Position numbers and translations under genes: made by a program
Notes under the pieces: model-generated
What the model was told of the DNA's origin: nothing
Seen by the model: only the letters and a program-made list of their open reading frames with translations
Databases searched by the model: none
Part shown: positions 1 through 64,000 of the stretch, in pieces
Position numbering within the stretch: position 1 is the first letter of the stretch
Layout: every line of letters starts with the position of its first letter
Assembly: GCF_943181405.1 (NCBI RefSeq)
Contig: NZ_CALPBY010000005.1
Location: 310,001 to 374,000 of the forward strand
Length of the DNA: 64,000 bases
Reading direction: 5' to 3'
From: Cellulosimicrobium sp. Marseille-Q4280
GTDB taxonomy: Bacteria > Actinomycetota > Actinomycetes > Actinomycetales > Cellulomonadaceae

Positions 1-288
1 GACCCGCGCGAGCTCGAGCGCGACCCAGCCGCGGTAGAGCATCCCGTTCTCGAACCGCGCCGTCTCGGGCAGGTGCGCGCCGAACAGACCGAGATCGGCG
101 AGCCCGGGGATCAGGTGGTGGGGGAACTCGGCGCGGTCCCAGCAGTCGTCCGCGATCGGGCGCACCTCGCGCTCGAGGAACTCGCGGATGCGCAGGACCC
201 GTTCCTGCTCGTCGGGCGCGAGCTCGGTCTGCACCCCGTAGAAGTCGCTCGTGAGCGTCGTGGGCGGGGCCACGGTGGTCGTGGACAT
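1..288 (-). CDS. acyl-CoA dehydrogenase, N-terminal part (cut by window edge)
   Basis: The 96 visible residues begin MSTTTVAPPTTLTSDFYG and continue with an all-helical acyl-CoA dehydrogenase N-domain pattern: an 'RIREFLEREVRPIADDCWDRAEFP' type helix, then 'LADLGLFGAHLPE'. The rest, including the FAD domain and catalytic base, lies left of the window. The ATG at 288 is preceded by GGAGG at a good distance. The family oxidises acyl-CoA thioesters with FAD in the cytoplasm. Substrate class cannot be told from this fragment. The gene diverges from the QsdR-type regulator at 389, and a palindrome lies between them, so it is the likely target of that regulator. Confidence 0.85.
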   Translation of the reverse strand, partial: MSTTTVAPPTTLTSDFYGVQTELAPDEQERVLRIREFLEREVRPIADDCWDRAEFPHHLIPGLADLGLFGAHLPETARFENGMLYRGWVALELARV

Positions 289-330
289 GCGTGCCTCCGG
301 TGGATCGTCGGTGATCTCCTCGCGGCCAGT

Positions 331-356
331 GTGCATCAAAATCCAAAATGTTGCAC
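331..356. promoter_or_regulatory. candidate operator between divergent genes
   Basis: Imperfect 26-bp palindrome: GTGCATCA at 331-338 and TGTTGCAC at 349-356 are inverted copies (7 of 8 matching) around an A-rich 10-bp centre. It lies in the short divergent intergenic region between the acyl-CoA dehydrogenase (start 288, minus) and the QsdR-type regulator (start 389, plus), a typical position for a TetR-family autoregulatory operator. Binding is inference. Confidence 0.55.
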
Positions 357-388
357 GCATCGGTCGACGCGGCGGTAGAGTGCCCGGC

Positions 389-1117
389 ATGGCAGGTGAC
401 GACGACGCGCCCGGCACGACGGCAGGTGGGACCACGGCCGCGACAGCCCTCGCCCCCGGCGTGCCCCGCGCCGACGGCCGGCTCGGGCACGTCGGGACGG
501 CCGCCGCGCCGTCGTGGCTGTCGGAGCGGCTCGTCTCGGGGACGCACGCCGACACGGTCACGGCGTTCCGGCGCGCGCGCGAGACGTTCATCGCGGGCGA
601 GCGGATCGACATGGGTCGGCTCGCGACGTCCCTCGGCGTGGACCGCACGAGCCTGTTCCGGTGGGTCGGCAACCGCGACGCGCTGCTCTCCGAGGTGCTG
701 TGGTCCCTCGCCGTCCCCACGCTCGAGCAGGCCGACGACGCGGCCGCCGGACTGCACGGGGCCGAGCGCGTCGCGTCCGTGCTCACGACGTTCGTCCGCG
801 ACCTCATCACGGCCGGGTACTTCCGCACCTTCCTGCAGCGCGAGCCCGCCCGCGCCCTGCGCCTGCTGACCACCAAGGAGAGCCAGATCCAGCGGCGCTA
901 CGTCGCCGAGGTGGAGGCGCTCGTCGACGCCGAGCTCTCGCCCCGGCCGCTCGGGCGCGACGTCGCCCCGCGCGAGCTCGCCTACCTGCTCGTCCGCATC
1001 AGCGAGTCGTTCACGTACGCCGACCTCATCGCGGGCGACGTGCCGAGCGCGGCGCGCGCGCAGACGGCGTTCGAGCTCGTGCTGCACCTCGACCGACCCG
1101 ACCCCGCGGCGTCGTGA
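389..1117 (+). CDS. QsdR-type TetR-family transcriptional regulator
   Basis: 242-residue DNA-binding repressor candidate. After a low-complexity N-terminus of about 50 residues, a helix-turn-helix of the TetR/QsdR kind is visible ('IDMGRLATSLGVDRTSLFRWVGNRDALLSEV', about residues 72-102). A helical ligand domain follows, with the 'RYVAEVEALVDAEL' and 'ELAYLLVRISESFTYADLIAG' segments characteristic of QsdR regulators. The ATG at 389 gives a normal family length. The reading frame stays open upstream to 251, but that stretch covers the promoter and the palindrome at 331-356, so the later start is preferred. It probably represses itself and the divergent dehydrogenase. The ligand is unknown, perhaps an acyl-CoA or related lipid. 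Confidence 0.82.
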   Translation: MAGDDDAPGTTAGGTTAATALAPGVPRADGRLGHVGTAAAPSWLSERLVSGTHADTVTAFRRARETFIAGERIDMGRLATSLGVDRTSLFRWVGNRDALLSEVLWSLAVPTLEQADDAAAGLHGAERVASVLTTFVRDLITAGYFRTFLQREPARALRLLTTKESQIQRRYVAEVEALVDAELSPRPLGRDVAPRELAYLLVRISESFTYADLIAGDVPSAARAQTAFELVLHLDRPDPAAS

Positions 1118-1190
1118 CGCACGCTGCCGCGCCCGACCGATCGCCGTCGTGCGCGCCACCCGATCCCCGTCGCCTCCCCCGGAGGAGCCC

Positions 1191-1637
1191 GTGACCACTC
1201 CGCCCGCCCCGCCCGCCTACGGCCACCGCTCGCCGTTCCCGACCCGCTGGAACGACGACGACGTCTACGGCCACGTGAACAACACCGTCTACTACGAGGC
1301 GATGGACACCGCGATCAACACGTGGCTCGTGCGCGTCGCGGGACTCGACCGCCTGACCGGTCCCGCGATCGGGCTGTGCGTGAGCAGCTCGTGCGAGTAC
1401 CGCGCGTCGGCGTCCTTCCCGGACCCGCTGGAGGTGGGCGTGCGGGTGGGACGCCTCGGGACGTCGAGCGTCGCGTGGGAGCTGGGCATCCTGCGCGCGG
1501 GTGAGGACGTGCCGATCGCCGAGGGCCGGTTCGTGCACGTCTTCGTGGACCGCGAGACGCGTCGCCCGACCCCCGTCCCGGCGGGCATCCGGGCCGCGAT
1601 CGAGCGCGACCTCCTGGTCCCCGCAGCGGTGAGCTGA
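1191..1637 (+). CDS. acyl-CoA thioesterase (hotdog, YbgC/4HBT type)
   Basis: 148 residues, the usual length of a single hotdog thioesterase. The signature 'TRWNDDDVYGHVNNTVYYEAMDTAINTWL' near the N-terminus matches the 4-hydroxybenzoyl-CoA thioesterase/YbgC helix, where the Asp of 'DxDxxGHVNN' is catalytic. Family members hydrolyse acyl-CoA to free acid and CoA in the cytoplasm. The GTG at 1191 follows GGAGGAG at 1181. The frame is open upstream to 1149 but no better start is seen. It lies 73 bases after the regulator and may be cotranscribed with it. Substrate is unknown. Confidence 0.85.
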   Translation: MTTPPAPPAYGHRSPFPTRWNDDDVYGHVNNTVYYEAMDTAINTWLVRVAGLDRLTGPAIGLCVSSSCEYRASASFPDPLEVGVRVGRLGTSSVAWELGILRAGEDVPIAEGRFVHVFVDRETRRPTPVPAGIRAAIERDLLVPAAVS

Positions 1638-1645
1638 GGTTGGGC

Positions 1646-1678
1646 ATCTGTCGTCGCGAGGAAGCGATGGCGACAGAT
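1646..1678. terminator. hairpin terminator candidate
   Basis: ATCTGTCG (1646-1653) and CGACAGAT (1671-1678) form a perfect 8-bp stem just after the thioesterase stop, with a further CGC/GCG inside. There is no strong T-run. It separates the thioesterase from the operon at 1812. Confidence 0.5.
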
Positions 1679-1724
1679 CCAGCACTCAGCGGTCCGAGGT
1701 GAGTCGAGGAGTCCTGGGGCAGCG

Positions 1725-1746
1725 TCATACCGACCGCGCGGTATGA
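1725..1746. promoter_or_regulatory. TetR-type operator, site 1 of 3
   Basis: TCATACC (1725-1731) and GGTATGA (1740-1746) are perfect inverted arms around an 8-bp centre. The internal 17-mer ACCGACCG-CG-CGGTATG (1729-1745) recurs at 22377-22393 and 25657-25673, differing only in the two central bases. It lies 66-87 bases upstream of the kinase start at 1812. The regulator at 24219-24851 is the best candidate to bind all three sites. Confidence 0.72.
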
Positions 1747-1811
1747 TCGCTTGAAGCCGGTCGATCCGGCGTCCCGACGACGCGCGACGCAGCGCGGAGA
1801 GGTGGTCGACG

Positions 1812-2933
1812 ATGACCCGACCGACGGCGAGCCCGCCCGGGCTCGACGTGCACCGGCTCGACCAGTGGTTGCGCCGGACGCACCCCGAGCTCGCCACGGA
1901 GCGACCCGTCTCCGCGACCGTGATCGCCGGGGGCCGGAGCAACCTCACGTACCGCGTCGAGGGCGCAGCCGTCCCGCTCGTGCTGCGCCGGCCGCCGCTC
2001 GGCCACGTGCTGTCCACCGCGCACGACATGGCGCGCGAGCACCGCGTCATCGCGGCGCTGGAAGGCACACCCGTCCCGGTGCCACGCGTCGTCGACCTCG
2101 TCGACGACCGCGACGGCGCTGCCGGTACCGGGACGCCGTTCTTCCTCATGGAGCACGTCGCCGGCGAGGTGCTCGCGCACCCGGCCCAGAACGTCGCATA
2201 CTCCCCGACCGAGCTGCGCGCCCTCTCGCTCGAGCTCGCCGAGACGCTTGCCGAGCTGCACCGGGTGGACCCGGCCGACGTCGGGCTCGCGGACTTCGGC
2301 CGACCGGACGGCTACCTGGAGCGCCAGCTGCGCCGGTGGGCCACGCAGCTCGACGCGTCGCGCTCGCGCGACGTCCCCGCCCTCGACGCGCTCGGCGCGC
2401 TCCTGCGCGAGCACGTCCCGGCGCAGCAGTCCGCGGGGATCGTGCACGGCGACTTCCGGCTCGACAACGCCATCGTGAGCCGCGGCGTCGGCGCGCGGGT
2501 CGGCGGGGCCGTCGACGGGACGTCGGACCGGACGACCGACGGGGCCCCGCGCGTCGCAGCGATCCTCGACTGGGAGATGGCGACCCTCGGGGACCCGACC
2601 GTCGACCTCGGGATGCTCGGACTCTACTGGGACATCGGCGCGCTCGGCGAGGCGGCCGCAGGCGTGGCGACGAGCGCCGTCGACCTCGCCGCCGGGTACC
2701 CGGCGTTCGACGAGCTCGTCGACGCCTACGAGGCCCGGCGCGGTCGACCGGTCCCGGAGCTGTCCTGGTACCGCGCGTTCGGCGCGTACAAGCTCGGCGT
2801 GATCCTCGAGGGCGTGCACTACCGCTACCGCGCGGGCGAGACCGTGGGCGACGGCTTCGACGTCATCGGCGACCTCGTCGGACCGCTCGCCGACGAGGGC
2901 CTCGCGCGCCTCGCGACCACCCGGAGGGGATGA
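1812..2933 (+). CDS. APH-family phosphotransferase (ACAD10/11 kinase-domain / LvaA-like)
   Basis: 373-residue kinase of the aminoglycoside-phosphotransferase fold. The catalytic loop 'GIVHGDFRLDNAIV' (His212-Gly-Asp214) and metal-binding 'ILDWEMATLGDP' (about 252-263) are intact. An N-terminal 'GGRSNLTYRV' nucleotide loop is present. A low-complexity insert (about 225-247) lies between the two motifs. This subgroup, found with acyl-CoA dehydrogenases and fused to one in human ACAD10/11, phosphorylates the hydroxyl of 4-hydroxyacyl-CoAs; LvaA of Pseudomonas does this to 4-hydroxyvaleryl-CoA. It overlaps the next gene by 4 bases (ATGA), supporting a joint reaction. Drug resistance is unlikely. 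The hydroxyacyl-CoA substrate is inferred from context. Confidence 0.8.
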   Translation: MTRPTASPPGLDVHRLDQWLRRTHPELATERPVSATVIAGGRSNLTYRVEGAAVPLVLRRPPLGHVLSTAHDMAREHRVIAALEGTPVPVPRVVDLVDDRDGAAGTGTPFFLMEHVAGEVLAHPAQNVAYSPTELRALSLELAETLAELHRVDPADVGLADFGRPDGYLERQLRRWATQLDASRSRDVPALDALGALLREHVPAQQSAGIVHGDFRLDNAIVSRGVGARVGGAVDGTSDRTTDGAPRVAAILDWEMATLGDPTVDLGMLGLYWDIGALGEAAAGVATSAVDLAAGYPAFDELVDAYEARRGRPVPELSWYRAFGAYKLGVILEGVHYRYRAGETVGDGFDVIGDLVGPLADEGLARLATTRRG

Positions 2934-4168
2934 CCGTGGACTTCGAGCCCGACACCACGACGCGCGAGGTCGTCGACCGCGCCCAGGCGTTCCTCGACGA
3001 GCGCGTGCTGCCCGCGGAGCGCGTGCTGGCGCGCCAGGTGGAGGCGACGCCCGACGACTGGTCGTTCCGGCCGGTCGTGCGCGAGCTGCAGGCCGAGGCG
3101 CGCGAACGCGGTTTGTGGAACCTCTTCCTGCCGGGCCCGGACGGCGGCGGTCTCACGACGCTCCAGTACGCCCCGGTCGCCGAGCTCTCCGGGCGTAGCC
3201 CGCGGCTCGCGCCCGTCGCGATGAACTGCGCCGCGCCCGACACCGGCAACATGGAGCTCCTGCACGACTTCGGCACTCCCGAGCAGAAGGAGCGGTGGCT
3301 CGCCCCGCTCCTGCGCGGCGAGATCCGCTCGGCCTTCTGCATGACCGAGCCCGACGTCGCGTCCTCGGACGCGAGCCAGATCGCCACGCGGATCCGGCGG
3401 GACGGCGACCACTACGTCGTCTCGGGGCGGAAGTGGTGGTCGACGGGGGCCATGAATCCCGACGCGAAGATCCTCGTGGTCATGGGTGCGACGGACCCGG
3501 ACGCCGACCGGCACCGCCGGCAGAGCATGATCCTCGTGCCGCGCGACGCCCCGGGCGTGCGCGTCGTGCGCCCCCTGACCGTGTTCGGCTACGACGACCG
3601 CGAGCACGGCGGCCACGCGGAGATCGTGCTCGACGACGTCCGGGTACCGGCGACGCATCTCGTCGCCGGAGAGGGCGACGGCTTCCGCATCGCCCAGGCG
3701 CGGCTCGGGCCGGGGCGCGTCCACCACTGCATGCGCGCCCTGGGCATGGCCGGCCGGGCGCTCGACCTCGTGCGCGAGCGCGCGACGTCGCGCACCGCGT
3801 TCGGGAGGACCCTCGCCCAGCAGGGTGTGATCCGGGAGTGGGTCGCGGAGTCGCGCGTCCAGCTCGAGGCGCTGCGCCTGCTCGTGCTCAAGACCGCGTG
3901 GCTCATGGACACGGTCGGCAACCGCGCCGCGATGCGCGAGATCCAGGCCATCAAGATCGCCGTGCCGCGCGCCGTGCAGCAGATCCTCGACCGCGCGATC
4001 CAGGTGTTCGGCGCGGCCGGTCTCTCCGGCGACCAGCCGCTCGCCGAGATGTTCGCCGCCGCGCGCGCGATGCGGCTCGCCGACGGACCCGACGAGGTCC
4101 ACCTCGCGGCGCTCGGCCGGGCCGAGCTCGCCACCCCCGCACCGCCGACGCCGCCCGGGCGCCGGTGA
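2930..4168 (+). CDS. acyl-CoA dehydrogenase, ACAD10/11-like
   Basis: 412 residues, full length for the family. N-terminal helical domain, then the FAD/substrate-loop segment 'SAFCMTEPDVASSDASQI' and 'VSGRKWWSTGA', then a C-terminal helical domain with 'RTAFGRTLAQQGVI' and 'QVFGAAGLSGDQPLAEMFAAAR'. The C-terminal 'RLADGPDEVHLAALGR' (about 382-397) is typical of ACAD10/11: an Asp-containing motif replaces the usual 'YEGT' Glu region. Together with the upstream kinase it likely converts a phosphorylated 4-hydroxyacyl-CoA into an enoyl-CoA that can enter beta-oxidation. The start ATG overlaps the kinase stop, and GGAGGGG lies just upstream. Function assignment is by family and operon. Confidence 0.85.
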   Translation: MTVDFEPDTTTREVVDRAQAFLDERVLPAERVLARQVEATPDDWSFRPVVRELQAEARERGLWNLFLPGPDGGGLTTLQYAPVAELSGRSPRLAPVAMNCAAPDTGNMELLHDFGTPEQKERWLAPLLRGEIRSAFCMTEPDVASSDASQIATRIRRDGDHYVVSGRKWWSTGAMNPDAKILVVMGATDPDADRHRRQSMILVPRDAPGVRVVRPLTVFGYDDREHGGHAEIVLDDVRVPATHLVAGEGDGFRIAQARLGPGRVHHCMRALGMAGRALDLVRERATSRTAFGRTLAQQGVIREWVAESRVQLEALRLLVLKTAWLMDTVGNRAAMREIQAIKIAVPRAVQQILDRAIQVFGAAGLSGDQPLAEMFAAARAMRLADGPDEVHLAALGRAELATPAPPTPPGRR

Positions 4169-4216
4169 CCGTCGCACGACCCCACCCTCCACCCAGCACC
4201 GAAGGGACCTCGACCG

Positions 4217-5896
4217 ATGACCGCTCCTGGTGACCTCGACCTCTCCCCCACCACCGCTCCGGGTGCCGTGCCCGCCTCGGCGGACGACCCGTCGTCGGGC
4301 ACCGCACCCGACCCCGTCCTCACGGGCCCCGGCTTCGGCACGCTGTCCATCGCCGCGATCCTCGCGGAGACGGCGCACCGCCGGCCCGACGCCACCGCGT
4401 TCCTCGTCGGCGACGCGTCCGTGACCTACGGAGACCTGTGGGCGCAGAGCCGCGCGTACGCGGGCGCGCTGCTCGCGCGCGGCGTCCGGCCGGGCGACCG
4501 CGTCGCGATGCTCGTGCCGAACGTGCCCGACTTCGCGCGCGTCTACTACGGGGCGCTGTCGATCGGCGCCGTCGTGGTGCCGATCCACCTGCTCTTCAAG
4601 GCGGCGGAGATCGAGTTCGTGCTGCGCGACGCCGGGGCGAGCCTTCTCGTCGCCGGCGCGCCGTTCCTCGGGGAGGCGGGACCGGCCGCCGCCGCGGCGG
4701 GGATCCCCACCGTGACCGTGCTCGTACCCGACGCGCTGCGCGACCAGGTCCCGTTCCCGCGCCTGGAGGACGAGGCGGCGCAGGCCGAGCCCGTCCGCAC
4801 GTACGCGTCCGTCAACCCGCTCGCGGCGGCCACGATCCTCTACACGAGCGGGACGACGGGGCGCCCCAAGGGCGCGGTCGGCTCGCACCTCGCGATGATC
4901 GAGCAGGTGCACGTCGCGCTGATCGACACGTTCGACCTGCGGCCCGACGACGTCGTGTTCGGCGGCCTGCCGTTCTTCCACACGTTCGGTCAGATGGCGG
5001 TGCTCAACATCGCGTTCCGCAAGGGCGCGGCGATCGTGCTGCTGCCCAAGTTCGACCCGGACGAGGCGCTCGCCCTGCTGGTGCGGCACCGCGCGACCGT
5101 GTTCACCGCCGTCCCGACGATGTTCGTCGGCATGGTCCAGGCCGCCGAGCGCACGAGCGACCGGCCGCCGCTGCGCTACGCCGTGTCGGGCGGCGCGGCG
5201 CTCCCCGTGCCCCTGCTCGAGGCGTTCTCACGCACGTTCGGCGCCGAGGTCCACGAGGGCTACGGGCTCACCGAGACGTCCCCCACCGCCGCGTTCAACC
5301 CCGTCGGCGAGCCGATCCGGCCCGGGACGGTCGGGCGCCCGCTCTGGGGCGTCGACGTCGAGATCGCCGACGCGGACGTCGACGACCGGGTCGAGCTGCT
5401 CGCGGCGGGCGAGCTCGGCGAGATCGTCGTCCGCGGCCACAACCTGTTCAAGGGCTACCTGGGCAACCCCGAGGCCAACGCGCAGACCGTCGTCGACGGC
5501 TGGTTCCGCACGGGCGACCTCGGCACCAAGGACGCCGACGACATCGTGACCATCGTCGACCGCAAGAAGGACATGATCGTCCGCAACGGGTACAACGTGT
5601 ACCCGAGCGAGGTCGAGGACGTCATGACCGGCCACCCCGCCGTCGCCCAGGTCGCCGTGTTCGGGCTCGCGGACGACACCCACGGCCAGGAGGTCCACGC
5701 CGCCGTCGTGCTCATGCCGGGCCGCAGCGCCGACGCCGCGGAGATCGTCGAGTTCACCAAGGAGCGCGTCGCCGCGTACAAGTACCCGCGCCACGTGCAC
5801 CTCGTCGAGACGCTCCCGCTCGGCGGCTCGGGCAAGGTGCTCAAGCGCGAGCTCGTCGCGTCGTTCGAGGCGGCCCGCTCCACCGAGGGGGCGTGA
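4217..5896 (+). CDS. acyl-CoA synthetase (FadD-like AMP-binding ligase)
   Basis: 559-residue adenylate-forming enzyme. Visible motifs: P-loop 'ILYTSGTTGRPKGA' (about 207-220), 'GYGLTETSP' (about 351), 'DGWFRTGDLG' (about 430), hinge 'DRKKDMIVRNGYNVYP' and the C-terminal catalytic Lys in 'GGSGKVLKREL'. It activates a carboxylic acid to acyl-CoA with ATP. The first 45 residues are low complexity, rich in Pro, Ala and Ser. It starts 48 bases after the dehydrogenase and is the third gene of the operon behind the operator at 1725. It would supply CoA thioesters to the kinase/dehydrogenase pair. Chain length preference cannot be read from sequence. Confidence 0.88.
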   Translation: MTAPGDLDLSPTTAPGAVPASADDPSSGTAPDPVLTGPGFGTLSIAAILAETAHRRPDATAFLVGDASVTYGDLWAQSRAYAGALLARGVRPGDRVAMLVPNVPDFARVYYGALSIGAVVVPIHLLFKAAEIEFVLRDAGASLLVAGAPFLGEAGPAAAAAGIPTVTVLVPDALRDQVPFPRLEDEAAQAEPVRTYASVNPLAAATILYTSGTTGRPKGAVGSHLAMIEQVHVALIDTFDLRPDDVVFGGLPFFHTFGQMAVLNIAFRKGAAIVLLPKFDPDEALALLVRHRATVFTAVPTMFVGMVQAAERTSDRPPLRYAVSGGAALPVPLLEAFSRTFGAEVHEGYGLTETSPTAAFNPVGEPIRPGTVGRPLWGVDVEIADADVDDRVELLAAGELGEIVVRGHNLFKGYLGNPEANAQTVVDGWFRTGDLGTKDADDIVTIVDRKKDMIVRNGYNVYPSEVEDVMTGHPAVAQVAVFGLADDTHGQEVHAAVVLMPGRSADAAEIVEFTKERVAAYKYPRHVHLVETLPLGGSGKVLKRELVASFEAARSTEGA

Positions 5897-6058
5897 CCGG
5901 CATTCGGCGATCGGCGCCGGGTGAACGTCGTCGGCCGCGAGAACGTGCTCGCCCGCCGCCGCGGGAGCGCGACCCAGCGCCTTCCGACGTACGCGCACCA
6001 GGAGGTCGCTCTGCCGGTAGCTGCGGCAACCCTGGCACACCTGCGTCACTTCGACGAC

Positions 6059-6200
6059 TGTCGCAAAACCCTGGTTGCTGTTCCGCGACACCGAAGGTTG
6101 TCGGACACGAGTTCTGCGACAGCTTCTTGTCGGCGTGTCGCGATGATCGGTGCGGTGTACGACAAACGGTCGGTTGTGCGGTGTCGAACAATCCCGGCCG
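6059..6200. repeat. interspersed palindromic repeat, copy A (degenerate)
   Basis: This lies inside the 566-base gene-free stretch 5897-6462 before the surface protein. The block 6157-6185 is identical over 29 bases to 12836-12864 (copy D) and largely shared with copy C. Upstream, TGTCGC (6059-6064) pairs with GCGACA (6085-6090) around AACCCTGGTT, resembling the loop of copy C. It looks like two degenerate or overlapping units. No ORF of coding character was found in 5897-6462; the last part (about 6400-6450) should hold the promoter of the 6463 gene. Confidence 0.7.
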
Positions 6201-6462
6201 CAAGGTCAAGGAATCGCAACCGATTACCGGTCGTTGCGTCTAGGGCGTGTCTCCCAAAGAGTTCCCAATGGCTTCATCGCGGAGACGAACGAACCCCCCT
6301 CGAGCGGAGTCTCTCGGGCCGAACCGGCCACGCTCGATCGAGGCTGCGACCGGTTGGAGGAGGTGGTGCGACCGATCGGATGAGGTCGGCAGGGGTCCTG
6401 CGAGACGAGTCTTGAGACATCAAGCAACGCAGGAACAACAACCCTGAAGGAGTTCGATCACC

Positions 6463-7443
6463 ATGAAGCTCACCAAGATCACGGCAGCCGTCGGAACCGG
6501 AGTCCTCGGCCTTGGCCTCGTCGGAGCCCTGACCGCGTCTGGCGCCTCGGCCGCGGAGATCGCCCCCGTCGAGCGCCCCGCCACGCAGGCGACCGAGTAC
6601 GCCAGCCATGACGACGCGGGTTCGGAGTACGCCTCCCACGACGACACCGCTCCCGAGGTCATCGTCCGGGACAACACCGGCGGTGAGGTCATCACCCGCG
6701 ACGACACCGCTCCCGAGGTCATCGTCCGGGACGACACCGCCCCCGAGGTCATCGTCCGCGACAACACCGCCCCCGAGGTCATCGTCCGCGACAACACCGC
6801 GCCCGAGGTCTCCACCCACGACAACACCGTCCCCGCTCCCATCGAGGGCAGCACGTTCCACCCCGACGCCAACGGTGGCGGGTACTGGACCCACGACGAC
6901 GTCCTTCCCGCTCCGATCGAGGGCAGCACGTTCCACCCCGACGCCAACGGTGGCGGGTACTGGACCCACGACGACGTCCTTCCCGCTCCGATCGAGGGCA
7001 GCACGTTCCACCCCGACGCCCAGGGTGGCGGCGGGTACTGGACCCACGACGACGTCCTTCCCGCTCCGATCGAGGGCAGCACGTTCCACCCCGACGCCGA
7101 GGGTGGTGGCGGGTACTGGACCCACGACGACCCCGCCGACGACCCGACCGACAACCCGACCGACAACCCGACCGACAACCCGACCGACGGCGGCGGCGAC
7201 GCGACGAACAGCACCGACGACGCCACCAGCGGCACGGCTACCGTCGCGAACACCGTCAGCACGAACGGCGCGAGCGACGCGCCTGCCGCCCCCCTCACCG
7301 GCGCCCAGGCAGACGAGTCGACCGGTTCGCTGGCCCAGACCGGCCTGGACACCGAGGTGCTGGCGGCATCGGCCCTCGGCCTGGCGGCCCTTGGCGGTCT
7401 CGCCCTGGCCGTCGCACGGCGCCGGCGCCAGAGCGCGAGCTGA
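6463..7443 (+). CDS. repetitive cell-surface protein with LAXTG sorting signal
   Basis: 326 residues. Signal peptide 1-30 (cleavage after ASA). Residues 41-120 are eight decamers, the clearest being DTAPEVIVRD. Residues 123-223 are four copies of a 25/26-residue unit 'VLPAPIEGSTFHPDANGGGY' followed by WTHDD. A short 'DNPT' repeat (about 229-242) and a Ser/Thr/Ala-rich stalk follow. The C-terminus has LAQTG (290-294), a hydrophobic helix (298-318) and an Arg cluster, which is the sorting signal of class E sortases in high-GC actinobacteria. So it is probably exported, cleaved after Thr and anchored to peptidoglycan. The start has AAGGAG at 6447. The acidic repeats suggest a ligand- or cation-binding or adhesive role, but function is unknown. 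Confidence 0.85.
   Translation: MKLTKITAAVGTGVLGLGLVGALTASGASAAEIAPVERPATQATEYASHDDAGSEYASHDDTAPEVIVRDNTGGEVITRDDTAPEVIVRDDTAPEVIVRDNTAPEVIVRDNTAPEVSTHDNTVPAPIEGSTFHPDANGGGYWTHDDVLPAPIEGSTFHPDANGGGYWTHDDVLPAPIEGSTFHPDAQGGGGYWTHDDVLPAPIEGSTFHPDAEGGGGYWTHDDPADDPTDNPTDNPTDNPTDGGGDATNSTDDATSGTATVANTVSTNGASDAPAAPLTGAQADESTGSLAQTGLDTEVLAASALGLAALGGLALAVARRRRQSAS
6583..6822 (+). repeat. 30-bp tandem repeats coding decapeptides
   Basis: Eight consecutive 30-base units coding residues 41-120 of the LAXTG protein. Units 3, 5, 6 and 7 are nearly identical at DNA level; the first two and the last are diverged. Nearly identical units suggest recent expansion by slippage or unequal recombination. Confidence 0.85.
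6829..7131 (+). repeat. 75/78-bp tandem repeats (four units)
   Basis: Four near-identical units code residues 123-223 of the LAXTG protein. Units 3 and 4 carry one extra Gly codon, and the Asn of units 1-2 is Gln or Glu in them. DNA identity is very high, indicating recent duplication; copy number may vary between strains. Confidence 0.88.
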
Positions 7444-7461
7444 CACCAGAGGTACAACCAC

Positions 7462-7492
7462 GCGAGGGGTCGCCACCACCGGCGGCCCCTCG
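7462..7492 (+). terminator. strong hairpin terminator after surface protein gene
   Basis: GCGAGGGGTCGCC and GGCGGCCCCTCGC form a 13-bp stem (one T-G wobble) with a 5-base loop, 18 bases after the stop codon. Confidence 0.8.
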
Positions 7493-7588
7493 CTTCGTGT
7501 GAGCACGTGCGTCCGCTCTGGGACGACAGATCCTGTACGCCGCGTGGATGAGCGCCCGGGGCGGGTGCTTGCCCGATACGGTGGGCCG

Positions 7589-8698
7589 GTGAGCAGGGAC
7601 ATCTCTGCGGACACCCGGGCCGACGTGGCGCTCGGGTGCGTGGCGGCGCTGCTGGGTATCGCGGTCGTCACGGCACGGATGCCCCCGGACTCCCTCGGCC
7701 TGCCGGTCGGTGTGGAGGCGGCGGGACAGGTCGCCGGTGGTGCGCTGATCATCGGGTCACGACGGCGGCCGCTGCTCGTCTACGTGTCGTGCCTGGCGAT
7801 CTCCGTGGCGGTGCCCGTCGGAGCGGTGTGCATCGCGGCATTCATGGTGGGCCGCTGGGCCCGAGCCGACCGGCGCTCCGTGATCACCACGCTCGGTGGT
7901 CTCGTGCTCCTGCTCGGGTCGTGGTGGGTGATGGACCGCGACTGGCAGGCCTCGCACATCGTGGCGTTCGTAGCGGCCACCCTGGTGGGGTGGCTCCTGG
8001 GCCGTGCGCTCGCGTCGTCGGACGAGGCCGCACAGGCCCGTGCCGAGGAGCGCCGCGCTGCCGCCGCACTGCTCGCCGCGGCGGTCAGGCAGGCCGAACG
8101 CGACCGGCTCGCGGGCGAGATGCACGACGTGGTCGCCCACCGCGTGTCTTTGATGGTGCTCGACGCCAACCGGATCGAGGCGGGCTCTGCCCCCGACGAC
8201 CGGGCGGTCGCGGCCCAGATCCGCGACACCGGGCGAGCGGCCCTGGCCGACATGCGCGAGGTGCTCCAGAGGTTGCAACGCGACGACCTCGACAAAGGAC
8301 TCGCGCGCCACTCGTTCACGGAGATCGACGACCTGGTCAACGGTGTGCGGGAGGTCGGTCAGCCCGTCGAGGTCACCGTCACGGCGCCGGGGAGCCAGCC
8401 CCCGGACCTGGCGGAGCGGACCGCGGTCCGCATCGTGCGCGAGGCACTGACCAACGCGGCCCGGCACGCACCCGGCGCCGCGACCCGCGTCCAGATCGGC
8501 GAACAGGGGCACGCCCTGCTCGTCCACGTCCGCAACGCCGCGCCCGAACACGCGCCGCAGGTCGAGCTGACCACCGGCGGCCACGGCCTGCGCGCGCTGA
8601 GCGAACGCGTCGCGCTGATCGGCGGCCAGTGGCACGCGGGACCGACGAGCGACGGGGGGTTCGCCGTGGAGGCGACGATGCCGAGGGGGCACCAGTGA
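7589..8698 (+). CDS. two-component sensor histidine kinase (HisKA_3 / DesK-like)
   Basis: 369 residues from GTG 7589 (a GTG at 7544 is an alternative but lacks a ribosome site). Four or five hydrophobic segments lie between residues 12 and 140, with no large external domain, followed by a coiled-coil-like Ala/Arg-rich helix. The dimerisation box 'AGEMHDVVAHRVSLMVLDAN' has the phospho-accepting His179. The ATPase domain shows the N-box 'IVREALTNAARHAPG' and G-box 'GGHGLRALSERVALIGG'. It autophosphorylates and passes phosphate to the regulator encoded immediately downstream (GTGA overlap). The signal is unknown; the membrane-embedded sensor suggests envelope stress or a membrane-active compound. 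It may control the neighbouring surface genes, but that is only positional. Confidence 0.9.
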   Translation: MSRDISADTRADVALGCVAALLGIAVVTARMPPDSLGLPVGVEAAGQVAGGALIIGSRRRPLLVYVSCLAISVAVPVGAVCIAAFMVGRWARADRRSVITTLGGLVLLLGSWWVMDRDWQASHIVAFVAATLVGWLLGRALASSDEAAQARAEERRAAAALLAAAVRQAERDRLAGEMHDVVAHRVSLMVLDANRIEAGSAPDDRAVAAQIRDTGRAALADMREVLQRLQRDDLDKGLARHSFTEIDDLVNGVREVGQPVEVTVTAPGSQPPDLAERTAVRIVREALTNAARHAPGAATRVQIGEQGHALLVHVRNAAPEHAPQVELTTGGHGLRALSERVALIGGQWHAGPTSDGGFAVEATMPRGHQ

Positions 8699-9354
8699 TC
8701 AGCGTGGTGATCGTGGACGACGAGGAGCTGTTCCGCAGCGGGCTCGCCGAGCTGCTCGACGCCGCACCGGACATCGAGGTCGTCGCACAGGCGGCCGACG
8801 GCCGCGCCGGCATCCAGACCGTCCAGGCACACCGCCCCGACGTCGTCCTGCTCGACATGCAGATGCCCGTCATGGACGGCCTGTCCGCGGCAGCAGAGAT
8901 CCGACGCAGCGTCCCGAGCACCGCGATCGTCGTCGTGACAAGCTTCGACTACGACGAGTTCATCCTGCCCGCGCTGCGGCTCGGCGCGGCCGGCTACCTG
9001 CTCAAGGACTCGAGCGCCGACGAGCTGCGCCGAGGCATCCGCGTCGCAGCAGCCGGCGAGGCGATGCTCTCCCCCGCCGTGACCCGTCACCTCCTGGACG
9101 TGGTGGGCGAACACCTCGGTGAGGACCACAGCGAGTCCGTCCGCCTCGTCACAGACCTGAGCGAACGCGAACGCGACGTCCTCGGCTGCGTCGCAGCCGG
9201 CATGACCAACCCCCAGATCGCACGCCACCTCTACAGCGCCGAGACCACCGTCAAGACCCACCTCGCCCACGCCCTGACCAAGCTCGGCGACCTCAACCGC
9301 ACCCAGGCCGCGATCATCGCCCACGAAGCCGGCCTCACCCCTCCTGCGGCCTAG
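8695..9354 (+). CDS. NarL/LuxR-type response regulator
   Basis: 219 residues. The receiver domain has the acidic pair 'VDDE' (8-10), phospho-acceptor Asp54 in 'VLLDMQMPVMDG', the conserved Thr/Ser in 'VVVTSF' and Lys in 'YLLKDSS'. The C-terminal LuxR helix-turn-helix 'LSERERDVLGCVAAGMTNPQ...TTVKTHLAHALTKLG' lies around 150-197. It partners the kinase upstream, with which it overlaps by 4 bases. It is a DNA-binding transcription regulator with unknown targets. Its TAG stop overlaps the stop of the convergent gene 9351-9767 in a shared CTAG. Confidence 0.92.
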   Translation: MISVVIVDDEELFRSGLAELLDAAPDIEVVAQAADGRAGIQTVQAHRPDVVLLDMQMPVMDGLSAAAEIRRSVPSTAIVVVTSFDYDEFILPALRLGAAGYLLKDSSADELRRGIRVAAAGEAMLSPAVTRHLLDVVGEHLGEDHSESVRLVTDLSERERDVLGCVAAGMTNPQIARHLYSAETTVKTHLAHALTKLGDLNRTQAAIIAHEAGLTPPAA

Positions 9355-9767
9355 GAGAAGGGCACGAATGGGGGTTGCTCTGGTCCGGCTAGCAATGACT
9401 GGAGCACGAGCGCCGACGCGAGCACGGCAATCGGGATCGCCGCACCGAGGAGCGCCCATCGGACCGCTGCCGTCGCTGTCAGCTCTCCACGAGCTCTGAT
9501 GCGTGTGACCACGCCGACGGCGAACAGCACTGCGACGAGCAACAGGACGAGCCCAGCTACAGCACGTACGACGACCGGTCGATCGGGAACTCCGTCGAGG
9601 AGTCCGCTCGAGCCAGCGTTCAGCCACCACAGCTCCCAGAGGTACTCGCTGACGGCCCAACCCAGAAGCAAGGTCGGCGGCGTGGTGACGAGCGCCGCAC
9701 CTCCCACGATGAGCGCGACGCTCTGCCGACGTGTCGACTGTCGCTCCGCAATGTCGGCTGACCTCAT
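9351..9767 (-). CDS. small membrane protein of unknown function
   Basis: 138 residues from ATG 9767; a longer frame to 9854 exists but covers part of the repeat region. Three clear hydrophobic segments: 'SVALIVGGAALVTTPPTLLLGWAV', 'VVVRAVAGLVLLLVAVLFAVGVV' and 'WALLGAAIPIAVLASALVLQSLL'. A basic N-terminus (RQSTRRQ) suggests an N-in topology. No family was recognised. It is convergent with the response regulator, sharing the 4-base CTAG stop. Upstream it diverges from the secreted protein at 10124. Confidence 0.65.
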   Translation of the reverse strand: MRSADIAERQSTRRQSVALIVGGAALVTTPPTLLLGWAVSEYLWELWWLNAGSSGLLDGVPDRPVVVRAVAGLVLLLVAVLFAVGVVTRIRARGELTATAAVRWALLGAAIPIAVLASALVLQSLLAGPEQPPFVPFS

Positions 9768-9870
9768 GGCCGAACGGTAGCAAAGGTGCAGAAGGGACAG
9801 ACGAGCCCGGGGCCAAGCGAAGATCTCGGGCACGCCAGTGCCCCGCCAGGGCACTGCTCGCGCAGATCAG

Positions 9871-9960
9871 ACCGTTTGTCGGACGTCGCAGAACCTTCTT
9901 TAGCGACGCCTGACAAACGGTTGTTTTTGCAACATCGGACAAGTGGCCCGTTATGTCCGA
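9871..9960. repeat. interspersed palindromic repeat, copy B
   Basis: Arms 9871-9889 and 9903-9921 (19 bases, two mismatches, 13-base loop) form a strong hairpin containing the GTTTGTC / GACAAAC core shared with copies A, C and D. A second small palindrome TCGGAC (9935-9940) / GTCCGA (9955-9960) follows, parallel to the second hairpin of copy C. It occupies the divergent 356-base gap 9768-10123. Because genes point away on both sides, it cannot be a simple terminator. Confidence 0.75.
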
Positions 9961-10123
9961 CGGGTTCGTCAGAGCGCGTTGTGGCGCGTCTACCCTCAAG
10001 CGGGTACTGGTCCCGGGGTGAAGAGCGGCAATCCTCTCGGCGTGTCGCATGCTGCTCTGGGCGCGCGAGTGGTCTAGTGCTCCCGCTCAGCACTGTGCGA
10101 GCGCTTCTAGAGAGTGGGTTTCA

Positions 10124-11407
10124 ATGACGAACCTGCGCTGGACGACACCCCTCGTCCTGCTCCTGGCAACTGCAATTGCAGCGCCTGCTTCTGCCTCGGC
10201 ACCATCACCGGATGGCAGCGAGAGCGACCAGGTCACCGCGGCCGCGGCCTGCATCCCTTCCTCAAAGATCACGGGCCAACTCCTCAACACATCAGGCGGA
10301 TACCTCAAGTACGCCCCCGTGTCGGTCAGCGTGCTGCCGCCCGAGAGCACCACCGGTGACCTCCAGTCCGTGCTCCTGGGCGAGACGACGACCGACGCGC
10401 TCGGCCGGTTCGAGCTCGTGCGGTGCAACGGTGGGATGCCCGTCTCCGACCTTGGCGACGGCTCCTACATGCTGGTCTTCACGGGCGGCGACGAGGCCAA
10501 TTTTGTCTACACCGAGGCGATCATGAAGAAGCCGACCACCCTGGGTGCGGCCTGGACGCTCGCCGACGCCCCGCAGGCCTATACAGGCGGAACGGCCCCG
10601 CTGGAGTCCGTCAACGGTGGTGCGACGGAGGTAGGCACGGTCGGCATCGTGACGGAGGCACACGCCGCCGGCGACGGAGCCGAGCTGGAGAACCCGGTGT
10701 ACGAGGACGAGAACGGCAACCCGCAGGATCCGACGATCCTTGACGATCCGCCGTCGGGCACGATGAACACGATGGCGATCCCGACCTCGGTGTGTTCCGG
10801 CTCGGTCTCGTATACGGCAACGAACACCTACACGCGCGCGTGGGTCCCGATCCAGCGATTCAAGACTCGTACCCGGCTCGGCGCCTCCTTCGACTGGAGC
10901 ACGACCAAGGAGACGAGCCTCGGTGTCGCGATGACCGGATCGAAGGGCAAGTACAACGTCGGGCTCTCGAAGTCGCTGACCAACAACACTGCGACCGGCA
11001 TGAGCGTCAACGCGAATACGAACAGCGCCTTCCGCACTGATGTGGAGTGGCGCTACCGCGGCTACAAGGTCACGTGCTGGCCTGTGGGCTCCAACGCCCC
11101 GGTCGCCACAGGACAGATCGCGTGGCGCCCGTACAACTGGACTGGCGGTAACCGGAACGCCATCTCCCAGCCGACCTGGTCATGCGTGGCGAGCAGGACG
11201 GTCTCGCTCGCGAATGCCATCTGGGTCGCGCGTGACCGCACGGTCACGTGGTCGGGGAACTACTCCATCGGCGGCGTCTCTCTCTCGAACTCGCAGAGGA
11301 CGAGCACCAGCGCCAAGCTGACGCTGATCCCGAAGGCTAGCGGTGCGAAGGCGTGTGGCAGCAACTCCACTCCGACGACCGCGGCTCAGGTGCAAGAGGC
11401 CCCATGA
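10124..11407 (+). CDS. secreted protein, beta-rich, possible pore-former-like C-terminus
   Basis: 427 residues. Sec signal peptide 1-26 (cleavage near SASA). The N-terminal part (about 45-150) looks like a carboxypeptidase-regulatory or Ig-like beta fold ('GQLLNTSGGYLKYAPVSVSV...TTDALGRFELVRCNG'). A spacer rich in Gly, Glu and Asp follows, then a C-terminal half (about 225-415) with alternating Ser/Thr/Gly beta strands ('LGASFDWSTTKETSLGVAMT', 'KYNVGLSKSLTNNTATGMSV'). Six Cys suggest disulfides. The alternating amphipathic pattern resembles insertion strands of beta-pore-forming toxins, but no family motif proves this. It overlaps the lipoprotein gene by ATGA. Base composition is visibly less GC-rich than the flanks, hinting at transfer. 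Confidence 0.7.
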   Translation: MTNLRWTTPLVLLLATAIAAPASASAPSPDGSESDQVTAAAACIPSSKITGQLLNTSGGYLKYAPVSVSVLPPESTTGDLQSVLLGETTTDALGRFELVRCNGGMPVSDLGDGSYMLVFTGGDEANFVYTEAIMKKPTTLGAAWTLADAPQAYTGGTAPLESVNGGATEVGTVGIVTEAHAAGDGAELENPVYEDENGNPQDPTILDDPPSGTMNTMAIPTSVCSGSVSYTATNTYTRAWVPIQRFKTRTRLGASFDWSTTKETSLGVAMTGSKGKYNVGLSKSLTNNTATGMSVNANTNSAFRTDVEWRYRGYKVTCWPVGSNAPVATGQIAWRPYNWTGGNRNAISQPTWSCVASRTVSLANAIWVARDRTVTWSGNYSIGGVSLSNSQRTSTSAKLTLIPKASGAKACGSNSTPTTAAQVQEAP

Positions 11408-11997
11408 TCCGTCACCACCGCAAGGTGGCCGTCGCGCTCGGCCTGGCACTCCTCCTCTCGGGGTGTCAGGCCGAGCCGTCCGCGTCCGACGACTTCCGCG
11501 CGACAGAGCCTCACGGGTGGGCTGTCGAGGTCACGCCTGGCGAACCAGTGACCGACGGCCTGGAGGTGCTGTACCTCGACGTGCCGGGGGAGGCCACGAT
11601 CACCGACGTCTCGTTCACCCCGGAGGACAGCGGTATCGAGATCGTCGGCGTCTCGATCCTCGGTCCCGAGGACCGTGAGATCGGTGCGACGCAGCTCGCC
11701 CCCGGCTTCCCGCCTGCACCGGCCGACGTCAGCGCGACCGTGGATACCTTCGACGACGCCGTCGGGTACACGGTGACGTACGAGGGCTCTCGGGCTCCAG
11801 CAGACGAACCCGAGGCGATCGAGGGATACCAGCTCCTCATCGGGATCACAGCTGACGAGCCCGGACGCTTCGAACGGAAAACGATCGAGGTCACCTACGA
11901 GATTGACGGTGCGGAGAGGCAGTACTCGATCCCGGCAGAACTCGTCGTCTGCTCGGGTGCCCCGATCGACGAGAGCGGCTTCGACTGCGCCAACTGA
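11404..11997 (+). CDS. lipoprotein coupled to the secreted protein
   Basis: 197 residues. N-terminal basic stretch, hydrophobic core and lipobox 'LLSGC' with Cys21 make it a lipoprotein anchored on the outer face of the membrane. The mature part is acidic and beta-rich ('GWAVEVTPGEPVTDGLEVLYLDVPGEATITDVSF'), with two Cys near the C-terminus (CSGAPIDESGFDC) that may form a disulfide. No named domain was recognised. The ATG overlaps the stop of the secreted protein gene, so the two are translationally coupled and probably act together, for instance as receptor/ligand, chaperone or immunity partner. This role is inference. Confidence 0.72.
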   Translation: MIRHHRKVAVALGLALLLSGCQAEPSASDDFRATEPHGWAVEVTPGEPVTDGLEVLYLDVPGEATITDVSFTPEDSGIEIVGVSILGPEDREIGATQLAPGFPPAPADVSATVDTFDDAVGYTVTYEGSRAPADEPEAIEGYQLLIGITADEPGRFERKTIEVTYEIDGAERQYSIPAELVVCSGAPIDESGFDCAN

Positions 11998-12019
11998 CTC
12001 GGCATCTGCTGCGAAACCC

Positions 12020-12140
12020 AACGTTTGTCGTGCGTCGCAAAACCAGGTTCTGCGACGCACGACAAACGGTCGGTTTAGCGGTGTCCGACAACCCCGGACG
12101 GGTTGTCAAGACCTGGTCCAGATGACGCCATCGGGTGGTT
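12020..12140. repeat. interspersed palindromic repeat, copy C (best preserved)
   Basis: Arms 12022-12039 and 12051-12068 form a perfect 18-bp stem with an 11-base loop (AAACCAGGTTC). A second perfect hairpin follows: GACAACCC (12087-12094) / GGGTTGTC (12100-12107). The block from about 12058 to 12140 aligns with copy D, including the ACCTGGTCCAGATGA part. It sits in the 364-base gap 11998-12361, 24 bases after the lipoprotein stop. No gene is seen in the gap; its end should hold the promoter of the 12362 gene. Confidence 0.82.
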
Positions 12141-12361
12141 GGGGGTGCGGCGATCAACGCCTCCGGATCGGCGAGCACCCTTTCGGGTTCGTGGTCCGTG
12201 TTCTATGTATGGCGACGGCGACAGAGGGTTCGTGGCACCGAAGCTCGGCCGGGCTACCTGTGCACCGAGGGCCGCTGGTTCGGCAACACGACTACAGTCA
12301 AGGCCGTAGCCGCGTCGCTCTGCACGCCGACCAGCCAGTCGATGCAATGGAAGTGACCCAC

Positions 12362-12631
12362 ATGAGCACCAAGGCCCCTCAGCCCGCCGCCATGCGGCCC
12401 ATCGTCGCCAGCGCCCACCAGGACATCCCCGAAGCCACTGAGCCGTCGCGCGGGATCCTCGGCAACAGCTTCTGGGCCTGCCTCTTCTGGGGCGCCGTCA
12501 TCGCAGCCGTCGCATACCTCTCGGCGACCTACTCCTGGGCGCCGATGACGTTCCTCATCGGAGCGCCCATCGCGGCCGTCATCGTCGGCACCGCGATGAC
12601 CCTCCACCACAACAGGCGAAACCGCCGCTGA
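12362..12631 (+). CDS. small two-helix membrane protein
   Basis: 89 residues from ATG 12362, preceded by GGAAGTGA; an in-frame ATG at 12347 is possible. The N-terminal 35 residues are polar, followed by two hydrophobic helices ('SFWACLFWGAVIAAVAYLSATY' and 'MTFLIGAPIAAVIVGTAMTL') and a basic tail HHNRRNRR that should stay in the cytoplasm. No family was recognised. It is a monocistronic unit, flanked by repeat copy C upstream and a strong terminator then copy D downstream. Confidence 0.65.
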   Translation: MSTKAPQPAAMRPIVASAHQDIPEATEPSRGILGNSFWACLFWGAVIAAVAYLSATYSWAPMTFLIGAPIAAVIVGTAMTLHHNRRNRR

Positions 12632-12650
12632 GCACCAACGGCCACCGACG

Positions 12651-12683
12651 ACGGGCCCCTGCGCCTCAGGTGCAGGGGCCCGT
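12651..12683 (+). terminator. strong hairpin terminator
   Basis: ACGGGCCCCTGC (12651-12662) and GCAGGGGCCCGT (12672-12683) form a perfect 12-bp stem with a 9-base loop, 19 bases after the stop of the small membrane protein, followed by a T-containing tract. Confidence 0.85.
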
Positions 12684-12835
12684 TCCGGTTTGCCCGGCCA
12701 CGAGACGACCTGGCGGCGTGGAGCTCAACACCTGGTCATACAAGTGCGCGCTCGCTTGCGACGAGAGAAGGAACAGTCGCTCGGCGTCACCGTGTCCGGC
12801 GTAGCGGCCAGCAGCCACATGTCCTCTATTGCGCC

Positions 12836-12920
12836 GTACGACAAACGGTCGGTTGTGCGGTGTCCGACAACTTCGGTCGGGTAGAGATCTGGTCCAGATG
12901 AAGCTATCTGGTGGTCGACG
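12836..12920. repeat. interspersed palindromic repeat, copy D (right half)
   Basis: Shares a 29-base identity (12836-12864) with copy A and the block up to about 12915 with copy C, including the ATCTGG-T-CCAGAT palindrome at 12887-12899. The left hairpin arm present in copies B and C is missing here, so this unit looks truncated. It lies in the 474-base gap 12632-13105, which otherwise holds only terminators. Confidence 0.78.
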
Positions 12921-13055
12921 GCGCGCGGACGATCACGTCGGATGGCCCAACGGGCGCGCCATCCCTCCTTGACCTGGATGGTCGATGGCAGTTCGCCCAC
13001 GCGATCGCCTCAACGAGGTGCACAGCCTGCGTCCGCCTGCCGTGCGAGGGCCATG

Positions 13056-13100
13056 CGAACCGCTCACCCGGGGCGCCCGTGTCACGGGGTGAGCGGTTCG
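13056..13100 (-). terminator. hairpin terminator of the RibD-like gene
   Basis: CGAACCGCTCACCC (13056-13069) and GGGTGAGCGGTTCG (13087-13100) form a perfect 14-bp stem with a 17-base loop, immediately downstream of the minus-strand stop at 13106. Confidence 0.8.
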
Positions 13101-13105
13101 AGTCC

Positions 13106-13681
13106 TCAGTGCTGCACGTCGTAGACGAGCTTGACCACGCCGTTCGCATACGTTGCGGAGTCGCGCAGTGACAGGGTGCGACGGTCGGCGCCGCGTGCGC
13201 CGAAGATCGTCTTGCCGCCGGGCAGGAGGTAGGGGAACGTCAGCAGGTTGTAGCGGTCGATGAGGCCGGCCTCGCCCAGCCGCAGGGCGAGCTCTGCGCT
13301 GCCGTGGATGAAGATCGCACCCCCGTCGGCCTGCTTGAGGTCGGCGACGTCCTGGGTGCTGCGCAGGATCGTCGTCGGCCCCCAGCCGTCGACGAGAGCG
13401 TCCTCGTCGAGAGTCGTGGACACCACGTACTTGGGAAGCTCCTGGTACGCCGCATGGTCGGAGGACGTCGGCCAGAAGCTTGAGAACGCCTCATAGCTGC
13501 GTCGGCCGAACAGCAGGGCCGTCGTCTCCTCGAGCTCTTCGCCCTTCAGGGCGTACGCCTCCGGGACGAAGTCGGTGTCGAACACCCACCCGCCTCCGGG
13601 ATGGCCCTCGGCCGTTCCGCCGGGAGAGTCGACCGAGCCGTCGAGGGTGATGAATCCGGTGTAGACGAGTTCGCGTGCCAT
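13106..13681 (-). CDS. dihydrofolate reductase / RibD C-terminal-like protein
   Basis: 191 residues from ATG 13681; an upstream frame to 13723 lacks support. The fold pattern is that of the RibD C-terminal/DHFR-like family: N-terminal 'YTGFITLDGSVDSPGG', a central 'LLFGRRSYEAFSSFWP', 'PKYVVSTTLDEDAL', the nucleotide-binding 'GGAIFIHGSAELALRLGEAGLIDRYNLLTFPYLLPGGKTIF'. Such stand-alone proteins probably reduce a pterin- or pyrimidine-like substrate with NADPH, but true substrates are largely unknown. It is not expected to be the essential DHFR. Monocistronic, with its own terminator at 13056-13100. Confidence 0.85.
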   Translation of the reverse strand: MARELVYTGFITLDGSVDSPGGTAEGHPGGGWVFDTDFVPEAYALKGEELEETTALLFGRRSYEAFSSFWPTSSDHAAYQELPKYVVSTTLDEDALVDGWGPTTILRSTQDVADLKQADGGAIFIHGSAELALRLGEAGLIDRYNLLTFPYLLPGGKTIFGARGADRRTLSLRDSATYANGVVKLVYDVQH

Positions 13682-13867
13682 GGTTCCGTTCCTGTTCGGG
13701 TGGTGGAGTCTCAGTGCCTTCACGACGACGTCGAACGGCGCACCCTCGGTTCGACATCTCTTCGAGAAGACTCTCGCCGAGCCCGCGCCTGACTATCGAG
13801 ACGACGGTCAGACCCCGGACCGTACGTGCCACCGACAGCTCGGGTCACCCGTAAATTGCCTGCACCC

Positions 13868-14434
13868 CTAGGTGATGGTGACGGTGATGATGCCCGTCTG
13901 CTGCTGGACGCTCGAGGTGAGGCAGCTGAGGAGGTCGAGGTCCGGGTACACGGCGATCCGTTCGGAGATGGACCCTTCGCCGAATCCGTCGGTCACCGTG
14001 CCGGTCGACGTCACGATGAGCTGGCCAGCGGCACGGACGACGGTGGTCACCGGGTAGGTGATGGTGCTGGTCTGGCCGCCTTGCCAGTGATACGTCACGA
14101 CGTTCTCCACGAGGGTGTCGCCGAGCCCCTGGAGAAGGCAGCTGACCTCCTGCTCGAACACGGTGACGGCGGCGCCGGCGGCGAACGGGCCGATGCACGA
14201 GCCACCACCGTCCGTGCCGAGCTCCTCGGTCACGGTCTGCGTGGTCGGCTTCGGGAGCGGACCGAGCGCGGGACTGTAGCTGGTCGTCACGGTCCCGGTA
14301 CAGATGATCGGACCCCCGTCCTCGTCGGGCGGGTCCGCGGAGGCAGCCGTGCCGGTCGCAAGGATGGCCGTGGCAGCCAGGAGCAGGGTCGAGGCGGAAG
14401 CCGCAAGGCGGTTCCTCGAGGTTCTGTGCGTCAT
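13868..14434 (-). CDS. secreted protein of unknown function, four cysteines
   Basis: 188 residues. Signal peptide 1-33 (basic start, 'TLLLAATAILATGTAASA' then cleavage). The mature protein is Thr/Val/Gly-rich with many beta-type repeats ('TTQTVTEELG', 'VVTYHWQGGQTSTITYPVTTVV') and four Cys (ICTG, SCIG, SCLL, SCLT), likely two disulfides. No domain was recognised. ATG at 14434 follows GAGGGGA. It stands alone, with 321 bases free upstream. It belongs to the run of exported proteins in this accessory stretch. Confidence 0.75.
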   Translation of the reverse strand: MTHRTSRNRLAASASTLLLAATAILATGTAASADPPDEDGGPIICTGTVTTSYSPALGPLPKPTTQTVTEELGTDGGGSCIGPFAAGAAVTVFEQEVSCLLQGLGDTLVENVVTYHWQGGQTSTITYPVTTVVRAAGQLIVTSTGTVTDGFGEGSISERIAVYPDLDLLSCLTSSVQQQTGIITVTIT

Positions 14435-14755
14435 GGCATCCCCTCAGAGCTCATGAGGCGAACGTGCGGAGGAGCGCTGGCATGCGGCAGCGCATGAGTC
14501 GACGGCTCGCCGACCGATGAAGGTGTCGAATCCATGCTGCGGCCGCACCCCATGGCCGACAAGTGCTGGCGCCAGCAGGCAGACCCTGCGGTCACCTCGA
14601 GGCAGCCTTCGGCATCTCGTCGCCCTCACCGGCGAGCGCAACGTCGTCCTGAACGAGCCCGCCGAACCTTGCTGGACCCGTAGGCCCGTTGACGGGCAGG
14701 GCGTCCAGGCAGGATCGGTCGTGCGCCCCCTTCGCAGCAGGCCGCGGGAGAGGTG
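14435..14755. other. gene-free stretch
   Basis: 321 bases between the secreted protein start and the methyltransferase stop. I see no convincing ORF, repeat copy or clear hairpin. It must contain the promoter of the 14434 gene. Confidence 0.6.
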
Positions 14756-15469
14756 TCAGTCGTCGGCCGCGCTCCTGAGGACGAAGAAGAGGAAGCACAG
14801 GAACGCCGAGCGTTCACCGCTGACGATGCGCGGTGGGAGCAGCTCGGGAGGCGTCCGGGGCGAGGGTTGCGGCTCGCTCAGGACCTCGATGCCGAAGCCC
14901 GCGGCGGTGAACGCGTCGACCATCGCGTGCAGGGGGCGATGCCACATCGTCAGCACGCCTGGCGCACCGTCGAACAGGAACTCCTCGGAGTACTGCCGGG
15001 TGGCGAAGTAGTCCTCGCCCGGGTAGTTGATCACGCTGGCGGTGGGGTGGTTGACGGAGATGACGAGCCGACCGCCGGGCTTCAGCACACGCCGGATCTC
15101 CGTCAGCGGCGCCACCCAGTCCTCGAGGTAGTGCAGCACGAGCGAGGCGACCACGTCGTCGAACGCACCGTCCGCGAACGGCAGCGGCCGCGCGAGGTCC
15201 GCGACGTGCAGCGGCACGCCGTCGCCGAGCCTGCGGCGCGCGAGGTCGATCATCGCGGGGCTGCCGTCGAACCCGGTCATGGCGGCGCCCTTGTCACGCA
15301 GCGCCGCCGTCAGTGGTCCGGAGCCACACCCGGCGTCGAGGATGCGCCGGCCGCGGACGTCGCCGGCGAGGCGGATCATGGCCGGCCGTTCGTAGTGCGC
15401 GTTGAGCAGGCTCGACGCGTTCTCCGCGTCGTACCTGGCCGCGAAACGGTCGTAGTGGTCGGCCTTCAT
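14756..15469 (-). CDS. class I SAM-dependent methyltransferase
   Basis: 237 residues. Motif I 'ILDAGCGSGPLTAALRDKGA' (about 44-63), the acidic 'GFDGSPAMIDLARRR', motif 'PFADGAFDDVVASLVLHYLEDW' and 'LKPGGRLVISVNHP' give a complete Rossmann methyltransferase core. N-terminal 'DHYDRFAARYDAENAS' is typical of small-molecule methyltransferases of the UbiE/Methyltransf_11 kind. Methyl acceptor unknown. ATG at 15469 has GGAG upstream. It begins 36 bases after the ECF sigma stop on the same strand, so it may be cotranscribed with the sigma operon. Confidence 0.88.
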   Translation of the reverse strand: MKADHYDRFAARYDAENASSLLNAHYERPAMIRLAGDVRGRRILDAGCGSGPLTAALRDKGAAMTGFDGSPAMIDLARRRLGDGVPLHVADLARPLPFADGAFDDVVASLVLHYLEDWVAPLTEIRRVLKPGGRLVISVNHPTASVINYPGEDYFATRQYSEEFLFDGAPGVLTMWHRPLHAMVDAFTAAGFGIEVLSEPQPSPRTPPELLPPRIVSGERSAFLCFLFFVLRSAADD

Positions 15470-15505
15470 GGTGCTCCTTCGCTCGGACGTCCCGACGTCG
15501 GGACG

Positions 15506-16855
15506 CTATCGGGACGGGGCGTCCGCGTGCGGCGCAGTCAGCGCGCCCAGCCGGCGGACCAGGAGGCGACGGTCGCCCTCGCGGTCGACGAGGTCGAGCG
15601 CGGCGCGCAGGTGCTCGGCCGCCTCGACGGGACGTCCAGCACGTGCGTGGAGCTCGGCACGGACGGCGGGCAGGAGGTGGTAGCCGGCGAGCGCCGGGTC
15701 GTCGGCCACCTCGTCGATCGCGGCCAGGCCCGCGTCGCCGCCGCGCACCTCCGCGACGGCGACCGCGCGGTTGAGGGCCACGACCGGCGACCCGGTCATG
15801 CTCAGGAGCACGTCGTAGAGCCCGAGGATCTCGGACCAGTCCACCTCAGCGTCGCTGCCGGCGCGGTCGTGCAGGGCCGCGATCGCCGCCTGCACCTGGT
15901 ACGGACCGGGCCGCGCGGCGGCGAGCGCGACGTCGAGCTCGCGCAGGCCTTCGGTGATCTCGTCGTGGCGCCAGCGGGACCGGTCCTGCTCCGCGAGGGT
16001 GCGCGCGACGCCGTCGGGCCCCGTCCGCTCGTCGCGCCGGGCGTGCTGGAGCAGGAGCAGGGCGAGCAGTCCACGGGCCTCCGGCTCGTCGTCGAGCAGG
16101 CGCGCGGCAAGTCTCGCGAGCCGGACCGCGTCGTCGGCCAGGGCGCGCCGCTCCACCGAGCCGTCCGTCTCGTCCGCCGGTTCCGCCCAGGCGTCGTACC
16201 CCTCGGTGAAGAGCAGGTAGAGCACCGTCAGCACCCCCGTGACGCGCTCCGCGCGCAGCTCCGGGGGCGGGACCCGGAACGCGATGCCGGTCGCGCGGAT
16301 GCGTCGCTTGGCGCGCACCAGGCGCTGCGCCATCGTGGCCTCGGGGACGAGGAACGCGCGGGCCACCTGCGCCGTCGTCATGCCGACGAGCGACCGCAGC
16401 GTCAGCGCCACCCGGGACTCTGCGGGCAGCGCGGGGTGGCAGCAGGTGAACAGCAGGCGCAGCAGGTCCCCGTCCGGGTCGTCGATGTCCCATGCGTCGT
16501 CGTCCAGGACCAGCGCCACCTCGTCGGGGACCGGGTCCGCGGTGCGCCCGACGGCGAGCGGTCCGGCGTCGACCCGTTCCGCGAGCCGCGCCGCCGCCGA
16601 GGTCCGGTCCGCGTCGACCCGACGGCGTCGCAGCACGTCGATGGCGTGGCGCCGGGCGGTGGTCGTCAGCCAGGCCCCGGGACGCTCGGGGACGCCGTCG
16701 CGCCCCCACGTCCGGAGCGCCGTCGCGAACGCCTCCTGGGCGGACTCCTCGGCCAGGTCGAGGTCGCCCGTGCTGCGCGCGACGGCGCCGAGGACGCGGC
16801 CCCACTCGGTGCGGAACGCGTCCTCGACGGCCGAGCCGGAGCTCATCGCCGGCAC
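15506..16855 (-). CDS. ECF42-type RNA polymerase sigma factor with C-terminal extension
   Basis: 449 residues (from GTG 16855; ATG 16846 is equally possible). Sigma region 2 lies at about 10-85 ('LAEESAQEAFATALRTW...PGAWLTTTARRHAIDVLRRR'). Region 4 lies at about 135-185 ('ALTLRSLVGMTTAQVARAFLVPEATMAQRLVRAKRRIR'). Then comes the long C-terminal part of the ECF42 group ('VLTVLYLLFTEGYDAW', 'HDRAGSDAEVDWSEILGLYDVLLSMTGSPVVALNRAVAVAEVRG'). It directs RNA polymerase to special promoters. ECF42 factors are encoded next to YCII/DGPF proteins, as here, and lack a classical anti-sigma factor; the C-terminal extension is thought to be regulatory. Confidence 0.92.
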   Translation of the reverse strand: MPAMSSGSAVEDAFRTEWGRVLGAVARSTGDLDLAEESAQEAFATALRTWGRDGVPERPGAWLTTTARRHAIDVLRRRRVDADRTSAAARLAERVDAGPLAVGRTADPVPDEVALVLDDDAWDIDDPDGDLLRLLFTCCHPALPAESRVALTLRSLVGMTTAQVARAFLVPEATMAQRLVRAKRRIRATGIAFRVPPPELRAERVTGVLTVLYLLFTEGYDAWAEPADETDGSVERRALADDAVRLARLAARLLDDEPEARGLLALLLLQHARRDERTGPDGVARTLAEQDRSRWRHDEITEGLRELDVALAAARPGPYQVQAAIAALHDRAGSDAEVDWSEILGLYDVLLSMTGSPVVALNRAVAVAEVRGGDAGLAAIDEVADDPALAGYHLLPAVRAELHARAGRPVEAAEHLRAALDLVDREGDRRLLVRRLGALTAPHADAPSR

Positions 16856-16861
16856 CGCGGC

Positions 16862-17218
16862 TCAGGCGTCGTCGAGGTTCAGCGGCCAGACCGGTCGCAG
16901 CTCGATCGCGCCGCCACGCGCCATCGGGTGCTCGGACGCGATGGCGATCGCGGTGTCCAGGTCGTCGGCCTCCAGGACGTCGAACCCGCCGATCGCCTCC
17001 TTCGTCTCCGAGAACGGGCCGTCGGTGACGAGGACGCGGCCGTCGCGCACCCGCACGCCGACCGCGTCGGCCGGCGGCCGCAGCCGGTCGCCCAGGACCG
17101 CTGCCCCGCTGCCGTAGTGCCGCTCGACCCACTGCTCGATGGTGGGTCCGCTCTCGGCGTCCTCGGACCGCAGCTCGGGGTCGTGCGGCGTGCTCAGGAC
17201 CAGCATCAGGTAGCGCAT
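16862..17218 (-). CDS. YCII (DGPF)-domain protein, ECF42 partner
   Basis: 118 residues. The family hallmark 'DGPFSETKEAIGGFDVLEADDLDTAIAIASEHP' is present (about 66-98), with N-terminal 'MRYLMLVLSTPHDPE'. YCII-like proteins form dimeric alpha/beta barrels. Those encoded beside ECF42 sigma factors are regular genomic partners whose biochemical role is unsettled. Its start overlaps the 58-residue ORF upstream by one base (TGATG), and the sigma gene follows within 6-15 bases, so the three form an operon. Confidence 0.92.
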   Translation of the reverse strand: MRYLMLVLSTPHDPELRSEDAESGPTIEQWVERHYGSGAAVLGDRLRPPADAVGVRVRDGRVLVTDGPFSETKEAIGGFDVLEADDLDTAIAIASEHPMARGGAIELRPVWPLNLDDA

Positions 17219-17394
17219 CAGGACTCCTCCGCCCAGGTCGTGGTGGGCCGGCGGAGCACCATCGGCCCGAAGAACGCCACGTCGGCGGCCTCGATGCCGT
17301 CGCCGACGCTGCGACGCCCGTCACCGTACAGCGTGGTGGTGTCGGCCCGCCCACGCGGGCGGTCGGCCCGCAGGATCATGTCCAGGAATCTCAT
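17218..17394 (-). CDS. 58-residue ORF leading the ECF42 operon
   Basis: ATG 17394 has an excellent ribosome site (GGAGGAGG), and the stop overlaps the YCII start by one base. The sequence begins MRFLDMILRADRP, resembling the YCII start MRYLMLVLSTPHDP. It continues with 'ADTTTLYGDGRRSVGDGIEAADVAFFGPMVLRRPTTTW' without a DGPF motif. It may be a small protein of its own, a degraded duplicate of the YCII gene, or a leader ORF for translational coupling. Not recognised as a known family. Confidence 0.6.
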   Translation of the reverse strand: MRFLDMILRADRPRGRADTTTLYGDGRRSVGDGIEAADVAFFGPMVLRRPTTTWAEES

Positions 17395-17502
17395 CGTGCC
17401 TCCTCCTCGTGCGCGGCCCGTGCGGCCGCACACCAGGACGACGAAGCCCGGACGCCGAGATCGACACCTCGAGCCGAGGATCTTTCGAGCCGGTCGACGG
17501 AC

Positions 17503-17531
17503 CGAGCCCCGGTCGACTCGACCGGGGCTCG
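17503..17531 (-). terminator. perfect palindrome terminator of the ABC transporter operon
   Basis: CGAGCCCCGGTCGA (17503-17516) and its exact inverse (17518-17531) make a 29-base palindrome. The stable stem would be CGAGCCCCGGT/ACCGGGGCTCG with a 7-base loop. It lies 26 bases beyond the binding-protein stop at 17557. Confidence 0.8.
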
Positions 17532-17556
17532 ATCTCACGGGTAGATCGGGGAGCCG

Positions 17557-18852
17557 TCAGGGCTGCGGGATCCCCTCGTTCTCGAAGGGGACCGCCTCGC
17601 CGGTGAAGTCCTCGACCGGCCCGTCCGCGGAGTCGGTCGCGTAGACGGGGCCGACGTAGTCCTGCACCCCGTCGGCGACGACCGTGATCCCGACGCCGTC
17701 GTACGCCGAGTGGTCGTCCGCCGCGAACGCGAGCGGCATGATCCCCGCCCCGACGACGTCGCCCGACTGGAGCGCCTCGACGAGGCTCTCGCGCGTCGGG
17801 TCCTCCCCGGCACGGGCGAGCGCCTCCGCGAACGTGTAGGCCACCGACATGCCGTAGACGGTGTTGCCGTCGAAGGGCGCGCCGTCGTTGTACTGGTCGT
17901 TCACGTCGCGGAAGTGCGTGACCCACGGATCGGCGGGGCTGAAGGAGAGGTAGTTTGTCGAGACGAAGCCCTCGAGCAGCAGCGGCGCGACGTCGTCGCC
18001 GAGGAAGCCCGCGAGGGTCGGGTAGTCGCCGCCGGACGACGACGACAGCCACCGCGCCTGGTAGCCGAGCTGCGCCGCGGTGCCGAGCGCGAGCGCCGTG
18101 AACCCGTTGACGGTCGCGAGGAAGTTGGTGTCGCACCCCGCGGCCTGCATGGCGCCGATCTGCGCGGTGACGTCCTGGTTGGAGACGGAGTACGTCTGCA
18201 CGGACGCCAGCCCGTCGGCGCCGAGCACGGCCTCGAGGCCCTGCTGGAACTCCTCCCCGAAGTCGTCGTCCTGGCCGAGCACGCAGTACGTGGTGCCGTC
18301 GAGCTCCTCCTGCGCGTAGTGGGCCAGCGCCTTGCCCTCGACCACGTAGTCCGCGTTGAACGCGAACGTCCAGGGGTACTCCTCCGGCTGGTCCCAGCTC
18401 GTGCTGCCGGACGCGACGAACAGGTCGGGCACCTCGTTCTGGTCGAGGTAGTCGAGGACCGCGGAGTGGGTGGGCGTGCCGAGACCGTTGAGAACCGCGA
18501 AGACCTCGTCCTCCTGGACGAGCTCGCGCACGACGGTCTGGGTGTTCGCCGGGTTGTAGCCGTCGTCCTTGACGACGTACTCGATGGTGCGGCCGTTGAT
18601 GCCGCCCTGCTCGTTGAGGTAGTCGAAGTAGGCGGTGGCCGCGGCGGAGATCGACGAGTAGCCGGCCGCGGCCGGACCGGTGAGCGGGGTGTGCGTGCCG
18701 ACGGTGACGGTGGAGTCGGTGACGCCCGTGGCGTCCCCCTCCTCGTCGCCGGACGCGGTGGATCCCGGGACGCTGCAGGCCGTGAGGCCCAGGGCGAGGG
18801 CCGGGACGGCGAGGACTGCGACCGCGCGCAGGCGGCGGGTGGTGAGTGACAT
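17557..18852 (-). CDS. ABC transporter substrate-binding lipoprotein (LivK/Peripla_BP_6 type)
   Basis: 431 residues. Lipobox 'LGLTACS' near residue 25 anchors it to the membrane. 'TVTVGTHTPLTGPAAAGYSSI' is the typical start of branched-chain-amino-acid-type binding proteins, followed by 'YFDYLNEQGGINGRTIEYVVKDDGYNPANTQTVVRELV'. The two-lobed type I periplasmic-binding fold is complete. Although the family name refers to leucine/isoleucine/valine, relatives bind amides, aromatic acids and short organic acids. Last gene of the livGFHM operon (5 bases after LivM). The link to acyl-CoA genes through a common operator argues for an organic acid or hydroxy acid ligand, which is inference. Confidence 0.88.
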   Translation of the reverse strand: MSLTTRRLRAVAVLAVPALALGLTACSVPGSTASGDEEGDATGVTDSTVTVGTHTPLTGPAAAGYSSISAAATAYFDYLNEQGGINGRTIEYVVKDDGYNPANTQTVVRELVQEDEVFAVLNGLGTPTHSAVLDYLDQNEVPDLFVASGSTSWDQPEEYPWTFAFNADYVVEGKALAHYAQEELDGTTYCVLGQDDDFGEEFQQGLEAVLGADGLASVQTYSVSNQDVTAQIGAMQAAGCDTNFLATVNGFTALALGTAAQLGYQARWLSSSSGGDYPTLAGFLGDDVAPLLLEGFVSTNYLSFSPADPWVTHFRDVNDQYNDGAPFDGNTVYGMSVAYTFAEALARAGEDPTRESLVEALQSGDVVGAGIMPLAFAADDHSAYDGVGITVVADGVQDYVGPVYATDSADGPVEDFTGEAVPFENEGIPQP

Positions 18853-18857
18853 CGGCG

Positions 18858-20003
18858 TCACCTCTCTGTGTCGGCGTGGAGCGGTACGTCCGACGGTTCG
18901 TCGGACGGTTCGTCGGACGGATCGACGGCACGGCGTGCAGCCGGTTCGTCGGCAAGGGGGTCGGCAGGGGCTGACGACGCGCGACGGCGGCGAGACGTCG
19001 ACCGGGACTGCAGCGCGCCGGTGAGACCGCCGGGGGCGGCGACCATGACGACGACGAGCAGGACGCCGAACAGCAGGACGGCGAGGTTGCCGTCCAGCCG
19101 CTGGGCCAGGTCCCCGGGAACGGGCAGGGCGTCGGCCAGGAGGCCGGCGAGCCACGGCACGAGGACGAGCAGGACGGCGCCGATCACGGCGCCGCGCAGG
19201 CTGCCGAGACCGCCCAGGACGACCGCGACGAGCAGCAGGAGGGACAGCGCGAGGCCGTAGCCACCGGGGGCGACGGACTGCGTGACGAAGCACAGCACCG
19301 CGCCGCCGAGGCCGGCACCGACGGCGCTCGCCGTGAACGTCGCGACCATGACCCGGCCGGCGGGGATGCCGGCGAGGCGCGCGGCGACGGCGTCGTCCCG
19401 CACGGCCCGGATGCGCAGACCGAGGCGGCCGTCGCGCAGCAGCGCGAGACCCGTGACGACGACGGCGGCCACGACGACCGCGACCCACGCCTGCCACTGC
19501 TCGATCCCGAGGAGGCCCTGCAGCGGCTCGGGCACGCCGTCGAACGCGACCTGGACTCCCTGGTCACCGCCGAGCACCGTGCTCCACGTCGTCGCGAGCG
19601 CGGGCAGCGCGAGGACGAGCGCGAGCGTGAGGCCCGCGAGGTACGGGCCGTGCAGGCGCGCGCCCGCGAGCCCGAGGAGCAGGCCGAGCGCCCCGGCGAC
19701 CGCGGCGCCCGCGAGCAGCGACGGCACGACCCGCGCCCCGCCCTCGAGCCCGGCGTCGGTCAGCGCGTTCGCGGTGAGCGCGTACCCGTAGCCGCCCGCC
19801 GCCATGAGCGCGGCGTGCCCGAGGGACACCTGCCCGGCGAGCCCGACGACGAGGGTGAGCCCCGCCGTCGCGCACAGGTACACCGCGACGAGCGCGACCT
19901 GGTAGCTGCGGAACGGGTCGAGGAAGAGCACGGCCACGAGCACGGCCGGGGTGGCGACCGCGGCGAGGAGGAGCGTGCGGCGGGCACCGGTGAGGCGGCT
20001 CAT
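18858..20003 (-). CDS. livM: branched-chain-amino-acid-type ABC permease LivM
   Basis: 381 residues with about nine hydrophobic segments. The LivM signature 'LVVGLAGQVSLGHAALMAAGGYGYA' is in the N-terminal third. The cytoplasmic coupling loop 'GRLGLRIRAVRDDAVAARLAGIPAGRVMVATFTASA' contacts the ATPases. The C-terminal tail is unusual: a charged 45-residue extension ending in PSDE repeats coded by a 12-bp tandem repeat. ATG 20003 overlaps the LivH stop. Forms the membrane channel with LivH. Confidence 0.9.
   Translation of the reverse strand: MSRLTGARRTLLLAAVATPAVLVAVLFLDPFRSYQVALVAVYLCATAGLTLVVGLAGQVSLGHAALMAAGGYGYALTANALTDAGLEGGARVVPSLLAGAAVAGALGLLLGLAGARLHGPYLAGLTLALVLALPALATTWSTVLGGDQGVQVAFDGVPEPLQGLLGIEQWQAWVAVVVAAVVVTGLALLRDGRLGLRIRAVRDDAVAARLAGIPAGRVMVATFTASAVGAGLGGAVLCFVTQSVAPGGYGLALSLLLLVAVVLGGLGSLRGAVIGAVLLVLVPWLAGLLADALPVPGDLAQRLDGNLAVLLFGVLLVVVMVAAPGGLTGALQSRSTSRRRRASSAPADPLADEPAARRAVDPSDEPSDEPSDVPLHADTER
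18891..18926. repeat. 12-bp tandem repeat in livM 3' end
   Basis: Three units of a 12-base repeat (CGACGGTTCGT-type) code the PSDE-PSDE-PSD tail of LivM. In-frame microsatellite; likely a slippage product without effect on the membrane domain. Confidence 0.7.
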
Positions 20004-20878
20004 GCGCGCCTCGCCTCCCCCACCGCGAGCAGGCCCTGCGGTCGCACGAGCAGCACGACCACGAGGAGCACGAGGACGGCGAGGGGCGCCACGCTCGCGC
20101 CGAGGTACCCGGTGACGAGGCTGATGAGCACGCCCACCCCGATGCCGCCGACGAGCGCACCGACCGGCGAGTCGAGCCCGCCGACCACCGCGACGGTGAA
20201 GCCGAGCACGAAGAGCATGTCGGTCGCGTGCGGCGTCAGGCCGAGCTCGGTCGGCACGAGCAGGATCGCCGCGAGCGCCGCGACGGCCGACGACAGCGCC
20301 CACCCCAGCGTGAGCAGCCGCGACACCCTGATGCCGAGCATGCGCGACACCTCGGGCGCGAACGCCGCCGCCCGCATCTGCAGGCCGAGCCGTGTGCGGG
20401 TGAAGAGCAGCCCGAGCCCCGCCATGACGACGAGCGCGACCACGAGGACGAACAGGTCGTACGGCGAGAGCAGCGGGACGCCGCCGACGCTGATCGGCCG
20501 CTCGTCGAACGGCGCCTCGACGGGCAGCGTCCGGCCGCCCACGATGATCCCGAGCGCCGACTGGAGGATCATCACGAGCCCGATCGCCACGATCACCCCC
20601 GCGAGCGGCGAGCTGCCCGCGACGCGGCGCATCAGGCCGCGCTCGACCGCCCAGCCGAGCGCGGCGCCGGCGACGAGCGCTGCGACGAGCCCGACGACGA
20701 AGCTCCCCGTCGTGCGGGTCACCACGTACGCGACGTAGGTCGCGGTGACGGCCATCGCGCCCTGCGCGAAGTTCACGACGCGCGCCGCGCGCCAGACGAG
20801 CACGAGCGAGAGCGCGAAGAGCGCGAGCACGGCGCCGCGGGCGAGCCCGGTGCCGAGGAGGAACACGAGTCGGTCCAT
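20000..20878 (-). CDS. livH: branched-chain-amino-acid-type ABC permease LivH
   Basis: 292 residues, full length. Multiple hydrophobic helices with LivH hallmarks 'RVVNFAQGAMAVTATYVAY' near the N-terminus, 'LGLQMRAAAFAPEVSRMLGIRVSRLLTLGWALSSAVAALAAIL' (coupling loop) and 'VLGFTVAVVGGLDSPVGALVGGIGVGVL'. Inner-membrane half of the translocation pore with LivM. Overlaps LivF by one base (TGATG) and LivM by four. Confidence 0.92.
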   Translation of the reverse strand: MDRLVFLLGTGLARGAVLALFALSLVLVWRAARVVNFAQGAMAVTATYVAYVVTRTTGSFVVGLVAALVAGAALGWAVERGLMRRVAGSSPLAGVIVAIGLVMILQSALGIIVGGRTLPVEAPFDERPISVGGVPLLSPYDLFVLVVALVVMAGLGLLFTRTRLGLQMRAAAFAPEVSRMLGIRVSRLLTLGWALSSAVAALAAILLVPTELGLTPHATDMLFVLGFTVAVVGGLDSPVGALVGGIGVGVLISLVTGYLGASVAPLAVLVLLVVVLLVRPQGLLAVGEARRA

Positions 20879-21591
20879 CAGAACCCCAGGTAGGCGTGGC
20901 GGAGGGTGGTGTCGTGCAGGAGCTCCGCCGCGGGTCGGCTCGCGACGACCTCGCCGAGGCCGAGCACGACGCCGTGGTCGGCGACGGACAGTGCGCTCGC
21001 GACGTTCTGCTCGGCGAGCAGCACGGTGAGGCCCGTCGCGTCGCACAGCCGCCGCAGGACGGCCATGATCTGGGCGACGACGCGGGGCGCGAGGCCGAGC
21101 GACGGCTCGTCGAGCAGCAGGACGCGCGGGGCGGCGACGAGCGCGCGGGCGAGCGCGAGCATCTGGCGCTCGCCGCCGGAGAGCTGGTGCCCCGCGCTGG
21201 TGCGGCGGCGCGCGAGCGGCTCGAAGAGCTCGTAGGCGTCGGCGATCGCCGTGCGCCGGTCCGCCGGGGTGCGCCACAGCGCTCCGAGGCGCAGGTTCTC
21301 CTCGACCGTCAGCTCGACGACGACGCCACGCCCCTCGGGCACGTGCGCGAGACCCCGGCGCGACCGGTCCTCGACGGACAGGCTCGCGAGGTCGACGCCG
21401 TCGAGCCGGACGGTGCCAGCCGTCGGTGCGACGAGGCCGGAGGCCGTGCGCAGCAGGGTCGTCTTCCCGGCGCCGTTCGCGCCGACGAGCGCCACGATGC
21501 GCGCGGTCGGGACGTCGAGGTGCACGTCGCGCAGCACGGGGGCGCCGCCGTAGCCGACGGTGAGGCCGTCGATCTCCAGCGCGGCGGTCAC
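20878..21591 (-). CDS. livF: ABC transporter ATPase LivF
   Basis: 237 residues. Walker A 'GANGAGKTTLL', signature 'HQLSGGERQMLALARAL', Walker B 'VLLLDEPSLGLAP' and the LivF-typical 'RRGLAHVPEGRGVVVELTVEENL' are all intact. It hydrolyses ATP to drive transport with LivG. GTG 21591 overlaps the LivG stop (GTGA). Confidence 0.93.
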   Translation of the reverse strand: MTAALEIDGLTVGYGGAPVLRDVHLDVPTARIVALVGANGAGKTTLLRTASGLVAPTAGTVRLDGVDLASLSVEDRSRRGLAHVPEGRGVVVELTVEENLRLGALWRTPADRRTAIADAYELFEPLARRRTSAGHQLSGGERQMLALARALVAAPRVLLLDEPSLGLAPRVVAQIMAVLRRLCDATGLTVLLAEQNVASALSVADHGVVLGLGEVVASRPAAELLHDTTLRHAYLGF

Positions 21592-22334
21592 CGGTCGACC
21601 TCCGTGCCGAGGTAGGCCTCCAAGACGGCGGGGTCGTCGCGCACCTCGGCGGGCGTCCCGCACGCGATGACGCGGCCGAAGTCGAGCACGACGACGCGGT
21701 CGCACACCTCCATGACGAAGTCCACGTGGTGCTCGACGAGCAGCACCGCGCACCCGCCGCGCGCCACGCGGCGCACGAGCCCGGCGAGGTCGTCGATGTC
21801 GGCGGCGCCGAGACCGCCGGCGGGCTCGTCGAGCAGGAGGAGTCCCGGACGCGAGACGAGGGCCCGCGCGAGCGCGACCTTCTTCTGGTCGGGGTAGGGC
21901 AGCGCCGTGGGACGGGCGGCGGCGAGGTGGCCGATGCCCAGCCCGTCGAGCTCGGCCAGCGCACGGTCGACCCCTCCGCGCCGGTCGGGGCACGCCGCCA
22001 CGACGTTCTCCAGGACCGTCAGGCCGGCGAACAGGCCGAGACCCTGGAGGGTCCGGGCCACGCCGTGGCGCACGAGGCGGTCCGGACGCGGCGCCCGGTC
22101 CCTTCGCCCGCCCGCGACGGCGACCGTGCCCTCGGTCGGCGGGACCAGCCCGCACACGGCGTTGAACAGCGTCGTCTTGCCGGCCCCGTTCGGGCCGATG
22201 AGCCCGACGACCTCGCCGTCGTCGACGCGCAGGGAGACGTCGGTGAGCGCGGTGAGCCCGCCGAACCGCACGGTCAGGCCGTGCACGGCGAGCCGCGGGA
22301 CCAGCGTCGCGGGGGGAGCAGCGGTGGTGGACAT
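21588..22334 (-). CDS. livG: ABC transporter ATPase LivG, with atypical signature motif
   Basis: 248 residues; first gene of the operon. Walker A 'GPNGAGKTTLFNAVCG', 'RHGVARTLQGLGLFAGLTVLENV', Walker B 'GLLLLDEPAGGLG' and the H-loop His in 'LLVEHHVDFVM' are intact. The signature segment is 'LPYPDQKKVALARAL': the Gly that normally follows (as in LSGGQ or LPYGDQ) is Pro here, unusual for an active ATPase. Family insertion after Walker A is shorter than in Escherichia coli LivG. ATG 22334 has GAGGTG upstream. The operator at 22377 precedes it. Confidence 0.9.
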   Translation of the reverse strand: MSTTAAPPATLVPRLAVHGLTVRFGGLTALTDVSLRVDDGEVVGLIGPNGAGKTTLFNAVCGLVPPTEGTVAVAGGRRDRAPRPDRLVRHGVARTLQGLGLFAGLTVLENVVAACPDRRGGVDRALAELDGLGIGHLAAARPTALPYPDQKKVALARALVSRPGLLLLDEPAGGLGAADIDDLAGLVRRVARGGCAVLLVEHHVDFVMEVCDRVVVLDFGRVIACGTPAEVRDDPAVLEAYLGTEVDR

Positions 22335-22376
22335 CGGCACCTCTTCGTGTCGGTTCCTCTGAACGATACAACAGAG

Positions 22377-22393
22377 ACCGACCGGCCGGTATG
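22377..22393. promoter_or_regulatory. TetR-type operator, site 2 of 3 (liv operon promoter)
   Basis: 17-mer ACCGACCG-GC-CGGTATG containing the perfect palindrome ACCGGCCGGT, 43 bases upstream of the livG start on the minus strand. Matches sites at 1729-1745 and 25657-25673 in all but the central two bases. A TTGTATCGT-like -10 element lies between it and livG on the minus strand. Confidence 0.75.
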
Positions 22394-22457
22394 TCGATTC
22401 GGCAACGATTCTCGGCGGTCTCGGGGCGGACGGCGCGCTCGACGGCGCACCGCACGA

Positions 22458-23192
22458 TCAGGAGTGCGGGATGCCCGCGATCATGCCGCCGTCGACGACG
22501 AGCTCGGTGCCCGTCGTGTACGCGGACTCGTCGCTCGCGAGGTGCACGACGGCCCCGGCGACGTCCTCGGGCAGCGCCGGGCGTCCGAGCGGGATGTGCG
22601 GCGACTCGGGGTCGAGGCGTTCGGTCATGGCCGTGAGGACGAACCCGGGGTGCACGGAGTTCACGCGGATGTTCTCGGGACCGAGCTCGACCGCGAGCGA
22701 CTTGGTGAGGCCGCGCACGCCGAACTTCGACGCGACGTAGCCGTGCAGACCGGGACTGCCGCGCATGCCCTCGACCGAGGACACGTTGACGATCGACCCG
22801 CCGCCGGCGGCGCGGAGCGCGGGCAGGACCGCCCGGACCCCGAGGTAGGTGCCGGTGAGGTTCACCGCGATGACGGCGTCCCACTTCTCCCGCCCGTACC
22901 GCTCGATCCGGCCGGCGTTCGCGATGCCCGCGTTGTTGACGAGCACGTTCAGCGCGCCGAACCTCTCGACGGTCGCGTCGACCGCCGCCGCCCAGCTCGC
23001 CTCGTCCGTCACGTCGAGCCGGAGGGCGAGCGCCCGGTCCCCGAGCTCGTCCGCGAGCGCCTCCGACTCCTCCTCGAGGAGGTCGGCGACGACGACGCGC
23101 GCCCCCTCCGCGTGCAGCGCGCGCACGTACGCCGCGCCGAGCCCGCGGGCTCCTCCGCTGACGAGCGCGACCTTGCCGTCGAGCCGGGCCAT
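22458..23192 (-). CDS. short-chain dehydrogenase/reductase (SDR)
   Basis: 244 residues, classical SDR. Cofactor motif 'VSGGARGLGAA' (about 11-21), 'NNAGIA' (about 87-92), catalytic Ser in 'VNVSSVEGMRG' and the YxxxK pair in 'YVASK', C-terminal 'DGGMIAGIPHS'. Asp in 'VVVADLLEEE' suggests NAD preference. Oxidises or reduces a hydroxy/keto group; resembles cyclopentanol / 3-alpha-hydroxysteroid dehydrogenases. Last gene of the cluster 25608-22458 (46 bases after the oxidoreductase). GGAGCAG precedes ATG. Probably handles a hydroxy- or keto-acid or its CoA ester within the same TetR regulon. Confidence 0.9.
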   Translation of the reverse strand: MARLDGKVALVSGGARGLGAAYVRALHAEGARVVVADLLEEESEALADELGDRALALRLDVTDEASWAAAVDATVERFGALNVLVNNAGIANAGRIERYGREKWDAVIAVNLTGTYLGVRAVLPALRAAGGGSIVNVSSVEGMRGSPGLHGYVASKFGVRGLTKSLAVELGPENIRVNSVHPGFVLTAMTERLDPESPHIPLGRPALPEDVAGAVVHLASDESAYTTGTELVVDGGMIAGIPHS

Positions 23193-23238
23193 GACTGCTC
23201 CTTCGATCGGGTGCCGTGCGGGCAGGTTCAGCCGACGT

Positions 23239-24222
23239 TCAGCCGACGCGGACGACCAGGCGACCCGTCGTCGCGCCGTCCGCGAGGCGCTGCACGGCGT
23301 CAGCGGCGTCCTCGAACGGGACGACGGCGCCGACCACGGGCCGTACGGCGCCCTCGGCGACGAGCCGGGAGATCTCGTCGTGCACCTGCGCGACGAGGTC
23401 GGGTCGCTCGCGCGCGTACAGACCCCAGTGCAGGCCGAGCACGCCGTAGTTCTTCACGAGCGCGTGCTCGGGGCGGACCCTCTGGATGCGTCCGCCGGCG
23501 AACCCGACGACGACGATCCGGCCCTCGAACGCGACGCAGCGGACCGAGGCGTCGAACGCGTCCCCGCCGACGGGGTCGACCACGACGTCGGCCCCGCGAC
23601 CGCCGGTGGCCTCCTTGACGGCGGCTACGAGGTCGTCGCTGGTGCGGTCGAGCACGACGTGCGCGCCGGCATCGCGCGCGACCTGCGCCTTCGCCGCGCC
23701 GCCCACGACCCCGACCACGCGAGCCCCGGCGGCGACCGCGAGCTGCACGGTCGCGGTCCCGACGCCTCCGGCGGCGGCGTGCACGAGCACCGTCTCGCCC
23801 GGCTGCACGGCGGCCCGCCGGTGCAGGGCGAACCACGCGGTCTGGTAGGCGATCGTCAGCGCCGCGGCCTCGGCGTCGTCGAGCGCCTCGGGCGCGGGGA
23901 AGACCTCGGACTCCGCGAGGACCGCGACCTGCGCCAGGACGCCGATCCGTGAGCCGACCACCCGCTCCCCCACGCGCACGCGCTCGACCCCCGCCCCGAC
24001 CGCGACGACGTCCCCGCACAGCTCGATGCCGGGCGTGAACGGGACCTCGGGCCGCACCTGGTACTCGCCGCGCGCGAGCAGCACGTCCGGGAAGTTCACC
24101 GCGACCGCGCGCACGCGGACCGCGACCTCTCCCGGCCCGGGCTCCGGCTCGGGCACCTCGACGACCCGGAGCGCGTCTCGCGGCTCCCCGAGGCTCGTGA
24201 CCTGCCACGCCTGCACGCTCAT
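23239..24222 (-). CDS. zinc-free MDR oxidoreductase (NADPH:quinone reductase-like)
   Basis: 327 residues, medium-chain reductase without the structural zinc motif. N-terminal GroES-like domain ('VRAVAVNFPDVLLARGEYQVRPEVPFTPGIELCGDV'), then nucleotide-binding 'VLVHAAAGGVGTATVQLAVAAGARVVGVVGG' (about 142-171) and 'GADVVVDPVGGDAFDASVRCVAFEGRIVVVGFAGG'. Reduces quinones or alpha,beta-unsaturated carbonyls with NADPH; some relatives act as enoyl-CoA reductases. Its ATG overlaps the TetR stop by 4 bases, so regulator and enzyme are cotranscribed. Confidence 0.9.
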   Translation of the reverse strand: MSVQAWQVTSLGEPRDALRVVEVPEPEPGPGEVAVRVRAVAVNFPDVLLARGEYQVRPEVPFTPGIELCGDVVAVGAGVERVRVGERVVGSRIGVLAQVAVLAESEVFPAPEALDDAEAAALTIAYQTAWFALHRRAAVQPGETVLVHAAAGGVGTATVQLAVAAGARVVGVVGGAAKAQVARDAGAHVVLDRTSDDLVAAVKEATGGRGADVVVDPVGGDAFDASVRCVAFEGRIVVVGFAGGRIQRVRPEHALVKNYGVLGLHWGLYARERPDLVAQVHDEISRLVAEGAVRPVVGAVVPFEDAADAVQRLADGATTGRLVVRVG

Positions 24223-24851
24223 CCGCCGACCCCTGTCGTCGTCGTGGTCCCGGGCAGGACGCTGCGGCCCGCGCTCTCGGCGGAGAGCGCGACGAGGAAC
24301 ATGTCGGTGAGCTGCTCCGCGACCTGCACCTTGGACTCCGGCCCGGTCGGCGAGTACCAGTGGGACAGGTAGTGCACGTCCGAGAAGAAGTGCGCGACCA
24401 GCACACCGACCGGGACGTCGGTGCGGTACAGGCCCTCGTGCTGCCCGCGCTCGATCAGCCCGGAAAAGGTGTCGTGGTAGGCCCGACGGCGCTGGGTCAC
24501 CTCCTGCTGGCGCGGCGCGGACAGCATGTGCGCGCTGCGGAAGAACACCGTGCCCTCGGCCAGGAAGTCGATCGACGTCTCGATGACGTCGACGCACACG
24601 GCGCGCAGCGTCTGCGCCGTCGGCTCGCCGCGCCCGATGATCTCCTCGAGGTGCGACGTCTGGAGCGACAGGATCCGCTCGTAGATCGCGAAGAGGAGGT
24701 CGTCCTTGGACTCGAAGTAGTGGTACATCGCGCCCTTGGTCACGCCCGCGGCCTCCACCACCTGGCGCACCGAGGTGTTGGCGAAGCCCTGCGTGGCGAA
24801 CAGCTCCAGCGCTGCCCGCATGATGTCGTCGACGACGGGTGTCTGCCTCAT
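24219..24851 (-). CDS. TetR-family transcriptional repressor of the three-site regulon (proposed)
   Basis: 210 residues. N-terminal helix-turn-helix 'DIMRAALELFATQGFANTSVRQVVEAAGVTKGAMYHYFESKDDLLFAIYERIL' (about 9-61) is a textbook TetR domain; the rest is a helical ligand domain ('FFSDVHYLSHWYSPTGPES'). It sits second in the operon 25608-22458, starting 10 bases after the SDR. The operon's promoter has the 17-mer also found before the liv operon and the kinase/dehydrogenase operon. This is the only TetR gene in the cluster, so it most likely represses all three until an acyl-CoA or acid ligand binds. This is inference from position. Confidence 0.9.
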   Translation of the reverse strand: MRQTPVVDDIMRAALELFATQGFANTSVRQVVEAAGVTKGAMYHYFESKDDLLFAIYERILSLQTSHLEEIIGRGEPTAQTLRAVCVDVIETSIDFLAEGTVFFRSAHMLSAPRQQEVTQRRRAYHDTFSGLIERGQHEGLYRTDVPVGVLVAHFFSDVHYLSHWYSPTGPESKVQVAEQLTDMFLVALSAESAGRSVLPGTTTTTGVGG

Positions 24852-24861
24852 GCGCCCATCC

Positions 24862-25608
24862 TCACCCGATCGGGCGGACGCTGCTGCCGCCGTCGATCGT
24901 CAGGGTCTGGCCGGTGATCCACGCGGCGTCGTCGGACAGGAGGAAGGCGACCGGCCCGGCGACGTCCGCCGGCTCGCCCAGGCGACCGAGCGGGTACCGC
25001 GCGACGACCTCCTCCTCGCGCCCCTCGTAGAGGGCGCGCGCGAGCCGCGTCCGCACGATCGCCGGGGCGACCGCGTTGACCCGCACCCCCGGCGCGAGCT
25101 CGACCGCGAGCTGCTGCACGAGGTTGACGAGCGCCGCCTTGGAGACGCCGTAGAACGCGATGCCGGGGCTCGCGGCGAGGCCCGACACCGAGGACGTGCA
25201 CACGACCGACCCGCCCGCACCCAGTCCGGCCGCGACGGCGTCGCGCGTCCACTCGAGCGCCGCGACGACGTTGACCTCGAGGATCTTGCGGATCGCGTCG
25301 GGCTCGATCTCGAGCGCCGGTCCGTAGACGGGGTTGACGCCCGCGTTGTTGACGAGGTGGTCGATGCGGCCGAAGCGGTCGAGCGTCGCGGCCAGCGTCT
25401 GGGCGCGGTGGGCGGGGTCGTCGGCCTTGCCGGCGACCGTCAGGACATGGTCCGCACCCAGCTTCTCGACGAGCTCCGCGAGCGCCTCGGGCTTGCGCGC
25501 CGTCACGACGACGCGAGCTCCCTCGGCGACGAGCCGCTCGACGATCGCGCGCCCGATCCCGCGGCTCGCCCCGGTCACGACCGCGACCCTGCCCTCGAAC
25601 CTGCGCAC
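24862..25608 (-). CDS. short-chain dehydrogenase/reductase (FabG-like)
   Basis: 248 residues. 'VVTGASRGIGRAI' (about 10-22), Arg in 'VVVTARKPEAL' (NADP preference), 'NNAGVNPVYG', catalytic Ser in 'TSSVSGLAASPG', YxxxK in 'YGVSK', and C-terminal 'WITGQTLTIDGGSS'. Oxidoreductase for hydroxyacyl/ketoacyl compounds. First gene of the TetR-containing operon, 49 bases downstream of operator site 3. With two SDRs and an MDR enzyme in one operon, the pathway needs several redox steps on one carbon skeleton. Confidence 0.9.
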   Translation of the reverse strand: MRRFEGRVAVVTGASRGIGRAIVERLVAEGARVVVTARKPEALAELVEKLGADHVLTVAGKADDPAHRAQTLAATLDRFGRIDHLVNNAGVNPVYGPALEIEPDAIRKILEVNVVAALEWTRDAVAAGLGAGGSVVCTSSVSGLAASPGIAFYGVSKAALVNLVQQLAVELAPGVRVNAVAPAIVRTRLARALYEGREEEVVARYPLGRLGEPADVAGPVAFLLSDDAAWITGQTLTIDGGSSVRPIG

Positions 25609-25656
25609 GGGCTCCGCCCTCCCGGCCCTCCGGCCACCTCGCCGACGAACGGACAG

Positions 25657-25673
25657 ACCGACCGTTCGGTATG
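25657..25673. promoter_or_regulatory. TetR-type operator, site 3 of 3 (TetR operon promoter)
   Basis: 17-mer ACCGACCG-TT-CGGTATG, 49 bases upstream of the minus-strand SDR start at 25608. The only gene on the other side ends toward it (25719), so it must serve the SDR-TetR-MDR-SDR operon; this implies autoregulation. Confidence 0.75.
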
Positions 25674-25718
25674 TTGCGAGACCCTAGCATCCCGGGACGC
25701 TCCGGTCGACCGTCGAGG

Positions 25719-26288
25719 TCAGTCCGACGACGGCGACCACAGGAAGGGCTCTGCCACCGCGAGCGCCACGGCGACGCCGCCCATCGCGAGCCCCACCCGC
25801 GTGTGCGGCGCCCGGACGCCGCGGGCCCGCAGCGCCTCGCCCCGGCGGTACGCCCACCTCTCCCCCGCGACGGCGAGGGCCACGCTCGCGACCACCCCAC
25901 CGACCGCGCCCACGGCGATCACCGCGGGCGGCACGGGGAACGGCGAGCGGGCGACGTCGGGCGCGTAGGCGTTGTCCTCACGCTCGGCTCCACGCGGGCG
26001 CGGCGCTCCTGGGAGCGCGGCGTCGTCGCCGGGCGTGGCCGAGGTCTCGTCGACGAGCGCGGCCCCGTCACGGAGCGACCGCACGGCCTCCCGGGCTTCG
26101 CGACCATCGGCCGTGGACGTCACGGTGAGCACGGCGCCGGCCGCACCGATCGCCGTCTTGAGCAGCGCCCTCGCCCAGCGCGGCCGCACGACGTCGGGGA
26201 CGGCGTACCACGCGAGGGTCGTGGCCCCCGCGATCGCGACCGTCGTCGGGTCGACGGCTCGTCGGGTGGTCGATGCGTCCTGCGTCAT
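25719..26288 (-). CDS. membrane protein of unknown function
   Basis: 189 residues from ATG 26288; a longer frame to 26411 runs into the terminator hairpin and is rejected. Hydrophobic segments near residues 15-30, 40-55, 113-135 and 155-175, with a charged Asp/Glu/Arg-rich central loop of about 55 residues. No domain was recognised. GGGGAG precedes the start. It is monocistronic, separated from the LysR gene upstream by a strong terminator. Confidence 0.65.
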   Translation of the reverse strand: MTQDASTTRRAVDPTTVAIAGATTLAWYAVPDVVRPRWARALLKTAIGAAGAVLTVTSTADGREAREAVRSLRDGAALVDETSATPGDDAALPGAPRPRGAEREDNAYAPDVARSPFPVPPAVIAVGAVGGVVASVALAVAGERWAYRRGEALRARGVRAPHTRVGLAMGGVAVALAVAEPFLWSPSSD

Positions 26289-26366
26289 GGCTCCCCTTCT
26301 CGTCGGCGTGCTCACGCCTGGGCAACGGCTCGCGGCGCCGCTGGGTTCCTCGTGGCCGAGCCCCTC

Positions 26367-26426
26367 GCCGAACCCCGGGTTGCGCGCCGATCCGGCCCCG
26401 GAAGGGCGCACGACCCGGGGTTCGGC
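26367..26426 (-). terminator. long hairpin terminator of the LysR gene
   Basis: GCCGAACCCCGGGT (26367-26380) and ACCCGGGGTTCGGC (26413-26426) form a perfect 14-bp stem, extended imperfectly inward. It lies 9 bases past the LysR stop. The left arm and adjacent bases are nearly the same as those of the terminator at 28401-28462. Confidence 0.82.
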
Positions 26427-26435
26427 TTGAGGGCG

Positions 26436-27332
26436 TCAGGGCACGACGGCGCGCAGCCGCTCGCGCAGGTACCGCACCGCGGGCGCGTCCGTCATCGTCG
26501 CGCGCCAGACGACGGTCACCGGGCGCGTCGGCACCGGCTCGCGCACGGGCACCGCGACGACCTCGGACGGCAGCGGCCCGCGACCGAGCCGCGGGACCAG
26601 GGCCACCGCGAGCCCGTGCGCGACGAGCTCGACCTGCGACGCGAACTCGAGGCACCGGTAGTCGATCCGGGGGACGCGCGGCTGGCGCGCGAACATGTGG
26701 CAGAACCACTCGTAGCAGATCGTCCCGTCCGGGGTGCAGACCCAGGTCTCGTCGAGCAGGTCGGCCGGGGTCAGGGCGTCCCGGCCCGCGAGCGGGCTCG
26801 TCCGGTGCACGAGGACGTCCGCCTCGTCGCGGAACAGCTCCTCGCTGCGCAGGCTCGGTGGGAGCGAGATCCCGACGCCCTCCCAGTGGTGCACGAGCGC
26901 GAGGTCGAGCGTCCCGGCGGCGACAGCGGCGACCGCGTCCCACGGCTCGGCCTCCTGCACGACGAGCCGCAGGTCGGGCTCGTCCGCGCGCACGGCGGCG
27001 GCGAGCGGCGCGACGACGCCCCGCACCGCCGTCGAGAAGGTCCCGAGCCGCACGGTCCCCGTGGGGCGCGCTCCGGCGTCGTGCAGGCGGGAGCGCAGCG
27101 CCTCGACCTGCTCCCGCAGGACGCGCCCCTCGTCGACGACGCGCCGCCCCGCGGACGTGAGCACGACCCCGCGGCCCTCGCGGTCCAGCAGCCGCACGCC
27201 GAGCTCGCGCTCGAGGCGCTTGACCTGCTGCGACACCGCCGACGGCGTGTACCCGAGATCCCGGGCCGCAGCGTGCACGGTGCCCGTGCGCTCGACGGCG
27301 ACGAGGGCGTCCACGGCGGCGAGATCGATCAT
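26436..27332 (-). CDS. LysR-family transcriptional regulator
   Basis: 298 residues. Winged helix-turn-helix at 1-60 ('VDALVAVERTGTVHAAARDLGYTPSAVSQQVKRLERELGVRLLDREGRGVVLT'), linker helix, then a periplasmic-binding-like effector domain ('TGTVRLGTFSTAVRGVVAPLAAAVRA'). It diverges from an EamA exporter across 88 bases. LysR regulators commonly control the divergent gene, so it likely regulates the exporter in response to its substrate. Confidence 0.9.
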   Translation of the reverse strand: MIDLAAVDALVAVERTGTVHAAARDLGYTPSAVSQQVKRLERELGVRLLDREGRGVVLTSAGRRVVDEGRVLREQVEALRSRLHDAGARPTGTVRLGTFSTAVRGVVAPLAAAVRADEPDLRLVVQEAEPWDAVAAVAAGTLDLALVHHWEGVGISLPPSLRSEELFRDEADVLVHRTSPLAGRDALTPADLLDETWVCTPDGTICYEWFCHMFARQPRVPRIDYRCLEFASQVELVAHGLAVALVPRLGRGPLPSEVVAVPVREPVPTRPVTVVWRATMTDAPAVRYLRERLRAVVP

Positions 27333-27363
27333 GCACCCACGCTACCGTGCAGTTGCGCTACCG
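27332..27363. promoter_or_regulatory. candidate LysR binding region
   Basis: In the 88-base divergent gap, GCTACCG occurs twice as a direct repeat (27341-27347 and 27357-27363), and TGCAC (27332-27336) is inverted at GTGCA (27347-27351), close to the T-N11-A type of LysR box. Weak evidence by sequence alone. Confidence 0.35.
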
Positions 27364-27420
27364 GGAATGCGTCATGTCTGTGCGCTGGACGTGCACGGAG
27401 GGACCGGTCAGGCTGGCCCC

Positions 27421-28437
27421 ATGCCCCTGCGCCCGTCCCTCCTCGCGGTCCTCGTCGCCGTCATCTGGGGAGCGAACTTCGTCGTCATCGACCTCGGTCT
27501 CGGCGACCTGCCGCCCACGCTGTTCGTCGCGCTGCGGTTCGTCGCGGTGCTCGTGCCGGCGATCTTCCTCGTCCCCCGCCCGACCGCCCGGTGGCGCGAC
27601 GTCCTGCTCGTCGGCTTCTTCATGAGCCTGTGCCAGTTCGGCCTGCTCTACACGGCCCTCTCGCTGGGGATGCCGCCGGGGCTCGCGTCGCTCGTCCTCC
27701 AGGCCCAGGTGGGCCTGACGGTCCTGTTCGCGGCGCTCGCGCTGCGCGAGGTGCCGACGCGCTGGCAGCTCGTCGGCGTCGTGGTCGGCGCGGCGGGGCT
27801 CGTCGTCGTCGGGCTGGGCCGCAGCGCGTCGACGCCGGCGCTCGCGTTCGTCGTCACGCTCGCCGCGGCGGCGTCGTGGGCGGTCGGCAACGTCGTCCAG
27901 CGGCGTTCGGGCAGCCGCGCCGCCACCCAGGCGGACCGGGGTACCACCTCGGCGGTCCGGGGTACCACCTCGCGGCGACGCCCCGCTCCCGCGTGGGCCG
28001 ACGGGCTGTCGATGACGGTGTGGTCGGCGCTCGTCGTCCCGGTCCCCCTGCTCGGGCTGGCGCTGTGGACCGACGGGCCGGACGCCGTCGGGCACGCGCT
28101 GACCCACCTGACTCTCGCCCCCCTGCTGTCGACCGCGTACACCGCGTGGCTCGCGAGCCTCGTCGGGTACGGGATCTGGAACGGCCTCCTCGCGCGCTAC
28201 CCGGCGTCCGCCGTCGTGCCGTTCACGATGCTCGTCCCCGTGGTGGGGATGCTCGCGGCGTGGCTCGTCCTCGACGAGGTGCCCAACGTCGCGGAGGCGA
28301 CGGGCGGCGTCGTGCTCCTGCTGGGCGTCGCGATCACGACGGGCGTCCTGCGCCGACGCCGGCCGGCCCGACTCGTCCCAGGTGCCGAGCCCACCCCCAC
28401 CGCCGAACCCCGGGTCGTGCGCCGATTCGCGGGCTGA
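27421..28437 (+). CDS. EamA/DMT-family transporter
   Basis: 338 residues, ten predicted hydrophobic helices in two EamA repeats. N-terminal 'LLAVLVAVIWGANFVVIDLGL' is the canonical first helix; 'LVGYGIWNGLLARYPASAVVPFTMLVPVVGMLAAWLVLDE' is the second-repeat signature. Such proteins export amino acids or other metabolites. Between the two halves (about 165-195) is a linker with DRGTTSA-VRGTTSR coded by a 21-bp DNA repeat. The last dozen residues are coded within the left arm and loop of the terminator hairpin, so the C-terminus is a by-product of that element. Confidence 0.87.
   Translation: MPLRPSLLAVLVAVIWGANFVVIDLGLGDLPPTLFVALRFVAVLVPAIFLVPRPTARWRDVLLVGFFMSLCQFGLLYTALSLGMPPGLASLVLQAQVGLTVLFAALALREVPTRWQLVGVVVGAAGLVVVGLGRSASTPALAFVVTLAAAASWAVGNVVQRRSGSRAATQADRGTTSAVRGTTSRRRPAPAWADGLSMTVWSALVVPVPLLGLALWTDGPDAVGHALTHLTLAPLLSTAYTAWLASLVGYGIWNGLLARYPASAVVPFTMLVPVVGMLAAWLVLDEVPNVAEATGGVVLLLGVAITTGVLRRRRPARLVPGAEPTPTAEPRVVRRFAG
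27932..27972 (+). repeat. 21-bp direct repeat in EamA linker
   Basis: Units 27932-27951 and 27953-27972 match at 19 of 20 bases. The first unit with flanks (27931-27953) is also found, with one mismatch and in the same reading frame, at 37323-37345 in the FabG gene. Confidence 0.8.
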
Positions 28438-28462
28438 TCGCCGCACGACCCCGGGCTCGGCG
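28401..28462 (+). terminator. terminator overlapping the end of the EamA gene
   Basis: Arms 28401-28421 and 28442-28462 pair at 19 of 21 positions with a 20-base loop that contains the TGA stop (28435-28437). The stem is therefore partly coding. Left arm resembles the LysR terminator at 26366-26390. Confidence 0.75.
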
Positions 28463-28558
28463 AGGAGAGCGACGCGACACGCCCCCTCTCGCACTGACAT
28501 CCCGCCTCCGCCGCGGTCGAATGGAGGTCAGGGACGCCGAGACGCGAGGGAGCCTCTC

Positions 28559-30025
28559 ATGAGCCAGACCGCAGGGCAGACGGAGGCAGCGCGCGAGCAG
28601 CCGGAGCTGCGGCGGGTCATGGGGCCCAAGCTGCTGCTCCTGTTCATCGTCGGCGACATCCTCGGCACGGGCGTGTACGCCCTGACGGGACAGGTCGCGG
28701 GCGAGGTCGGCGGAGCCGCGTGGCTGCCGTTCGCCCTCGCGTTCGTCGTCGCGACGATCACCGCGTTCTCCTACCTGGAGCTCGTCACGAAGTACCCGAG
28801 CGCCGCCGGCGCGGCGCTCTACACGCACAAGGCGTTCGGCATCCACCTGCTGACGTTCGTCGTCGCGTTCATGGTCATGAGCTCGGGCATCACGTCGGCG
28901 TCGACGGCGTCCAACGCGTTCGCCGGGTTCGTCTCCGACGGCTTCGGGCTGGGTCTGGAGACGGGCGGGGCGGGTCGCCTGTGGATCGCGCTCGGCTTCA
29001 TGGCGCTCGTCGCGCTCGTCAACTTCCGCGGCGTCGCGGAGAGCGTGCGGACGAACGTCGTCCTGTCGCTCGTCGAGCTCTCGGGCCTGCTGCTCGTGAT
29101 CTTCGTCGGGCTGTGGGCGACGACGCAGGGTCGCGCCGACTTCTCGCGCGTCGTCGTGTTCGAGAGCGCAGACGACAAGAGCGTCTTCCTCGCCGTGACC
29201 GCCGCGACGACGCTCGCGTTCTTCGCGATGGTCGGCTTCGAGGACTCGGTGAACATGGCGGAGGAGTGCAAGAACCCCGTGCGCGACTTCCCGCGCATGA
29301 TGCTCACCGGCCTGTCGGTCACCGGCGTCATCTACGTCCTCGTCGCGATCACCGCGGTCGCGCTCGTCCCCGTCGGCGACCTCGTCGACGAGTCGAGGGG
29401 TTCCGCGCTCACGCAGGTCGTCGCGGCGGGTGCGCCGAACCTGCCGTTCGACACGATCTTCCCGTTCATCGGCATGTTCGCCGTCGCGAACTCGGCGCTC
29501 ATCAACATGCTCATGGCGTCGCGCCTGCTCTACGGGATGGCGAACCAGGGCGTCCTGCCGCGCGCGTTCGGGCAGGTCCACCCCTTCCGCCGCACGCCGT
29601 GGGTGTCGATCCTCGTGACGACGGCCATCGCGTTCGCGCTGATCACCTACGTCGTGCTCCAGTCCGCGACCGAGGGCGGGGCGAACGCGATCGCGCTGCT
29701 CGGCGGGACGACGTCCCTCCTCCTGCTCGTCGTCTTCACGATCGTCAACATCGCGCTCCTCGTGCTGCGTCGCGACCACGTGGACCACGCGCACTTCCGG
29801 ACGCGGACCTGGCTCGCGGTCCTCGGCGCGCTGACGTGCGCGTACCTCGCCGGTCCGTGGGCGCGCAGCGCCGAGCAGCAGGAGCAGTACGTGATCGCCG
29901 GGGCGCTCGTGGCCCTGGGCATCGTGCTGTCGTTCGTCACCTGGCTCTACAACCGCGCGGTGCGCCACCGGCAGATCCAGTTCTCCGACGTCTCGCGGCT
30001 CGAGGACGACATCGACGAGAAGTGA
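28559..30025 (+). CDS. APC-family amino acid permease
   Basis: 488 residues with about 12 hydrophobic helices. The first helix carries 'FIVGDILGTGVYALTGQVAGEVGGAAW', the unwound substrate-binding TM1 of APC transporters. 'ITAFSYLELVTKYPSAAGAALYTHKAFG' and 'AFFAMVGFEDSVNMAEECKNPVRDFPRMM' (TM6 and loop) are characteristic. Probably imports an amino acid or amine by proton symport or exchange. Start ATG 28559; the frame upstream to 28382 runs through the terminator. Downstream neighbours follow closely but need not be related. Confidence 0.88.
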   Translation: MSQTAGQTEAAREQPELRRVMGPKLLLLFIVGDILGTGVYALTGQVAGEVGGAAWLPFALAFVVATITAFSYLELVTKYPSAAGAALYTHKAFGIHLLTFVVAFMVMSSGITSASTASNAFAGFVSDGFGLGLETGGAGRLWIALGFMALVALVNFRGVAESVRTNVVLSLVELSGLLLVIFVGLWATTQGRADFSRVVVFESADDKSVFLAVTAATTLAFFAMVGFEDSVNMAEECKNPVRDFPRMMLTGLSVTGVIYVLVAITAVALVPVGDLVDESRGSALTQVVAAGAPNLPFDTIFPFIGMFAVANSALINMLMASRLLYGMANQGVLPRAFGQVHPFRRTPWVSILVTTAIAFALITYVVLQSATEGGANAIALLGGTTSLLLLVVFTIVNIALLVLRRDHVDHAHFRTRTWLAVLGALTCAYLAGPWARSAEQQEQYVIAGALVALGIVLSFVTWLYNRAVRHRQIQFSDVSRLEDDIDEK

Positions 30026-30059
30026 GCCGCCGCCGCCCGGACCGCCTATCGTTCGCGAC

Positions 30060-30455
30060 ATGGCGCGACGAACGGACGACGCGGAACCGGGTGCCCCTCG
30101 CGTGCAGCACGTCGGCCCCACCGACGTCCTCGCGTTCCTCTGCGAGATCGCTCTGGTCGTCCTGCTCGCCGTCGCCGGCTGGCGCCTCGGGACGTCGACC
30201 GGTCTCGCGTCGCCGCTCCCCGTGCTGCTCGGTGTGCTCCTCGCGCTCGCCCTCCCCGCGGCGGCGATCGCCGTGTGGGGCCGCTGGCTCGCGCCGCGCG
30301 CCGCGCGTCGCCTGTCCCAGCCGTGGAGGCTCGACGCCCACATCGCCGTCTTCGTCGCGTCCGGTCTCGTCGTCGCCGCGGCAGGGCTCGTCTGGTGGGG
30401 CGTGGGCCTCGCGCTCGTCGGCACGACGGCGTTCGCCCTCACCCGGGCCCGCTGA
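30060..30455 (+). CDS. DUF2568 / YrdB-type small membrane protein
   Basis: 131 residues. After a polar 20-residue start come four hydrophobic segments: 'VLAFLCEIALVVLLAVAGWRLG', 'PVLLGVLLALALPAAAIAVWGRW', 'AHIAVFVASGLVVAAAGLVWWG' and 'VGLALVGTTAFALTRAR'. The 'AVWGRWLAPRAARRL' loop after TM2 is typical of the YrdB/DUF2568 family. Function of the family is unknown. 34 bases after the permease. Confidence 0.75.
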   Translation: MARRTDDAEPGAPRVQHVGPTDVLAFLCEIALVVLLAVAGWRLGTSTGLASPLPVLLGVLLALALPAAAIAVWGRWLAPRAARRLSQPWRLDAHIAVFVASGLVVAAAGLVWWGVGLALVGTTAFALTRAR

Positions 30456-30493
30456 GCCGGCCGAAGCGCACTGTCGCGCACCGGCCGGGCAGG

Positions 30494-30976
30494 ATGGGGT
30501 CCATGCAGATCCGCGTCGCCGCCTACGCCGTGATCGTCCGTGACGACGGGAGGCTGCTCCTGCCGCACTGGACCGAGGGCGGTCACGACGGCTGGACCCT
30601 TCCCGGCGGCGGGATCGACCCCGGCGAGCATCCCGAGGACGCGGCCGTTCGCGAGGTGCGTGAGGAGACCGGGTACGACGTCGAGCTCGACGGGCTGCTC
30701 GGCGTCGACAGCATCGTCGTCGGCGCCCGCGACCGGCTGCGGCCCGAGGACCGGGACCACGCGATGCAGGGGATCCGGATCGTGTACCGCGCGCACGTCG
30801 TCGGCGGCGAGCTGACCGTCGAGCAGGACGGGAGCACCGACGACGCCCGCTGGTTCACGTCGGACGAGGTCGACGCGCTCGACCGGGTCGAGCTCGTCGA
30901 CGTCGCCCGTCGCTGGGCAGGGCTCGTGCCCGACCCGGCCGTGCCGCACCCGTCGTCGACGCCGCGGAACCCGTGA
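30494..30976 (+). CDS. NUDIX hydrolase
   Basis: 160 residues from ATG 30494, or 157 from ATG 30503. The Nudix box is perfect: 'GGGIDPGEHPEDAAVREVREETGYD' (about 38-62) supplies the Mg-binding glutamates. 'IRVAAYAVIVRDDGRLLLPHW' is the first strand. It hydrolyses a nucleoside diphosphate linked to another moiety; substrate unknown. It overlaps the next gene by GTGA, so it is cotranscribed with the DUF2599 protein. Confidence 0.92.
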   Translation: MGSMQIRVAAYAVIVRDDGRLLLPHWTEGGHDGWTLPGGGIDPGEHPEDAAVREVREETGYDVELDGLLGVDSIVVGARDRLRPEDRDHAMQGIRIVYRAHVVGGELTVEQDGSTDDARWFTSDEVDALDRVELVDVARRWAGLVPDPAVPHPSSTPRNP

Positions 30977-31917
30977 GACGGTCGTCCCCGCGCGCCCGAC
31001 GCGCGGGGCTCCTCCTCGTCGCGGGCCTCGCCCTGGGCGCGGCGAGCGCGTGCACGACCGACGCTCCCGCGGCACCGGCCCCCGCGACGACGCAGGCCGG
31101 CACGTCCGCGCCCGACACCGACGACGAGAGCCCGGAGGAGCAGCCGTCCACGACCGTCGCCACGGCGCGCGTGTCCTCGGGTGACGTGGCCCTGGACGTC
31201 GAGGTACCCCGCCCCGCCGAGGCGACCCCGGCCCCGGCCCCGGCCCCGGCCCCGGCCCCGGAGGACGGTGGCCCGGGAGCCGTCGAGGTCGGCACGGACG
31301 ACGACGGTGCGGCGACCCTGACGGTCGCGGCCGTCACGGGGCCCGTCGCGCCCGTGCTCGCCACGCCCGGGACGTTCGCCGCCAACGCCGACGGGACGGT
31401 CACCGTCCTGGCCGCGGACGGCACGCCCGTCGGCGGCCTGACCCGGCCGACCGCCACCCCCGCAGGGTCGGCAGCGGGACCGGCCGGCGGTGCCGACGGA
31501 CCGGCGGGCAACGGGCCGGGGACCGCACCGCGCGCCCGGTTCGCCGTCACCGGGCCGACCCGGGTCGAGCTGACGGTCGACGCGGCGGAGGCTGCGGCGT
31601 CGGGCGCCCCGGGCGCCACCGTGACGACGACGCTCGGCACCGACGCCCTGCGCACCGCGGACTGGGGCGAGCGCGAGGGCGGGCGGTCGCTCGCCGTCGA
31701 CCCGACGGCCTGGGGGCGCACCGGCGGGACGGCGGCGCAGGACGTCCTGTGGACGGCGCTCGTCGCCGCCGAGCCCGAGGCGGACGCGCCCGGCATGCAC
31801 GACCAGCTCGCCTGTCACGCGCTGGGCGCACCGGACAAGGCGACGTGGAACCTCGAGCCCTGGCGGCCCGACGTCGGGCTCGTCGCCGTGCTCGCGGCCC
31901 GCTGCAACCCGACCTGA
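30973..31917 (+). CDS. secreted DUF2599-domain protein
   Basis: 314 residues. Signal sequence about 1-27, ending 'ALGAASACTT': the Cys could make it a lipoprotein although the box is not ideal. A long Ala/Pro/Thr-rich region follows, including a PA repeat from CCGGCC DNA repeats (31226-31260). The C-terminal 90 residues carry the DUF2599 pattern ('GGRSLAVDPTAWGR...DQLACHALGAPDKATWNLEPWRPDVG', two Cys). The domain occurs in actinobacterial exported proteins and has no known function. Convergent with the acyl-CoA oxidase gene. Confidence 0.8.
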   Translation: MRRSSPRARRAGLLLVAGLALGAASACTTDAPAAPAPATTQAGTSAPDTDDESPEEQPSTTVATARVSSGDVALDVEVPRPAEATPAPAPAPAPAPEDGGPGAVEVGTDDDGAATLTVAAVTGPVAPVLATPGTFAANADGTVTVLAADGTPVGGLTRPTATPAGSAAGPAGGADGPAGNGPGTAPRARFAVTGPTRVELTVDAAEAAASGAPGATVTTTLGTDALRTADWGEREGGRSLAVDPTAWGRTGGTAAQDVLWTALVAAEPEADAPGMHDQLACHALGAPDKATWNLEPWRPDVGLVAVLAARCNPT

Positions 31918-32009
31918 CCGTCGAGAACGCGCTCGCGCGCCGCCGAGCACGACCTGAGGGACGTCTACGGCCCCGGAACGACCGCCAGGTCGTGATCGGC
32001 ACAGCAGGA

Positions 32010-32054
32010 GGCCCGGGCGTCGCGACGGCTGGTGGTCGTCACGACGCCCGGGCC
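32010..32054. terminator. bidirectional hairpin terminator
   Basis: GGCCCGGGCGTCG (32010-32022) and CGACGCCCGGGCC (32042-32054) form a perfect 13-bp stem with a 19-base loop between the convergent genes ending at 31917 (plus) and 32153 (minus). Nothing else is evident in this 235-base gap. Confidence 0.75.
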
Positions 32055-32152
32055 GGGCCCCGACAGGCGGTACCGCTCCGCCGTGCACGTCGGGGCAGGT
32101 GGCGCGCCGGACCCACGCGTCCGGGTCGACGCGGTGGCCCGGTGGCGCGGCG

Positions 32153-34285
32153 TCAGTGGCGGGTGGCCACCGACGAACCCTTCGCGGCCTTCTCGGCCTT
32201 GCGGAGCGACTTCTCGCTGAGCGGCTGGTCGCCGCTCGCGCGCAGGCGCCGGTAGTAGTCGCGCGCCTCGTCCTGGCGCTCCTTCTCCGCGCCCGACGCG
32301 ATCTTCGCCCGCAGGTGCTCGGGGCCGTAGCCCCATGCGTCGACCAGGTCCTGCGCGTGCGGGCGCAGGCGGTCGATCAGGCGGTCGAGGTAGCTCGTCA
32401 CCGTGCGCGCGCGCTGCGTCGAGAGGCGCCCGTTGAGCAGGTACCACGCGAGGTGGCGCTCGACGAGGCTCAGCCCGTACAGGTCCCGGACCGTCGTGAG
32501 GACCTCGCGTGTGCCCTCGTCCTCGACCGTCGGCAGCGCCTGCGTGAACGCCTCCCAGCGCAGCAGCTCGGCGTGCGCGCGGGCGGCCTCGACCAGCTCC
32601 ACCTGGTGCGCATTGAAGAGGTTCGCCGCGGTCTCGGGGTCGGCCTTCTGCGCGGGGCGCAGCGCCTGCGCGACCTCGGCGACCATCGTCTCGACGCGGT
32701 CGGTCAGGAGCGCGCGCTGCGTCTCGGCGTCGCGCAGGTGCCCGGCCGCGCGACGGGGGTCGCCGACGTCCGCGAGCGCCTGCGCGGCGCGCTTGAGCGG
32801 CGTGCGGTGCAGCGCCATGTCGCCCGCGCGCTCGACGACGACGCGCGCCATCTGCCCGGGCGTGATGCCCTTGAACTGCTTGCCGTAGTCGGCGAGCAGG
32901 CGCTTGGCGACGAGCTGGAGGAGCACGGTGTTGTCGCCCTCGAACGTCGCGTAGACGTCGAGGTCGGCGTGCAGGCTCGTGATGCGGTTCTCGGTGAGGA
33001 AGCCCGCGCCACCGCAGGCCTCGCGCGTCTCCTGCAGCGTGTCGAGCGCGAACCGGGTGCTCGTCGCCTTGAGCGCGGCGGCCGTGGTCTCGAGGTCCTC
33101 GCGCTGCTCGGGTGTGTCCTCCTCGCCGGAGAACACCGAGTGGAAGAGGTCCAGGAGGCGGTCGTGCGCGAAGTGCCCGGCGTACGCCTCGGCGATCGGG
33201 ACGACCAGGCGGCGCTTGTGCGTGCCGTAGTCGAGGAGCACGACCTCGTCCGTCGCGGACCCGCCCGTGAACTGACGGCGCTCGTTCGCGTACCGCACGG
33301 CGATCGCGAGGCCGAGCTTGGCCGCGGTGACGGCGGCGCCGTCGAGCGACACGCGACCCTGCACGAGCGAGCCGAGCATCGTGAAGAAGCGGCGACCGGG
33401 GCTGTCGATGGAGCTTGAGTACGTGCCGTCGGCGGCGACCGACCCGTAGCGCGCGAGCAGGTCGGCGCGCGGGATGCGCACGTGGTCGAAGTGCAGGCGG
33501 CCGTTGTCGATGCCGTTCAGGCCGCCCTTCTGGCCGTCGTCCTCGCCGCCGACACCCGGCAGGAAGGGCAGGCGGCCGAGCTCGTCGCGCTCGCCCTGCG
33601 GGTCGCGGATCGGCACGTAGAACGCGTGCACGCCGTGGTCGACGTTCTTCGTGACGAGCTGCGCGAAGACCACCGCCGCGGTCGCGTGGACCGCCGCGTT
33701 GCCGAGGTAGTCCTTCCACGCCCCGCGGAACGGGGTGTGGACGACGAACTCCTCGGTCTCGGGGTCGTAGGTGGCCGTCGTGCCGATGCTCGCGACGTCG
33801 GACCCGTGGCCCGTCTCCGTCATCGCGAACGCGCCGGGGACCGACAGGTCCATCGCGCCGGGCAGGAGGCGGTCCTGCTGCTCGGGCGTGCCGAGGTGGA
33901 GGATCGCCGACCCGAACAGGCCCCACTGGACGCCTGCCTTGATCTGCAGCGACGGGTCTGCGGCCACGAGCTCCTCGAAGCCGGCGAGGTTGCCGCCCGG
34001 GTCGTCGGCGCCGCCGAGGCGCTCCGGGTACCCCCGCCACACCTGCCGCTTGTCGACGAGGAGGCGCATCTGCTCGAGCACGTGCTCGCGGTGGACCTCC
34101 TTGCTCTGGCCCTCGACCCGCCAGAAGGCGGACTCGCCCGCGGTGGCGCGCGCCGCGGCGCGCAGCTCGGACCACCGACCGAGCAGGAGCCGCTCGAGGC
34201 CCGGGACGTCGACGCGCGCGTCCGAGCCGGTCGTGAGGGAGCCGTCCACGGGGCTGAGAGCGGGACGGTCGGACGTGGCGGTCAT
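32153..34285 (-). CDS. acyl-CoA dehydrogenase/oxidase family protein (long)
   Basis: 710 residues, the size of acyl-CoA oxidases or FadE5-like dehydrogenases rather than 380-residue dehydrogenases. FAD-domain segments 'GAFAMTETGHGSDVASIGTTATYD' (about 152-175) and 'RVRIPRADLLARYG'-like region; 'KRRLVVPIAEAYAGHFAHDRLLDLFHS' and 'REACGGAGFLTENRITSLHADLDVYATFEGDNTVLLQLVAKRLL' are oxidase hallmarks, with the catalytic Glu in 'FEGDNTV'. It introduces the trans-2 double bond into fatty acyl-CoA. Overlaps the TetR stop (ATGA), so both form one operon, divergent from thiolase/FabG/MaoC which do the later beta-oxidation-type steps. Confidence 0.9.
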   Translation of the reverse strand: MTATSDRPALSPVDGSLTTGSDARVDVPGLERLLLGRWSELRAAARATAGESAFWRVEGQSKEVHREHVLEQMRLLVDKRQVWRGYPERLGGADDPGGNLAGFEELVAADPSLQIKAGVQWGLFGSAILHLGTPEQQDRLLPGAMDLSVPGAFAMTETGHGSDVASIGTTATYDPETEEFVVHTPFRGAWKDYLGNAAVHATAAVVFAQLVTKNVDHGVHAFYVPIRDPQGERDELGRLPFLPGVGGEDDGQKGGLNGIDNGRLHFDHVRIPRADLLARYGSVAADGTYSSSIDSPGRRFFTMLGSLVQGRVSLDGAAVTAAKLGLAIAVRYANERRQFTGGSATDEVVLLDYGTHKRRLVVPIAEAYAGHFAHDRLLDLFHSVFSGEEDTPEQREDLETTAAALKATSTRFALDTLQETREACGGAGFLTENRITSLHADLDVYATFEGDNTVLLQLVAKRLLADYGKQFKGITPGQMARVVVERAGDMALHRTPLKRAAQALADVGDPRRAAGHLRDAETQRALLTDRVETMVAEVAQALRPAQKADPETAANLFNAHQVELVEAARAHAELLRWEAFTQALPTVEDEGTREVLTTVRDLYGLSLVERHLAWYLLNGRLSTQRARTVTSYLDRLIDRLRPHAQDLVDAWGYGPEHLRAKIASGAEKERQDEARDYYRRLRASGDQPLSEKSLRKAEKAAKGSSVATRH

Positions 34286-35064
34286 CGGGACTCCTTGGGT
34301 GCTGAGGACGACGTCGGAGGACGGTGCGAGCCGCCGGGGTTCTGGGAGAGGACGCCCACCGGCCCGGCCCACAGCCAGGCGGCGACGCGCTCGGTGAGCT
34401 GATCGCGGTCGGGGGTGCCGGGACGACCGCGGTGCGCGAGCCACCACTCGCCCGCGCCCCGGACGAAGCCGACCGCGCCGGCCGCCCACGCCGCGGCGTC
34501 GGCGGGCGGGACGTCGGTGGCGCGGGCGAAGGGCTCGGCCACGAGCTCGATGACGGAGTCGAGGAACGCGGCGAGCGGGGCCTGCGACCCGGTGGCGACG
34601 TGTCCGGCGGCGAGCGCGACGCCCGCAGCCTCCTCGGTCCCGGCGACGGCGCTCGTGCGCGTCACGAAGTAGTAGACGTTGGGCGAGCTCTCGATCATCT
34701 CGAGATAGACGCCGACCATCGCGCGCAGCGCGCGCCGCGGCGTCTCGGCGGCCTCGGCCGCCTGGGTCAGCGCGTCGTGCATCTGCCCGACGACGGCGGC
34801 GCCGAGCGCGATCTGGAGGCCCGTCTTGTCGTCGAAGTAGCGGTAGATGATCGACTTCGACGTGCCGGACGCCGCGGCGATCTCGTCCATGGAGACCCCC
34901 GGGCCGCCACGGTGCACGGCCTTGCTGGCGGCCCGGATGAGCTCGGCGCGGCGCGCGGCGCGGTGCTCGTCCCAGCGGGTGGAACGCCCGTCGGTCGACG
35001 GGCCGGGCTGACCCCGTCCTCGGGTCCCGGCGGCGGTGCCGATGCCGCCCACGCTTGTGTTCAC
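34282..35064 (-). CDS. TetR-family regulator of the beta-oxidation-like locus
   Basis: 260 residues from GTG 35064 (GGAGGA upstream); a longer open frame to 35334 covers the promoter and is rejected. HTH 'RRAELIRAASKAVHRGGPGVSMDEIAAASGTSKSIIYRYFDDKTGLQIALG' (about 38-88), then a helical ligand domain and a Pro/Ser-rich tail. The palindrome at 35206-35220 in the divergent promoter is its probable operator. It would coordinate the oxidase operon and the thiolase-FabG-MaoC operon, likely released by an acyl-CoA. Confidence 0.9.
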   Translation of the reverse strand: MNTSVGGIGTAAGTRGRGQPGPSTDGRSTRWDEHRAARRAELIRAASKAVHRGGPGVSMDEIAAASGTSKSIIYRYFDDKTGLQIALGAAVVGQMHDALTQAAEAAETPRRALRAMVGVYLEMIESSPNVYYFVTRTSAVAGTEEAAGVALAAGHVATGSQAPLAAFLDSVIELVAEPFARATDVPPADAAAWAAGAVGFVRGAGEWWLAHRGRPGTPDRDQLTERVAAWLWAGPVGVLSQNPGGSHRPPTSSSAPKESR

Positions 35065-35090
35065 GCTGTCCTCCGTCGCGACGTCTGTGT

Positions 35091-35130
35091 CGTCATGGGT
35101 CGTGATGGGTCGTGATGGTTCGTGATGGGT
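35091..35130. repeat. four 10-bp tandem repeats in divergent promoter region
   Basis: Four exact-register decamers: CGTCATGGGT, CGTGATGGGT, CGTGATGGTT, CGTGATGGGT. They lie just upstream of the TetR start. A 10-bp period puts each unit on the same DNA face. Confidence 0.75.
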
Positions 35131-35205
35131 CGTCGCGAGCCCTTCGCGGCACTCACCGCCGGTGCCGTCGGTCGAGGGCAGGGCGGATCGTGTGACCCGA
35201 CTCAC

Positions 35206-35220
35206 GATACTGACAGTATC
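35206..35220. promoter_or_regulatory. TetR-type operator GATACTG-A-CAGTATC
   Basis: Perfect 7-1-7 palindrome in the divergent gap, 68 bases before the thiolase start; a related half GTACTGTA follows at about 35223-35230. Distance and symmetry fit a TetR operator that controls both directions; likely bound by the 34282-35064 product. Confidence 0.75.
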
Positions 35221-35287
35221 AGGTACTGTAGGTCTTGGACACCCGAGCAACGCAGCGCAGCGAGTGCGGACGAGGAAGTGAGACGCA

Positions 35288-36697
35288 GTGGCCATCAGGA
35301 AGACACCGGCGACCAGGTCGACGCAGGCGGGCACCGAGCAGGGCGCAGGCGGTGGGTCCGGTCGCGAGACCCCCGGGCTGCGCGACGCCTACGTGATCGG
35401 CGGCAACCGGATCCCGTTCGCCCGCGCGGGCGGCAAGTACTCCCGCGCGAGCAACCAGGAGATGTTCACCGCGGCCCTCGAAGGGCTCGTCGCGCGTTTC
35501 GGCCTCCAGGGCGAACGGATCGGCGAGGTCGTCGGCGGTGCGGTGCTCAAGCACTCGCGCGACTTCAACCTCGTGCGCGAGTCCGTGCTCGGCTCGTCGC
35601 TCTCGCCGCAGACCCCGGCGTACGACCTCCAGCAGGCGTGCGCGACCGGGCTCGAGGCGACGATCGCCGTGGCGAACAAGATCCGGCTCGGGCAGGTCGA
35701 GTCCGCGATCGCCGGCGGCAGCGACACGGTCTCCGACGCACCGATCGCCGTGAGCGAGGGGCTGCGGCGGGCGCTCCTCGACGCCTCGCACGCCAAGACC
35801 TTCCAGGCGCGGGTGAAGGCGTTCGCGAAGGTCCGCCCCTCCGACCTCGCTCCGCTCACACCCGCGACCGACGAGCCCCGCACCGGCCTCTCGATGGGTG
35901 AGCACCAGGCCGTCACGACGGCGCGCTGGGGCATCACGCGCGAGGCGCAGGACGAGCTCGCGCTCGCCTCGCACGAGCACCTCGCCGCGGCCTGGGACGC
36001 CGGGTTCTTCGACGACCTCGTCACGCCGTTCCGCGGCCTCGTGCGCGACCAGAACCTGCGCGCCGACTCGTCGCTCGAGAAGCTCGCGGCGCTCAAGCCG
36101 GTCTACGGCAAGCGGCTCGGCGGCGCGTCCGAGGGCGTCGAGCCCACGATGACCGCGGGGAACTCGACGCCGCTCACCGACGGTGCGTCGACCGTGCTCC
36201 TCGGCTCGCGCGAGTGGGCCGCCGCGCGCGACCTGCCCCTGCTCGCGCGCGTCGTCGACGCCGAGACCGCGGCCGTCGACTTCGTGCACGGTCACGAGGG
36301 CCTGCTCATGGCGCCCGCGCACGCCGTCCCCCGCCTGCTCGCGCGGAACGGCCTCGCGCTCGGCGACTTCGACCTCTACGAGATCCACGAGGCGTTCGCG
36401 TCGACCGTCCTCACCACGCTCAAGGCCTGGGAGGACGACGACTACTGCCGGACCGAGCTCGGCCTCGACGGCCCGCTCGGCTCGATCGACCGCTCGCGCC
36501 TCAACGTGAACGGCTCCTCGCTCGCCGCGGGGCACCCGTTCGCCGCGACCGGCGGACGTATCGTCGCGACGGCGGCGAAGCTCCTCGCGGCGAAGGCCGC
36601 GGAGACGGGCCGCCCCGCCCGCGCGCTGATCTCCGTGTGCGCGGCCGGCGGTCTCGGCGTCGCCGCGATCCTCGAGTCCGTCCCCGCCACCGCGTGA
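35288..36697 (+). CDS. acetyl-CoA C-acyltransferase (thiolase, FadA2/FadI-like)
   Basis: 469 residues. Active-site Cys118 in 'DLQQACATGLEATIA', 'GLSMGEHQAVTTARWGITREAQDELALASHEH', 'MTAGNSTPLTDGAS', the His in 'NVNGSSLAAGHPFAATGGR' and the C-terminal 'ISVCAAGGLGVAAIL' Cys are all present, so it is catalytically complete. It cleaves 3-ketoacyl-CoA with CoA (last step of beta-oxidation) or runs in reverse. The first 30 residues are a Gly/Ser-rich extension. GTG 35288 has GAGGAAGTGAG upstream. First gene of the operon with FabG and MaoC. Confidence 0.93.
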   Translation: MAIRKTPATRSTQAGTEQGAGGGSGRETPGLRDAYVIGGNRIPFARAGGKYSRASNQEMFTAALEGLVARFGLQGERIGEVVGGAVLKHSRDFNLVRESVLGSSLSPQTPAYDLQQACATGLEATIAVANKIRLGQVESAIAGGSDTVSDAPIAVSEGLRRALLDASHAKTFQARVKAFAKVRPSDLAPLTPATDEPRTGLSMGEHQAVTTARWGITREAQDELALASHEHLAAAWDAGFFDDLVTPFRGLVRDQNLRADSSLEKLAALKPVYGKRLGGASEGVEPTMTAGNSTPLTDGASTVLLGSREWAAARDLPLLARVVDAETAAVDFVHGHEGLLMAPAHAVPRLLARNGLALGDFDLYEIHEAFASTVLTTLKAWEDDDYCRTELGLDGPLGSIDRSRLNVNGSSLAAGHPFAATGGRIVATAAKLLAAKAAETGRPARALISVCAAGGLGVAAILESVPATA

Positions 36698-36725
36698 CCG
36701 CCCCGACGACCGAGAGGACCACCCC

Positions 36726-38165
36726 GTGACCGACTCCTACGTCCAGGCCGTCAACTCCGGCTTCACCAAGACCCTCGCGAAGAAGCTCGGCCTGCCCCGC
36801 CCCGCGGTCCTGCGCCGCCACCGCGCGGGCGACCCGTTGACCGTCGGGCCCGTCCTCGTGCTCGGCGGCACGCCCGGCGTCCACGACGACGCCGACCGGG
36901 TCGCCTCCGCGCTGCTCGACACGTTCGGGCTCGACGTGCGGCAGAACGCCGACGACCAGATCCGCTGGGGCGCGATCGTCGTCGTGCTCACGCAGGCCGA
37001 GCGGCCGCAGGACGTCTCCGGCACCGTCATGGCGCTGTCGGCGAGCCTGCGCGGCCTCGCGCCGAACGGCCGCGTCGTGACGATCTCCCGTGCCCCGGAC
37101 GACGGCGACTCCCCTGAGCTCGCCGCGACCCGCGAGGGCGTCGAGGGCTTCCTCCGCTCCGTCGCCAAGGAGCTCCGCAACGGCGCGACCGGCAACGGCG
37201 TCCAGCTCACCGACGACGCGCCCGTCGACAGCGCGAGCTCCCTCGCCACGCTGCGCTTCTTCCTCTCCGCGAGGTCCGCGTTCGTCGACGGCCAGGTCCT
37301 GCGCGTCGGCGGCTCGACCGCGGCGGACCGGGGTACTACCTCGGCCTCGGGTGAGCCGAGCTCCGGGGCGGGGGTAGCGGCCTCCCCTGCAGCGGCTGAC
37401 CCGAGCATCACGACCGACCGACCGCTGCAGGGCAAGGTCGCCGTCGTCACGGGCGCGGCACGGGGCATCGGCGCCGAGGTCGCCCGCACGCTCGCGCGCG
37501 ACGGCGCGAAGGTCGTCGTCGTGGACGTCCCGGCGGCGGGCGAGCAGCTCGCCAAGATCGCCAACGAGATCGGGGGCACGGCCCTCCAGCTCGACGTCAC
37601 CGCCGACGACGCGGGCGCGCGCATCCTCGAGCACGCCCGGGCACGGCACGGCGGCCTCGACGTCCTCGTCCACAACGCCGGCATCCTGCGCGACAAGCTG
37701 CTCGCGAACATGTCCGCCGACAAGTGGGACGCCGTGGTCGCGGTGAACCTCGCCGCGCAGCTGCGCATCACGGAGTACCTGCTCGGGGCCAACGGGTTCT
37801 CGGGCGAGCCGCGCATCGTGTCGCTCGCGTCGACGAGCGGCATCGCCGGCAACCGTGGCCAGGCGAACTACGCGTTCTCGAAGGCGGGCGTCATCGGGCA
37901 CACGCGGGCCTTCGCGCGTCTGCTCGGCGGGCCGGCGGGACCCGGCGGCACGGCGAACGCCGTCGCGCCGGGGTTCATCGAGACCGAGATGACCGCGTCG
38001 ATCCCGTTCGTCACGCGCGAGGTCGCGCGCCGCGTCTCGTCGCTGCAGCAGGGCGGGCAGCCGGTCGACGTCGCGGAGGCGATCGCGTTCCTGGCCTCGC
38101 CCGGGGCGGCGGGGGTCAACGGGCAGGTCCTGCGCGTGTGCGGACAGAGCCTGGTGGGCCGGTGA
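36726..38165 (+). CDS. high-molecular-weight 3-oxoacyl reductase (FabG4-like)
   Basis: 479 residues, two domains. N-terminal degenerate flavodoxin/SDR-like domain (1 to about 195) as in mycobacterial FabG4, a linker (about 198-233), then a C-terminal catalytic SDR: 'VAVVTGAARGIGAEVART' (about 238), 'HNAGILRDKLLANMS', catalytic Ser in 'LASTSGIAGNRG', Tyr382/Lys386 in 'YAFSK'. It interconverts 3-keto- and 3-hydroxyacyl-CoA with NAD(P)H. The linker contains ADRGTTSA, coded by a 23-bp DNA stretch also present in the EamA gene. 28 bases after thiolase; overlaps MaoC by GTGA. Confidence 0.92.
   Translation: MTDSYVQAVNSGFTKTLAKKLGLPRPAVLRRHRAGDPLTVGPVLVLGGTPGVHDDADRVASALLDTFGLDVRQNADDQIRWGAIVVVLTQAERPQDVSGTVMALSASLRGLAPNGRVVTISRAPDDGDSPELAATREGVEGFLRSVAKELRNGATGNGVQLTDDAPVDSASSLATLRFFLSARSAFVDGQVLRVGGSTAADRGTTSASGEPSSGAGVAASPAAADPSITTDRPLQGKVAVVTGAARGIGAEVARTLARDGAKVVVVDVPAAGEQLAKIANEIGGTALQLDVTADDAGARILEHARARHGGLDVLVHNAGILRDKLLANMSADKWDAVVAVNLAAQLRITEYLLGANGFSGEPRIVSLASTSGIAGNRGQANYAFSKAGVIGHTRAFARLLGGPAGPGGTANAVAPGFIETEMTASIPFVTREVARRVSSLQQGGQPVDVAEAIAFLASPGAAGVNGQVLRVCGQSLVGR
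37323..37345 (+). repeat. 23-bp repeat in FabG linker, shared with EamA gene
   Basis: Identical to 27931-27953 except one base (T for C), in the same frame, giving ADRGTTSA in both proteins although the genes are unrelated. Confidence 0.78.
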
Positions 38166-39259
38166 CGGCGGCTCAGGACACCGGGCCGGACCCGGTGGCG
38201 GACTCGGTGCCCGAGCGCGTCGAGACCCTGCCCGCGATCCCCGGTCTCAGCGGTCTCTACGCCCGCGGGGTCGTGGCGTCGGCCCGTCTGGCCGCCGCGA
38301 GCCGCCTGCCGGGCCGGGGCAGCGGCGACCTCGATCTTCCCCAGGTCGTGTATCGCGTCGCCGGCGTCCCGACGGGTGACGCCGCCGGCCCCGGCGCGGT
38401 CGGCAGCACCGAGCACCTCGCGCGGTACGACGACGTCGTGGGCGAGGCGCCGTCGGACGTGCTGCCTGCCGGCTACCTGCACGTGCTCGGCTTCCCGCTC
38501 GCGACGGCGCTCATGGTGCGCGGCGACTTCCCGCTGCCGCTGCTGGGCATGGTGCACCTCGCGAACTCGGTGTCGGTCGTGCGGCCCGTGCGTCTCGGCG
38601 ACTCGCTCGAGGTCCGGGCGTGGGCGCGCGACCTGCGGCCGCACCGGCGGGGCGTCCAGGTGGACCTCGTCACGGAGATCTCGGTCGAGCGCACCGACGC
38701 GGAGCGTGCTGCGGGCTCCGGGCTGCCCGCGACGACGCTCGCGTACCGCGGCGTGTCGACCTACCTCGCGAAGGGCGTGCGCCACCCCGACGAGTCCGGC
38801 CGACAGGACACCCCGGTGACCTCGGGCCCCGACACGTTCGTGCCACCGCTGCCCACGGCGCGCTGGTCGCTCCGGCCCGGGACCGGACGTGCCTACGCCG
38901 CGGTGTCCGGGGACCGCAACCCGATCCACACGTCCGCGCTCGGCGCGAAGGCCTTCGGGTTCCCGCGGGCGATCGCGCACGGCATGTACACCGCCGCGCG
39001 CGCCCTCGCCGAGGCAGGCCCGACGCGGGGCGAGACCTACGACTGGACCGTCACGTTCGCGAAGCCGGTCCTCCTGCCGAGCACGGTCGACGTCGCCATC
39101 CGGCCGGCCGGGGGTGTCCCGGCCGAGGTGCGGGCCGCCGTCGGGCACGTCGCACCCGCCGTGCCCGACGGCGCGGCCGACCCGGGCTCCGGTCTCACCT
39201 ACCTCGCGTGGGACCGCACCGGCCGGCTGCACCTGTCGGGGTCGGTCGTCCCGCGCTGA
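38162..39259 (+). CDS. MaoC-like (R)-hydratase, double hotdog (HtdX-like)
   Basis: 365 residues. Second hotdog has the hydratase-2 motif 'YAAVSGDRNPIHTSALGAKAFGFPRAIAHGMYTAARAL' with the catalytic Asp/His pair. The N-terminal half ('PAGYLHVLGFPLATALMVRGDFPLPLLGMVHLANSV') is the non-catalytic hotdog. It hydrates enoyl-CoA to (R)-3-hydroxyacyl-CoA, pairing with the FabG-type reductase that uses such stereochemistry. GTG 38162 overlaps the FabG stop by 4 bases. Completes the set oxidase, hydratase, dehydrogenase, thiolase at this locus. Confidence 0.9.
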   Translation: MTAAQDTGPDPVADSVPERVETLPAIPGLSGLYARGVVASARLAAASRLPGRGSGDLDLPQVVYRVAGVPTGDAAGPGAVGSTEHLARYDDVVGEAPSDVLPAGYLHVLGFPLATALMVRGDFPLPLLGMVHLANSVSVVRPVRLGDSLEVRAWARDLRPHRRGVQVDLVTEISVERTDAERAAGSGLPATTLAYRGVSTYLAKGVRHPDESGRQDTPVTSGPDTFVPPLPTARWSLRPGTGRAYAAVSGDRNPIHTSALGAKAFGFPRAIAHGMYTAARALAEAGPTRGETYDWTVTFAKPVLLPSTVDVAIRPAGGVPAEVRAAVGHVAPAVPDGAADPGSGLTYLAWDRTGRLHLSGSVVPR

Positions 39260-39336
39260 CCAGCCCTGGGATGTCGTCGCGACCGGGCGACGGAACGGCC
39301 CGGGCAGACCACGTCCCGGGTGCAGCACGCTCCCTG

Positions 39337-39960
39337 TCAGGAGGTCTGCAGACGGGCGAGGAGCCCGTCGCGGACGGTCGGCCACTCGTCGAGGAGGATC
39401 GAGAAGTACGCGGTGTCCTGGCGTGAGCCGTCCGGGGCGACGCGGTGGCTGCGGAGCACACCCTCGGGCACGGCACCGATCCGGGTGATCGCCCCGATCG
39501 ACCGGGAGTTGCGCGCGTCGGCGCGGAGAGCGACGCGCGCTACACCGAGCTCGTCGAACGCGTGCCGCAGGAGCAGGTACTTGCAGGCCGGGTTCGTCAC
39601 GCCGCCCCACCACTGCCGGGCGTAGAACGTCGAGCCGAGCTCCACCCTCCCCTGCGCCGGGACCCACTCGTAGAGCGAGGTGCTCCCCCGGACCGTCCAC
39701 GCGGCGTCAGGCGCGGCGTCCTCGTGCAAGCCGGGAGCCGGGTCCGGCCCGAGGACCGCGAACGCGAGCCGACCGGGCGCGGCGACGGCGTCGCGCACGT
39801 ACGCGGTCATGGCCTCGTCGCCCCGCGGCGTCGGGCTCGACATCCCTGCCCAGATGCCGTCGTCGACGAGCGCGCCGAGGGCAGGCGCGTGGTGCTCGGC
39901 GAGGGGGACGAGGCGGATGCCGAAGCCGTCGAGGGTCGTCTGGTGCTCCACGGAGGACAT
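39337..39960 (-). CDS. GNAT-family N-acetyltransferase (RimJ/RimL type)
   Basis: 207 residues from ATG 39960. 'TLDGFGIRLVPLAEHHAPALGALVDDGIWAGM' start, 'WGGVTNPACKYLLLRHAFDELGVARVALRADARNSRSIGAITRIGAVPEGVLRSHRVAPDGSRQDTAYFSIL' is the acetyl-CoA-binding core of GNAT proteins that modify small molecules or protein N-termini. Acceptor unknown. Divergent from the alkylsulfatase gene. Confidence 0.88.
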   Translation of the reverse strand: MSSVEHQTTLDGFGIRLVPLAEHHAPALGALVDDGIWAGMSSPTPRGDEAMTAYVRDAVAAPGRLAFAVLGPDPAPGLHEDAAPDAAWTVRGSTSLYEWVPAQGRVELGSTFYARQWWGGVTNPACKYLLLRHAFDELGVARVALRADARNSRSIGAITRIGAVPEGVLRSHRVAPDGSRQDTAYFSILLDEWPTVRDGLLARLQTS

Positions 39961-40093
39961 CTGACCACGATCCCTGGCCGTGGCGAGGGCGGCGCGGACG
40001 AGTTGCGGCACGGAGGACCGCGCGAGAACGTCAGCGGGGGCGGTACGGATCGACGCCCTCCACCGCCGTCACCAGCCTGTCGAGGGAGCCACC

Positions 40094-42004
40094 GTGCCGT
40101 ACACCCCGAAGGACGCCACCGCCACGACCGCCGCCGCGAACCGGGACGACCGGGCGCTCTACGCTCTCGACGACGTCGAGGACTTCGAGACCGCCCGGCA
40201 GGGGAAGATCGCCGACATCCCGGACGGCAAGGTCCGGCTCGCCGACGGGAGCGTCGCCTACGACCGGACCGCCCTGTCGTTCCTCGACGACGACGGCGCA
40301 CCCAACCCGGACACGGTGAACCCGAGCCTGTGGCGGCAGTCCCAGGTGATCCACGAGCCCGGCCTGTACAAGGTCGTCGACCACCTCTACCAGGTGCGCA
40401 ACAACGACATCGGCAACCTCACCATCGTCGAGGGCGACGACGGCCTCGTCGTCATCGACTGCACGACCGGCGTGGAGATCGCGCAACAAGGGCTGGCGCT
40501 GTTCCGCGAGCACGTCGCGGACAAGCCCGTCGTCGCGGTGATCTACACCCACACGCACATCGACCACTACGGCGGGGTCAAGGGCGTCGTCGACGAGGCC
40601 GACGTCGCCTCGGGCAAGGTGCCCGTCATCGCGCCGGGCACGATCGCGAACTTCGACAAGTTCGCGATCGGGGAGAACGTCGTCGCGGGCAACGCGATGA
40701 GCCGCCGCGCGGCCTACGCGTTCGGCAACCTCCTGGACAACGACCCGCACCAGATGATCACCAACGGCATCGCGTCCGTCGGCGGCCACGGGATCACGGT
40801 GTCGTACATCTCGCCCACGGACCCGATCACCGAGACCGGCACGACGCGGAGCCTCGCCGGCCTCACGTTCGAGTTCCTCTACGCGCCGGACACCGAGGCG
40901 CCGGAGGAGATGCACGTCTGGATCCCCGAGCTCAAGGCCCTCACGTGCGCCGAGAACGCGAACCACTCGCTGCACAACATCCAGACCTTGCGCGGCGCGC
41001 GCACGCGCGACGCCCGCAACTTCGCCCGCTACCTCGACGAGACGCTCGTGCGGTGGGGCGACGAGGTCGAGGTCCACTACGGCCCGCACACGTGGCCCGT
41101 GTGGGGCAACGCGAAGGTCGTCGCGTTCCTCGAGTCGCAGCGCGACACGTACAAGTACATCCACGACCAGGCGCTGCGCCTGGCCAACAAGGGGTACACG
41201 CCGCTCGAGGCCGCGGAGGTGGTCGAGCTGCCCGAGGTGCTGCGCCGCCGGTGGTTCAACCGCGGCTACCACGGCACCCTGCACCACAACGTGCGGGCGG
41301 TGTTCACCAAGGAGCTCGGCATGTGGGACGGCGACCCGGTGTCGCTGCACCCGCACACCCCTGTGGACACCGCGAGCCGCTACGTGACCGCGTTCGGCCG
41401 CGACACGATCCTCGCCGAGGGCCGCCGGGCGTTCGAGGAGGGCGACTACCGGTGGGCCGCGCAGGTCCTGCACCACCTCGTGTTCGCCGACCCGGACGAC
41501 CGCGAGGCCAAGGATCTCCAGGCCGACACGTACGAACAGCTCGGCTACCAGGTCGAGGGCCCGCAGTGGCGCGGCATCTACCTCACGGCCGCACGCGAGC
41601 TGCGCGAGGGCGTCATCCCCGCACGGTTCGCGAGCGGGAGCCCGGACACCATCGCCGGGATGCCCGTGGACATCCTCTTCGACTACGCCGCCGTGCACGT
41701 GATCGGTGAGAAGGCGGCCGAGGTCGACGTGCGGTTCGACGTGGACTTCACCGACCGCGGCGAGACCTGGACGGCCTGGGTCGCGAACGGCGTCCTCAAC
41801 GCCCGCCCCGGCGCGTCGACCGACGCCCTCCTCACCGTCCGCGCACCCAAGGCACTGGCCGCCGCGGTGCTCCTGCAACCAGCAGCGGCGGGGAAGCTCG
41901 CGGCGGCCGGGAAGGTCACGCTCGACGGCGACCCCGCCGTCCTCGACGCCTACGCCTCGGTCCTCGACGAGTTCGACCCGAACTTCGCCATCGTCACACC
42001 GTGA
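40094..42004 (+). CDS. alkyl sulfatase (SdsA1/YjcS-type metallo-beta-lactamase fold)
   Basis: 636 residues from GTG 40094 (GAGGGAG upstream). Metal site 'HTHIDH' at 153-158, then 'AENANHSLHNIQTLRGARTRDARNF', 'YGPHTWPVWGN', the dimerisation domain and a C-terminal SCP2-like domain ('VLNARPGASTDALLTVRAPKALAAAVL'). No signal peptide is seen, so it acts in the cytoplasm. Type III alkylsulfatases hydrolyse primary or secondary alkyl sulfates such as SDS to alcohol plus sulfate. The alcohol could feed the fatty-acid genes nearby, and sulfate the sulfur genes downstream, but no operon link is visible. Confidence 0.92.
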   Translation: MPYTPKDATATTAAANRDDRALYALDDVEDFETARQGKIADIPDGKVRLADGSVAYDRTALSFLDDDGAPNPDTVNPSLWRQSQVIHEPGLYKVVDHLYQVRNNDIGNLTIVEGDDGLVVIDCTTGVEIAQQGLALFREHVADKPVVAVIYTHTHIDHYGGVKGVVDEADVASGKVPVIAPGTIANFDKFAIGENVVAGNAMSRRAAYAFGNLLDNDPHQMITNGIASVGGHGITVSYISPTDPITETGTTRSLAGLTFEFLYAPDTEAPEEMHVWIPELKALTCAENANHSLHNIQTLRGARTRDARNFARYLDETLVRWGDEVEVHYGPHTWPVWGNAKVVAFLESQRDTYKYIHDQALRLANKGYTPLEAAEVVELPEVLRRRWFNRGYHGTLHHNVRAVFTKELGMWDGDPVSLHPHTPVDTASRYVTAFGRDTILAEGRRAFEEGDYRWAAQVLHHLVFADPDDREAKDLQADTYEQLGYQVEGPQWRGIYLTAARELREGVIPARFASGSPDTIAGMPVDILFDYAAVHVIGEKAAEVDVRFDVDFTDRGETWTAWVANGVLNARPGASTDALLTVRAPKALAAAVLLQPAAAGKLAAAGKVTLDGDPAVLDAYASVLDEFDPNFAIVTP

Positions 42005-42109
42005 CTCCCGCCCTCGTCGCCATGCGGTCCGCTCACCTCAGGTCGCCCAGCGCGTGCGAACGCGCGCAGCCGTGCTTACGGTCGGAAGGACCGACGAGAG
42101 GAGACCCCC

Positions 42110-42280
42110 ATGGGACTCGGTGACAAGATCGAGCACGCTGCCGAAGAGGCCAAGGGCAAGATCAAGGAGACCACCGGCAAGGCGAAGGACGACGAGCGCC
42201 TCGAGGCCGAGGGCAAGGCCGAGCAGTCCAAGGCCAACGTCAAGCAGGCCGGTGACGACGTCCGCGACGCCTTCAAGTAG
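42110..42280 (+). CDS. CsbD-family stress protein (56 residues)
   Basis: Reads MGLGDKIEHAAEEAKGKIKE, then TTGKAKDDERLEAEGKAEQS and KANVKQAGDDVRDAFK. Fully charged, helical, without Cys or aromatic residues: typical CsbD family, general-stress proteins of unknown mechanism. Strong ribosome site GAGAGGAG and a strong terminator downstream suggest high expression. Confidence 0.93.
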   Translation: MGLGDKIEHAAEEAKGKIKETTGKAKDDERLEAEGKAEQSKANVKQAGDDVRDAFK

Positions 42281-42318
42281 TCGGACCCCGCGGTCCACGT
42301 GACCGCGGCTGCGCATCC

Positions 42319-42348
42319 CGAGGGCCCCGCCGTGAGGCGGGGCCCTCG
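42319..42348 (+). terminator. strong terminator after CsbD gene
   Basis: CGAGGGCCCCGCC and GGCGGGGCCCTCG form a perfect 13-bp stem with a GTGA tetraloop, 38 bases after the stop. Confidence 0.9.
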
Positions 42349-42475
42349 TCGCGTCCGGGACGATCGCGCAGAGGACCTGATGTCAGGAGGCGACGCGCAG
42401 CGCGTCGCGGAGACGATGCCGGCGAGCGGCTCACCGCGCTTCGGGGCCAGCAGCTCCCGGGCGAGAGCACCGACG

Positions 42476-43912
42476 TCAGTCGGCCGGACCGCACCCCGCG
42501 GCGTCGGCGAGGAATCCTGCCGCGGCGGTCGCGAAGAGCCCTTCGAGACCGGAGCCCGCGGGGACGGGACGCGGGTCGTCGACGACGGTCCAGCACCCGT
42601 CGACCACGGCGTACCGGACCTGCGGCCCCTCCTCCACGTACGCGCGCACGGCGTCGACGAGGCGCGCGACCTCCGCGCCCGACGTCCCGACGCCGACCGA
42701 CGCGCGGATGGCACCGGCGTCGTGCCCGAGCCGGGCGAGCAGCGGGTGCGCGCAGAACCGGCCGTCGCGGACACCGATGCCGTGCTCCGCCGACAGGTAC
42801 GCGGCGACGAGGCCCGGGTCGTGCCCGGTCACGGAGAACGTCACGACGCCCACCGGGTCGACGGCGTCCGGCCACACGCTCACGACCTGCACGCCGTCGA
42901 TCGCGGACAGCCCGGCGACGAGCCCGGCACGCAGCGCCGCCTCGTGCCCGTGCAGTGCGGCCGGGTCGAGGCCCGCGAGGGTGTCGCACGCCGCGGCGAG
43001 GGCGACGGCGCCGACCACGTTGGGCGAGCCGGCCTCGTGGCGCGCGGGGGCCGGCTGCCAGTCGGTGCCGTCGACGCGCACCTGGCGCACCGCCCCACCG
43101 CCCGCGAGGTACGGGGTGCCCGCGTCGAGCCAGTCGCGGCGACCGACGAGGGTGCCCGCGCCGAACGGCGCGTAGGTCTTGTGCCCCGAGAAGGCGACGT
43201 AGTCGACGCCCGTCTCCGCGAGCGAGAAGCCACGGTGCGGGACGAGCTGGGCGCCGTCGAGCACGACCCGCGCCCCGGCGTCGTGCGCGATCCGCACGAC
43301 GTCCGCGACGGGCAGCGACTCACCCGTGACGTTGGAGGCCCCCGTGACCGCGAGGAGCGCGTAGTCGAAGCGCGCGAGCTCCGCGCGCAGCCCGGACAGC
43401 GTCTCGGCGACGCTCACGCCGCCCGCGAGGACCGTCGCGCCGCCCGTCCGCTGCCACGGCAGGAGGTTCGCGTGGTGCTCGACGTCGAGGACGAGCACGC
43501 GGCCGGGCGACCCGTCGGGGTTCGCCGGCACGCAGCCCGCGAGGAGGTTGAGCGAGTCGGTCGTGTTGCGCGTGACGACGGTGACGTCCTCCTCGCGCGC
43601 GCCGACGAACGACCCGATCGTGCGGCGCGAGGCCTCGTAGAGCGCCGTCGACACCTGGGAGAGGTAGCCCGCGCCGCGGTGCACGCTCGCGTACAGCGGC
43701 AGGACCTCGGTGACGCGGTCGGCGACCGCGCGGAGCGCCGGTGCCGACGCGGCGACGTCGAGGTTCGCGTACGGGACGGTGCGGCCGTCCACGAGCGGGA
43801 CCAGCGTGTCGGCGCCGACCACGGGGAGCAGGGCCGGCAGCGCGGCGAGGTCCTCCGTCCGAGCGCCCGTCGCGGCGGCCGTCGGACAGGAGAGTTCGGC
43901 GAGAGCGGTCAT
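42476..43912 (-). CDS. cysteine desulfurase-like class V aminotransferase under SAM-IV riboswitch
   Basis: 478 residues. PLP Lys245 in 'FSGHKTYAPFGAGTLVG', 'VLDVEHHANLLPWQR' and 'VLDGAQLVPHRGFS' match the SufS/CsdA fold, and 'VRDGRFCAHPLLARLG' near the C-terminus keeps the persulfide-forming Cys. So it probably removes sulfur from cysteine or a related compound. A SAM-IV aptamer lies 71 bases upstream on the same strand, so the gene is shut down when S-adenosylmethionine is plentiful, placing it in sulfur/methionine supply rather than housekeeping Fe-S assembly. ATG 43912 has GGAGG at 8 bases. The last 40 residues are an extra tail. Confidence 0.88.
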   Translation of the reverse strand: MTALAELSCPTAAATGARTEDLAALPALLPVVGADTLVPLVDGRTVPYANLDVAASAPALRAVADRVTEVLPLYASVHRGAGYLSQVSTALYEASRRTIGSFVGAREEDVTVVTRNTTDSLNLLAGCVPANPDGSPGRVLVLDVEHHANLLPWQRTGGATVLAGGVSVAETLSGLRAELARFDYALLAVTGASNVTGESLPVADVVRIAHDAGARVVLDGAQLVPHRGFSLAETGVDYVAFSGHKTYAPFGAGTLVGRRDWLDAGTPYLAGGGAVRQVRVDGTDWQPAPARHEAGSPNVVGAVALAAACDTLAGLDPAALHGHEAALRAGLVAGLSAIDGVQVVSVWPDAVDPVGVVTFSVTGHDPGLVAAYLSAEHGIGVRDGRFCAHPLLARLGHDAGAIRASVGVGTSGAEVARLVDAVRAYVEEGPQVRYAVVDGCWTVVDDPRPVPAGSGLEGLFATAAAGFLADAAGCGPAD

Positions 43913-43983
43913 GGCACGGTCCTCCGAGGTCGTGTCGGGGAGGTGCTCCCCGCGCTTGCCGCGCGCCGGTCGGCGTGCGGCCC

Positions 43984-44062
43984 GGTCGTCACCCGGGGCA
44001 CCCCGCCGCGAGAGGAGGGTTGCCGGCCAGCAAACCGGGGTTTCACGCTGGCACTCATGACC
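43984..44062 (-). promoter_or_regulatory. SAM riboswitch, SAM-IV type
   Basis: Read on the minus strand: closing stem GGTC (44062-44059) with GACC (43987-43984), then ATGAGTGCCAGC, GCTGGCCGGCAACCCTCC, GGGGTGCCCC and GGGTGACGACC in the order and wording of the actinobacterial SAM-IV consensus (GCCAGC/GCTGGC stem with kink turn, conserved CCGGCAACC, pseudoknot segments). Downstream, an ACCTCC-containing hairpin about 25 bases ahead of the GGAGG ribosome site could act as anti-Shine-Dalgarno. It controls the desulfurase-like gene at 43912. Confidence 0.87.
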
Positions 44063-44210
44063 TGTCACCCAGGATGTGCGCGGGGCGCTCGTCGTGTCAA
44101 CCGGTGGTCAGCAGGTCTCGCATCGCGGGACGACGCACTGCCGCCCGGCCCTTCCACGACGCGAGACGCACGTTCCGGCCACAGGGCACCGTGACGTACG
44201 ATCCGAGCAA

Positions 44211-44306
44211 CCATCCGGAGCGGCCGAGTGACGTGGCACGTCGACGCCGCAGCAACCCCCCGACCCGAGAGGGCACGGGCGAGGGTGCTACTGCCACGAT
44301 CGATGG
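44211..44306 (+). promoter_or_regulatory. SAM riboswitch, SAM-I (S-box) type
   Basis: P1 strands CCATC (44211-44215) and GATGG (44302-44306). After P1 comes GGAGCGGCCGAGTGAC, aligning base for base with the S-box consensus (GAG-GG--GAG-GAC). The P2 stem is GCGG/CCGC with stem-loop GACGT-GGC-ACGTC, then GCAACC (44252-44257), and GGGTGCTACTGCC (P4 with the GGTGCTA core). The 3' strand of P1 runs into the GGAGGAG ribosome site of the gene at 44316, so SAM binding would directly hide the ribosome site. Confidence 0.85.
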
Positions 44307-44315
44307 AGGAGAACC

Positions 44316-44783
44316 ATGAGCGAACTGACTCCCCGACCCGCCGTCGGCTACGCGGGCGACATCACGCCGCAGGAGGCGTGGGACCTGCTCGTCGCGGACG
44401 AGCGCGCCGTCCTCGTGGACGTCCGCACCGAGGGCGAGTGGCGCACCGTCGGCGTGCCCGACGTCGCGGGGCTCGGCCGCGAGGTCGTCTTCGACGAGTG
44501 GGTGACGCCCTTCGGGCCCAACCCCGCTTTCGTGGACCGGCTCGCCCAGGCGGGCCTCGCCCCGGGCGACGAGCGACCCGTCGTGTTCCTGTGCCGCTCC
44601 GGCCAGCGCTCGATCGGCGCCGCGCGCGCCGCGACCGCCGCCGGGCTCGGCCCCGCCTACAACGTCCTCGAGGGCTTCGAGGGCGCGCCCGGCTTCTCCG
44701 GCGTGCGCGACGCCGAGGGCTGGAAGGTCCGCGGTCTGCCCACCACCGCCTACGCCGACACCGAGGGCGAGGCCGGTCGGTGA
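44316..44783 (+). CDS. rhodanese-domain protein (metZ partner)
   Basis: 155 residues, single rhodanese domain. 'AVLVDVRTEGEWRTVGVPDV' is the N-terminal CDC25-like motif, and active-site Cys lies in 'VVFLCRSGQRSIGAA' (Cys93 region), with 'YNVLEGFEGAPG' after it. It carries sulfane sulfur as persulfide. It overlaps metZ by 4 bases (GTGA), the same pairing known in Mycobacterium (Rv0390-metZ). It likely supplies or manages the sulfide used by MetZ. Controlled by the S-box aptamer just upstream. Confidence 0.92.
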   Translation: MSELTPRPAVGYAGDITPQEAWDLLVADERAVLVDVRTEGEWRTVGVPDVAGLGREVVFDEWVTPFGPNPAFVDRLAQAGLAPGDERPVVFLCRSGQRSIGAARAATAAGLGPAYNVLEGFEGAPGFSGVRDAEGWKVRGLPTTAYADTEGEAGR

Positions 44784-46033
44784 GCGCGGGAGACGGCGTC
44801 GGGCAGGTCCCGGGCGGCTCCGGCCGCAAGCCGCTGCCCGCGAGCGCCCGTCCCGCGACGCTCGCCGTGCGGGGCGGCAACGCGCGCACGGAGTTCCAGG
44901 AGACGTCCGAGGCGCTGTTCCTCACGCAGGGCTACACGTACGACCGCGCGTCCGACGCCGAGGCCGCCTTCAAGGGCGAGCTCGACCGGTTCGTGTACTC
45001 GCGGTACGGCAACCCGACCGTGCACACGTTCGAGGAGCGGCTGCGCCTGATCGAGGGCGCGGAGGCCTGCTACGCGACGGCGTCGGGCATGTCGGCCGTG
45101 TTCACGTCGCTCGCGGCGCTCGTGCAGTCGGGGTCGCGGATCGTCGCGGCGCGCGCGCTGTTCGGGTCGAGCGTCGTGATCTTCGACGAGATCTTCGCCA
45201 AGTGGGGCGTGCGGACCGACTACGTCGACGGTCACGTGCTCTCCCAGTGGGAGGAGGCGCTGTCGACGCCGGCGGACGTCGTGTTCTTCGAGACGCCGTC
45301 GAACCCCATGCAGGACATCGTCGACGCGCGCCGCGTGGCCGACCTCGCGCACGCGGCCGGCGCCGTCGTGGTGCTCGACAACGTGTTCGCGACGCCGCTC
45401 ATGCAGAAGCCGCTCGAGCTCGGCGCGGACGTCGTCGTGTACTCCGCGACGAAGCACATCGACGGCCAGGGGCGCGTGCTCGGCGGGGCGATCCTCGGGA
45501 CCGAGGAGTACATCGGCGGGCCGGTCCAGACGTTCATCCGCAACACGGGCCCGACCCTCTCGGCGTTCAACGCGTGGGTCCTGCTCAAGGGCCTGGAGAC
45601 GATGCCCGTGCGCGTGGCCGCCCAGAACGCCGGGGCCGAGCGGATCGCCCGGGTGCTCGAGGGCCTGCCGGGGATCGCGCGGGTGCGCTACCCGTTCCTC
45701 GAGTCCCACCCGCAGGTCGAGCTCGCGCGCTCGCAGCAGACGGGTGGCGGGACGGTCGTGACGTTCGACCTCGCGGTGCCCGAGGGGACGGATCCGGAGA
45801 CCGCGAAGAAGCGCGCGTTCACGTTCCTCGACGCGCTGCAGGTCGTGGACATCTCCAACAACCTGGGCGACGCGAAGTCCATGGTCACGCACCCGGCGAC
45901 GACGACGCACCGCAAGCTCGGACCCGAGGGCCGCGCGGCGGTCGGGATCGCCGAGACGACGGTCCGGCTGTCGGTGGGGCTCGAGGACCCGCTCGACGTG
46001 ATCGAGGACGTCGAGCAGGCGCTGCACGCCTGA
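44780..46033 (+). CDS. metZ: O-succinylhomoserine sulfhydrylase
   Basis: 417 residues, Cys/Met-metabolism PLP enzyme. PLP Lys225 in 'VYSATKHIDGQGRVLGG', 'YSRYGNPTVHTFEERLRLIEGAEACYATASGMSAV', 'FFETPSNPMQDIVD' and 'ETTVRLSVGLEDPLDVIEDVEQAL' are all typical of MetZ. It makes homocysteine directly from an activated homoserine and sulfide, bypassing cystathionine. GTG 44780 overlaps the rhodanese stop. Repression by SAM through the S-box fits its place in methionine synthesis. O-acetylhomoserine as substrate (MetY-like) is less likely given length and sequence. Confidence 0.9.
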   Translation: MSAGDGVGQVPGGSGRKPLPASARPATLAVRGGNARTEFQETSEALFLTQGYTYDRASDAEAAFKGELDRFVYSRYGNPTVHTFEERLRLIEGAEACYATASGMSAVFTSLAALVQSGSRIVAARALFGSSVVIFDEIFAKWGVRTDYVDGHVLSQWEEALSTPADVVFFETPSNPMQDIVDARRVADLAHAAGAVVVLDNVFATPLMQKPLELGADVVVYSATKHIDGQGRVLGGAILGTEEYIGGPVQTFIRNTGPTLSAFNAWVLLKGLETMPVRVAAQNAGAERIARVLEGLPGIARVRYPFLESHPQVELARSQQTGGGTVVTFDLAVPEGTDPETAKKRAFTFLDALQVVDISNNLGDAKSMVTHPATTTHRKLGPEGRAAVGIAETTVRLSVGLEDPLDVIEDVEQALHA

Positions 46034-46106
46034 CCGCGCCCCCGGAGCGTGGTCGACGCCGACATTGCCGTGGACGACGGCGGGCTGCGCGCCTAGCGTC
46101 GCGGTC

Positions 46107-46967
46107 GTGCCCGACGCGATCTTCGACGACCCGACCCTCGCCGCGCTGTACGACCCGCTCGACCCGGACCGCTCCGACCTCGACGCGTACGTGGCGATCG
46201 TCGACGAGCTGGGCGCGCGGTCGGTCCTGGACGTGGGCTGCGGCACCGGCACGTTCGCGTGCCTCCTGGCGCTGCGGGGCATCGAGGTCGTGGGGGTCGA
46301 CCCTGCCGGCGCGTCGCTCGACGTCGCGCGCCGCAAGCCCGGCGCAGACCGCGTGCGCTGGCTCCACGGCGACGCAGCCACGCTGCCGCCGCGCCCGCCG
46401 CTGCAGGTCGACCTCGCGACCATGACGGCGAACGTCGCGCAGGTGTTCCTCACCGACGACGCGTGGACCGCGACGCTGCGCGGCGTGCACGCGGCCCTCG
46501 CCCCAGGCGGTCACGTGGTCCTCGAGACCCGGGTGCCCGCGCGCCGGGCGTGGGAGGGGTGGGTGCGCGACGAGACGTTCGTGCGGGTCGACGTCCCCGG
46601 TCTCGGGATCGTCGAGAGCTGGACCGAGCTGGCGGAGGTCGCCCTCCCCCTCGTGTCCTTCCACGACACGACCGTCCTGCCCGACGGGCGCGTGCTCCGC
46701 TCGGACTCGACGCTGCGGTTCCGCTCGCGCGAGGAGGTCGAGGCGTCGCTCGCCGCGTGCGGGTTCGTGGTCGAGGACGTCCGTGACGCCCCGGACCGCC
46801 CCGGCCGCGAGTGGGTCTTCGTCGCAAGAGCGGCCGACACGGGTGACGGGGGCGAGACGCACCGCCACCGCCGCGTCGTCCGGCCTGGTCAGGCGTCGCC
46901 CCACACGCCGAGCTCGTTGCCGCTCGGGTCGAGGAAGTGGAACCGGCGACCACCGGGGAACTCGTAG
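46107..46967 (+). CDS. class I SAM-dependent methyltransferase with run-on C-terminus
   Basis: 286 residues from GTG 46107. 'SVLDVGCGTGTFACLLALRGIEVVGVDPAGASLDVARRK' is motif I and the acidic loop; 'DLATMTANVAQVFLTDDAW' and 'LAPGGHVVLETRVP' complete the core. The normal family end is near 'REWVFVARA' (about residue 249). Beyond it about 37 basic, Pro/Ser-rich residues are read antisense through the end of the convergent VOC gene, giving a 79-base overlap. Either a stop was lost or the tail is tolerated. Substrate unknown. Confidence 0.82.
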   Translation: MPDAIFDDPTLAALYDPLDPDRSDLDAYVAIVDELGARSVLDVGCGTGTFACLLALRGIEVVGVDPAGASLDVARRKPGADRVRWLHGDAATLPPRPPLQVDLATMTANVAQVFLTDDAWTATLRGVHAALAPGGHVVLETRVPARRAWEGWVRDETFVRVDVPGLGIVESWTELAEVALPLVSFHDTTVLPDGRVLRSDSTLRFRSREEVEASLAACGFVVEDVRDAPDRPGREWVFVARAADTGDGGETHRHRRVVRPGQASPHTPSSLPLGSRKWNRRPPGNS

Positions 46968-47269
46968 GGACCGTTGACGACGGTGCCGCCGGCGGCCTTC
47001 ACCTGGTCCAGGGTGCCGTCGAGGTCGTCGCTGTAGAGGAGGACGAGCGGGCCGCCTCGGCTGACCGACTCGGCGAGCAGCAGCCCACCGGCCTCCTCGG
47101 AATCGCTCTCGGACTCCGCGGCCGTGCGGATGCCCGAGTACTCGTCCCCGTACGAGGTGAACGACCAGCCGAAGGCCGCGCCGTAGAAGTCCTGTGCCGC
47201 GCGCATGTCGGTGACGGAGAGCTCGATGTAGTCGATGGTGAGCGGGATGGAGTGCGTGTGCCGAGCCAT
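46889..47269 (-). CDS. VOC-family (glyoxalase/bleomycin-resistance-like) protein
   Basis: 126 residues from ATG 47269. 'IDYIELSVTDMRAAQDFYGAAFGWSFTSYGDEYSGI' and the second half 'GGPLVLLYSDDLDGTLDQVKAAGGTVVNGPYEFPGGRRFHFLDPSGNELGVW' are the paired beta-alpha-beta-beta-beta modules of a VOC fold, with the metal-site type Glu in 'GNELG'. Function among dioxygenases, isomerases or binding proteins cannot be told. Overlaps the end of the convergent methyltransferase frame. Confidence 0.88.
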   Translation of the reverse strand: MARHTHSIPLTIDYIELSVTDMRAAQDFYGAAFGWSFTSYGDEYSGIRTAAESESDSEEAGGLLLAESVSRGGPLVLLYSDDLDGTLDQVKAAGGTVVNGPYEFPGGRRFHFLDPSGNELGVWGDA

Positions 47270-47437
47270 GCGGACACGTTCCCGCACGCCACCCACAGCG
47301 GCGGTGGCCGGAGCGCCGGCTGTGGACGGCGGTTCGACGGTGTCGGTCGCACCTCGTAGCCTCCTCGTAGCGCCCGGCGGTCCGGCCGGCGCGGCGGCCC
47401 ACCGGCCGGTCGTGGACAGAGTCGAGGGGGCAGCTCC

Positions 47438-50400
47438 GTGTTGCACGTGCACCGCTCCGAGCGTGCCGACGCGCTCGTCGAGCCGCTCGCGCGCCTCCTG
47501 GCCGACCCGCTGGACGACCCGTTCGCGGCCGACGTCGTCGCCGTCCCCACCCGTGGTGTGGAGCGCTGGCTCGCGCAGCGGCTGTCCCACCACCTCGGCG
47601 TACCGGCCGACGGGTCCCCCGGCGCGCCCGACGGCGCGTCCGGGGTGTGCGCGAACGTCGACTTCCGTGGACCGCGACGGCTCGTCGAGCAGGTGGTCGC
47701 CGACCTCACCGGCGTGGAGCCCGAGGACGACCCGTGGCGGCCCGAGCGCCTCGCCTGGTCGGTGCTCGAGGTGCTCGACGCCCATCTCGGCGAGCCGTGG
47801 GCGGCGCCGCTCGCGCGCTACGTCGGCGATCCCGGCGACGAGGTCCGCAGGGGCCGTCGCCTCACGCTCGCGCGTCGCGTGGCAGACCTCCTCGTCGACT
47901 ACGCGAGGCAGCGGCCCGACGTCGTGCTCGCGTGGTCGGCGGGCGTCGACGCGTCGGCCCCCGGACCGCGGAGGACGCGGGCCGTGGACGTGCCCGACGA
48001 CCTCGCGTGGCAGCCCGAGCTGTGGCGGCGTCTGCTCGCCCGCGTGCCCGGCACGGACCCGGCCCGCCGTGTCGAGGACGCGGTCGTCGCGCTGCACGCC
48101 GACCCGGCGGCGGTCGACCTGCCGCCGCGCCTCTCCGTCTTCGGCCCCACGCGGCTGCCGGAGGACGAGCTGCGGGTGCTGCGCGCCCTCGCCGAGCACC
48201 GCGACGTCCACCTGTGGCTCGTGCACCCCTCCCCCGCCCTGTGGGAGAAGGTCGCCGGCCACGACGACGGAGGGACCCTGCGCGCCGACGTGCCGACGTT
48301 CGCCCGGCACCCGCTGCTCGCGTCCACCGCGCGCGACGCCGTGGAGCTGCAGCTTCGACTGGCCGGCGCGGAAGCGACCCACCACACGACGACCTCGCCC
48401 CCGCGCACCCTGCTCGGCGCCCTGCAGTCGGCCCTCCGCGCGGACTCCCCGGACGGTGCGCACGTCCTGGACCCCGCCGACCGGTCGGTGCAGGTCCTGT
48501 CGTGCCACGGCCGCGCGCGGCAGGTCGAGGTCCTGCGGGAGACGCTCGTCGGGCTCTTCGCCGCCGACCCCACGCTGCAGGCGCGCGACGTCATCGTGCT
48601 CTGCCCCGACGTGGAGACGTTCGCCCCGCTCGTCACCGCGACGTTCGGCGCGGTGCCGGAGCTCGGCGACGACGCCCACCCGGGCCAGCGCCTGCGCGTC
48701 AGCCTCGCGGACCGGGGTGCGGGCACGACGAACCCGGCCCTCGCGCTGCTCGCGACGCTGCTGCGCCTCGCGGACGGGCGCGTCACGGCGTCGGAGGTGC
48801 TCGACCTCGCGGCGAGCGACCCGGTGCGCCGCCGCTTCCGGTTCTCGGACGACGACGTCGACCGGCTGCGCCAGTGGGTCGTCGAGGCGGGCGTGCACTG
48901 GGGCGAGGACGGCGAGCGTCGCGCGCGCTTCGGGATCGACCCGCACGTGCGGCAGGGCACGTGGGACGCCGCGCTCGACCGCATCCTGCTCGGCGCCGCG
49001 ATGGCGGACGAGGGCGCCCGGTTCGTCGGTCCGGCGCTTCCGCTCGACGACGTCGGCTCGACCGACGTGGACCTGGCCGGGCGCCTCGCCGAGCTCGTCG
49101 CCCGGGTGACCCACGTCCTGGACGGCCTCGACGGCGTCCACCCGCTCGGGCACTGGCTCGACACGCTCGACCGGGCGCTGACGCTGCTCGCGGAAGCGCC
49201 ACCGACGGAGACGTGGCAGATCGGCGCGGCCCGTCGCGCTCTCGGCGACGTGCGCGCCGCCGGGTCGGACCACGGCGGCGTCCCGCTGCGGCTCGCGGAC
49301 GTGCGCGCGGTGCTCGCCGACCGGCTCGCGGGACGGCCCACCCGGGCCGGCTTCCGGACCGGAGCGCTCACGGTGTGCTCGCTCGAGCCGATGCGCTCCG
49401 TCCCGCACCGCGTCGTGTGCCTGCTCGGCCTGGACGACGGCGCGTTCCCCCGCGTCGGCGCCGCCGCGGGCGACGACCTGCTGGCGCGCCACCCCGAGAT
49501 CGGTGAGCGCGACCCGCGCAGCGAGGACCGGCAGATCTTCCTCGACGCCGTCGCCGCGGCGGGCGACCACCTCGTCGTCGTGCACACCGGCGCCGACGAG
49601 CGCACGGGCGCTCCGCGGCCGCCGGCCGTCCCGGTCGCGGAGCTCCTCGACGCCCTCGGCCGCGTGGCGACGACACCCGACGGCGGACCGGTGCGCGAGC
49701 ACGTCGTGGTCCGGCACCCGCTGCAGACCGTCGACGCGCGCAACTTCACGCCCGGCGCGCTCGGCGTGCCCAGGGCGTTCAGCCACGACCGCGCGGCGTT
49801 CGCCGGCGCGCGCACCGCGCGGGGCGAGCGTCAGACGGTCGGAGCGCTGGTCAGCGTGCCGCTCGCCCTCCCCTCCGCGGACCGCGGTGCGCCGGGCGAC
49901 GTGGCGCCGGGTGCTCGCGACGTCGAGCTCGACGACCTCGTGCGCCTGCTCGAGAACGCGCCGCGGTGGTTCGCCCAGACGACGCTCGACGTGGGGCTCG
50001 TCGTGGACGAGGACGACGTCGACGACCGCCTGCCGCTCGCGCTCACGGGGTTGTCCGGCTGGGGCGTCGGCGACCGCGTGCTGCGTGCCGCGCTGGCGGG
50101 AGTCGAACCCGGCCGGGCCATGCAGGCCGAGTGGCGGCGTGGCCAGGTCCCGCCGCGCGAGCTCGGCCGCACCGCGCTGCAGGAGGTGGCACAGGCCGTC
50201 GGCCCACTGCGGCTGGTCTCCGTCGAGGCCGCGCGCGAGGCGGACGCGGCGGCAGGGCGTCCCCCGAGCCCGGACGTGCTGCGGTCCGGCGAGACGGTGG
50301 ACGTCCGTGCCGTGCTGCCGGACGGCCGCACTCTCGTCGGGACCGTGCCCGGGGTGCACGGCCGCCGCGTGGTCCGCACCGAGTACTCGCGGCTCGGCCC

Positions 50401-50887
50401 CAAGCACCGCCTGCGCGCCTGGGTGCAGGCCCTCGCCCTCGCGGCGAGCAGCCCCGGTCACGCGTGGGACGCCGTGACGGTCGGGCGGTCGCCCCGCGGT
50501 CCCGGGGTCGCCTGGTCCACCATCACCCCTCCGGAGGCGGACGCCGCGGCGACGCTCCTCGGCGAGCTCGTCGCGCTGCGCGACGAGGCGGCCCGCGAGC
50601 CCCTGCCGCTGCTGCCCGAGGTGTCGTTGAAGTACGCCGAGGAGCGGCGCACCACCGACGCGCGCGACGCCCTGATGCGCGCCGGCTGGCTGTGGAACAA
50701 GGGGTTCGAGCGCAAGGACCCGTACGTCGTGCTCGCCTGGGGTCGCGACCCGCAGCTGGCCGACGTCGCCGGTCAGGCGTCGACGGCGGACCTGGGCAGG
50801 TTCCCCGACGACCCGTCCCGGCTCGGCGCCCTGTCACGCCGCGTGTGGGAGCCCTTGCTGGAGAACGAGCTGCGAGGTGCCCGATGA
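47438..50887 (+). CDS. recC: exodeoxyribonuclease V gamma subunit
   Basis: 1149 residues, close to Escherichia coli RecC (1122). N-terminal 'VVAVPTRGVERWLAQRLSHHLG' and 'ANVDFRGPRRLVEQVV' are characteristic, as are 'LSVFGPTRLPEDELRVLRALAEHRDVHLWLVHPSPALW' and 'QVLSCHGRARQVEVLRETLVGLFAADPTLQARDVIVLCPDVETFAPL'. RecC is the inactivated helicase-like subunit that scans for Chi and splits strands. GTG 47438 with GAGGGGG upstream. First gene of the recCBD operon. Confidence 0.95.
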   Translation: MLHVHRSERADALVEPLARLLADPLDDPFAADVVAVPTRGVERWLAQRLSHHLGVPADGSPGAPDGASGVCANVDFRGPRRLVEQVVADLTGVEPEDDPWRPERLAWSVLEVLDAHLGEPWAAPLARYVGDPGDEVRRGRRLTLARRVADLLVDYARQRPDVVLAWSAGVDASAPGPRRTRAVDVPDDLAWQPELWRRLLARVPGTDPARRVEDAVVALHADPAAVDLPPRLSVFGPTRLPEDELRVLRALAEHRDVHLWLVHPSPALWEKVAGHDDGGTLRADVPTFARHPLLASTARDAVELQLRLAGAEATHHTTTSPPRTLLGALQSALRADSPDGAHVLDPADRSVQVLSCHGRARQVEVLRETLVGLFAADPTLQARDVIVLCPDVETFAPLVTATFGAVPELGDDAHPGQRLRVSLADRGAGTTNPALALLATLLRLADGRVTASEVLDLAASDPVRRRFRFSDDDVDRLRQWVVEAGVHWGEDGERRARFGIDPHVRQGTWDAALDRILLGAAMADEGARFVGPALPLDDVGSTDVDLAGRLAELVARVTHVLDGLDGVHPLGHWLDTLDRALTLLAEAPPTETWQIGAARRALGDVRAAGSDHGGVPLRLADVRAVLADRLAGRPTRAGFRTGALTVCSLEPMRSVPHRVVCLLGLDDGAFPRVGAAAGDDLLARHPEIGERDPRSEDRQIFLDAVAAAGDHLVVVHTGADERTGAPRPPAVPVAELLDALGRVATTPDGGPVREHVVVRHPLQTVDARNFTPGALGVPRAFSHDRAAFAGARTARGERQTVGALVSVPLALPSADRGAPGDVAPGARDVELDDLVRLLENAPRWFAQTTLDVGLVVDEDDVDDRLPLALTGLSGWGVGDRVLRAALAGVEPGRAMQAEWRRGQVPPRELGRTALQEVAQAVGPLRLVSVEAAREADAAAGRPPSPDVLRSGETVDVRAVLPDGRTLVGTVPGVHGRRVVRTEYSRLGPKHRLRAWVQALALAASSPGHAWDAVTVGRSPRGPGVAWSTITPPEADAAATLLGELVALRDEAAREPLPLLPEVSLKYAEERRTTDARDALMRAGWLWNKGFERKDPYVVLAWGRDPQLADVAGQASTADLGRFPDDPSRLGALSRRVWEPLLENELRGAR

Positions 50888-53800
50888 TCGGCCCGACGTC
50901 CGCCCCGCTGCCGACGACGCCGTCGACGACACCGCCCACGCCCGTGACACAGAGCGCGACGAGGTCCGGCGGCGCGCCCCGACGCTTCGACCCCTTCGCC
51001 AGCCTCCCCGACGGGACCGTCGTCCTCGAGGCGAGCGCCGGCACGGGGAAGACGCACACCATCGCGACCCTCACGACGCGGTACGTCGCCGAGGGCGTCG
51101 CGACGCTGCCCGAGATCATGCTCGTCACGTTCGGCCGTGCGGCGACGTCCGAGCTCCGTGACCGCGTCCGCGAGCGCCTCGTCGCCACGGAGCGCGCCCT
51201 GCGCGAACCGGACCCGGCGAAGGACCCGGACCCGCTCGTGGGGTTCCTCGGGGCGGTCGACGCCGCCGAGCTCGACCGTCGCCGCGACCGCCTGCGCGTC
51301 GCGCTGTCCCAGCTCGACGCCGCGACCATCACGACCACCCACGGGTTCTGCCAGCAGATGCTGTCCGCCCTCGGCACGGCCGCAGACGTCGACCTCGCCA
51401 CGGGCTTCCTCCCCGACGTCTCCGACCTCGTCGAGGAGGTCACGGACGACCTGTACGTGCGGCTCTTCGCCGACCAGGCCGAGCCACCGCTCGCCCCGCG
51501 GGACGTGTCCGACGTCGCGCGCGCCGCGGTGAGCGACCACGGCGCCGTCCTCGCCCCGGGCGACGCCGCCACGGGCTCGGTGGCGGCCGTTCGGCACGAG
51601 GTCGCCGTCGCCGCGCGGCGTGAGGTCGAGGCGCGCAAGCGCGCGATGCACCTGCTCGACTACGACGACCTCCTCGTGCTCCTGCGCCGCGCGCTGACGG
51701 ACCCCGAGCACGGCGAGACGGCGGCCGAGCGCGTCCGCAGCCGGTACCGGGTCGTCATGGTCGACGAGTTCCAGGACACGGACCCCGACCAGTGGGAGAT
51801 CCTGCGCACCGCGTTCCACGGGCACCGCACGCTCGTGCTCATCGGGGACCCGAAGCAGGCGATCTACGCGTTCCGTGGGGCGGACGTCGTGACGTACCTG
51901 AGCGCCGTCGAGGTCGCGGAGGACGTCGCGACCCTGAGCACGAGCTGGCGCAGCGACGGTCCTCTCCTCGCCGGGCTCCACGCCCTGCTGGGCGAGACCG
52001 CGCTGGGCGACCCGCGCATCGTCGTGCGGCCGGTCGACGCCGCGAACCCGCAGGCCCGCCTCGCCGGCGGCGCGCCGGTCCGGCTGCGGCAGGTCACCCG
52101 CCGCGCCTACCGGCTCGGCGGGTCGTCCGCGCCGTCCGCCCCCGACGCGCGGTCCCTCCTCGCGAAGGACGTGGCGGCCGACGTCGCAGGGCGGCTCGGG
52201 ACCGCGAGCGGAGGTGACCGTGTGCTCGACGGCGTCGATCCTTCCGACGGTTCCGAGCACTGGCGCGGGCTCGAGCCGCGCGACGTCGCGGTGCTCACGA
52301 GGACGAACGCGCAGGCGGAGGCGGTCCGGTCCGCGCTCGTGGCGCTCGGGGTCCCCGCCGTCGTGTCCGGGCCGTCGAGCGTGTTCGGCTCCGCGGCGGC
52401 CCAGGACTGGCTCACGCTGCTCGCCGCCCTCGAGCAGCCAGGTCTGCACCGCCGCGCGACGGCGCTCGCGCTCACGCCCTTCGTCGGGTGGGACGCGCAG
52501 CGGCTCGCGACGGCCGACGACACCGACCACGACGAGCTCGGCGACACGGTGCGCGCGTGGGCGCGGTTGCTCGCCGACCGCGGGGTGGCCGCCGTCGCGG
52601 AGGTCGCCGCGCGGCGGGGAACGACGCAGCGGGTCATGGCCCGTGCCGACGGCGAGCGCTACCTCACGGACCTGCGGCACGTCACGCAGGCGCTGCACGA
52701 GGCCGCCACCACCGAGGGCCTGGGTACGGCGGCGCTCACCGCGTGGCTGCGCAGCAGGATCGCCGAGGTCGGCACGGTGTTCACCGACGAGCGGACCCGG
52801 CGCCTCGAGACGGACGCCGCCGCCGTCCAGGTCGTCACCGTGCACGCCGCCAAGGGCCTCGAGTTCGGCGTGGTCTACGTCCCGTTCGGCTGGGAGCGGT
52901 TCGAGCCCGACGACCAGGAGCTCTTCGCGTTCCACGACGACCACGGTCAGCGCGTGCTGCACGTGGGCGGCATCGGTTCGCCAGGGTTCGTGGACGCCCG
53001 GACGCGCTCGCGCGACGAGGAGCTGGGCGAGGACCTGCGCCTGCTGTACGTCGCGCTCACGCGCGCCCGGCACCAGGTCGTCGTGCACTGGACGCCGTCG
53101 AAGCGCAGCACCGGCTCCGGCCCGCTGACGCGCCTGCTGCTCGCCGACCGGCTGCTCGGTGGCGAGCCGGGTCGTCACGCGCGGCCCGACGCGATGCGCG
53201 ACGACGCGGTGCGCGCCGCGTTCGAGGCCGTCGCTGCGCGCTCGGGCGGGACGGTCGTCGTCGAGCAGGTGGACTCGCGCCCGAAGGGCCGGCGGTGGTC
53301 GCCGGCGCAACGCCCCGAGACGGAGCTGGAGGTCGCGACGGCCGGTCACCTGCCCGACCGTGAGTGGCGGCGCGCGTCCTACTCCGCGCTCACCGCCGCC
53401 GCGCACCACGGTCCTGTCGGTGGGGTCGAGTCGGAGCCGGAGGACCCCGGGGTGCAGGACGAGCCGGAGGACGTCGCCGACGACGACGCGCAGGACGTCG
53501 GCCCTACCGCGACACCCGACGCCGCGCCGGGTGCCGACGTCCCGTCACCGTTCGAGGGCCAGCCCGGCGGGACCGCGTTCGGCACGCTCGTGCACGAGAT
53601 CCTCGAGTACGTGGACACCGCGGCCGACGACCTGGACGCGGAGGTTCTGGCCCGGTGCGCCCAGGCGGCGACCGTCCGCGTGCCAGGGGTCGAGCCCGTC
53701 GCGCTCGCCACGGCGCTCGGACTCGCTCTGCGCACCCCGCTCGGGCCGCTCGCCGGGGGGCTCACGCTCGCCGAGGTGCATCCGCGCGACCGCCTGCCCG

Positions 53801-54396
53801 AGCTCGAGTTCGAGCTGCCGCTCGCGGGGGGCGACCTCACGGAGGGCGTCCGCCCGTCGACGCTGCGCGACCTCGCCGCCGTCCTGCGCGCCCACCTCGC
53901 CCCGGACGACCCGTTCGTCCGCTACCCCGACCTGCTGGCCGCGCTCGCCGACGAGTCCGGGACGGTGTCCGACGGCGTGCCGCTGCGCGGCTACCTCACG
54001 GGCTCGATCGACGCGGTGCTCCGCGTGCCGGGACCGGACGGGCGGCTCCGCTACCTCGTCGTCGACTACAAGACGAACCGGGTCGGCCCGCCCGGTCTGC
54101 CGCTCACCGTCGCCGACTACCGGCCCGAGGCGACGCGCGACGCGATGCTCGCCTCGCACTACCCGCTCCAGCTCGTGCTCTACCTCGTGGCGCTCCACCG
54201 CTACCTGCGCTGGCGGCTGCCCGGCTACGACCCGGACCAGGACCTCGCGGGCGGTGCCTACCTGTTCGTGCGCGGCATGGCCGGGCCGAGCACGCCGACA
54301 GGTCCCGACGGCGCCCCGTACGGGGTCGTCGCGTGGACGCCGCCGCCCGGGCTCGTCGTCGCCCTGTCCGCCCTGCTCGACGGAGTCCGCGCATGA
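50884..54396 (+). CDS. recB: exodeoxyribonuclease V beta subunit
   Basis: 1170 residues. A 45-residue Pro/Thr-rich start precedes the helicase: Walker A 'EASAGTGKTHTIATLTTRY' (about 55), motif II 'VVMVDEFQDTDPDQWEIL' (about 292), 'LIGDPKQAIYAFRGADV', motif V/VI 'VQVVTVHAAKGLEFGVVYVPF' and 'LLYVALTRARHQVVV'. The C-terminal nuclease domain has 'FGTLVHEILEYV' (about 900) and the catalytic 'YLVVDYKTNRVG' (about 1059). So 3'-5' helicase and nuclease of RecBCD. ATGA overlap with recC and with recD. Confidence 0.95.
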   Translation: MIGPTSAPLPTTPSTTPPTPVTQSATRSGGAPRRFDPFASLPDGTVVLEASAGTGKTHTIATLTTRYVAEGVATLPEIMLVTFGRAATSELRDRVRERLVATERALREPDPAKDPDPLVGFLGAVDAAELDRRRDRLRVALSQLDAATITTTHGFCQQMLSALGTAADVDLATGFLPDVSDLVEEVTDDLYVRLFADQAEPPLAPRDVSDVARAAVSDHGAVLAPGDAATGSVAAVRHEVAVAARREVEARKRAMHLLDYDDLLVLLRRALTDPEHGETAAERVRSRYRVVMVDEFQDTDPDQWEILRTAFHGHRTLVLIGDPKQAIYAFRGADVVTYLSAVEVAEDVATLSTSWRSDGPLLAGLHALLGETALGDPRIVVRPVDAANPQARLAGGAPVRLRQVTRRAYRLGGSSAPSAPDARSLLAKDVAADVAGRLGTASGGDRVLDGVDPSDGSEHWRGLEPRDVAVLTRTNAQAEAVRSALVALGVPAVVSGPSSVFGSAAAQDWLTLLAALEQPGLHRRATALALTPFVGWDAQRLATADDTDHDELGDTVRAWARLLADRGVAAVAEVAARRGTTQRVMARADGERYLTDLRHVTQALHEAATTEGLGTAALTAWLRSRIAEVGTVFTDERTRRLETDAAAVQVVTVHAAKGLEFGVVYVPFGWERFEPDDQELFAFHDDHGQRVLHVGGIGSPGFVDARTRSRDEELGEDLRLLYVALTRARHQVVVHWTPSKRSTGSGPLTRLLLADRLLGGEPGRHARPDAMRDDAVRAAFEAVAARSGGTVVVEQVDSRPKGRRWSPAQRPETELEVATAGHLPDREWRRASYSALTAAAHHGPVGGVESEPEDPGVQDEPEDVADDDAQDVGPTATPDAAPGADVPSPFEGQPGGTAFGTLVHEILEYVDTAADDLDAEVLARCAQAATVRVPGVEPVALATALGLALRTPLGPLAGGLTLAEVHPRDRLPELEFELPLAGGDLTEGVRPSTLRDLAAVLRAHLAPDDPFVRYPDLLAALADESGTVSDGVPLRGYLTGSIDAVLRVPGPDGRLRYLVVDYKTNRVGPPGLPLTVADYRPEATRDAMLASHYPLQLVLYLVALHRYLRWRLPGYDPDQDLAGGAYLFVRGMAGPSTPTGPDGAPYGVVAWTPPPGLVVALSALLDGVRA

Positions 54397-56408
54397 CCGC
54401 TACCGCAACGTCGGTCCCGCTGCCGGACGAGGGCGACCCGCGCCTCGCCGTCGGCGTCCCGGCCTGGCTCGCGCGGTTCAACGCGGCCCGTGTGGTCTCG
54501 GCGACCGACCTGCGCGTCGCGCTACGGCTCGGCCGCCTCACGGGCGAGCACGACGACCGGGTGCTGCTCGCCGTCGCGCTCGCCGTGCGCGCGGTCCGCA
54601 ACGGGTCGGTGTGCGTGCGCCTCGACGACCCGTCCCTCCGGCTCCCCGAGGACGAGGAGGCGGCAGGAGCCGAGGCCGCGCACCTGCCGTGGCCCGACGA
54701 CGCGGCCTGGGCCGGGGCGGTCGCGCGCAGCCCTCTCGTCGCGGCAGGGGTGGACGCGCCCGACGACCGGCCGGCGCGCTGGGTCGGCGGGCTGCTCTAC
54801 CTCGACCGGTACTGGCGCGACGAGCTCGCGGTGCGCCGCGACGTCGACGGCCGGCTGGCCACGGACGACCTCCCCGTGGACGACGCCCGCCTGGACGTCG
54901 CCCTGGCCCGCCTGTTCCCGTCGGGACGCGACGCCCGCCAGCGCCTCGCCGCGGCGCACGCCGCCCACCGCCGTCTCACCGTCCTGACGGGTGGCCCCGG
55001 CACCGGCAAGACGACGACCGTCGCACGCCTTCTCGCCGTCCTGCACGACGCCGCCGTCCCGGCCGGACAGCAGGCCGACGGCCAACCGGCCGGACAGCAG
55101 GCCGGTGGTCTGGTGGACGGGTCGGTCGGCGGGCCGACCGAGAGCACCGTGCTCCGGGTCGCGCTCGCCGCCCCGACGGGCAAGGCCGCCGCCCGCCTGC
55201 AGGAGGCGGTGCGCGACGTCGTGTCCCGCTTCGACGACCCGGTCGACCGCGAGCGCGTCGGGTCACCGGTCGCCTCGACGCTGCACCGCCTGCTCGGCTA
55301 CCGGCCGGGCAGCACCACGCGGTTCCGGCACGACGCGCACCACCACCTGCCGCACGACGTGGTCGTCGTCGACGAGACGTCGATGGTCGCGCTGCCGCTC
55401 ATGGCGCGGCTGCTCGAGGCGTTGCGGCCCGACGCGCGGCTCGTCCTCGTCGGTGACCCGGACCAGCTCGCGTCCGTGGAGGCGGGTGCGGTGCTCGGCG
55501 ACCTGGTGAACCGGCCACAGGTCGCCGCCCACCCCGCCGCCGCAGCGGTCCGCGCCGTCGCCGACGACGCACTCGCCGACGCTCCTGCGCCCGCCGAGGG
55601 CGAGGTGGACGACCGCTCGGCCCTGGGCAACGGTGTCGTCCGCCTGCGCACCGTCCACCGGCAGGAGAGCGGCTCGGCGATCCTTCCGCTCGCCGAGGCG
55701 ATCCGGCGCGGGGAGGCGGACACGGTCCTCGAGCTGCTGCGCGCGGGCGACGCCTCCGTGGAGTTCTTCGAGTCCCCCGACGGCGAGCCGGACGACGCCG
55801 CGCTCTCCGCCGTCCGGGCCGACGCCGTCGCCGCCGGCACACGGCTGGTCGCCGCGGCGCGCGACGGTGACCCCACCGGCGCCCTCTCGGCGCTGGCGCA
55901 GCACCGCGTCATGGTCGCGCACCGCCGGGGACCCGCCGGCCGCACCCGCTGGGCGGCGCAGGTCGAGGCGTGGGTCGAGGAGGCCACCGAGCGTCCCGCG
56001 ACGGACACGCCGTGGGTCGCCGGCCGGCCGCTTCTCGTCACGACCAACGCCCCGGACGTCGGCCTCTACAACGGCGACACCGGCGTCCTCGTCGCCGACG
56101 GGGACGGCGTCGTGGCGGTGTTCGGCGACCCGGGCGCCCCCGTGCGCGTCCGCACCCATCGCCTGCCCCCGGTCGAGAGCGTGCACGCGATGACCGTCCA
56201 CCGCGCGCAGGGCAGCCAGTTCCGCCGCGTCACGCTCCTCCTGCCGCCCGAGACCTCGCCGCTGCTCACGCGCGAGCTGCTCTACACGGCGGTCACCCGC
56301 GCCCAGGACGCCGTGCGCGTGGTGGGGAGCGAGGCCGCGGTGCGGGCCGCCGTCGGGCACGCGGTGCGCCGGGCGAGCGGGCTGCGGGAGCCGCTCGGGA
56401 CCGGCTGA
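54393..56408 (+). CDS. recD: exodeoxyribonuclease V alpha subunit
   Basis: 671 residues (E. coli 608). Walker A 'VLTGGPGTGKTTTVARLLAVL' (about 197-217), 'LAAPTGKAAARLQEAV', Walker B 'VVVVDETSMVALPLMARLL' (about 325), 'LVGDPDQLASVEAGAVLGDL', C-terminal 'SVHAMTVHRAQGSQFRRVTLLLP' and 'ELLYTAVTRAQDAVRVVG'. 5'-3' helicase of the complex. An extra loop of about 30 residues after Walker A contains a 27-bp direct DNA repeat (PAGQQADGQ/PAGQQAGGL). Confidence 0.95.
   Translation: MTATATSVPLPDEGDPRLAVGVPAWLARFNAARVVSATDLRVALRLGRLTGEHDDRVLLAVALAVRAVRNGSVCVRLDDPSLRLPEDEEAAGAEAAHLPWPDDAAWAGAVARSPLVAAGVDAPDDRPARWVGGLLYLDRYWRDELAVRRDVDGRLATDDLPVDDARLDVALARLFPSGRDARQRLAAAHAAHRRLTVLTGGPGTGKTTTVARLLAVLHDAAVPAGQQADGQPAGQQAGGLVDGSVGGPTESTVLRVALAAPTGKAAARLQEAVRDVVSRFDDPVDRERVGSPVASTLHRLLGYRPGSTTRFRHDAHHHLPHDVVVVDETSMVALPLMARLLEALRPDARLVLVGDPDQLASVEAGAVLGDLVNRPQVAAHPAAAAVRAVADDALADAPAPAEGEVDDRSALGNGVVRLRTVHRQESGSAILPLAEAIRRGEADTVLELLRAGDASVEFFESPDGEPDDAALSAVRADAVAAGTRLVAAARDGDPTGALSALAQHRVMVAHRRGPAGRTRWAAQVEAWVEEATERPATDTPWVAGRPLLVTTNAPDVGLYNGDTGVLVADGDGVVAVFGDPGAPVRVRTHRLPPVESVHAMTVHRAQGSQFRRVTLLLPPETSPLLTRELLYTAVTRAQDAVRVVGSEAAVRAAVGHAVRRASGLREPLGTG
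55059..55104 (+). repeat. 27-bp spaced direct repeat inside recD
   Basis: The 19-mer CCGGCCGGACAGCAGGCCG occurs at 55059-55077 and 55086-55104, coding PAGQQA twice in a surface loop between helicase motifs. Recent in-frame duplication. Confidence 0.85.
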
Positions 56409-56499
56409 AAGCCCTGGAGCGTGGGTCGCGTGCGTGCGACGATGCAGCGTCGTCCGAGGACGTGCCCGTCCCTGACCCTCGGCTCCCTCTGGAGGTCCC

Positions 56500-56907
56500 G
56501 TGCCGAAGAACGTCACCCTCATCCGTTCACGCGAGCTGTCCGACGTCGCCGAGTACGCCTACGCCGCCACCGTCGCGGCCGACGCGAGGCTGGTCTTCCT
56601 CGCCGGCTCGTGCCCGCTCGACGCGGACGGACGGACCGTCGCGCCCGGCGACCACGCCGGCCAGGCCGCGCGCTGCGTCGAGAACATGGTCGTCGCGCTC
56701 GCGGCGGCCGGCGCCACCCTCGAGGACGTCGTGAGCACGCGGGTCCTCGTCGCGTCGTCGCGGCAGGCCGACCTCGTCGCCGCGTGGGAGGTCGTGCGCG
56801 ACGCGTTCGGCGACCACGACGTCCCGAGCACGCTGCTCGGCGTCACGGTGCTCGGCTACGACGACCAGCTCGTCGAGGTCGAGGCGGTCGCGGCCGTCCG
56901 GGACTGA
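56500..56907 (+). CDS. RidA/YjgF-family protein
   Basis: 135 residues. 'YAYAATVAADARLVFLAGSCPLDADGRTVAPGDHAGQAARCVENMVVALAAAGATLEDVVSTRVLVASSRQADLVAAW' is a RidA trimer fold. The residue corresponding to the catalytic Arg of true RidA deaminases lies in 'VVSTRVLVAS', and the C-terminal 'LLGVTVLGYDDQLVEVEAVAAV' differs from the RidA-subfamily motif, so it may belong to an Rid paralogue. RidA enzymes destroy reactive enamines/imines. GTG 56500 with GGAGGTCC. Confidence 0.88.
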   Translation: MPKNVTLIRSRELSDVAEYAYAATVAADARLVFLAGSCPLDADGRTVAPGDHAGQAARCVENMVVALAAAGATLEDVVSTRVLVASSRQADLVAAWEVVRDAFGDHDVPSTLLGVTVLGYDDQLVEVEAVAAVRD

Positions 56908-56958
56908 CGCACGCGGACGTCCGCCGGCATCATCGAGCCGCGAGACCGGGCCACCTCG

Positions 56959-57315
56959 TCACACGAAGCCCGGGTACTCCCACGGCTCGACGTCGAACAG
57001 CGCACGCGACGCCGGGTTGCCCTGGACGAGCGCGTCCACCACGTGCTGGTGCAGCACCTCGGCGCCGCTGCGCGTGAACGACGAGCTGAAGAGGCCACCG
57101 GGCTCGACGCGCGTCGAGTACATGAGCGGCATGCGGCCCTCGGACCGGTCGTAGCCGACCCAGCGCGTGAACACCGACCAGCCCGCGACCACGTCCAGCC
57201 CGACGACCGACCGGTCGTCCCCGCGCAGCTCGTGCCAGGTCTGCTCGTCGATCGGCATGCCGTCGAAGTCGTAGTACAGCACCACGTCGGCGTGGAAGTT
57301 GATCTCGTCGTCCAC
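56959..57315 (-). CDS. hypothetical protein, 118 residues
   Basis: GTG 57315 with GAGGGGAG upstream. Acidic, soluble, aromatic-rich: 'MDDEINFHADVVLYYDFDGM', 'GWSVFTRWVGYDRSEGRMPLMYSTRVEPGG', ends in 'FDVEPWEYPGFV'. No signal peptide or membrane segment. Not recognised. It diverges from the LLM oxidoreductase gene at 57493, with 177 bases between. Confidence 0.65.
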   Translation of the reverse strand: MDDEINFHADVVLYYDFDGMPIDEQTWHELRGDDRSVVGLDVVAGWSVFTRWVGYDRSEGRMPLMYSTRVEPGGLFSSSFTRSGAEVLHQHVVDALVQGNPASRALFDVEPWEYPGFV

Positions 57316-57492
57316 GGCCGCTCCCCTCGCCCCAGGGTCGTCGTCCCCCAATACGGTCGCCACGTCGTCGCGACCACCGCACCGCCTTGTGCAGCCGATG
57401 ATGCCGCTCCCGGTCCGATACCGCCATCCGGCGCGCGCACCGCCGGAGGACGGCGGGAATGCGCGTCCGGTGCGCCGGGGTTGTCCCTCGTG

Positions 57493-58563
57493 ATGAGCAC
57501 CTCGCCCGACGCCGCGGCGTCCCCCAGCCCTCGCCTGTCCGTCCTCGACCTCGTGCCCGTGCGCACGGGCCAGACGAGCCCCCAGGCGGTCCACGCCTCC
57601 CTCGACCTCGTCCGTCTCGCGGACCGGCTCGGGCTCGAGCGCTACTGGTTCGCCGAGCACCACAACATGGCCGCGGTCGCGGCGTCGACGCCCCCGGTGA
57701 TGATCGCGGCGGCCGCGTCGGTGACGGAGCGGATCCGGGTCGGCTCGGGCGGCGTCATGCTGCCGAACCACGCGCCGCTCGTCGTCGCGGAGCAGTTCGC
57801 GGCGCTCGAGGCGATCGCCCCGGGGCGCGTGGACCTGGGGCTCGGGCGCGCGCCGGGCTCGGACCCGGTCGTGACCCAGCTCCTGCGCATCACCGGACCG
57901 ACGGCCGACGTCGACCGCTTCCCGCAGCACGTGACGGACATCCTCGCCCTCATGAGCCCGCAGGGCGCGCAGCTCCGGCTCACGAGCGGCCAGGTGTACG
58001 ACGTCCACGCGACCCCGGCCGCCGAGAGCACGCCCACCGTCTGGCTCCTCGGGTCGAGCGACTACTCGGCCCGGCTCGCCGCCGAGCTCGGCCTGCCGTA
58101 CGTGTTCGCGAACCACTTCTCGGGCCAGGGGATCGACGAGGTCCTCGCGCTCTACCGCGAGGGCTACCGCGCGAGCGAGGCCCACCCGGAGCCGCGCACG
58201 TTCCTCACCGCGAACGTCGTCGTCGCCGAGACCGCGGAGGAGGCCCACGCCCGCGCGCTGCCGCAGCTGCGGATGATGGCGCGCCTGCGGTCCGGTCAGG
58301 CGCTCTCGGCGCTGGAGACCGTCGAGGAGGCGCAGGCCACGCCGCTCGACGCGCTGTCCGAGCAGACCATCGAGGCGATGCGGTCGCGCTGGATCATCGG
58401 GACGCCCGACGACGCAGCGGCGGAGCTTCGCCGGCTCGCCGACCGGCACAGCGTGGACGAGGTCATGGTCGTCCCCGTCGCGGCGTCGCGCGCGGACGAG
58501 CCGCTCGACGCGACCCCGGGCCGCACCCGCACGCTCGAGCTCCTCGTCGGTGCCCTCGGGTAG
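57493..58563 (+). CDS. LLM-class flavin-dependent oxidoreductase (MsnO8 type)
   Basis: 356 residues from ATG 57493. 'LSVLDLVPVRTGQTSPQAVHASLDLVRLADRLGLERYWFAEHHNM' is the hallmark of the luciferase-like MsnO8/YceB subgroup, with 'IRVGSGGVMLPNHAPLVVAEQFAALEAIAPGRVDLGLGRAPGSDP' the flavin-site region. It is a TIM-barrel monooxygenase or reductase using FMN or F420; substrate unknown. Monocistronic or followed by the next gene at 11 bases. Confidence 0.9.
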   Translation: MSTSPDAAASPSPRLSVLDLVPVRTGQTSPQAVHASLDLVRLADRLGLERYWFAEHHNMAAVAASTPPVMIAAAASVTERIRVGSGGVMLPNHAPLVVAEQFAALEAIAPGRVDLGLGRAPGSDPVVTQLLRITGPTADVDRFPQHVTDILALMSPQGAQLRLTSGQVYDVHATPAAESTPTVWLLGSSDYSARLAAELGLPYVFANHFSGQGIDEVLALYREGYRASEAHPEPRTFLTANVVVAETAEEAHARALPQLRMMARLRSGQALSALETVEEAQATPLDALSEQTIEAMRSRWIIGTPDDAAAELRRLADRHSVDEVMVVPVAASRADEPLDATPGRTRTLELLVGALG

Positions 58564-58573
58564 CGTCGCCGCC

Positions 58574-59062
58574 ATGACGACGAAGCTCGACGACGCGTCC
58601 TGGCACTCCGACGGCGAGGGGTTCCCGCCCGAGGCCGGCCCCGAGGCGGGAGCCACGCACATCGGGGTGTTCCTCGCGTGGGCCGTGCTCGGCGGGCACG
58701 TCTCCGACGACCTGGAGGAAGAGTCCGCCGAGGAGCTCGCCGCGCTGCGCGCCCGCGAGCTCACCGGTGGCCGGTTCGTCCACGAGTCGTGCGACGGGAA
58801 GCTCGTCACCGACGACCTCGCCCCCGACGCCACCGCGTTCGCCCTCGCGTACTACGCCGGGGACGACGAGGACGAGGACGACGGCGGCCTCTACCTCGAG
58901 GACTACGTGGACTCCGTCAGCCCGGGCGACGGCGAGCCCGAGGACGTCTACCGCGTGCCGGACACGTGGGAGACGTACGACCTCGTCGGCCCGCTGATCG
59001 ACGCGCGGTTCTCGCAGTGGCAGGACGAGGGCCGGCCTGCTGTCCTGCGTCAGCGGTCCTGA
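58574..59062 (+). CDS. conserved hypothetical acidic protein (DUF7832-like)
   Basis: 162 residues from ATG 58574. Starts 'MTTKLDDASWHSDGEGFPPE' followed by 'GATHIGVFLAWAVLGGHVS', a pattern I associate with the DUF7832 family. Very acidic middle ('AGDDEDEDDGGLYLEDYVDSV') and 'WETYDLVGPLIDARFSQWQ' near the end. No signal peptide. The family sometimes appears with immunity-type proteins, but no toxin partner is seen here. Function unknown. Confidence 0.7.
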   Translation: MTTKLDDASWHSDGEGFPPEAGPEAGATHIGVFLAWAVLGGHVSDDLEEESAEELAALRARELTGGRFVHESCDGKLVTDDLAPDATAFALAYYAGDDEDEDDGGLYLEDYVDSVSPGDGEPEDVYRVPDTWETYDLVGPLIDARFSQWQDEGRPAVLRQRS

Positions 59063-59105
59063 CCGGGCGTCGTCACTCTGCCGCCCTTCCTCGCCGATCG
59101 GTGAT

Positions 59106-59125
59106 GGACTAGCCTGACTTAGTCC
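59106..59125. promoter_or_regulatory. candidate operator of the toxin-antitoxin operon
   Basis: GGACTA (59106-59111) and TAGTCC (59120-59125) are inverted with an 8-base spacer, 36 bases before the antitoxin start. Phd/YefM antitoxins bind palindromes at this position. Confidence 0.55.
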
Positions 59126-59160
59126 GCCTGGTCCAGTCCCGTTCTCGGCGCGGAGGCACC

Positions 59161-59403
59161 ATGAAGACCGTCAATGTCCACGAGGCGAAGACCCACCTGT
59201 CGCGCCTGCTCGCCGAGGTCGAGGCAGGCGAGGAGATCGTCATCGCCCGCGCCGGGAGACCGGTGGCCCGCCTCACGGCGGCTTCGCCCGCCACACCTGC
59301 GGAACGGCGGCTCGGGTTCTTCCGGGGCCGCACCACGGTCCCTGACGACTTCGACACGTGGGGGCAGGACGAGATCGTCGCGATGTTCGAGGGGACCGAG
59401 TGA
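59161..59403 (+). CDS. Phd/YefM-type antitoxin
   Basis: 80 residues. 'MKTVNVHEAKTHLSRLLAEVEAGEEIVIARAGRPVARL' is the DNA-binding N-domain of Phd/YefM antitoxins; the C-terminal part ('RRLGFFRGRTTVPDDFDTWGQDEIVAMFEG') is the toxin-neutralising tail. Binds the toxin and autorepresses. GTGA overlap with the toxin gene. Confidence 0.93.
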   Translation: MKTVNVHEAKTHLSRLLAEVEAGEEIVIARAGRPVARLTAASPATPAERRLGFFRGRTTVPDDFDTWGQDEIVAMFEGTE

Positions 59404-59786
59404 GGATCCTGCTGGACACGCATCTGCTGCTGTGGGCGGGCGACGAGGTAGACCGCCTGCCACGCGGGGCTCGCGACCTTCTGGCCGACCCGGACGTCGA
59501 GCCGTGGTTCAGCGCGGCCAGCATCTGGGAGATCAGCATCAAGCACGCCCGGAGACGGGCGGACTTCAGCGTCGAGCCCGGCCCTTTCCGTCAGGCACTC
59601 CTCGGAGCAGGCTTCGTCGAGCTCGCCGTGACGGGTGCCCACGCCGCCGCCGTCGCCGCACTCCCACCGGTCCACCGCGACCCGATCGACCGGTTGCTCG
59701 TCGCACAGGCGGTCAGCGAAGGCGTCCAGCTCCTGACGCACGACGCCGTTCTCGGCCGTTACCCCGGCCCGATCCGGGTCGTCTGA
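59400..59786 (+). CDS. PIN-domain toxin (VapC family)
   Basis: 128 residues from GTG 59400. Acidic catalytic residues of a PIN nuclease are visible: Asp6 ('RILLDTHLLLW'), Glu44 ('SIWEIS'), Asp94/Asp97 ('HRDPIDRLLVAQA') and Asp115 ('LLTHDAVLG'). Mg-dependent ribonuclease expected to cut tRNA or rRNA when not bound by the antitoxin. The metallo-hydrolase gene starts one base after its stop, an unusual third member. Confidence 0.93.
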   Translation: MRILLDTHLLLWAGDEVDRLPRGARDLLADPDVEPWFSAASIWEISIKHARRRADFSVEPGPFRQALLGAGFVELAVTGAHAAAVAALPPVHRDPIDRLLVAQAVSEGVQLLTHDAVLGRYPGPIRVV

Positions 59787-59787
59787 G

Positions 59788-60723
59788 ATGACCGCACCCC
59801 GACGCGTCACCCGGATCGCCTCCGCCGTGCGCGCCGACAACCCTGGACCCATGACGCTCGACGGCACGCGCTCGTACGTCCTGCGCGCGCCCGGTGCCGA
59901 CGCGTGCGTCGTCGTGGACCCTGGGCCCGACGACACGACTCACCTCGACGCGCTCGCCGCGGCCGGGCCGGTCGCCCTCGTGCTCGTCACGCACCGCCAC
60001 GCCGACCACACCGCGGGGTCGGCCCGCCTGCACGCCCTCACGGGCGCGCCGGTCCGCGCGGCCGACCCGGTGCACTGCCACGGAGGCCGGCCGCTCGTCG
60101 ACGGCGAGACGATCGACGTCGCCGGTGTGCGCATCGCCGTGCTCGCCACGCCGGGTCACACCGCGGACTCCGTCTGCCTGGTCCTGCCCGACGACGGCCC
60201 GGTCATCACCGAGGCCGAGGCACCCGGGCACGACGCACGCGCGGACGCGGCCACCGAGGCCGGGGCACGGTCGGGCACGGTGCTCACGGGTGCCACGGTC
60301 CTCACGGGTGACACGATCCTCGGGCAGGGCACGACCGTCATCGCCGAGCCGGACGGGTCGCTCGGCCGCTACCTCGCGAGCCTGGACCGGCTGGGCGCGC
60401 TCGTCGTGCACCGGCGCGTCATCGGGCTCCCGGGTCACGGCCCGGTGATCGACGACCTCGGTGAGCGGGTGCGCGCGTACCGGGCCCACCGGCTCGAACG
60501 GCTCGCGCAGGTGCGGGCCGCGCTCGCGACGCTCGGCCTCGCGCCGGGCGACGAGTTCGCGGCCGAGCGCGTGACCGCGCACGTCTACGCGGACGTCGAC
60601 CCGTCCGTGCTCGGAGCGGCCCGGCAGAGCGTCCTGGCGCAGCTCGCGTTCCTCGCCGAGGTGGACCGGCGCGCACGCCCACCGCGCCGCGGGCCGTCGG
60701 GAGTGCGGCAGCGCGACACCTGA
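59788..60723 (+). CDS. metallo-beta-lactamase-fold hydrolase (LACTB2-like)
   Basis: 311 residues. Metal site 'VTHRHADHTAG' (about 71), 'TPGHTADSVCLVLPDDG', 'GATVLTGDTILG' and 'VIGLPGHGPVID' supply the ligands; a C-terminal winged-helix-like part ('FAAERVTAHVYADVDPSVLGAARQSVLAQLAFL') matches LACTB2, a single-strand endoribonuclease in mammals. A 35-residue Asp/Ala/Thr-rich insert (about 145-175) separates motifs. It begins one base after the VapC stop, so it may be read from the toxin-antitoxin promoter. Hydrolase of RNA or a thioester are both possible. Confidence 0.87.
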   Translation: MTAPRRVTRIASAVRADNPGPMTLDGTRSYVLRAPGADACVVVDPGPDDTTHLDALAAAGPVALVLVTHRHADHTAGSARLHALTGAPVRAADPVHCHGGRPLVDGETIDVAGVRIAVLATPGHTADSVCLVLPDDGPVITEAEAPGHDARADAATEAGARSGTVLTGATVLTGDTILGQGTTVIAEPDGSLGRYLASLDRLGALVVHRRVIGLPGHGPVIDDLGERVRAYRAHRLERLAQVRAALATLGLAPGDEFAAERVTAHVYADVDPSVLGAARQSVLAQLAFLAEVDRRARPPRRGPSGVRQRDT

Positions 60724-60752
60724 GTGTCCGAGGCGCGCGGCACGATGGGGGC

Positions 60753-61634
60753 ATGACGACACCTCGGCTCGGCATCGCCTACGTCCCCACGCACCCTCCG
60801 GAGACGCTGCGCGCGCTCGCGACGGGCGCGGAGGCCACCGGACTCGACGACCTGTGGGTGTGGGAGGACTGCTTCAAGCAGAGCGGTCTCGCGTCCGCGG
60901 CGGCGGCACTCGCCTGGACGAACCACGTTCGCGTCGGGCTCGGGCTCATGCCGGCGCCCCTGCGGAGTACGGCGATCACCGCGATGGAGGTCGCGAACCT
61001 CGGGCGCATGTTCCCCGGGCGGTTCGTCGCGGGCGTCGGGCACGGCGTCCAGGAGTGGATGGGGCAGGCGGGCGTCCGGGTGTCGTCGCCGCTGACGCTC
61101 CTGCGCGAGCACACCGTCGCCCTGCGCGCCCTGCTCGCGGGCGAGGAGGTCACGACGTCGGGCCGGTACGTGACGCTGGACCGCGTGCGTCTCGACTGGC
61201 CGCCGACCGAGCCGGTCCCGCTGTGGCTCGGCGGAGTCGGTCCGCGGTCGGTCGCGCTCGCGGGCGAGCTCGGCGACGGACTGATCCTCGCCAACGCGTT
61301 CACGCCCGCCGAGGTCCGCGAGACGGTGGACGCCGTCCGGGCTGCGGCGCGAGACGCGGGGCGCCCGGACCCTGACGTGCACGCGACCCTCATCGCGGCG
61401 ACGGGATCCGGCGCGCAGGAGCGGGTCGACCGCGAGGTGCCGACGTGGGGCCGGGAGGCAGGGATCGGCATCGGGGCGGGCGGCGACGCGCGCGCGATCG
61501 CCGACGGCGTGCTCGCCCTCGCGGGCGCCGGGGCGACCGCCGTCGCGGTGCAGCCCACCGCCGACGAACCGGACCTCGACGCGTTCGTCCGGTTCCTCGG
61601 CGAGGAGGTCCGGCCGCTCGTCGTCGCGGGCTGA
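60753..61634 (+). CDS. LLM-class, F420-dependent-type oxidoreductase
   Basis: 293 residues. 'LGIAYVPTHPPETLRALATGAEATGLDDLWVWEDCFKQSGLASAAAALAWTNHVRVGLGLMPAPLRSTAITAMEVANLGRMFPGRF' and 'VPLWLGGVGPRSVALAGELGDGLIL' are hallmarks of F420-dependent LLM enzymes. TIM-barrel fold; hydride transfer with reduced F420. Substrate unknown. 29 bases after the metallo-hydrolase on the same strand. Confidence 0.9.
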   Translation: MTTPRLGIAYVPTHPPETLRALATGAEATGLDDLWVWEDCFKQSGLASAAAALAWTNHVRVGLGLMPAPLRSTAITAMEVANLGRMFPGRFVAGVGHGVQEWMGQAGVRVSSPLTLLREHTVALRALLAGEEVTTSGRYVTLDRVRLDWPPTEPVPLWLGGVGPRSVALAGELGDGLILANAFTPAEVRETVDAVRAAARDAGRPDPDVHATLIAATGSGAQERVDREVPTWGREAGIGIGAGGDARAIADGVLALAGAGATAVAVQPTADEPDLDAFVRFLGEEVRPLVVAG

Positions 61635-61647
61635 GGACCGGCTGGCC

Positions 61648-61950
61648 TCAGCGTCCGGTGTGCGCCAGTGCCCGACGCCGCTCGCGCACCCCGTGCACGA
61701 CGGCGGCCGTCGCGCACACGAGCGCCACCAGGGCGACGGCGAGGAGGAGACGCGAGGGGAAGGCGGCGTAGAGGTCGGTCACCTCGGCCACCGGGATGCC
61801 CCAGTCCGTCACGATCTCCCGGGCCTCGGTCGCGAGACCCCCGACACGACCCGGAACGAGCGCGACGGCTCCGAGGACCCAGCCGAGCAGCTCCCCGAGC
61901 AGTGCGGGCACGGAGTAGGCACTGGTCAGAGAGGGGATCACGCGGCCCAC
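61648..61950 (-). CDS. small two-helix membrane protein
   Basis: 100 residues from GTG 61950; shorter GTG starts exist. Two hydrophobic stretches ('PALLGELLGWVLGAVALVPG' and 'LLLAVALVALVCATAAVVHGV') flank a 30-residue loop, ending in a basic tail RERRRALAHTGR. No family seen. Convergent with the F420 oxidoreductase gene. Confidence 0.55.
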   Translation of the reverse strand: MGRVIPSLTSAYSVPALLGELLGWVLGAVALVPGRVGGLATEAREIVTDWGIPVAEVTDLYAAFPSRLLLAVALVALVCATAAVVHGVRERRRALAHTGR

Positions 61951-62031
61951 CCTATCGGCTCACCGGAGGACGAACCAGGGCAAAGCTCCGCCCGCACGCG
62001 CCCGTTCGCGACGGACTTCACGGGCGGACGA

Positions 62032-63198
62032 TCAGTGCAGCGTCATGGCGAAGCACAGCGCGATGCCGTTGTCACCGCGGTCGAACGGCGGGTAGGGCAG
62101 CACGGCGCGGAAGCCGAGGGATCGGTAGAGCGTGATCGCGCTCGGCTGCCGGATGCCGGTCTCCAGGAGCAGCGCCGTCGCACCACGACGGCGCGCCTCG
62201 CGCTCGACCTCCGCCATGAGCAGCCGGGCGACACCGGCACCACGAGCCGACTCGCGGACGAAGACCTTCTTCACCTCGAGCGCCTCCGCGTGGCGGTCGG
62301 GCGCACCGGCCGTCGCGCGCTGCAGCGACGCGCAGCCGAGCGGTTCGTCGCCGCGCCAGGCGACGAACGTCGCGACGGAAGCGGCGCCGAGACGGGCGTC
62401 CACGGCGTCGAACCCGCCCGCGGCCTCCAGCCCGGCGAACAGCTCCGGGTAGAGGACCGCCGACGACGTGTCGTGCATCTCGCGGCGCAGCGCGGACGCC
62501 TCGGGGTCGTCCCACGGCACCGCTCGCACCTCGATCCCGGCGCGCTCATCCGGGCCGGCAGCACGTCGGTCGTACCCACCGCTGCCGAGGCCTCGCGGTC
62601 CGAGCGTTCCGGTGCGCGCGACGTCACGAGACGACCGCCGTCGCGCCGTGGCCCCGTCACCGTCCGCCGCTCCGTCGAGGTCGAGCGCGAAGCACCGGGA
62701 GAGCGGGTCACCGGCGTAGTGGCCGTAGGACTCGGTCGGGAGGTAGCCGAGGTCGAGGTAGAGGTCGATCGACTCCGGCTGCCGCGTGCCGGTCTCGAGC
62801 ACGAGGCGCCGCAGGCCGAGCGCGGCGGCGTGCTCGTGCACTGCACCCATCGCGGTCCGTGCGTGCCCGCGCCCCCGGTGCTGGGGCAGGACGAAGAGGC
62901 GCTTCACCTCGCCGGTCGACGGCGCGTGGTGTCCGCCGCGACCATCGGGCGTCCCGGAGACGTCGCGCAGCGCGACGCACGCCACGGGCTCCGTCCCGTC
63001 ACGCACGACGAGCGCCGCGAGGAGCTCCGCTGCGTCGAAGGCACCGCTGTCGGGCTCGCCGTAGCGTTCCGCGAGCTCGGCCTGCTGGCGCGCGAACAGG
63101 GCGAGCGCGTCGGCGTCGTCCCCGGGTACCGGGACCACGGTGACACCCGCCGACCCGACGGCCGACGCGCCGTCGGCCGTGCGAGCGACGACGCTCAC
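62032..63198 (-). CDS. tandem double-GNAT acetyltransferase
   Basis: 388 residues with two complete GNAT domains. Domain 1 (about 10-170): '[65 protein letters not shown]' ending '[10 protein letters not shown]'. Domain 2 (about 225-388): '[64 protein letters not shown]' ending 'ALCFAMTLH'. The parallel wording shows internal duplication. Acetyl-CoA-dependent; acceptor unknown. GTG 63198 overlaps the purQ stop, so it is translated with purine genes. Confidence 0.88.
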
Positions 63199-63917
63199 GC
63201 GTGGACGAGCGCGCTCAGCACCGAGGTGAAGAAGCCGAGCCCGTCCGTGCCCGCGCGCGGGCCGGCCTCCGAGGCCGGACCGAAGCCGGCCTCGACGGCG
63301 TGCTCCGGGTGCGGCATGAGACCCACCACGTTGCCTGCGGCGTTCGAGATGCCCGCGATGTTGCGGCGCGAACCGTTCGGGTTCCAGCCGTCGTAGCGGA
63401 ACACGACGCGACCCTCGGCCTCGAGCTCGTCGAGCGTGCGGTCGTCGGCGACGAACTGCCCGTCCTGGTTCTTCAGCGGGATCGTGATGCGCTGGCCGGC
63501 GGAGTAGTCGCGCGTCCACGCGGTGTCCGCGTTCTCGACGACGAGGACCTGCTCGCGGCAGACGAAGTGCAGGTGGTCGTTCTTGATCATCGAACCCGGC
63601 AGCAGGTGGGCCTCGGTGAGGACCTGGAAGCCGTTGCAGATGCCGAGCACCGGGAGCCCGCCCTGCGCGGCGTCCACGAGGGTCTCCATCACGGGCGCGA
63701 AGCGGCTGATCGCCCCGGCACGCAGGTAGTCGCCGTAGGAGAAGCCGCCCGGGAGGACGACCGCGTCGACGTCGTGCAGGTCGGCGTCCGCGTGCCAGAG
63801 CGCGACGGGCTCGCCGCCGGCGAGGCGGACGGCGCGCGCCGCGTCGCGGTCGTCGAGCGTGCCGGGGAAGGTGACGACGCCGACCCGCGCCGTCGCGAGG
63901 GAGGTGGCCCCGGTCAT
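63195..63917 (-). CDS. purQ: phosphoribosylformylglycinamidine synthase, glutaminase subunit
   Basis: 240 residues. Class I glutamine amidotransferase with nucleophile Cys94 in '[10 protein letters not shown]' and the His/Glu pair in '[15 protein letters not shown]'. N-terminal '[34 protein letters not shown]' is PurQ specific. Supplies ammonia to PurL for FGAM formation in purine synthesis, as part of the PurSQL complex. Overlaps purS by one base (TGATG). Confidence 0.96.
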
Positions 63918-64000
63918 CAGGCGAGCCCCTCGGAGGCGATCGTGCCGGCCGCGTCGGTCGCGGCGTCGGCAACGCGGACGACGTCCTCGATCACGGGGTT
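63917..64000 (-). CDS. purS: PurS, C-terminal part (cut by window edge)
   Basis: 27 residues visible: '[20 protein letters not shown]' then IASEGLA and stop. 'NPVIED' is the conserved end of PurS, the small subunit of FGAM synthase; the tail beyond it is an extension. Position directly before purQ confirms the identity. The N-terminal part lies right of the window. Confidence 0.85.

Follow-up and report, generated by a model that had tools for sequence, protein, structure and literature searches.

Two divergent SAM-clan aptamers, one of them without P4, between a desulfurase-like gene and rhodanese-metZ in Cellulosimicrobium

The locus and its two aptamers

The window studied here is a stretch of 64 kb from the actinobacterium Cellulosimicrobium sp. 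Marseille-Q4280. On its minus strand a PLP enzyme resembling cysteine desulfurases is encoded at 43912-42476, with an ATG at 43912 (Aminotran_5, PF00266, E 1.5e-77). The protein contains the motifs SGHKTYAPFG and RFCAHPL and is nearest to SufS, yet with 278 bits it stays below the curated SufS cut-off of 475 bits. In the opposite direction a rhodanese-domain protein with the loop CRSGQRS (44316-44783, plus strand; PF00581, E 5.7e-8) is followed by metZ for O-succinylhomoserine sulfhydrylase (44780-46033, plus strand; NF005870, 729.8 bits against a cut-off of 618). Going by family names, a single pathway that carries sulfur from cysteine to homocysteine could be made up of the desulfurase-like enzyme, the rhodanese and MetZ. 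Another sulfur-related neighbour, an alkyl-sulfatase gene of the SDS hydrolase type, lies at 39980-42004 of the window (plus strand), and some 0.5 kb separate it from the point where the desulfurase gene ends.

The whole window was searched with cmscan against the 4227 families of Rfam 15, and a repeat on 601 bases gave the same two aptamers. Only two matches in the 64 kb reach the gathering score: SAM-IV (RF00634) on the minus strand at 44062-43947 with 111.3 bits (cut-off 38, E 1.1e-19, model positions 1-116 and thus full length), and SAM/S-box (RF00162) on the plus strand at 44208-44309 with 49.0 bits (cut-off 44.4, E 3.3e-8). They are divergent and separated by 145 bases in Rfam coordinates. 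The pair, two SAM-clan aptamers that differ in architecture and lie on opposite strands, is real and, as described below, conserved. The initial annotation had placed a SAM-IV aptamer on the minus strand and a SAM-I aptamer on the plus strand, each upstream of a named gene. The covariance models bear this out with a significant match on each strand, SAM-IV directly before the desulfurase-like gene and the plus element directly before rhodanese-metZ. The interval given for SAM-IV, 43984-44062, covers the core only; because the match spans the full model including P5 and PK-2, the element is longer and extends to 43947. For the plus element the interval 44211-44306 was correct, but the RNA is not a complete SAM-I aptamer, since P4 is absent.

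In the whole genome two SAM matches (the window copy and a copy before metF) and two SAM-IV matches exceed the cut-off. The second SAM-IV, outside the window at G000:C5:290841-290943 (L242), scores 71.7 bits. SAM-I/IV (RF01725) has no match at E <= 10 anywhere in the genome, and was dismissed as an identity for the plus element. A hit to mir-4449 between the aptamers was attributed to chance (19.9 bits against 71 required). Single-strand minimum free energy folds were no better than those of shuffled sequences (z -1.1, 34 of 200 as good; z -0.1, 83 of 200). Folding energies are therefore uninformative here, and the case for the aptamers stands on covariance models and covariation.

The minus-strand aptamer (43947-44062) comprises P1, P2a/b, P3, PK-1, P5 and PK-2. 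According to the Rfam alignments (22 sequences, with L122 deviant at the 3' end) P5 and the 3' strand of PK-2 follow P1, and there is no P4. It agrees with SAM-IV in every feature tested, namely score, full length, P5, PK-2 and lack of P4. SAM-I and SAM-IV belong to one clan with a common binding core, as stated in passages of PMC6890682. The description of the two RNAs as structurally different sensors is therefore right for the periphery, while the core is shared. According to the same passages, the turn in SAM-IV has 4 nt and does not resemble the kink of SAM-I, so that the kink-turn once ascribed to both aptamers fits the plus element only. There the closing helices and the kink-turn do come in the right order, with the gap at P4 previously unreported.

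A SAM-I-type element without P4

In the plus-strand element the 5' strand of P1, CCAUC (44211-44215), pairs with GAUGG at 44302-44306. P2a (GCGGC/GCCGC) and P2b (GUG/CAC) occupy 44220-44250 and enclose a kink-turn-like internal loop, judged by its GA..GA sequence only, with L2 at 44231-44236. P3 (AGCA-A-CCC/GGG-UGCU, 44251-44289) carries a GAGA-capped extension assigned by eye. From P3 to P1 there are just 12 nucleotides, ACUGCCACGAUC (44290-44301), in place of J3/4-P4-J4/1, and inside this linker CCACG (44294-44298) forms PK-1 with CGUGG (44232-44236) in L2. An alternative, shifted PK-1 (GCUA directly after GGUG) was discarded: U44289 is taken up by its P3 partner A44251, and covariation is seen at the canonical position. 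The Shine-Dalgarno sequence GGAGG of the rhodanese gene (44305-44309) takes its first two bases from the end of P1, and the ATG follows at 44316. The P4 region is nearly empty in the Rfam alignment, and the P4 helix of the four-way junction is absent. P5 and PK-2 of SAM-IV are absent as well; the coding sequence begins 9 nt after P1, too close for a PK-2 strand to fit in between. Its P2 is interrupted, and the uninterrupted P2 with PK-2 of SAM-I/IV is not found. To our knowledge P4 is present in every solved SAM-I structure.

A first alignment of 31 sequences had 97.8% of 770 cells paired and both-side changes at 5 pairs. For the wider set we used R1, our own covariance model of the P4-less structure, built without PK-1; the window sequence, included in R1, scores 96.3 bits. 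From selected loci (99 sources; 90 sources) 100 rows matched. Nine were left out as canonical or ambiguous (L157, L160, L161, L165, L168, L221, L224, L228, L229), and weak rows (L218-L220, L222, L223, L225-L227, L230) were retained, giving 91 selected actinobacterial sequences, 90 of them distinct and the window included. All 91 have a linker of 10-13 nt, in 72 cases of exactly 12; the corresponding 98 of 100 R1 matches include the nine canonical or ambiguous rows, whose linkers are artefacts of the P4-less model. Among the 91 rows 98.5% of 2230 cells are paired, and 18 of 25 pairs show both-side changes. Such changes occupy 194 cells against a shuffled mean of 29.8 (none of 500 shuffles as high), and controls with a slid structure, which keep the relatedness, pair in at most 47.3%. 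All five pairs of P2a change on both sides somewhere in this set. The same is true for the five pairs of PK-1 (in 7, 14, 9, 1 and 2 sequences, with 10 cells unpaired), although PK-1 was not part of R1, and its variants include CUGG/CCAG, GUGG/CCAC, CAGG/CCUG, CGGG/CCCG and CUAG/CUAG.

Passages of PMC6890682 compare three architectures in this clan: SAM-I and SAM-I/IV both possess P4, PK-1 is missing from SAM-I/IV, and SAM-IV lacks P4 and has P5 together with PK-2; an additional PK-2 of SAM-I/IV is mentioned in a part of PMC8525861. The plus element resembles SAM-I in P1, the kink-turn-like loop between P2a and P2b, the GCAAC/GGUGC core of P3 and the place of PK-1, as well as in the ribosome binding site at P1, which is reported for SAM-I in a passage of PMC2258182; it differs from SAM-I by its 12-nt linker to P1 without P4. 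Like SAM-IV it has the clan core and PK-1 and no P4, whereas P5 and PK-2 are lacking and the kink-turn-like P2 loop replaces the 4-nt turn described for SAM-IV (PMC6890682, in part). From SAM-I/IV, which belongs to the same clan and has the same core, it differs in having PK-1 but neither P4 (both after passages of PMC6890682) nor the extra PK-2 (after a part of PMC8525861). A PK-1 without P4 or PK-2 is thus a combination outside the three clan architectures compared in those passages of PMC6890682. A part of PMC3764141 lists highly conserved SAM-I nucleotides, most of which look kept in a mapping by eye; the exceptions are U4, a C in this element, and A61, which varies among the relatives. 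Because Rfam score, core and PK-1 fit SAM-I but the P4 feature fails, we call the element a P4-less SAM-I variant.

One could object that this RNA does have a P4, only a short or atypical one, and is structurally an ordinary SAM-I aptamer with nothing new. The Rfam SAM model does take the plus element, by a mere 4.6 bits over the cut-off, and also 18 of 20 further P4-less loci (all except L152 and L204). As scored, RF00162 therefore already takes in such RNAs, and there may be some among its seed sequences. We regard this objection as unlikely to hold, as the linker of 10-13 nt in all 91 rows, about five nucleotides of which form the covarying PK-1, leaves no space for a hairpin. Most of the weaker actinobacterial SAM-I matches (L157-L173), on the other hand, have a longer stretch with a P4-like hairpin at this place when inspected by eye, which means that P4-bearing and P4-less forms both occur in the phylum. 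R1 matches below about 58 bits in other families are in part canonical SAM-I aptamers with a P4-like hairpin, so the R1 tallies of 158/296, 127/297 and 77/246 are not counts of P4-less elements.

That the plus element is a degraded relic which no longer binds SAM might be read from its low Rfam score and the missing peripheral helix, but we find this very improbable. Compensatory changes run across families, and P1, the kink-turn-like P2, P3 and PK-1 are all retained. Further, a second copy stands before metF in the same genome, methionine-pathway genes follow these elements, and one genome (G501) has as many as 13 R1 matches, counted irrespective of P4.

The genes behind P4-less elements were called by script for 60 elements, which represent the best-scoring part of the searches rather than a random sample and do not include the named rhodanese loci. 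Of these, 45 gave a protein, 13 had no long ORF and two (L185, L154) had doubtful frames. The 45 proteins comprise 18 MTHFR (metF), seven PALP (threonine synthase by NCBIfam), three with a homocysteine S-methyltransferase domain, two each of Meth_synt_2, rhodanese, AhpC/TSA and acyl-CoA dehydrogenase, one ABC transporter and a mixed remainder. The pattern points to the methionine pathway, as SAM sensing would lead one to expect.

Some further arrangements were seen around these elements. In seven loci of other families (L144, L147, L151, L178, L195, L197, L200) the P4-less aptamer is followed by a leader ORF, 25-34 codons long and cysteine-rich at its end, that begins at the first start codon (for example SRRHIDLCRRGSAACR and RRRLHVDLCRVGACSCTCR) and looks like a cysteine-sensing attenuator peptide stacked on the SAM switch. 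In the window's genome the Shine-Dalgarno sequence of the metF riboswitch (L001, 1602-1724) opens an ORF of about 40 codons, the stop of which overlaps the GTG from which metF is readable; short ORFs also precede metF in several relatives. L063 has two P4-less elements about 1 kb apart, at 387-482 before a metF-like and at 1503-1592 before a metE-like ORF. Four genomes of family f54 (G501, G584, G572, G477) have 9 to 13 R1 matches each at E <= 1e-6, counted irrespective of P4. In G501, five of the listed matches lie within about 33 kb, which looks like a large SAM regulon.

Conservation of the divergent pair

A search with the rhodanese protein led to 80 named loci, the best 80 of at least 545 confirmed stretches, the nearest being from Cellulosimicrobium. 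They were typed by Rfam, R1 and tblastn. A plus-type element precedes the rhodanese gene in 48 of these best 80, whereas in 11, all from Nocardiaceae (Nocardia, Antrihabitans, Aldersonia), a SAM-IV aptamer stands before rhodanese-metZ on the same strand. Neither element was found at the thresholds used in the other 21 (Mycobacterium, Mycolicibacterium, Rhodococcus, Demequina and one MAG), and metZ, too, is without a match in the MAG and the nine Demequina loci. The Rfam cut-off is reached by the plus element in 25 of the 48 loci. The 48 of 80 are owed to R1, in whose training 15 of the 48 took part, and the difference suggests that actinobacterial methionine regulons are probably under-annotated.

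In 45 of the 48 plus-element loci a SAM-IV aptamer lies on the minus strand with a desulfurase homologue beyond it. The three others (L072, L118, L122) have the plus element without SAM-IV and desulfurase at this place; in L122 a SAM-IV is located elsewhere (5314-5424, plus strand). At E <= 0.01 both classes occur in 130 of 150 sampled family genomes, and each of the two classes in 134 of 150. The view that such an arrangement is uncommon can thus not be upheld for this lineage, at least among the best 80 of the 545 or more stretches. In a tree of 69 MetZ proteins, computed without L073 (short) and without the window's own MetZ, a fully supported branch separates 47 plus-element rows from 11 SAM-IV rows and 11 rows without a switch. 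Outside the family, 20 P4-less loci of about 3 kb each were given to Rfam and one (L156, family f10) has a divergent SAM-IV nearby. There the SAM-IV precedes a desulfurase-like gene, and the P4-less SAM-I points to a gene resembling 2-oxoglutarate/Fe(II) oxygenases. This oxygenase (530-1375, minus strand) has a weak match to the WelO5 halogenase and sits beside an unassigned protein, perhaps within a secondary-metabolite cluster.

Between the two aptamers of the window, candidate promoters can be proposed. For the minus strand TTGACA (44095-44100) may serve as -35 and, as a weak candidate, CATCCT (44076-44071) as -10; for the plus strand TACGAT (44197-44202) may be the -10. By eye, TTGAC recurs about 38 nt before SAM-IV in relatives, and TACGAT or TAGCAT about 8 nt before P1 in most of them (not in L077, L086, L092 and L103). 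From these positions, each leader appears to begin at the very start of its aptamer, the plus transcript at about the first base of P1. Upstream of each promoter there is a GAGAC half-site, on the minus strand at 44115-44119, 57 nt before the SAM-IV aptamer, and on the plus strand at 44163-44167, 47 nt before P1. Within 75 nt GAGAC or GTCTC is found in 41 of 46 loci on the minus side (shuffled mean 5.8) and in 45 of 49 on the plus side (shuffled mean 6.0), with shuffles that ignore relatedness and with short gaps in which one site may count on both sides. GAGAC itself lies mostly between -56 and -58 on the minus side and between -45 and -48 on the plus side. A dyad TGAGAC-N4-GTCTCA was rejected as operator: with 3 mismatches, 29 matches would be expected in the window and nine occur, all outside the region between the aptamers; genome-wide the pattern is matched 48 times and its reversed control 20 times. 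Only the positioned half-sites stand out, and these are perhaps the site of a sulfur regulator. GTCTC is also present before metF (L001, about 1448).

Does the layout itself matter? It may be a by-product of two neighbours which each keep their own leader, with no coordination through the shared region. The gap between the aptamers, measured in 46 loci with the window included, speaks for this in that it reaches 2749 nt and exceeds 700 nt in 13 of them. It is 85-190 nt in 31 loci, however, and below 300 nt in 32; the pair is retained in 45 of the 48 plus-element loci from the best 80 of at least 545; and the half-sites, which recur at similar distances from the two promoters, hint at a common regulator, although the loci are related and the shuffles ignore kinship. 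We take the by-product explanation seriously, at somewhat below an even chance.

Proposed control by SAM and its meaning

We consider it probable, and hold this with good confidence, that the divergent SAM-sensing leaders set one sulfur-to-homocysteine module in which both genes are OFF at high SAM. In the minus mRNA the complete SAM-IV aptamer near the predicted transcription start would control the desulfurase-like gene, and in the plus mRNA the P4-less SAM-I aptamer would make up almost the entire 5' leader of rhodanese-metZ. Plentiful SAM would bridge P1 and P3 of the plus aptamer, so that P1 closes. As P1 runs into the Shine-Dalgarno sequence of the rhodanese gene, its closed 3' strand should keep ribosomes from rhodanese-metZ, and SAM should block translation. 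P1 runs straight into the Shine-Dalgarno sequence in at least 41 of 49 loci, and in three of the eight misses the pattern had caught another GATG; in the other five relatives (L077, L092, L086, L117, L121) the Shine-Dalgarno sequence is not directly at P1. This mode of control is already known for SAM-I.

On the minus strand a candidate switching hairpin with a 7-bp stem, CGGGGAG-cac-CTCCCCG (43936-43952), lies between the aptamer and the Shine-Dalgarno sequence GGAGG of the desulfurase-like gene (43921-43925). Its 5' arm overlaps the 3' strand of PK-2 (43955-43950) and its 3' arm is able to pair with the Shine-Dalgarno sequence. SAM would stabilise P1 and PK-2; PK-2 would then capture the 5' arm, and the C-rich 3' arm set free in this way could cover the Shine-Dalgarno sequence of the desulfurase. 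High SAM would accordingly turn both desulfurase and rhodanese-metZ OFF, and low SAM would leave them ON. The best stem downstream of SAM-IV is longer than the shuffled mean of its locus in just 31 of 46 loci and not in the other 15, which makes the hairpin the weakest step of the mechanism; in the window the desulfurase Shine-Dalgarno sequence is partly paired in both predicted states.

The SAM-IV leader might instead act by transcription termination or processing rather than by hiding the Shine-Dalgarno sequence. Passages of PMC8269248 describe a premature transcript at a SAM-IV leader in Streptomyces clavuligerus before an aminotransferase class V gene, that is, the same riboswitch class and the same annotated kind of gene as here, which favours transcriptional over translational control of the Streptomyces gene and keeps termination in play here; a divergent SAM-I partner is not mentioned in those passages. 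A hairpin directly after PK-2, as present in the window and many relatives, would suit termination too. Against it stand the lack of a T-run after the hairpin in the window sequence and the ability of the 3' arm to pair with the Shine-Dalgarno sequence, and a passage of PMC12452182 ascribes to Actinomycetota a tendency to translational riboswitches. All in all we see termination or processing as a considerable possibility that falls short of being the probable one, and masking of the Shine-Dalgarno sequence stays our preferred model for this leader.

The pair is mostly of known kinds, and one structural point, the missing P4, looks new. Searches of CC-licensed papers brought up no description of a SAM-I aptamer lacking P4 or of SAM-IV and SAM-I as a divergent pair; Weinberg 2008 (on SAM-IV) and Trausch 2014 (on the SAM clan) could remark on P4-less members. 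Tentatively, with a confidence that comes close to even without reaching it, we propose that the SAM-I/SAM-IV clan has a fourth architecture in actinobacteria, which keeps the kink-turn and PK-1 and has no P4, P5 or PK-2. It would be widespread in methionine regulons, with P1 wired to the ribosome binding site, and current models would under-call it. Its back-to-back placement with SAM-IV in Cellulosimicrobium and relatives would let two architectures with one binding pocket serve two halves of a pathway with different thresholds or kinetics.

Natural P4-less aptamers would reveal what the clan fold can do without, and they would offer a shorter scaffold for structural work. The rhodanese-metZ operon, moreover, is one in which the riboswitch class differs by lineage, and the divergent pair is a natural side-by-side test, within one cell, of whether a SAM-I-type and a SAM-IV-type sensor differ in threshold.
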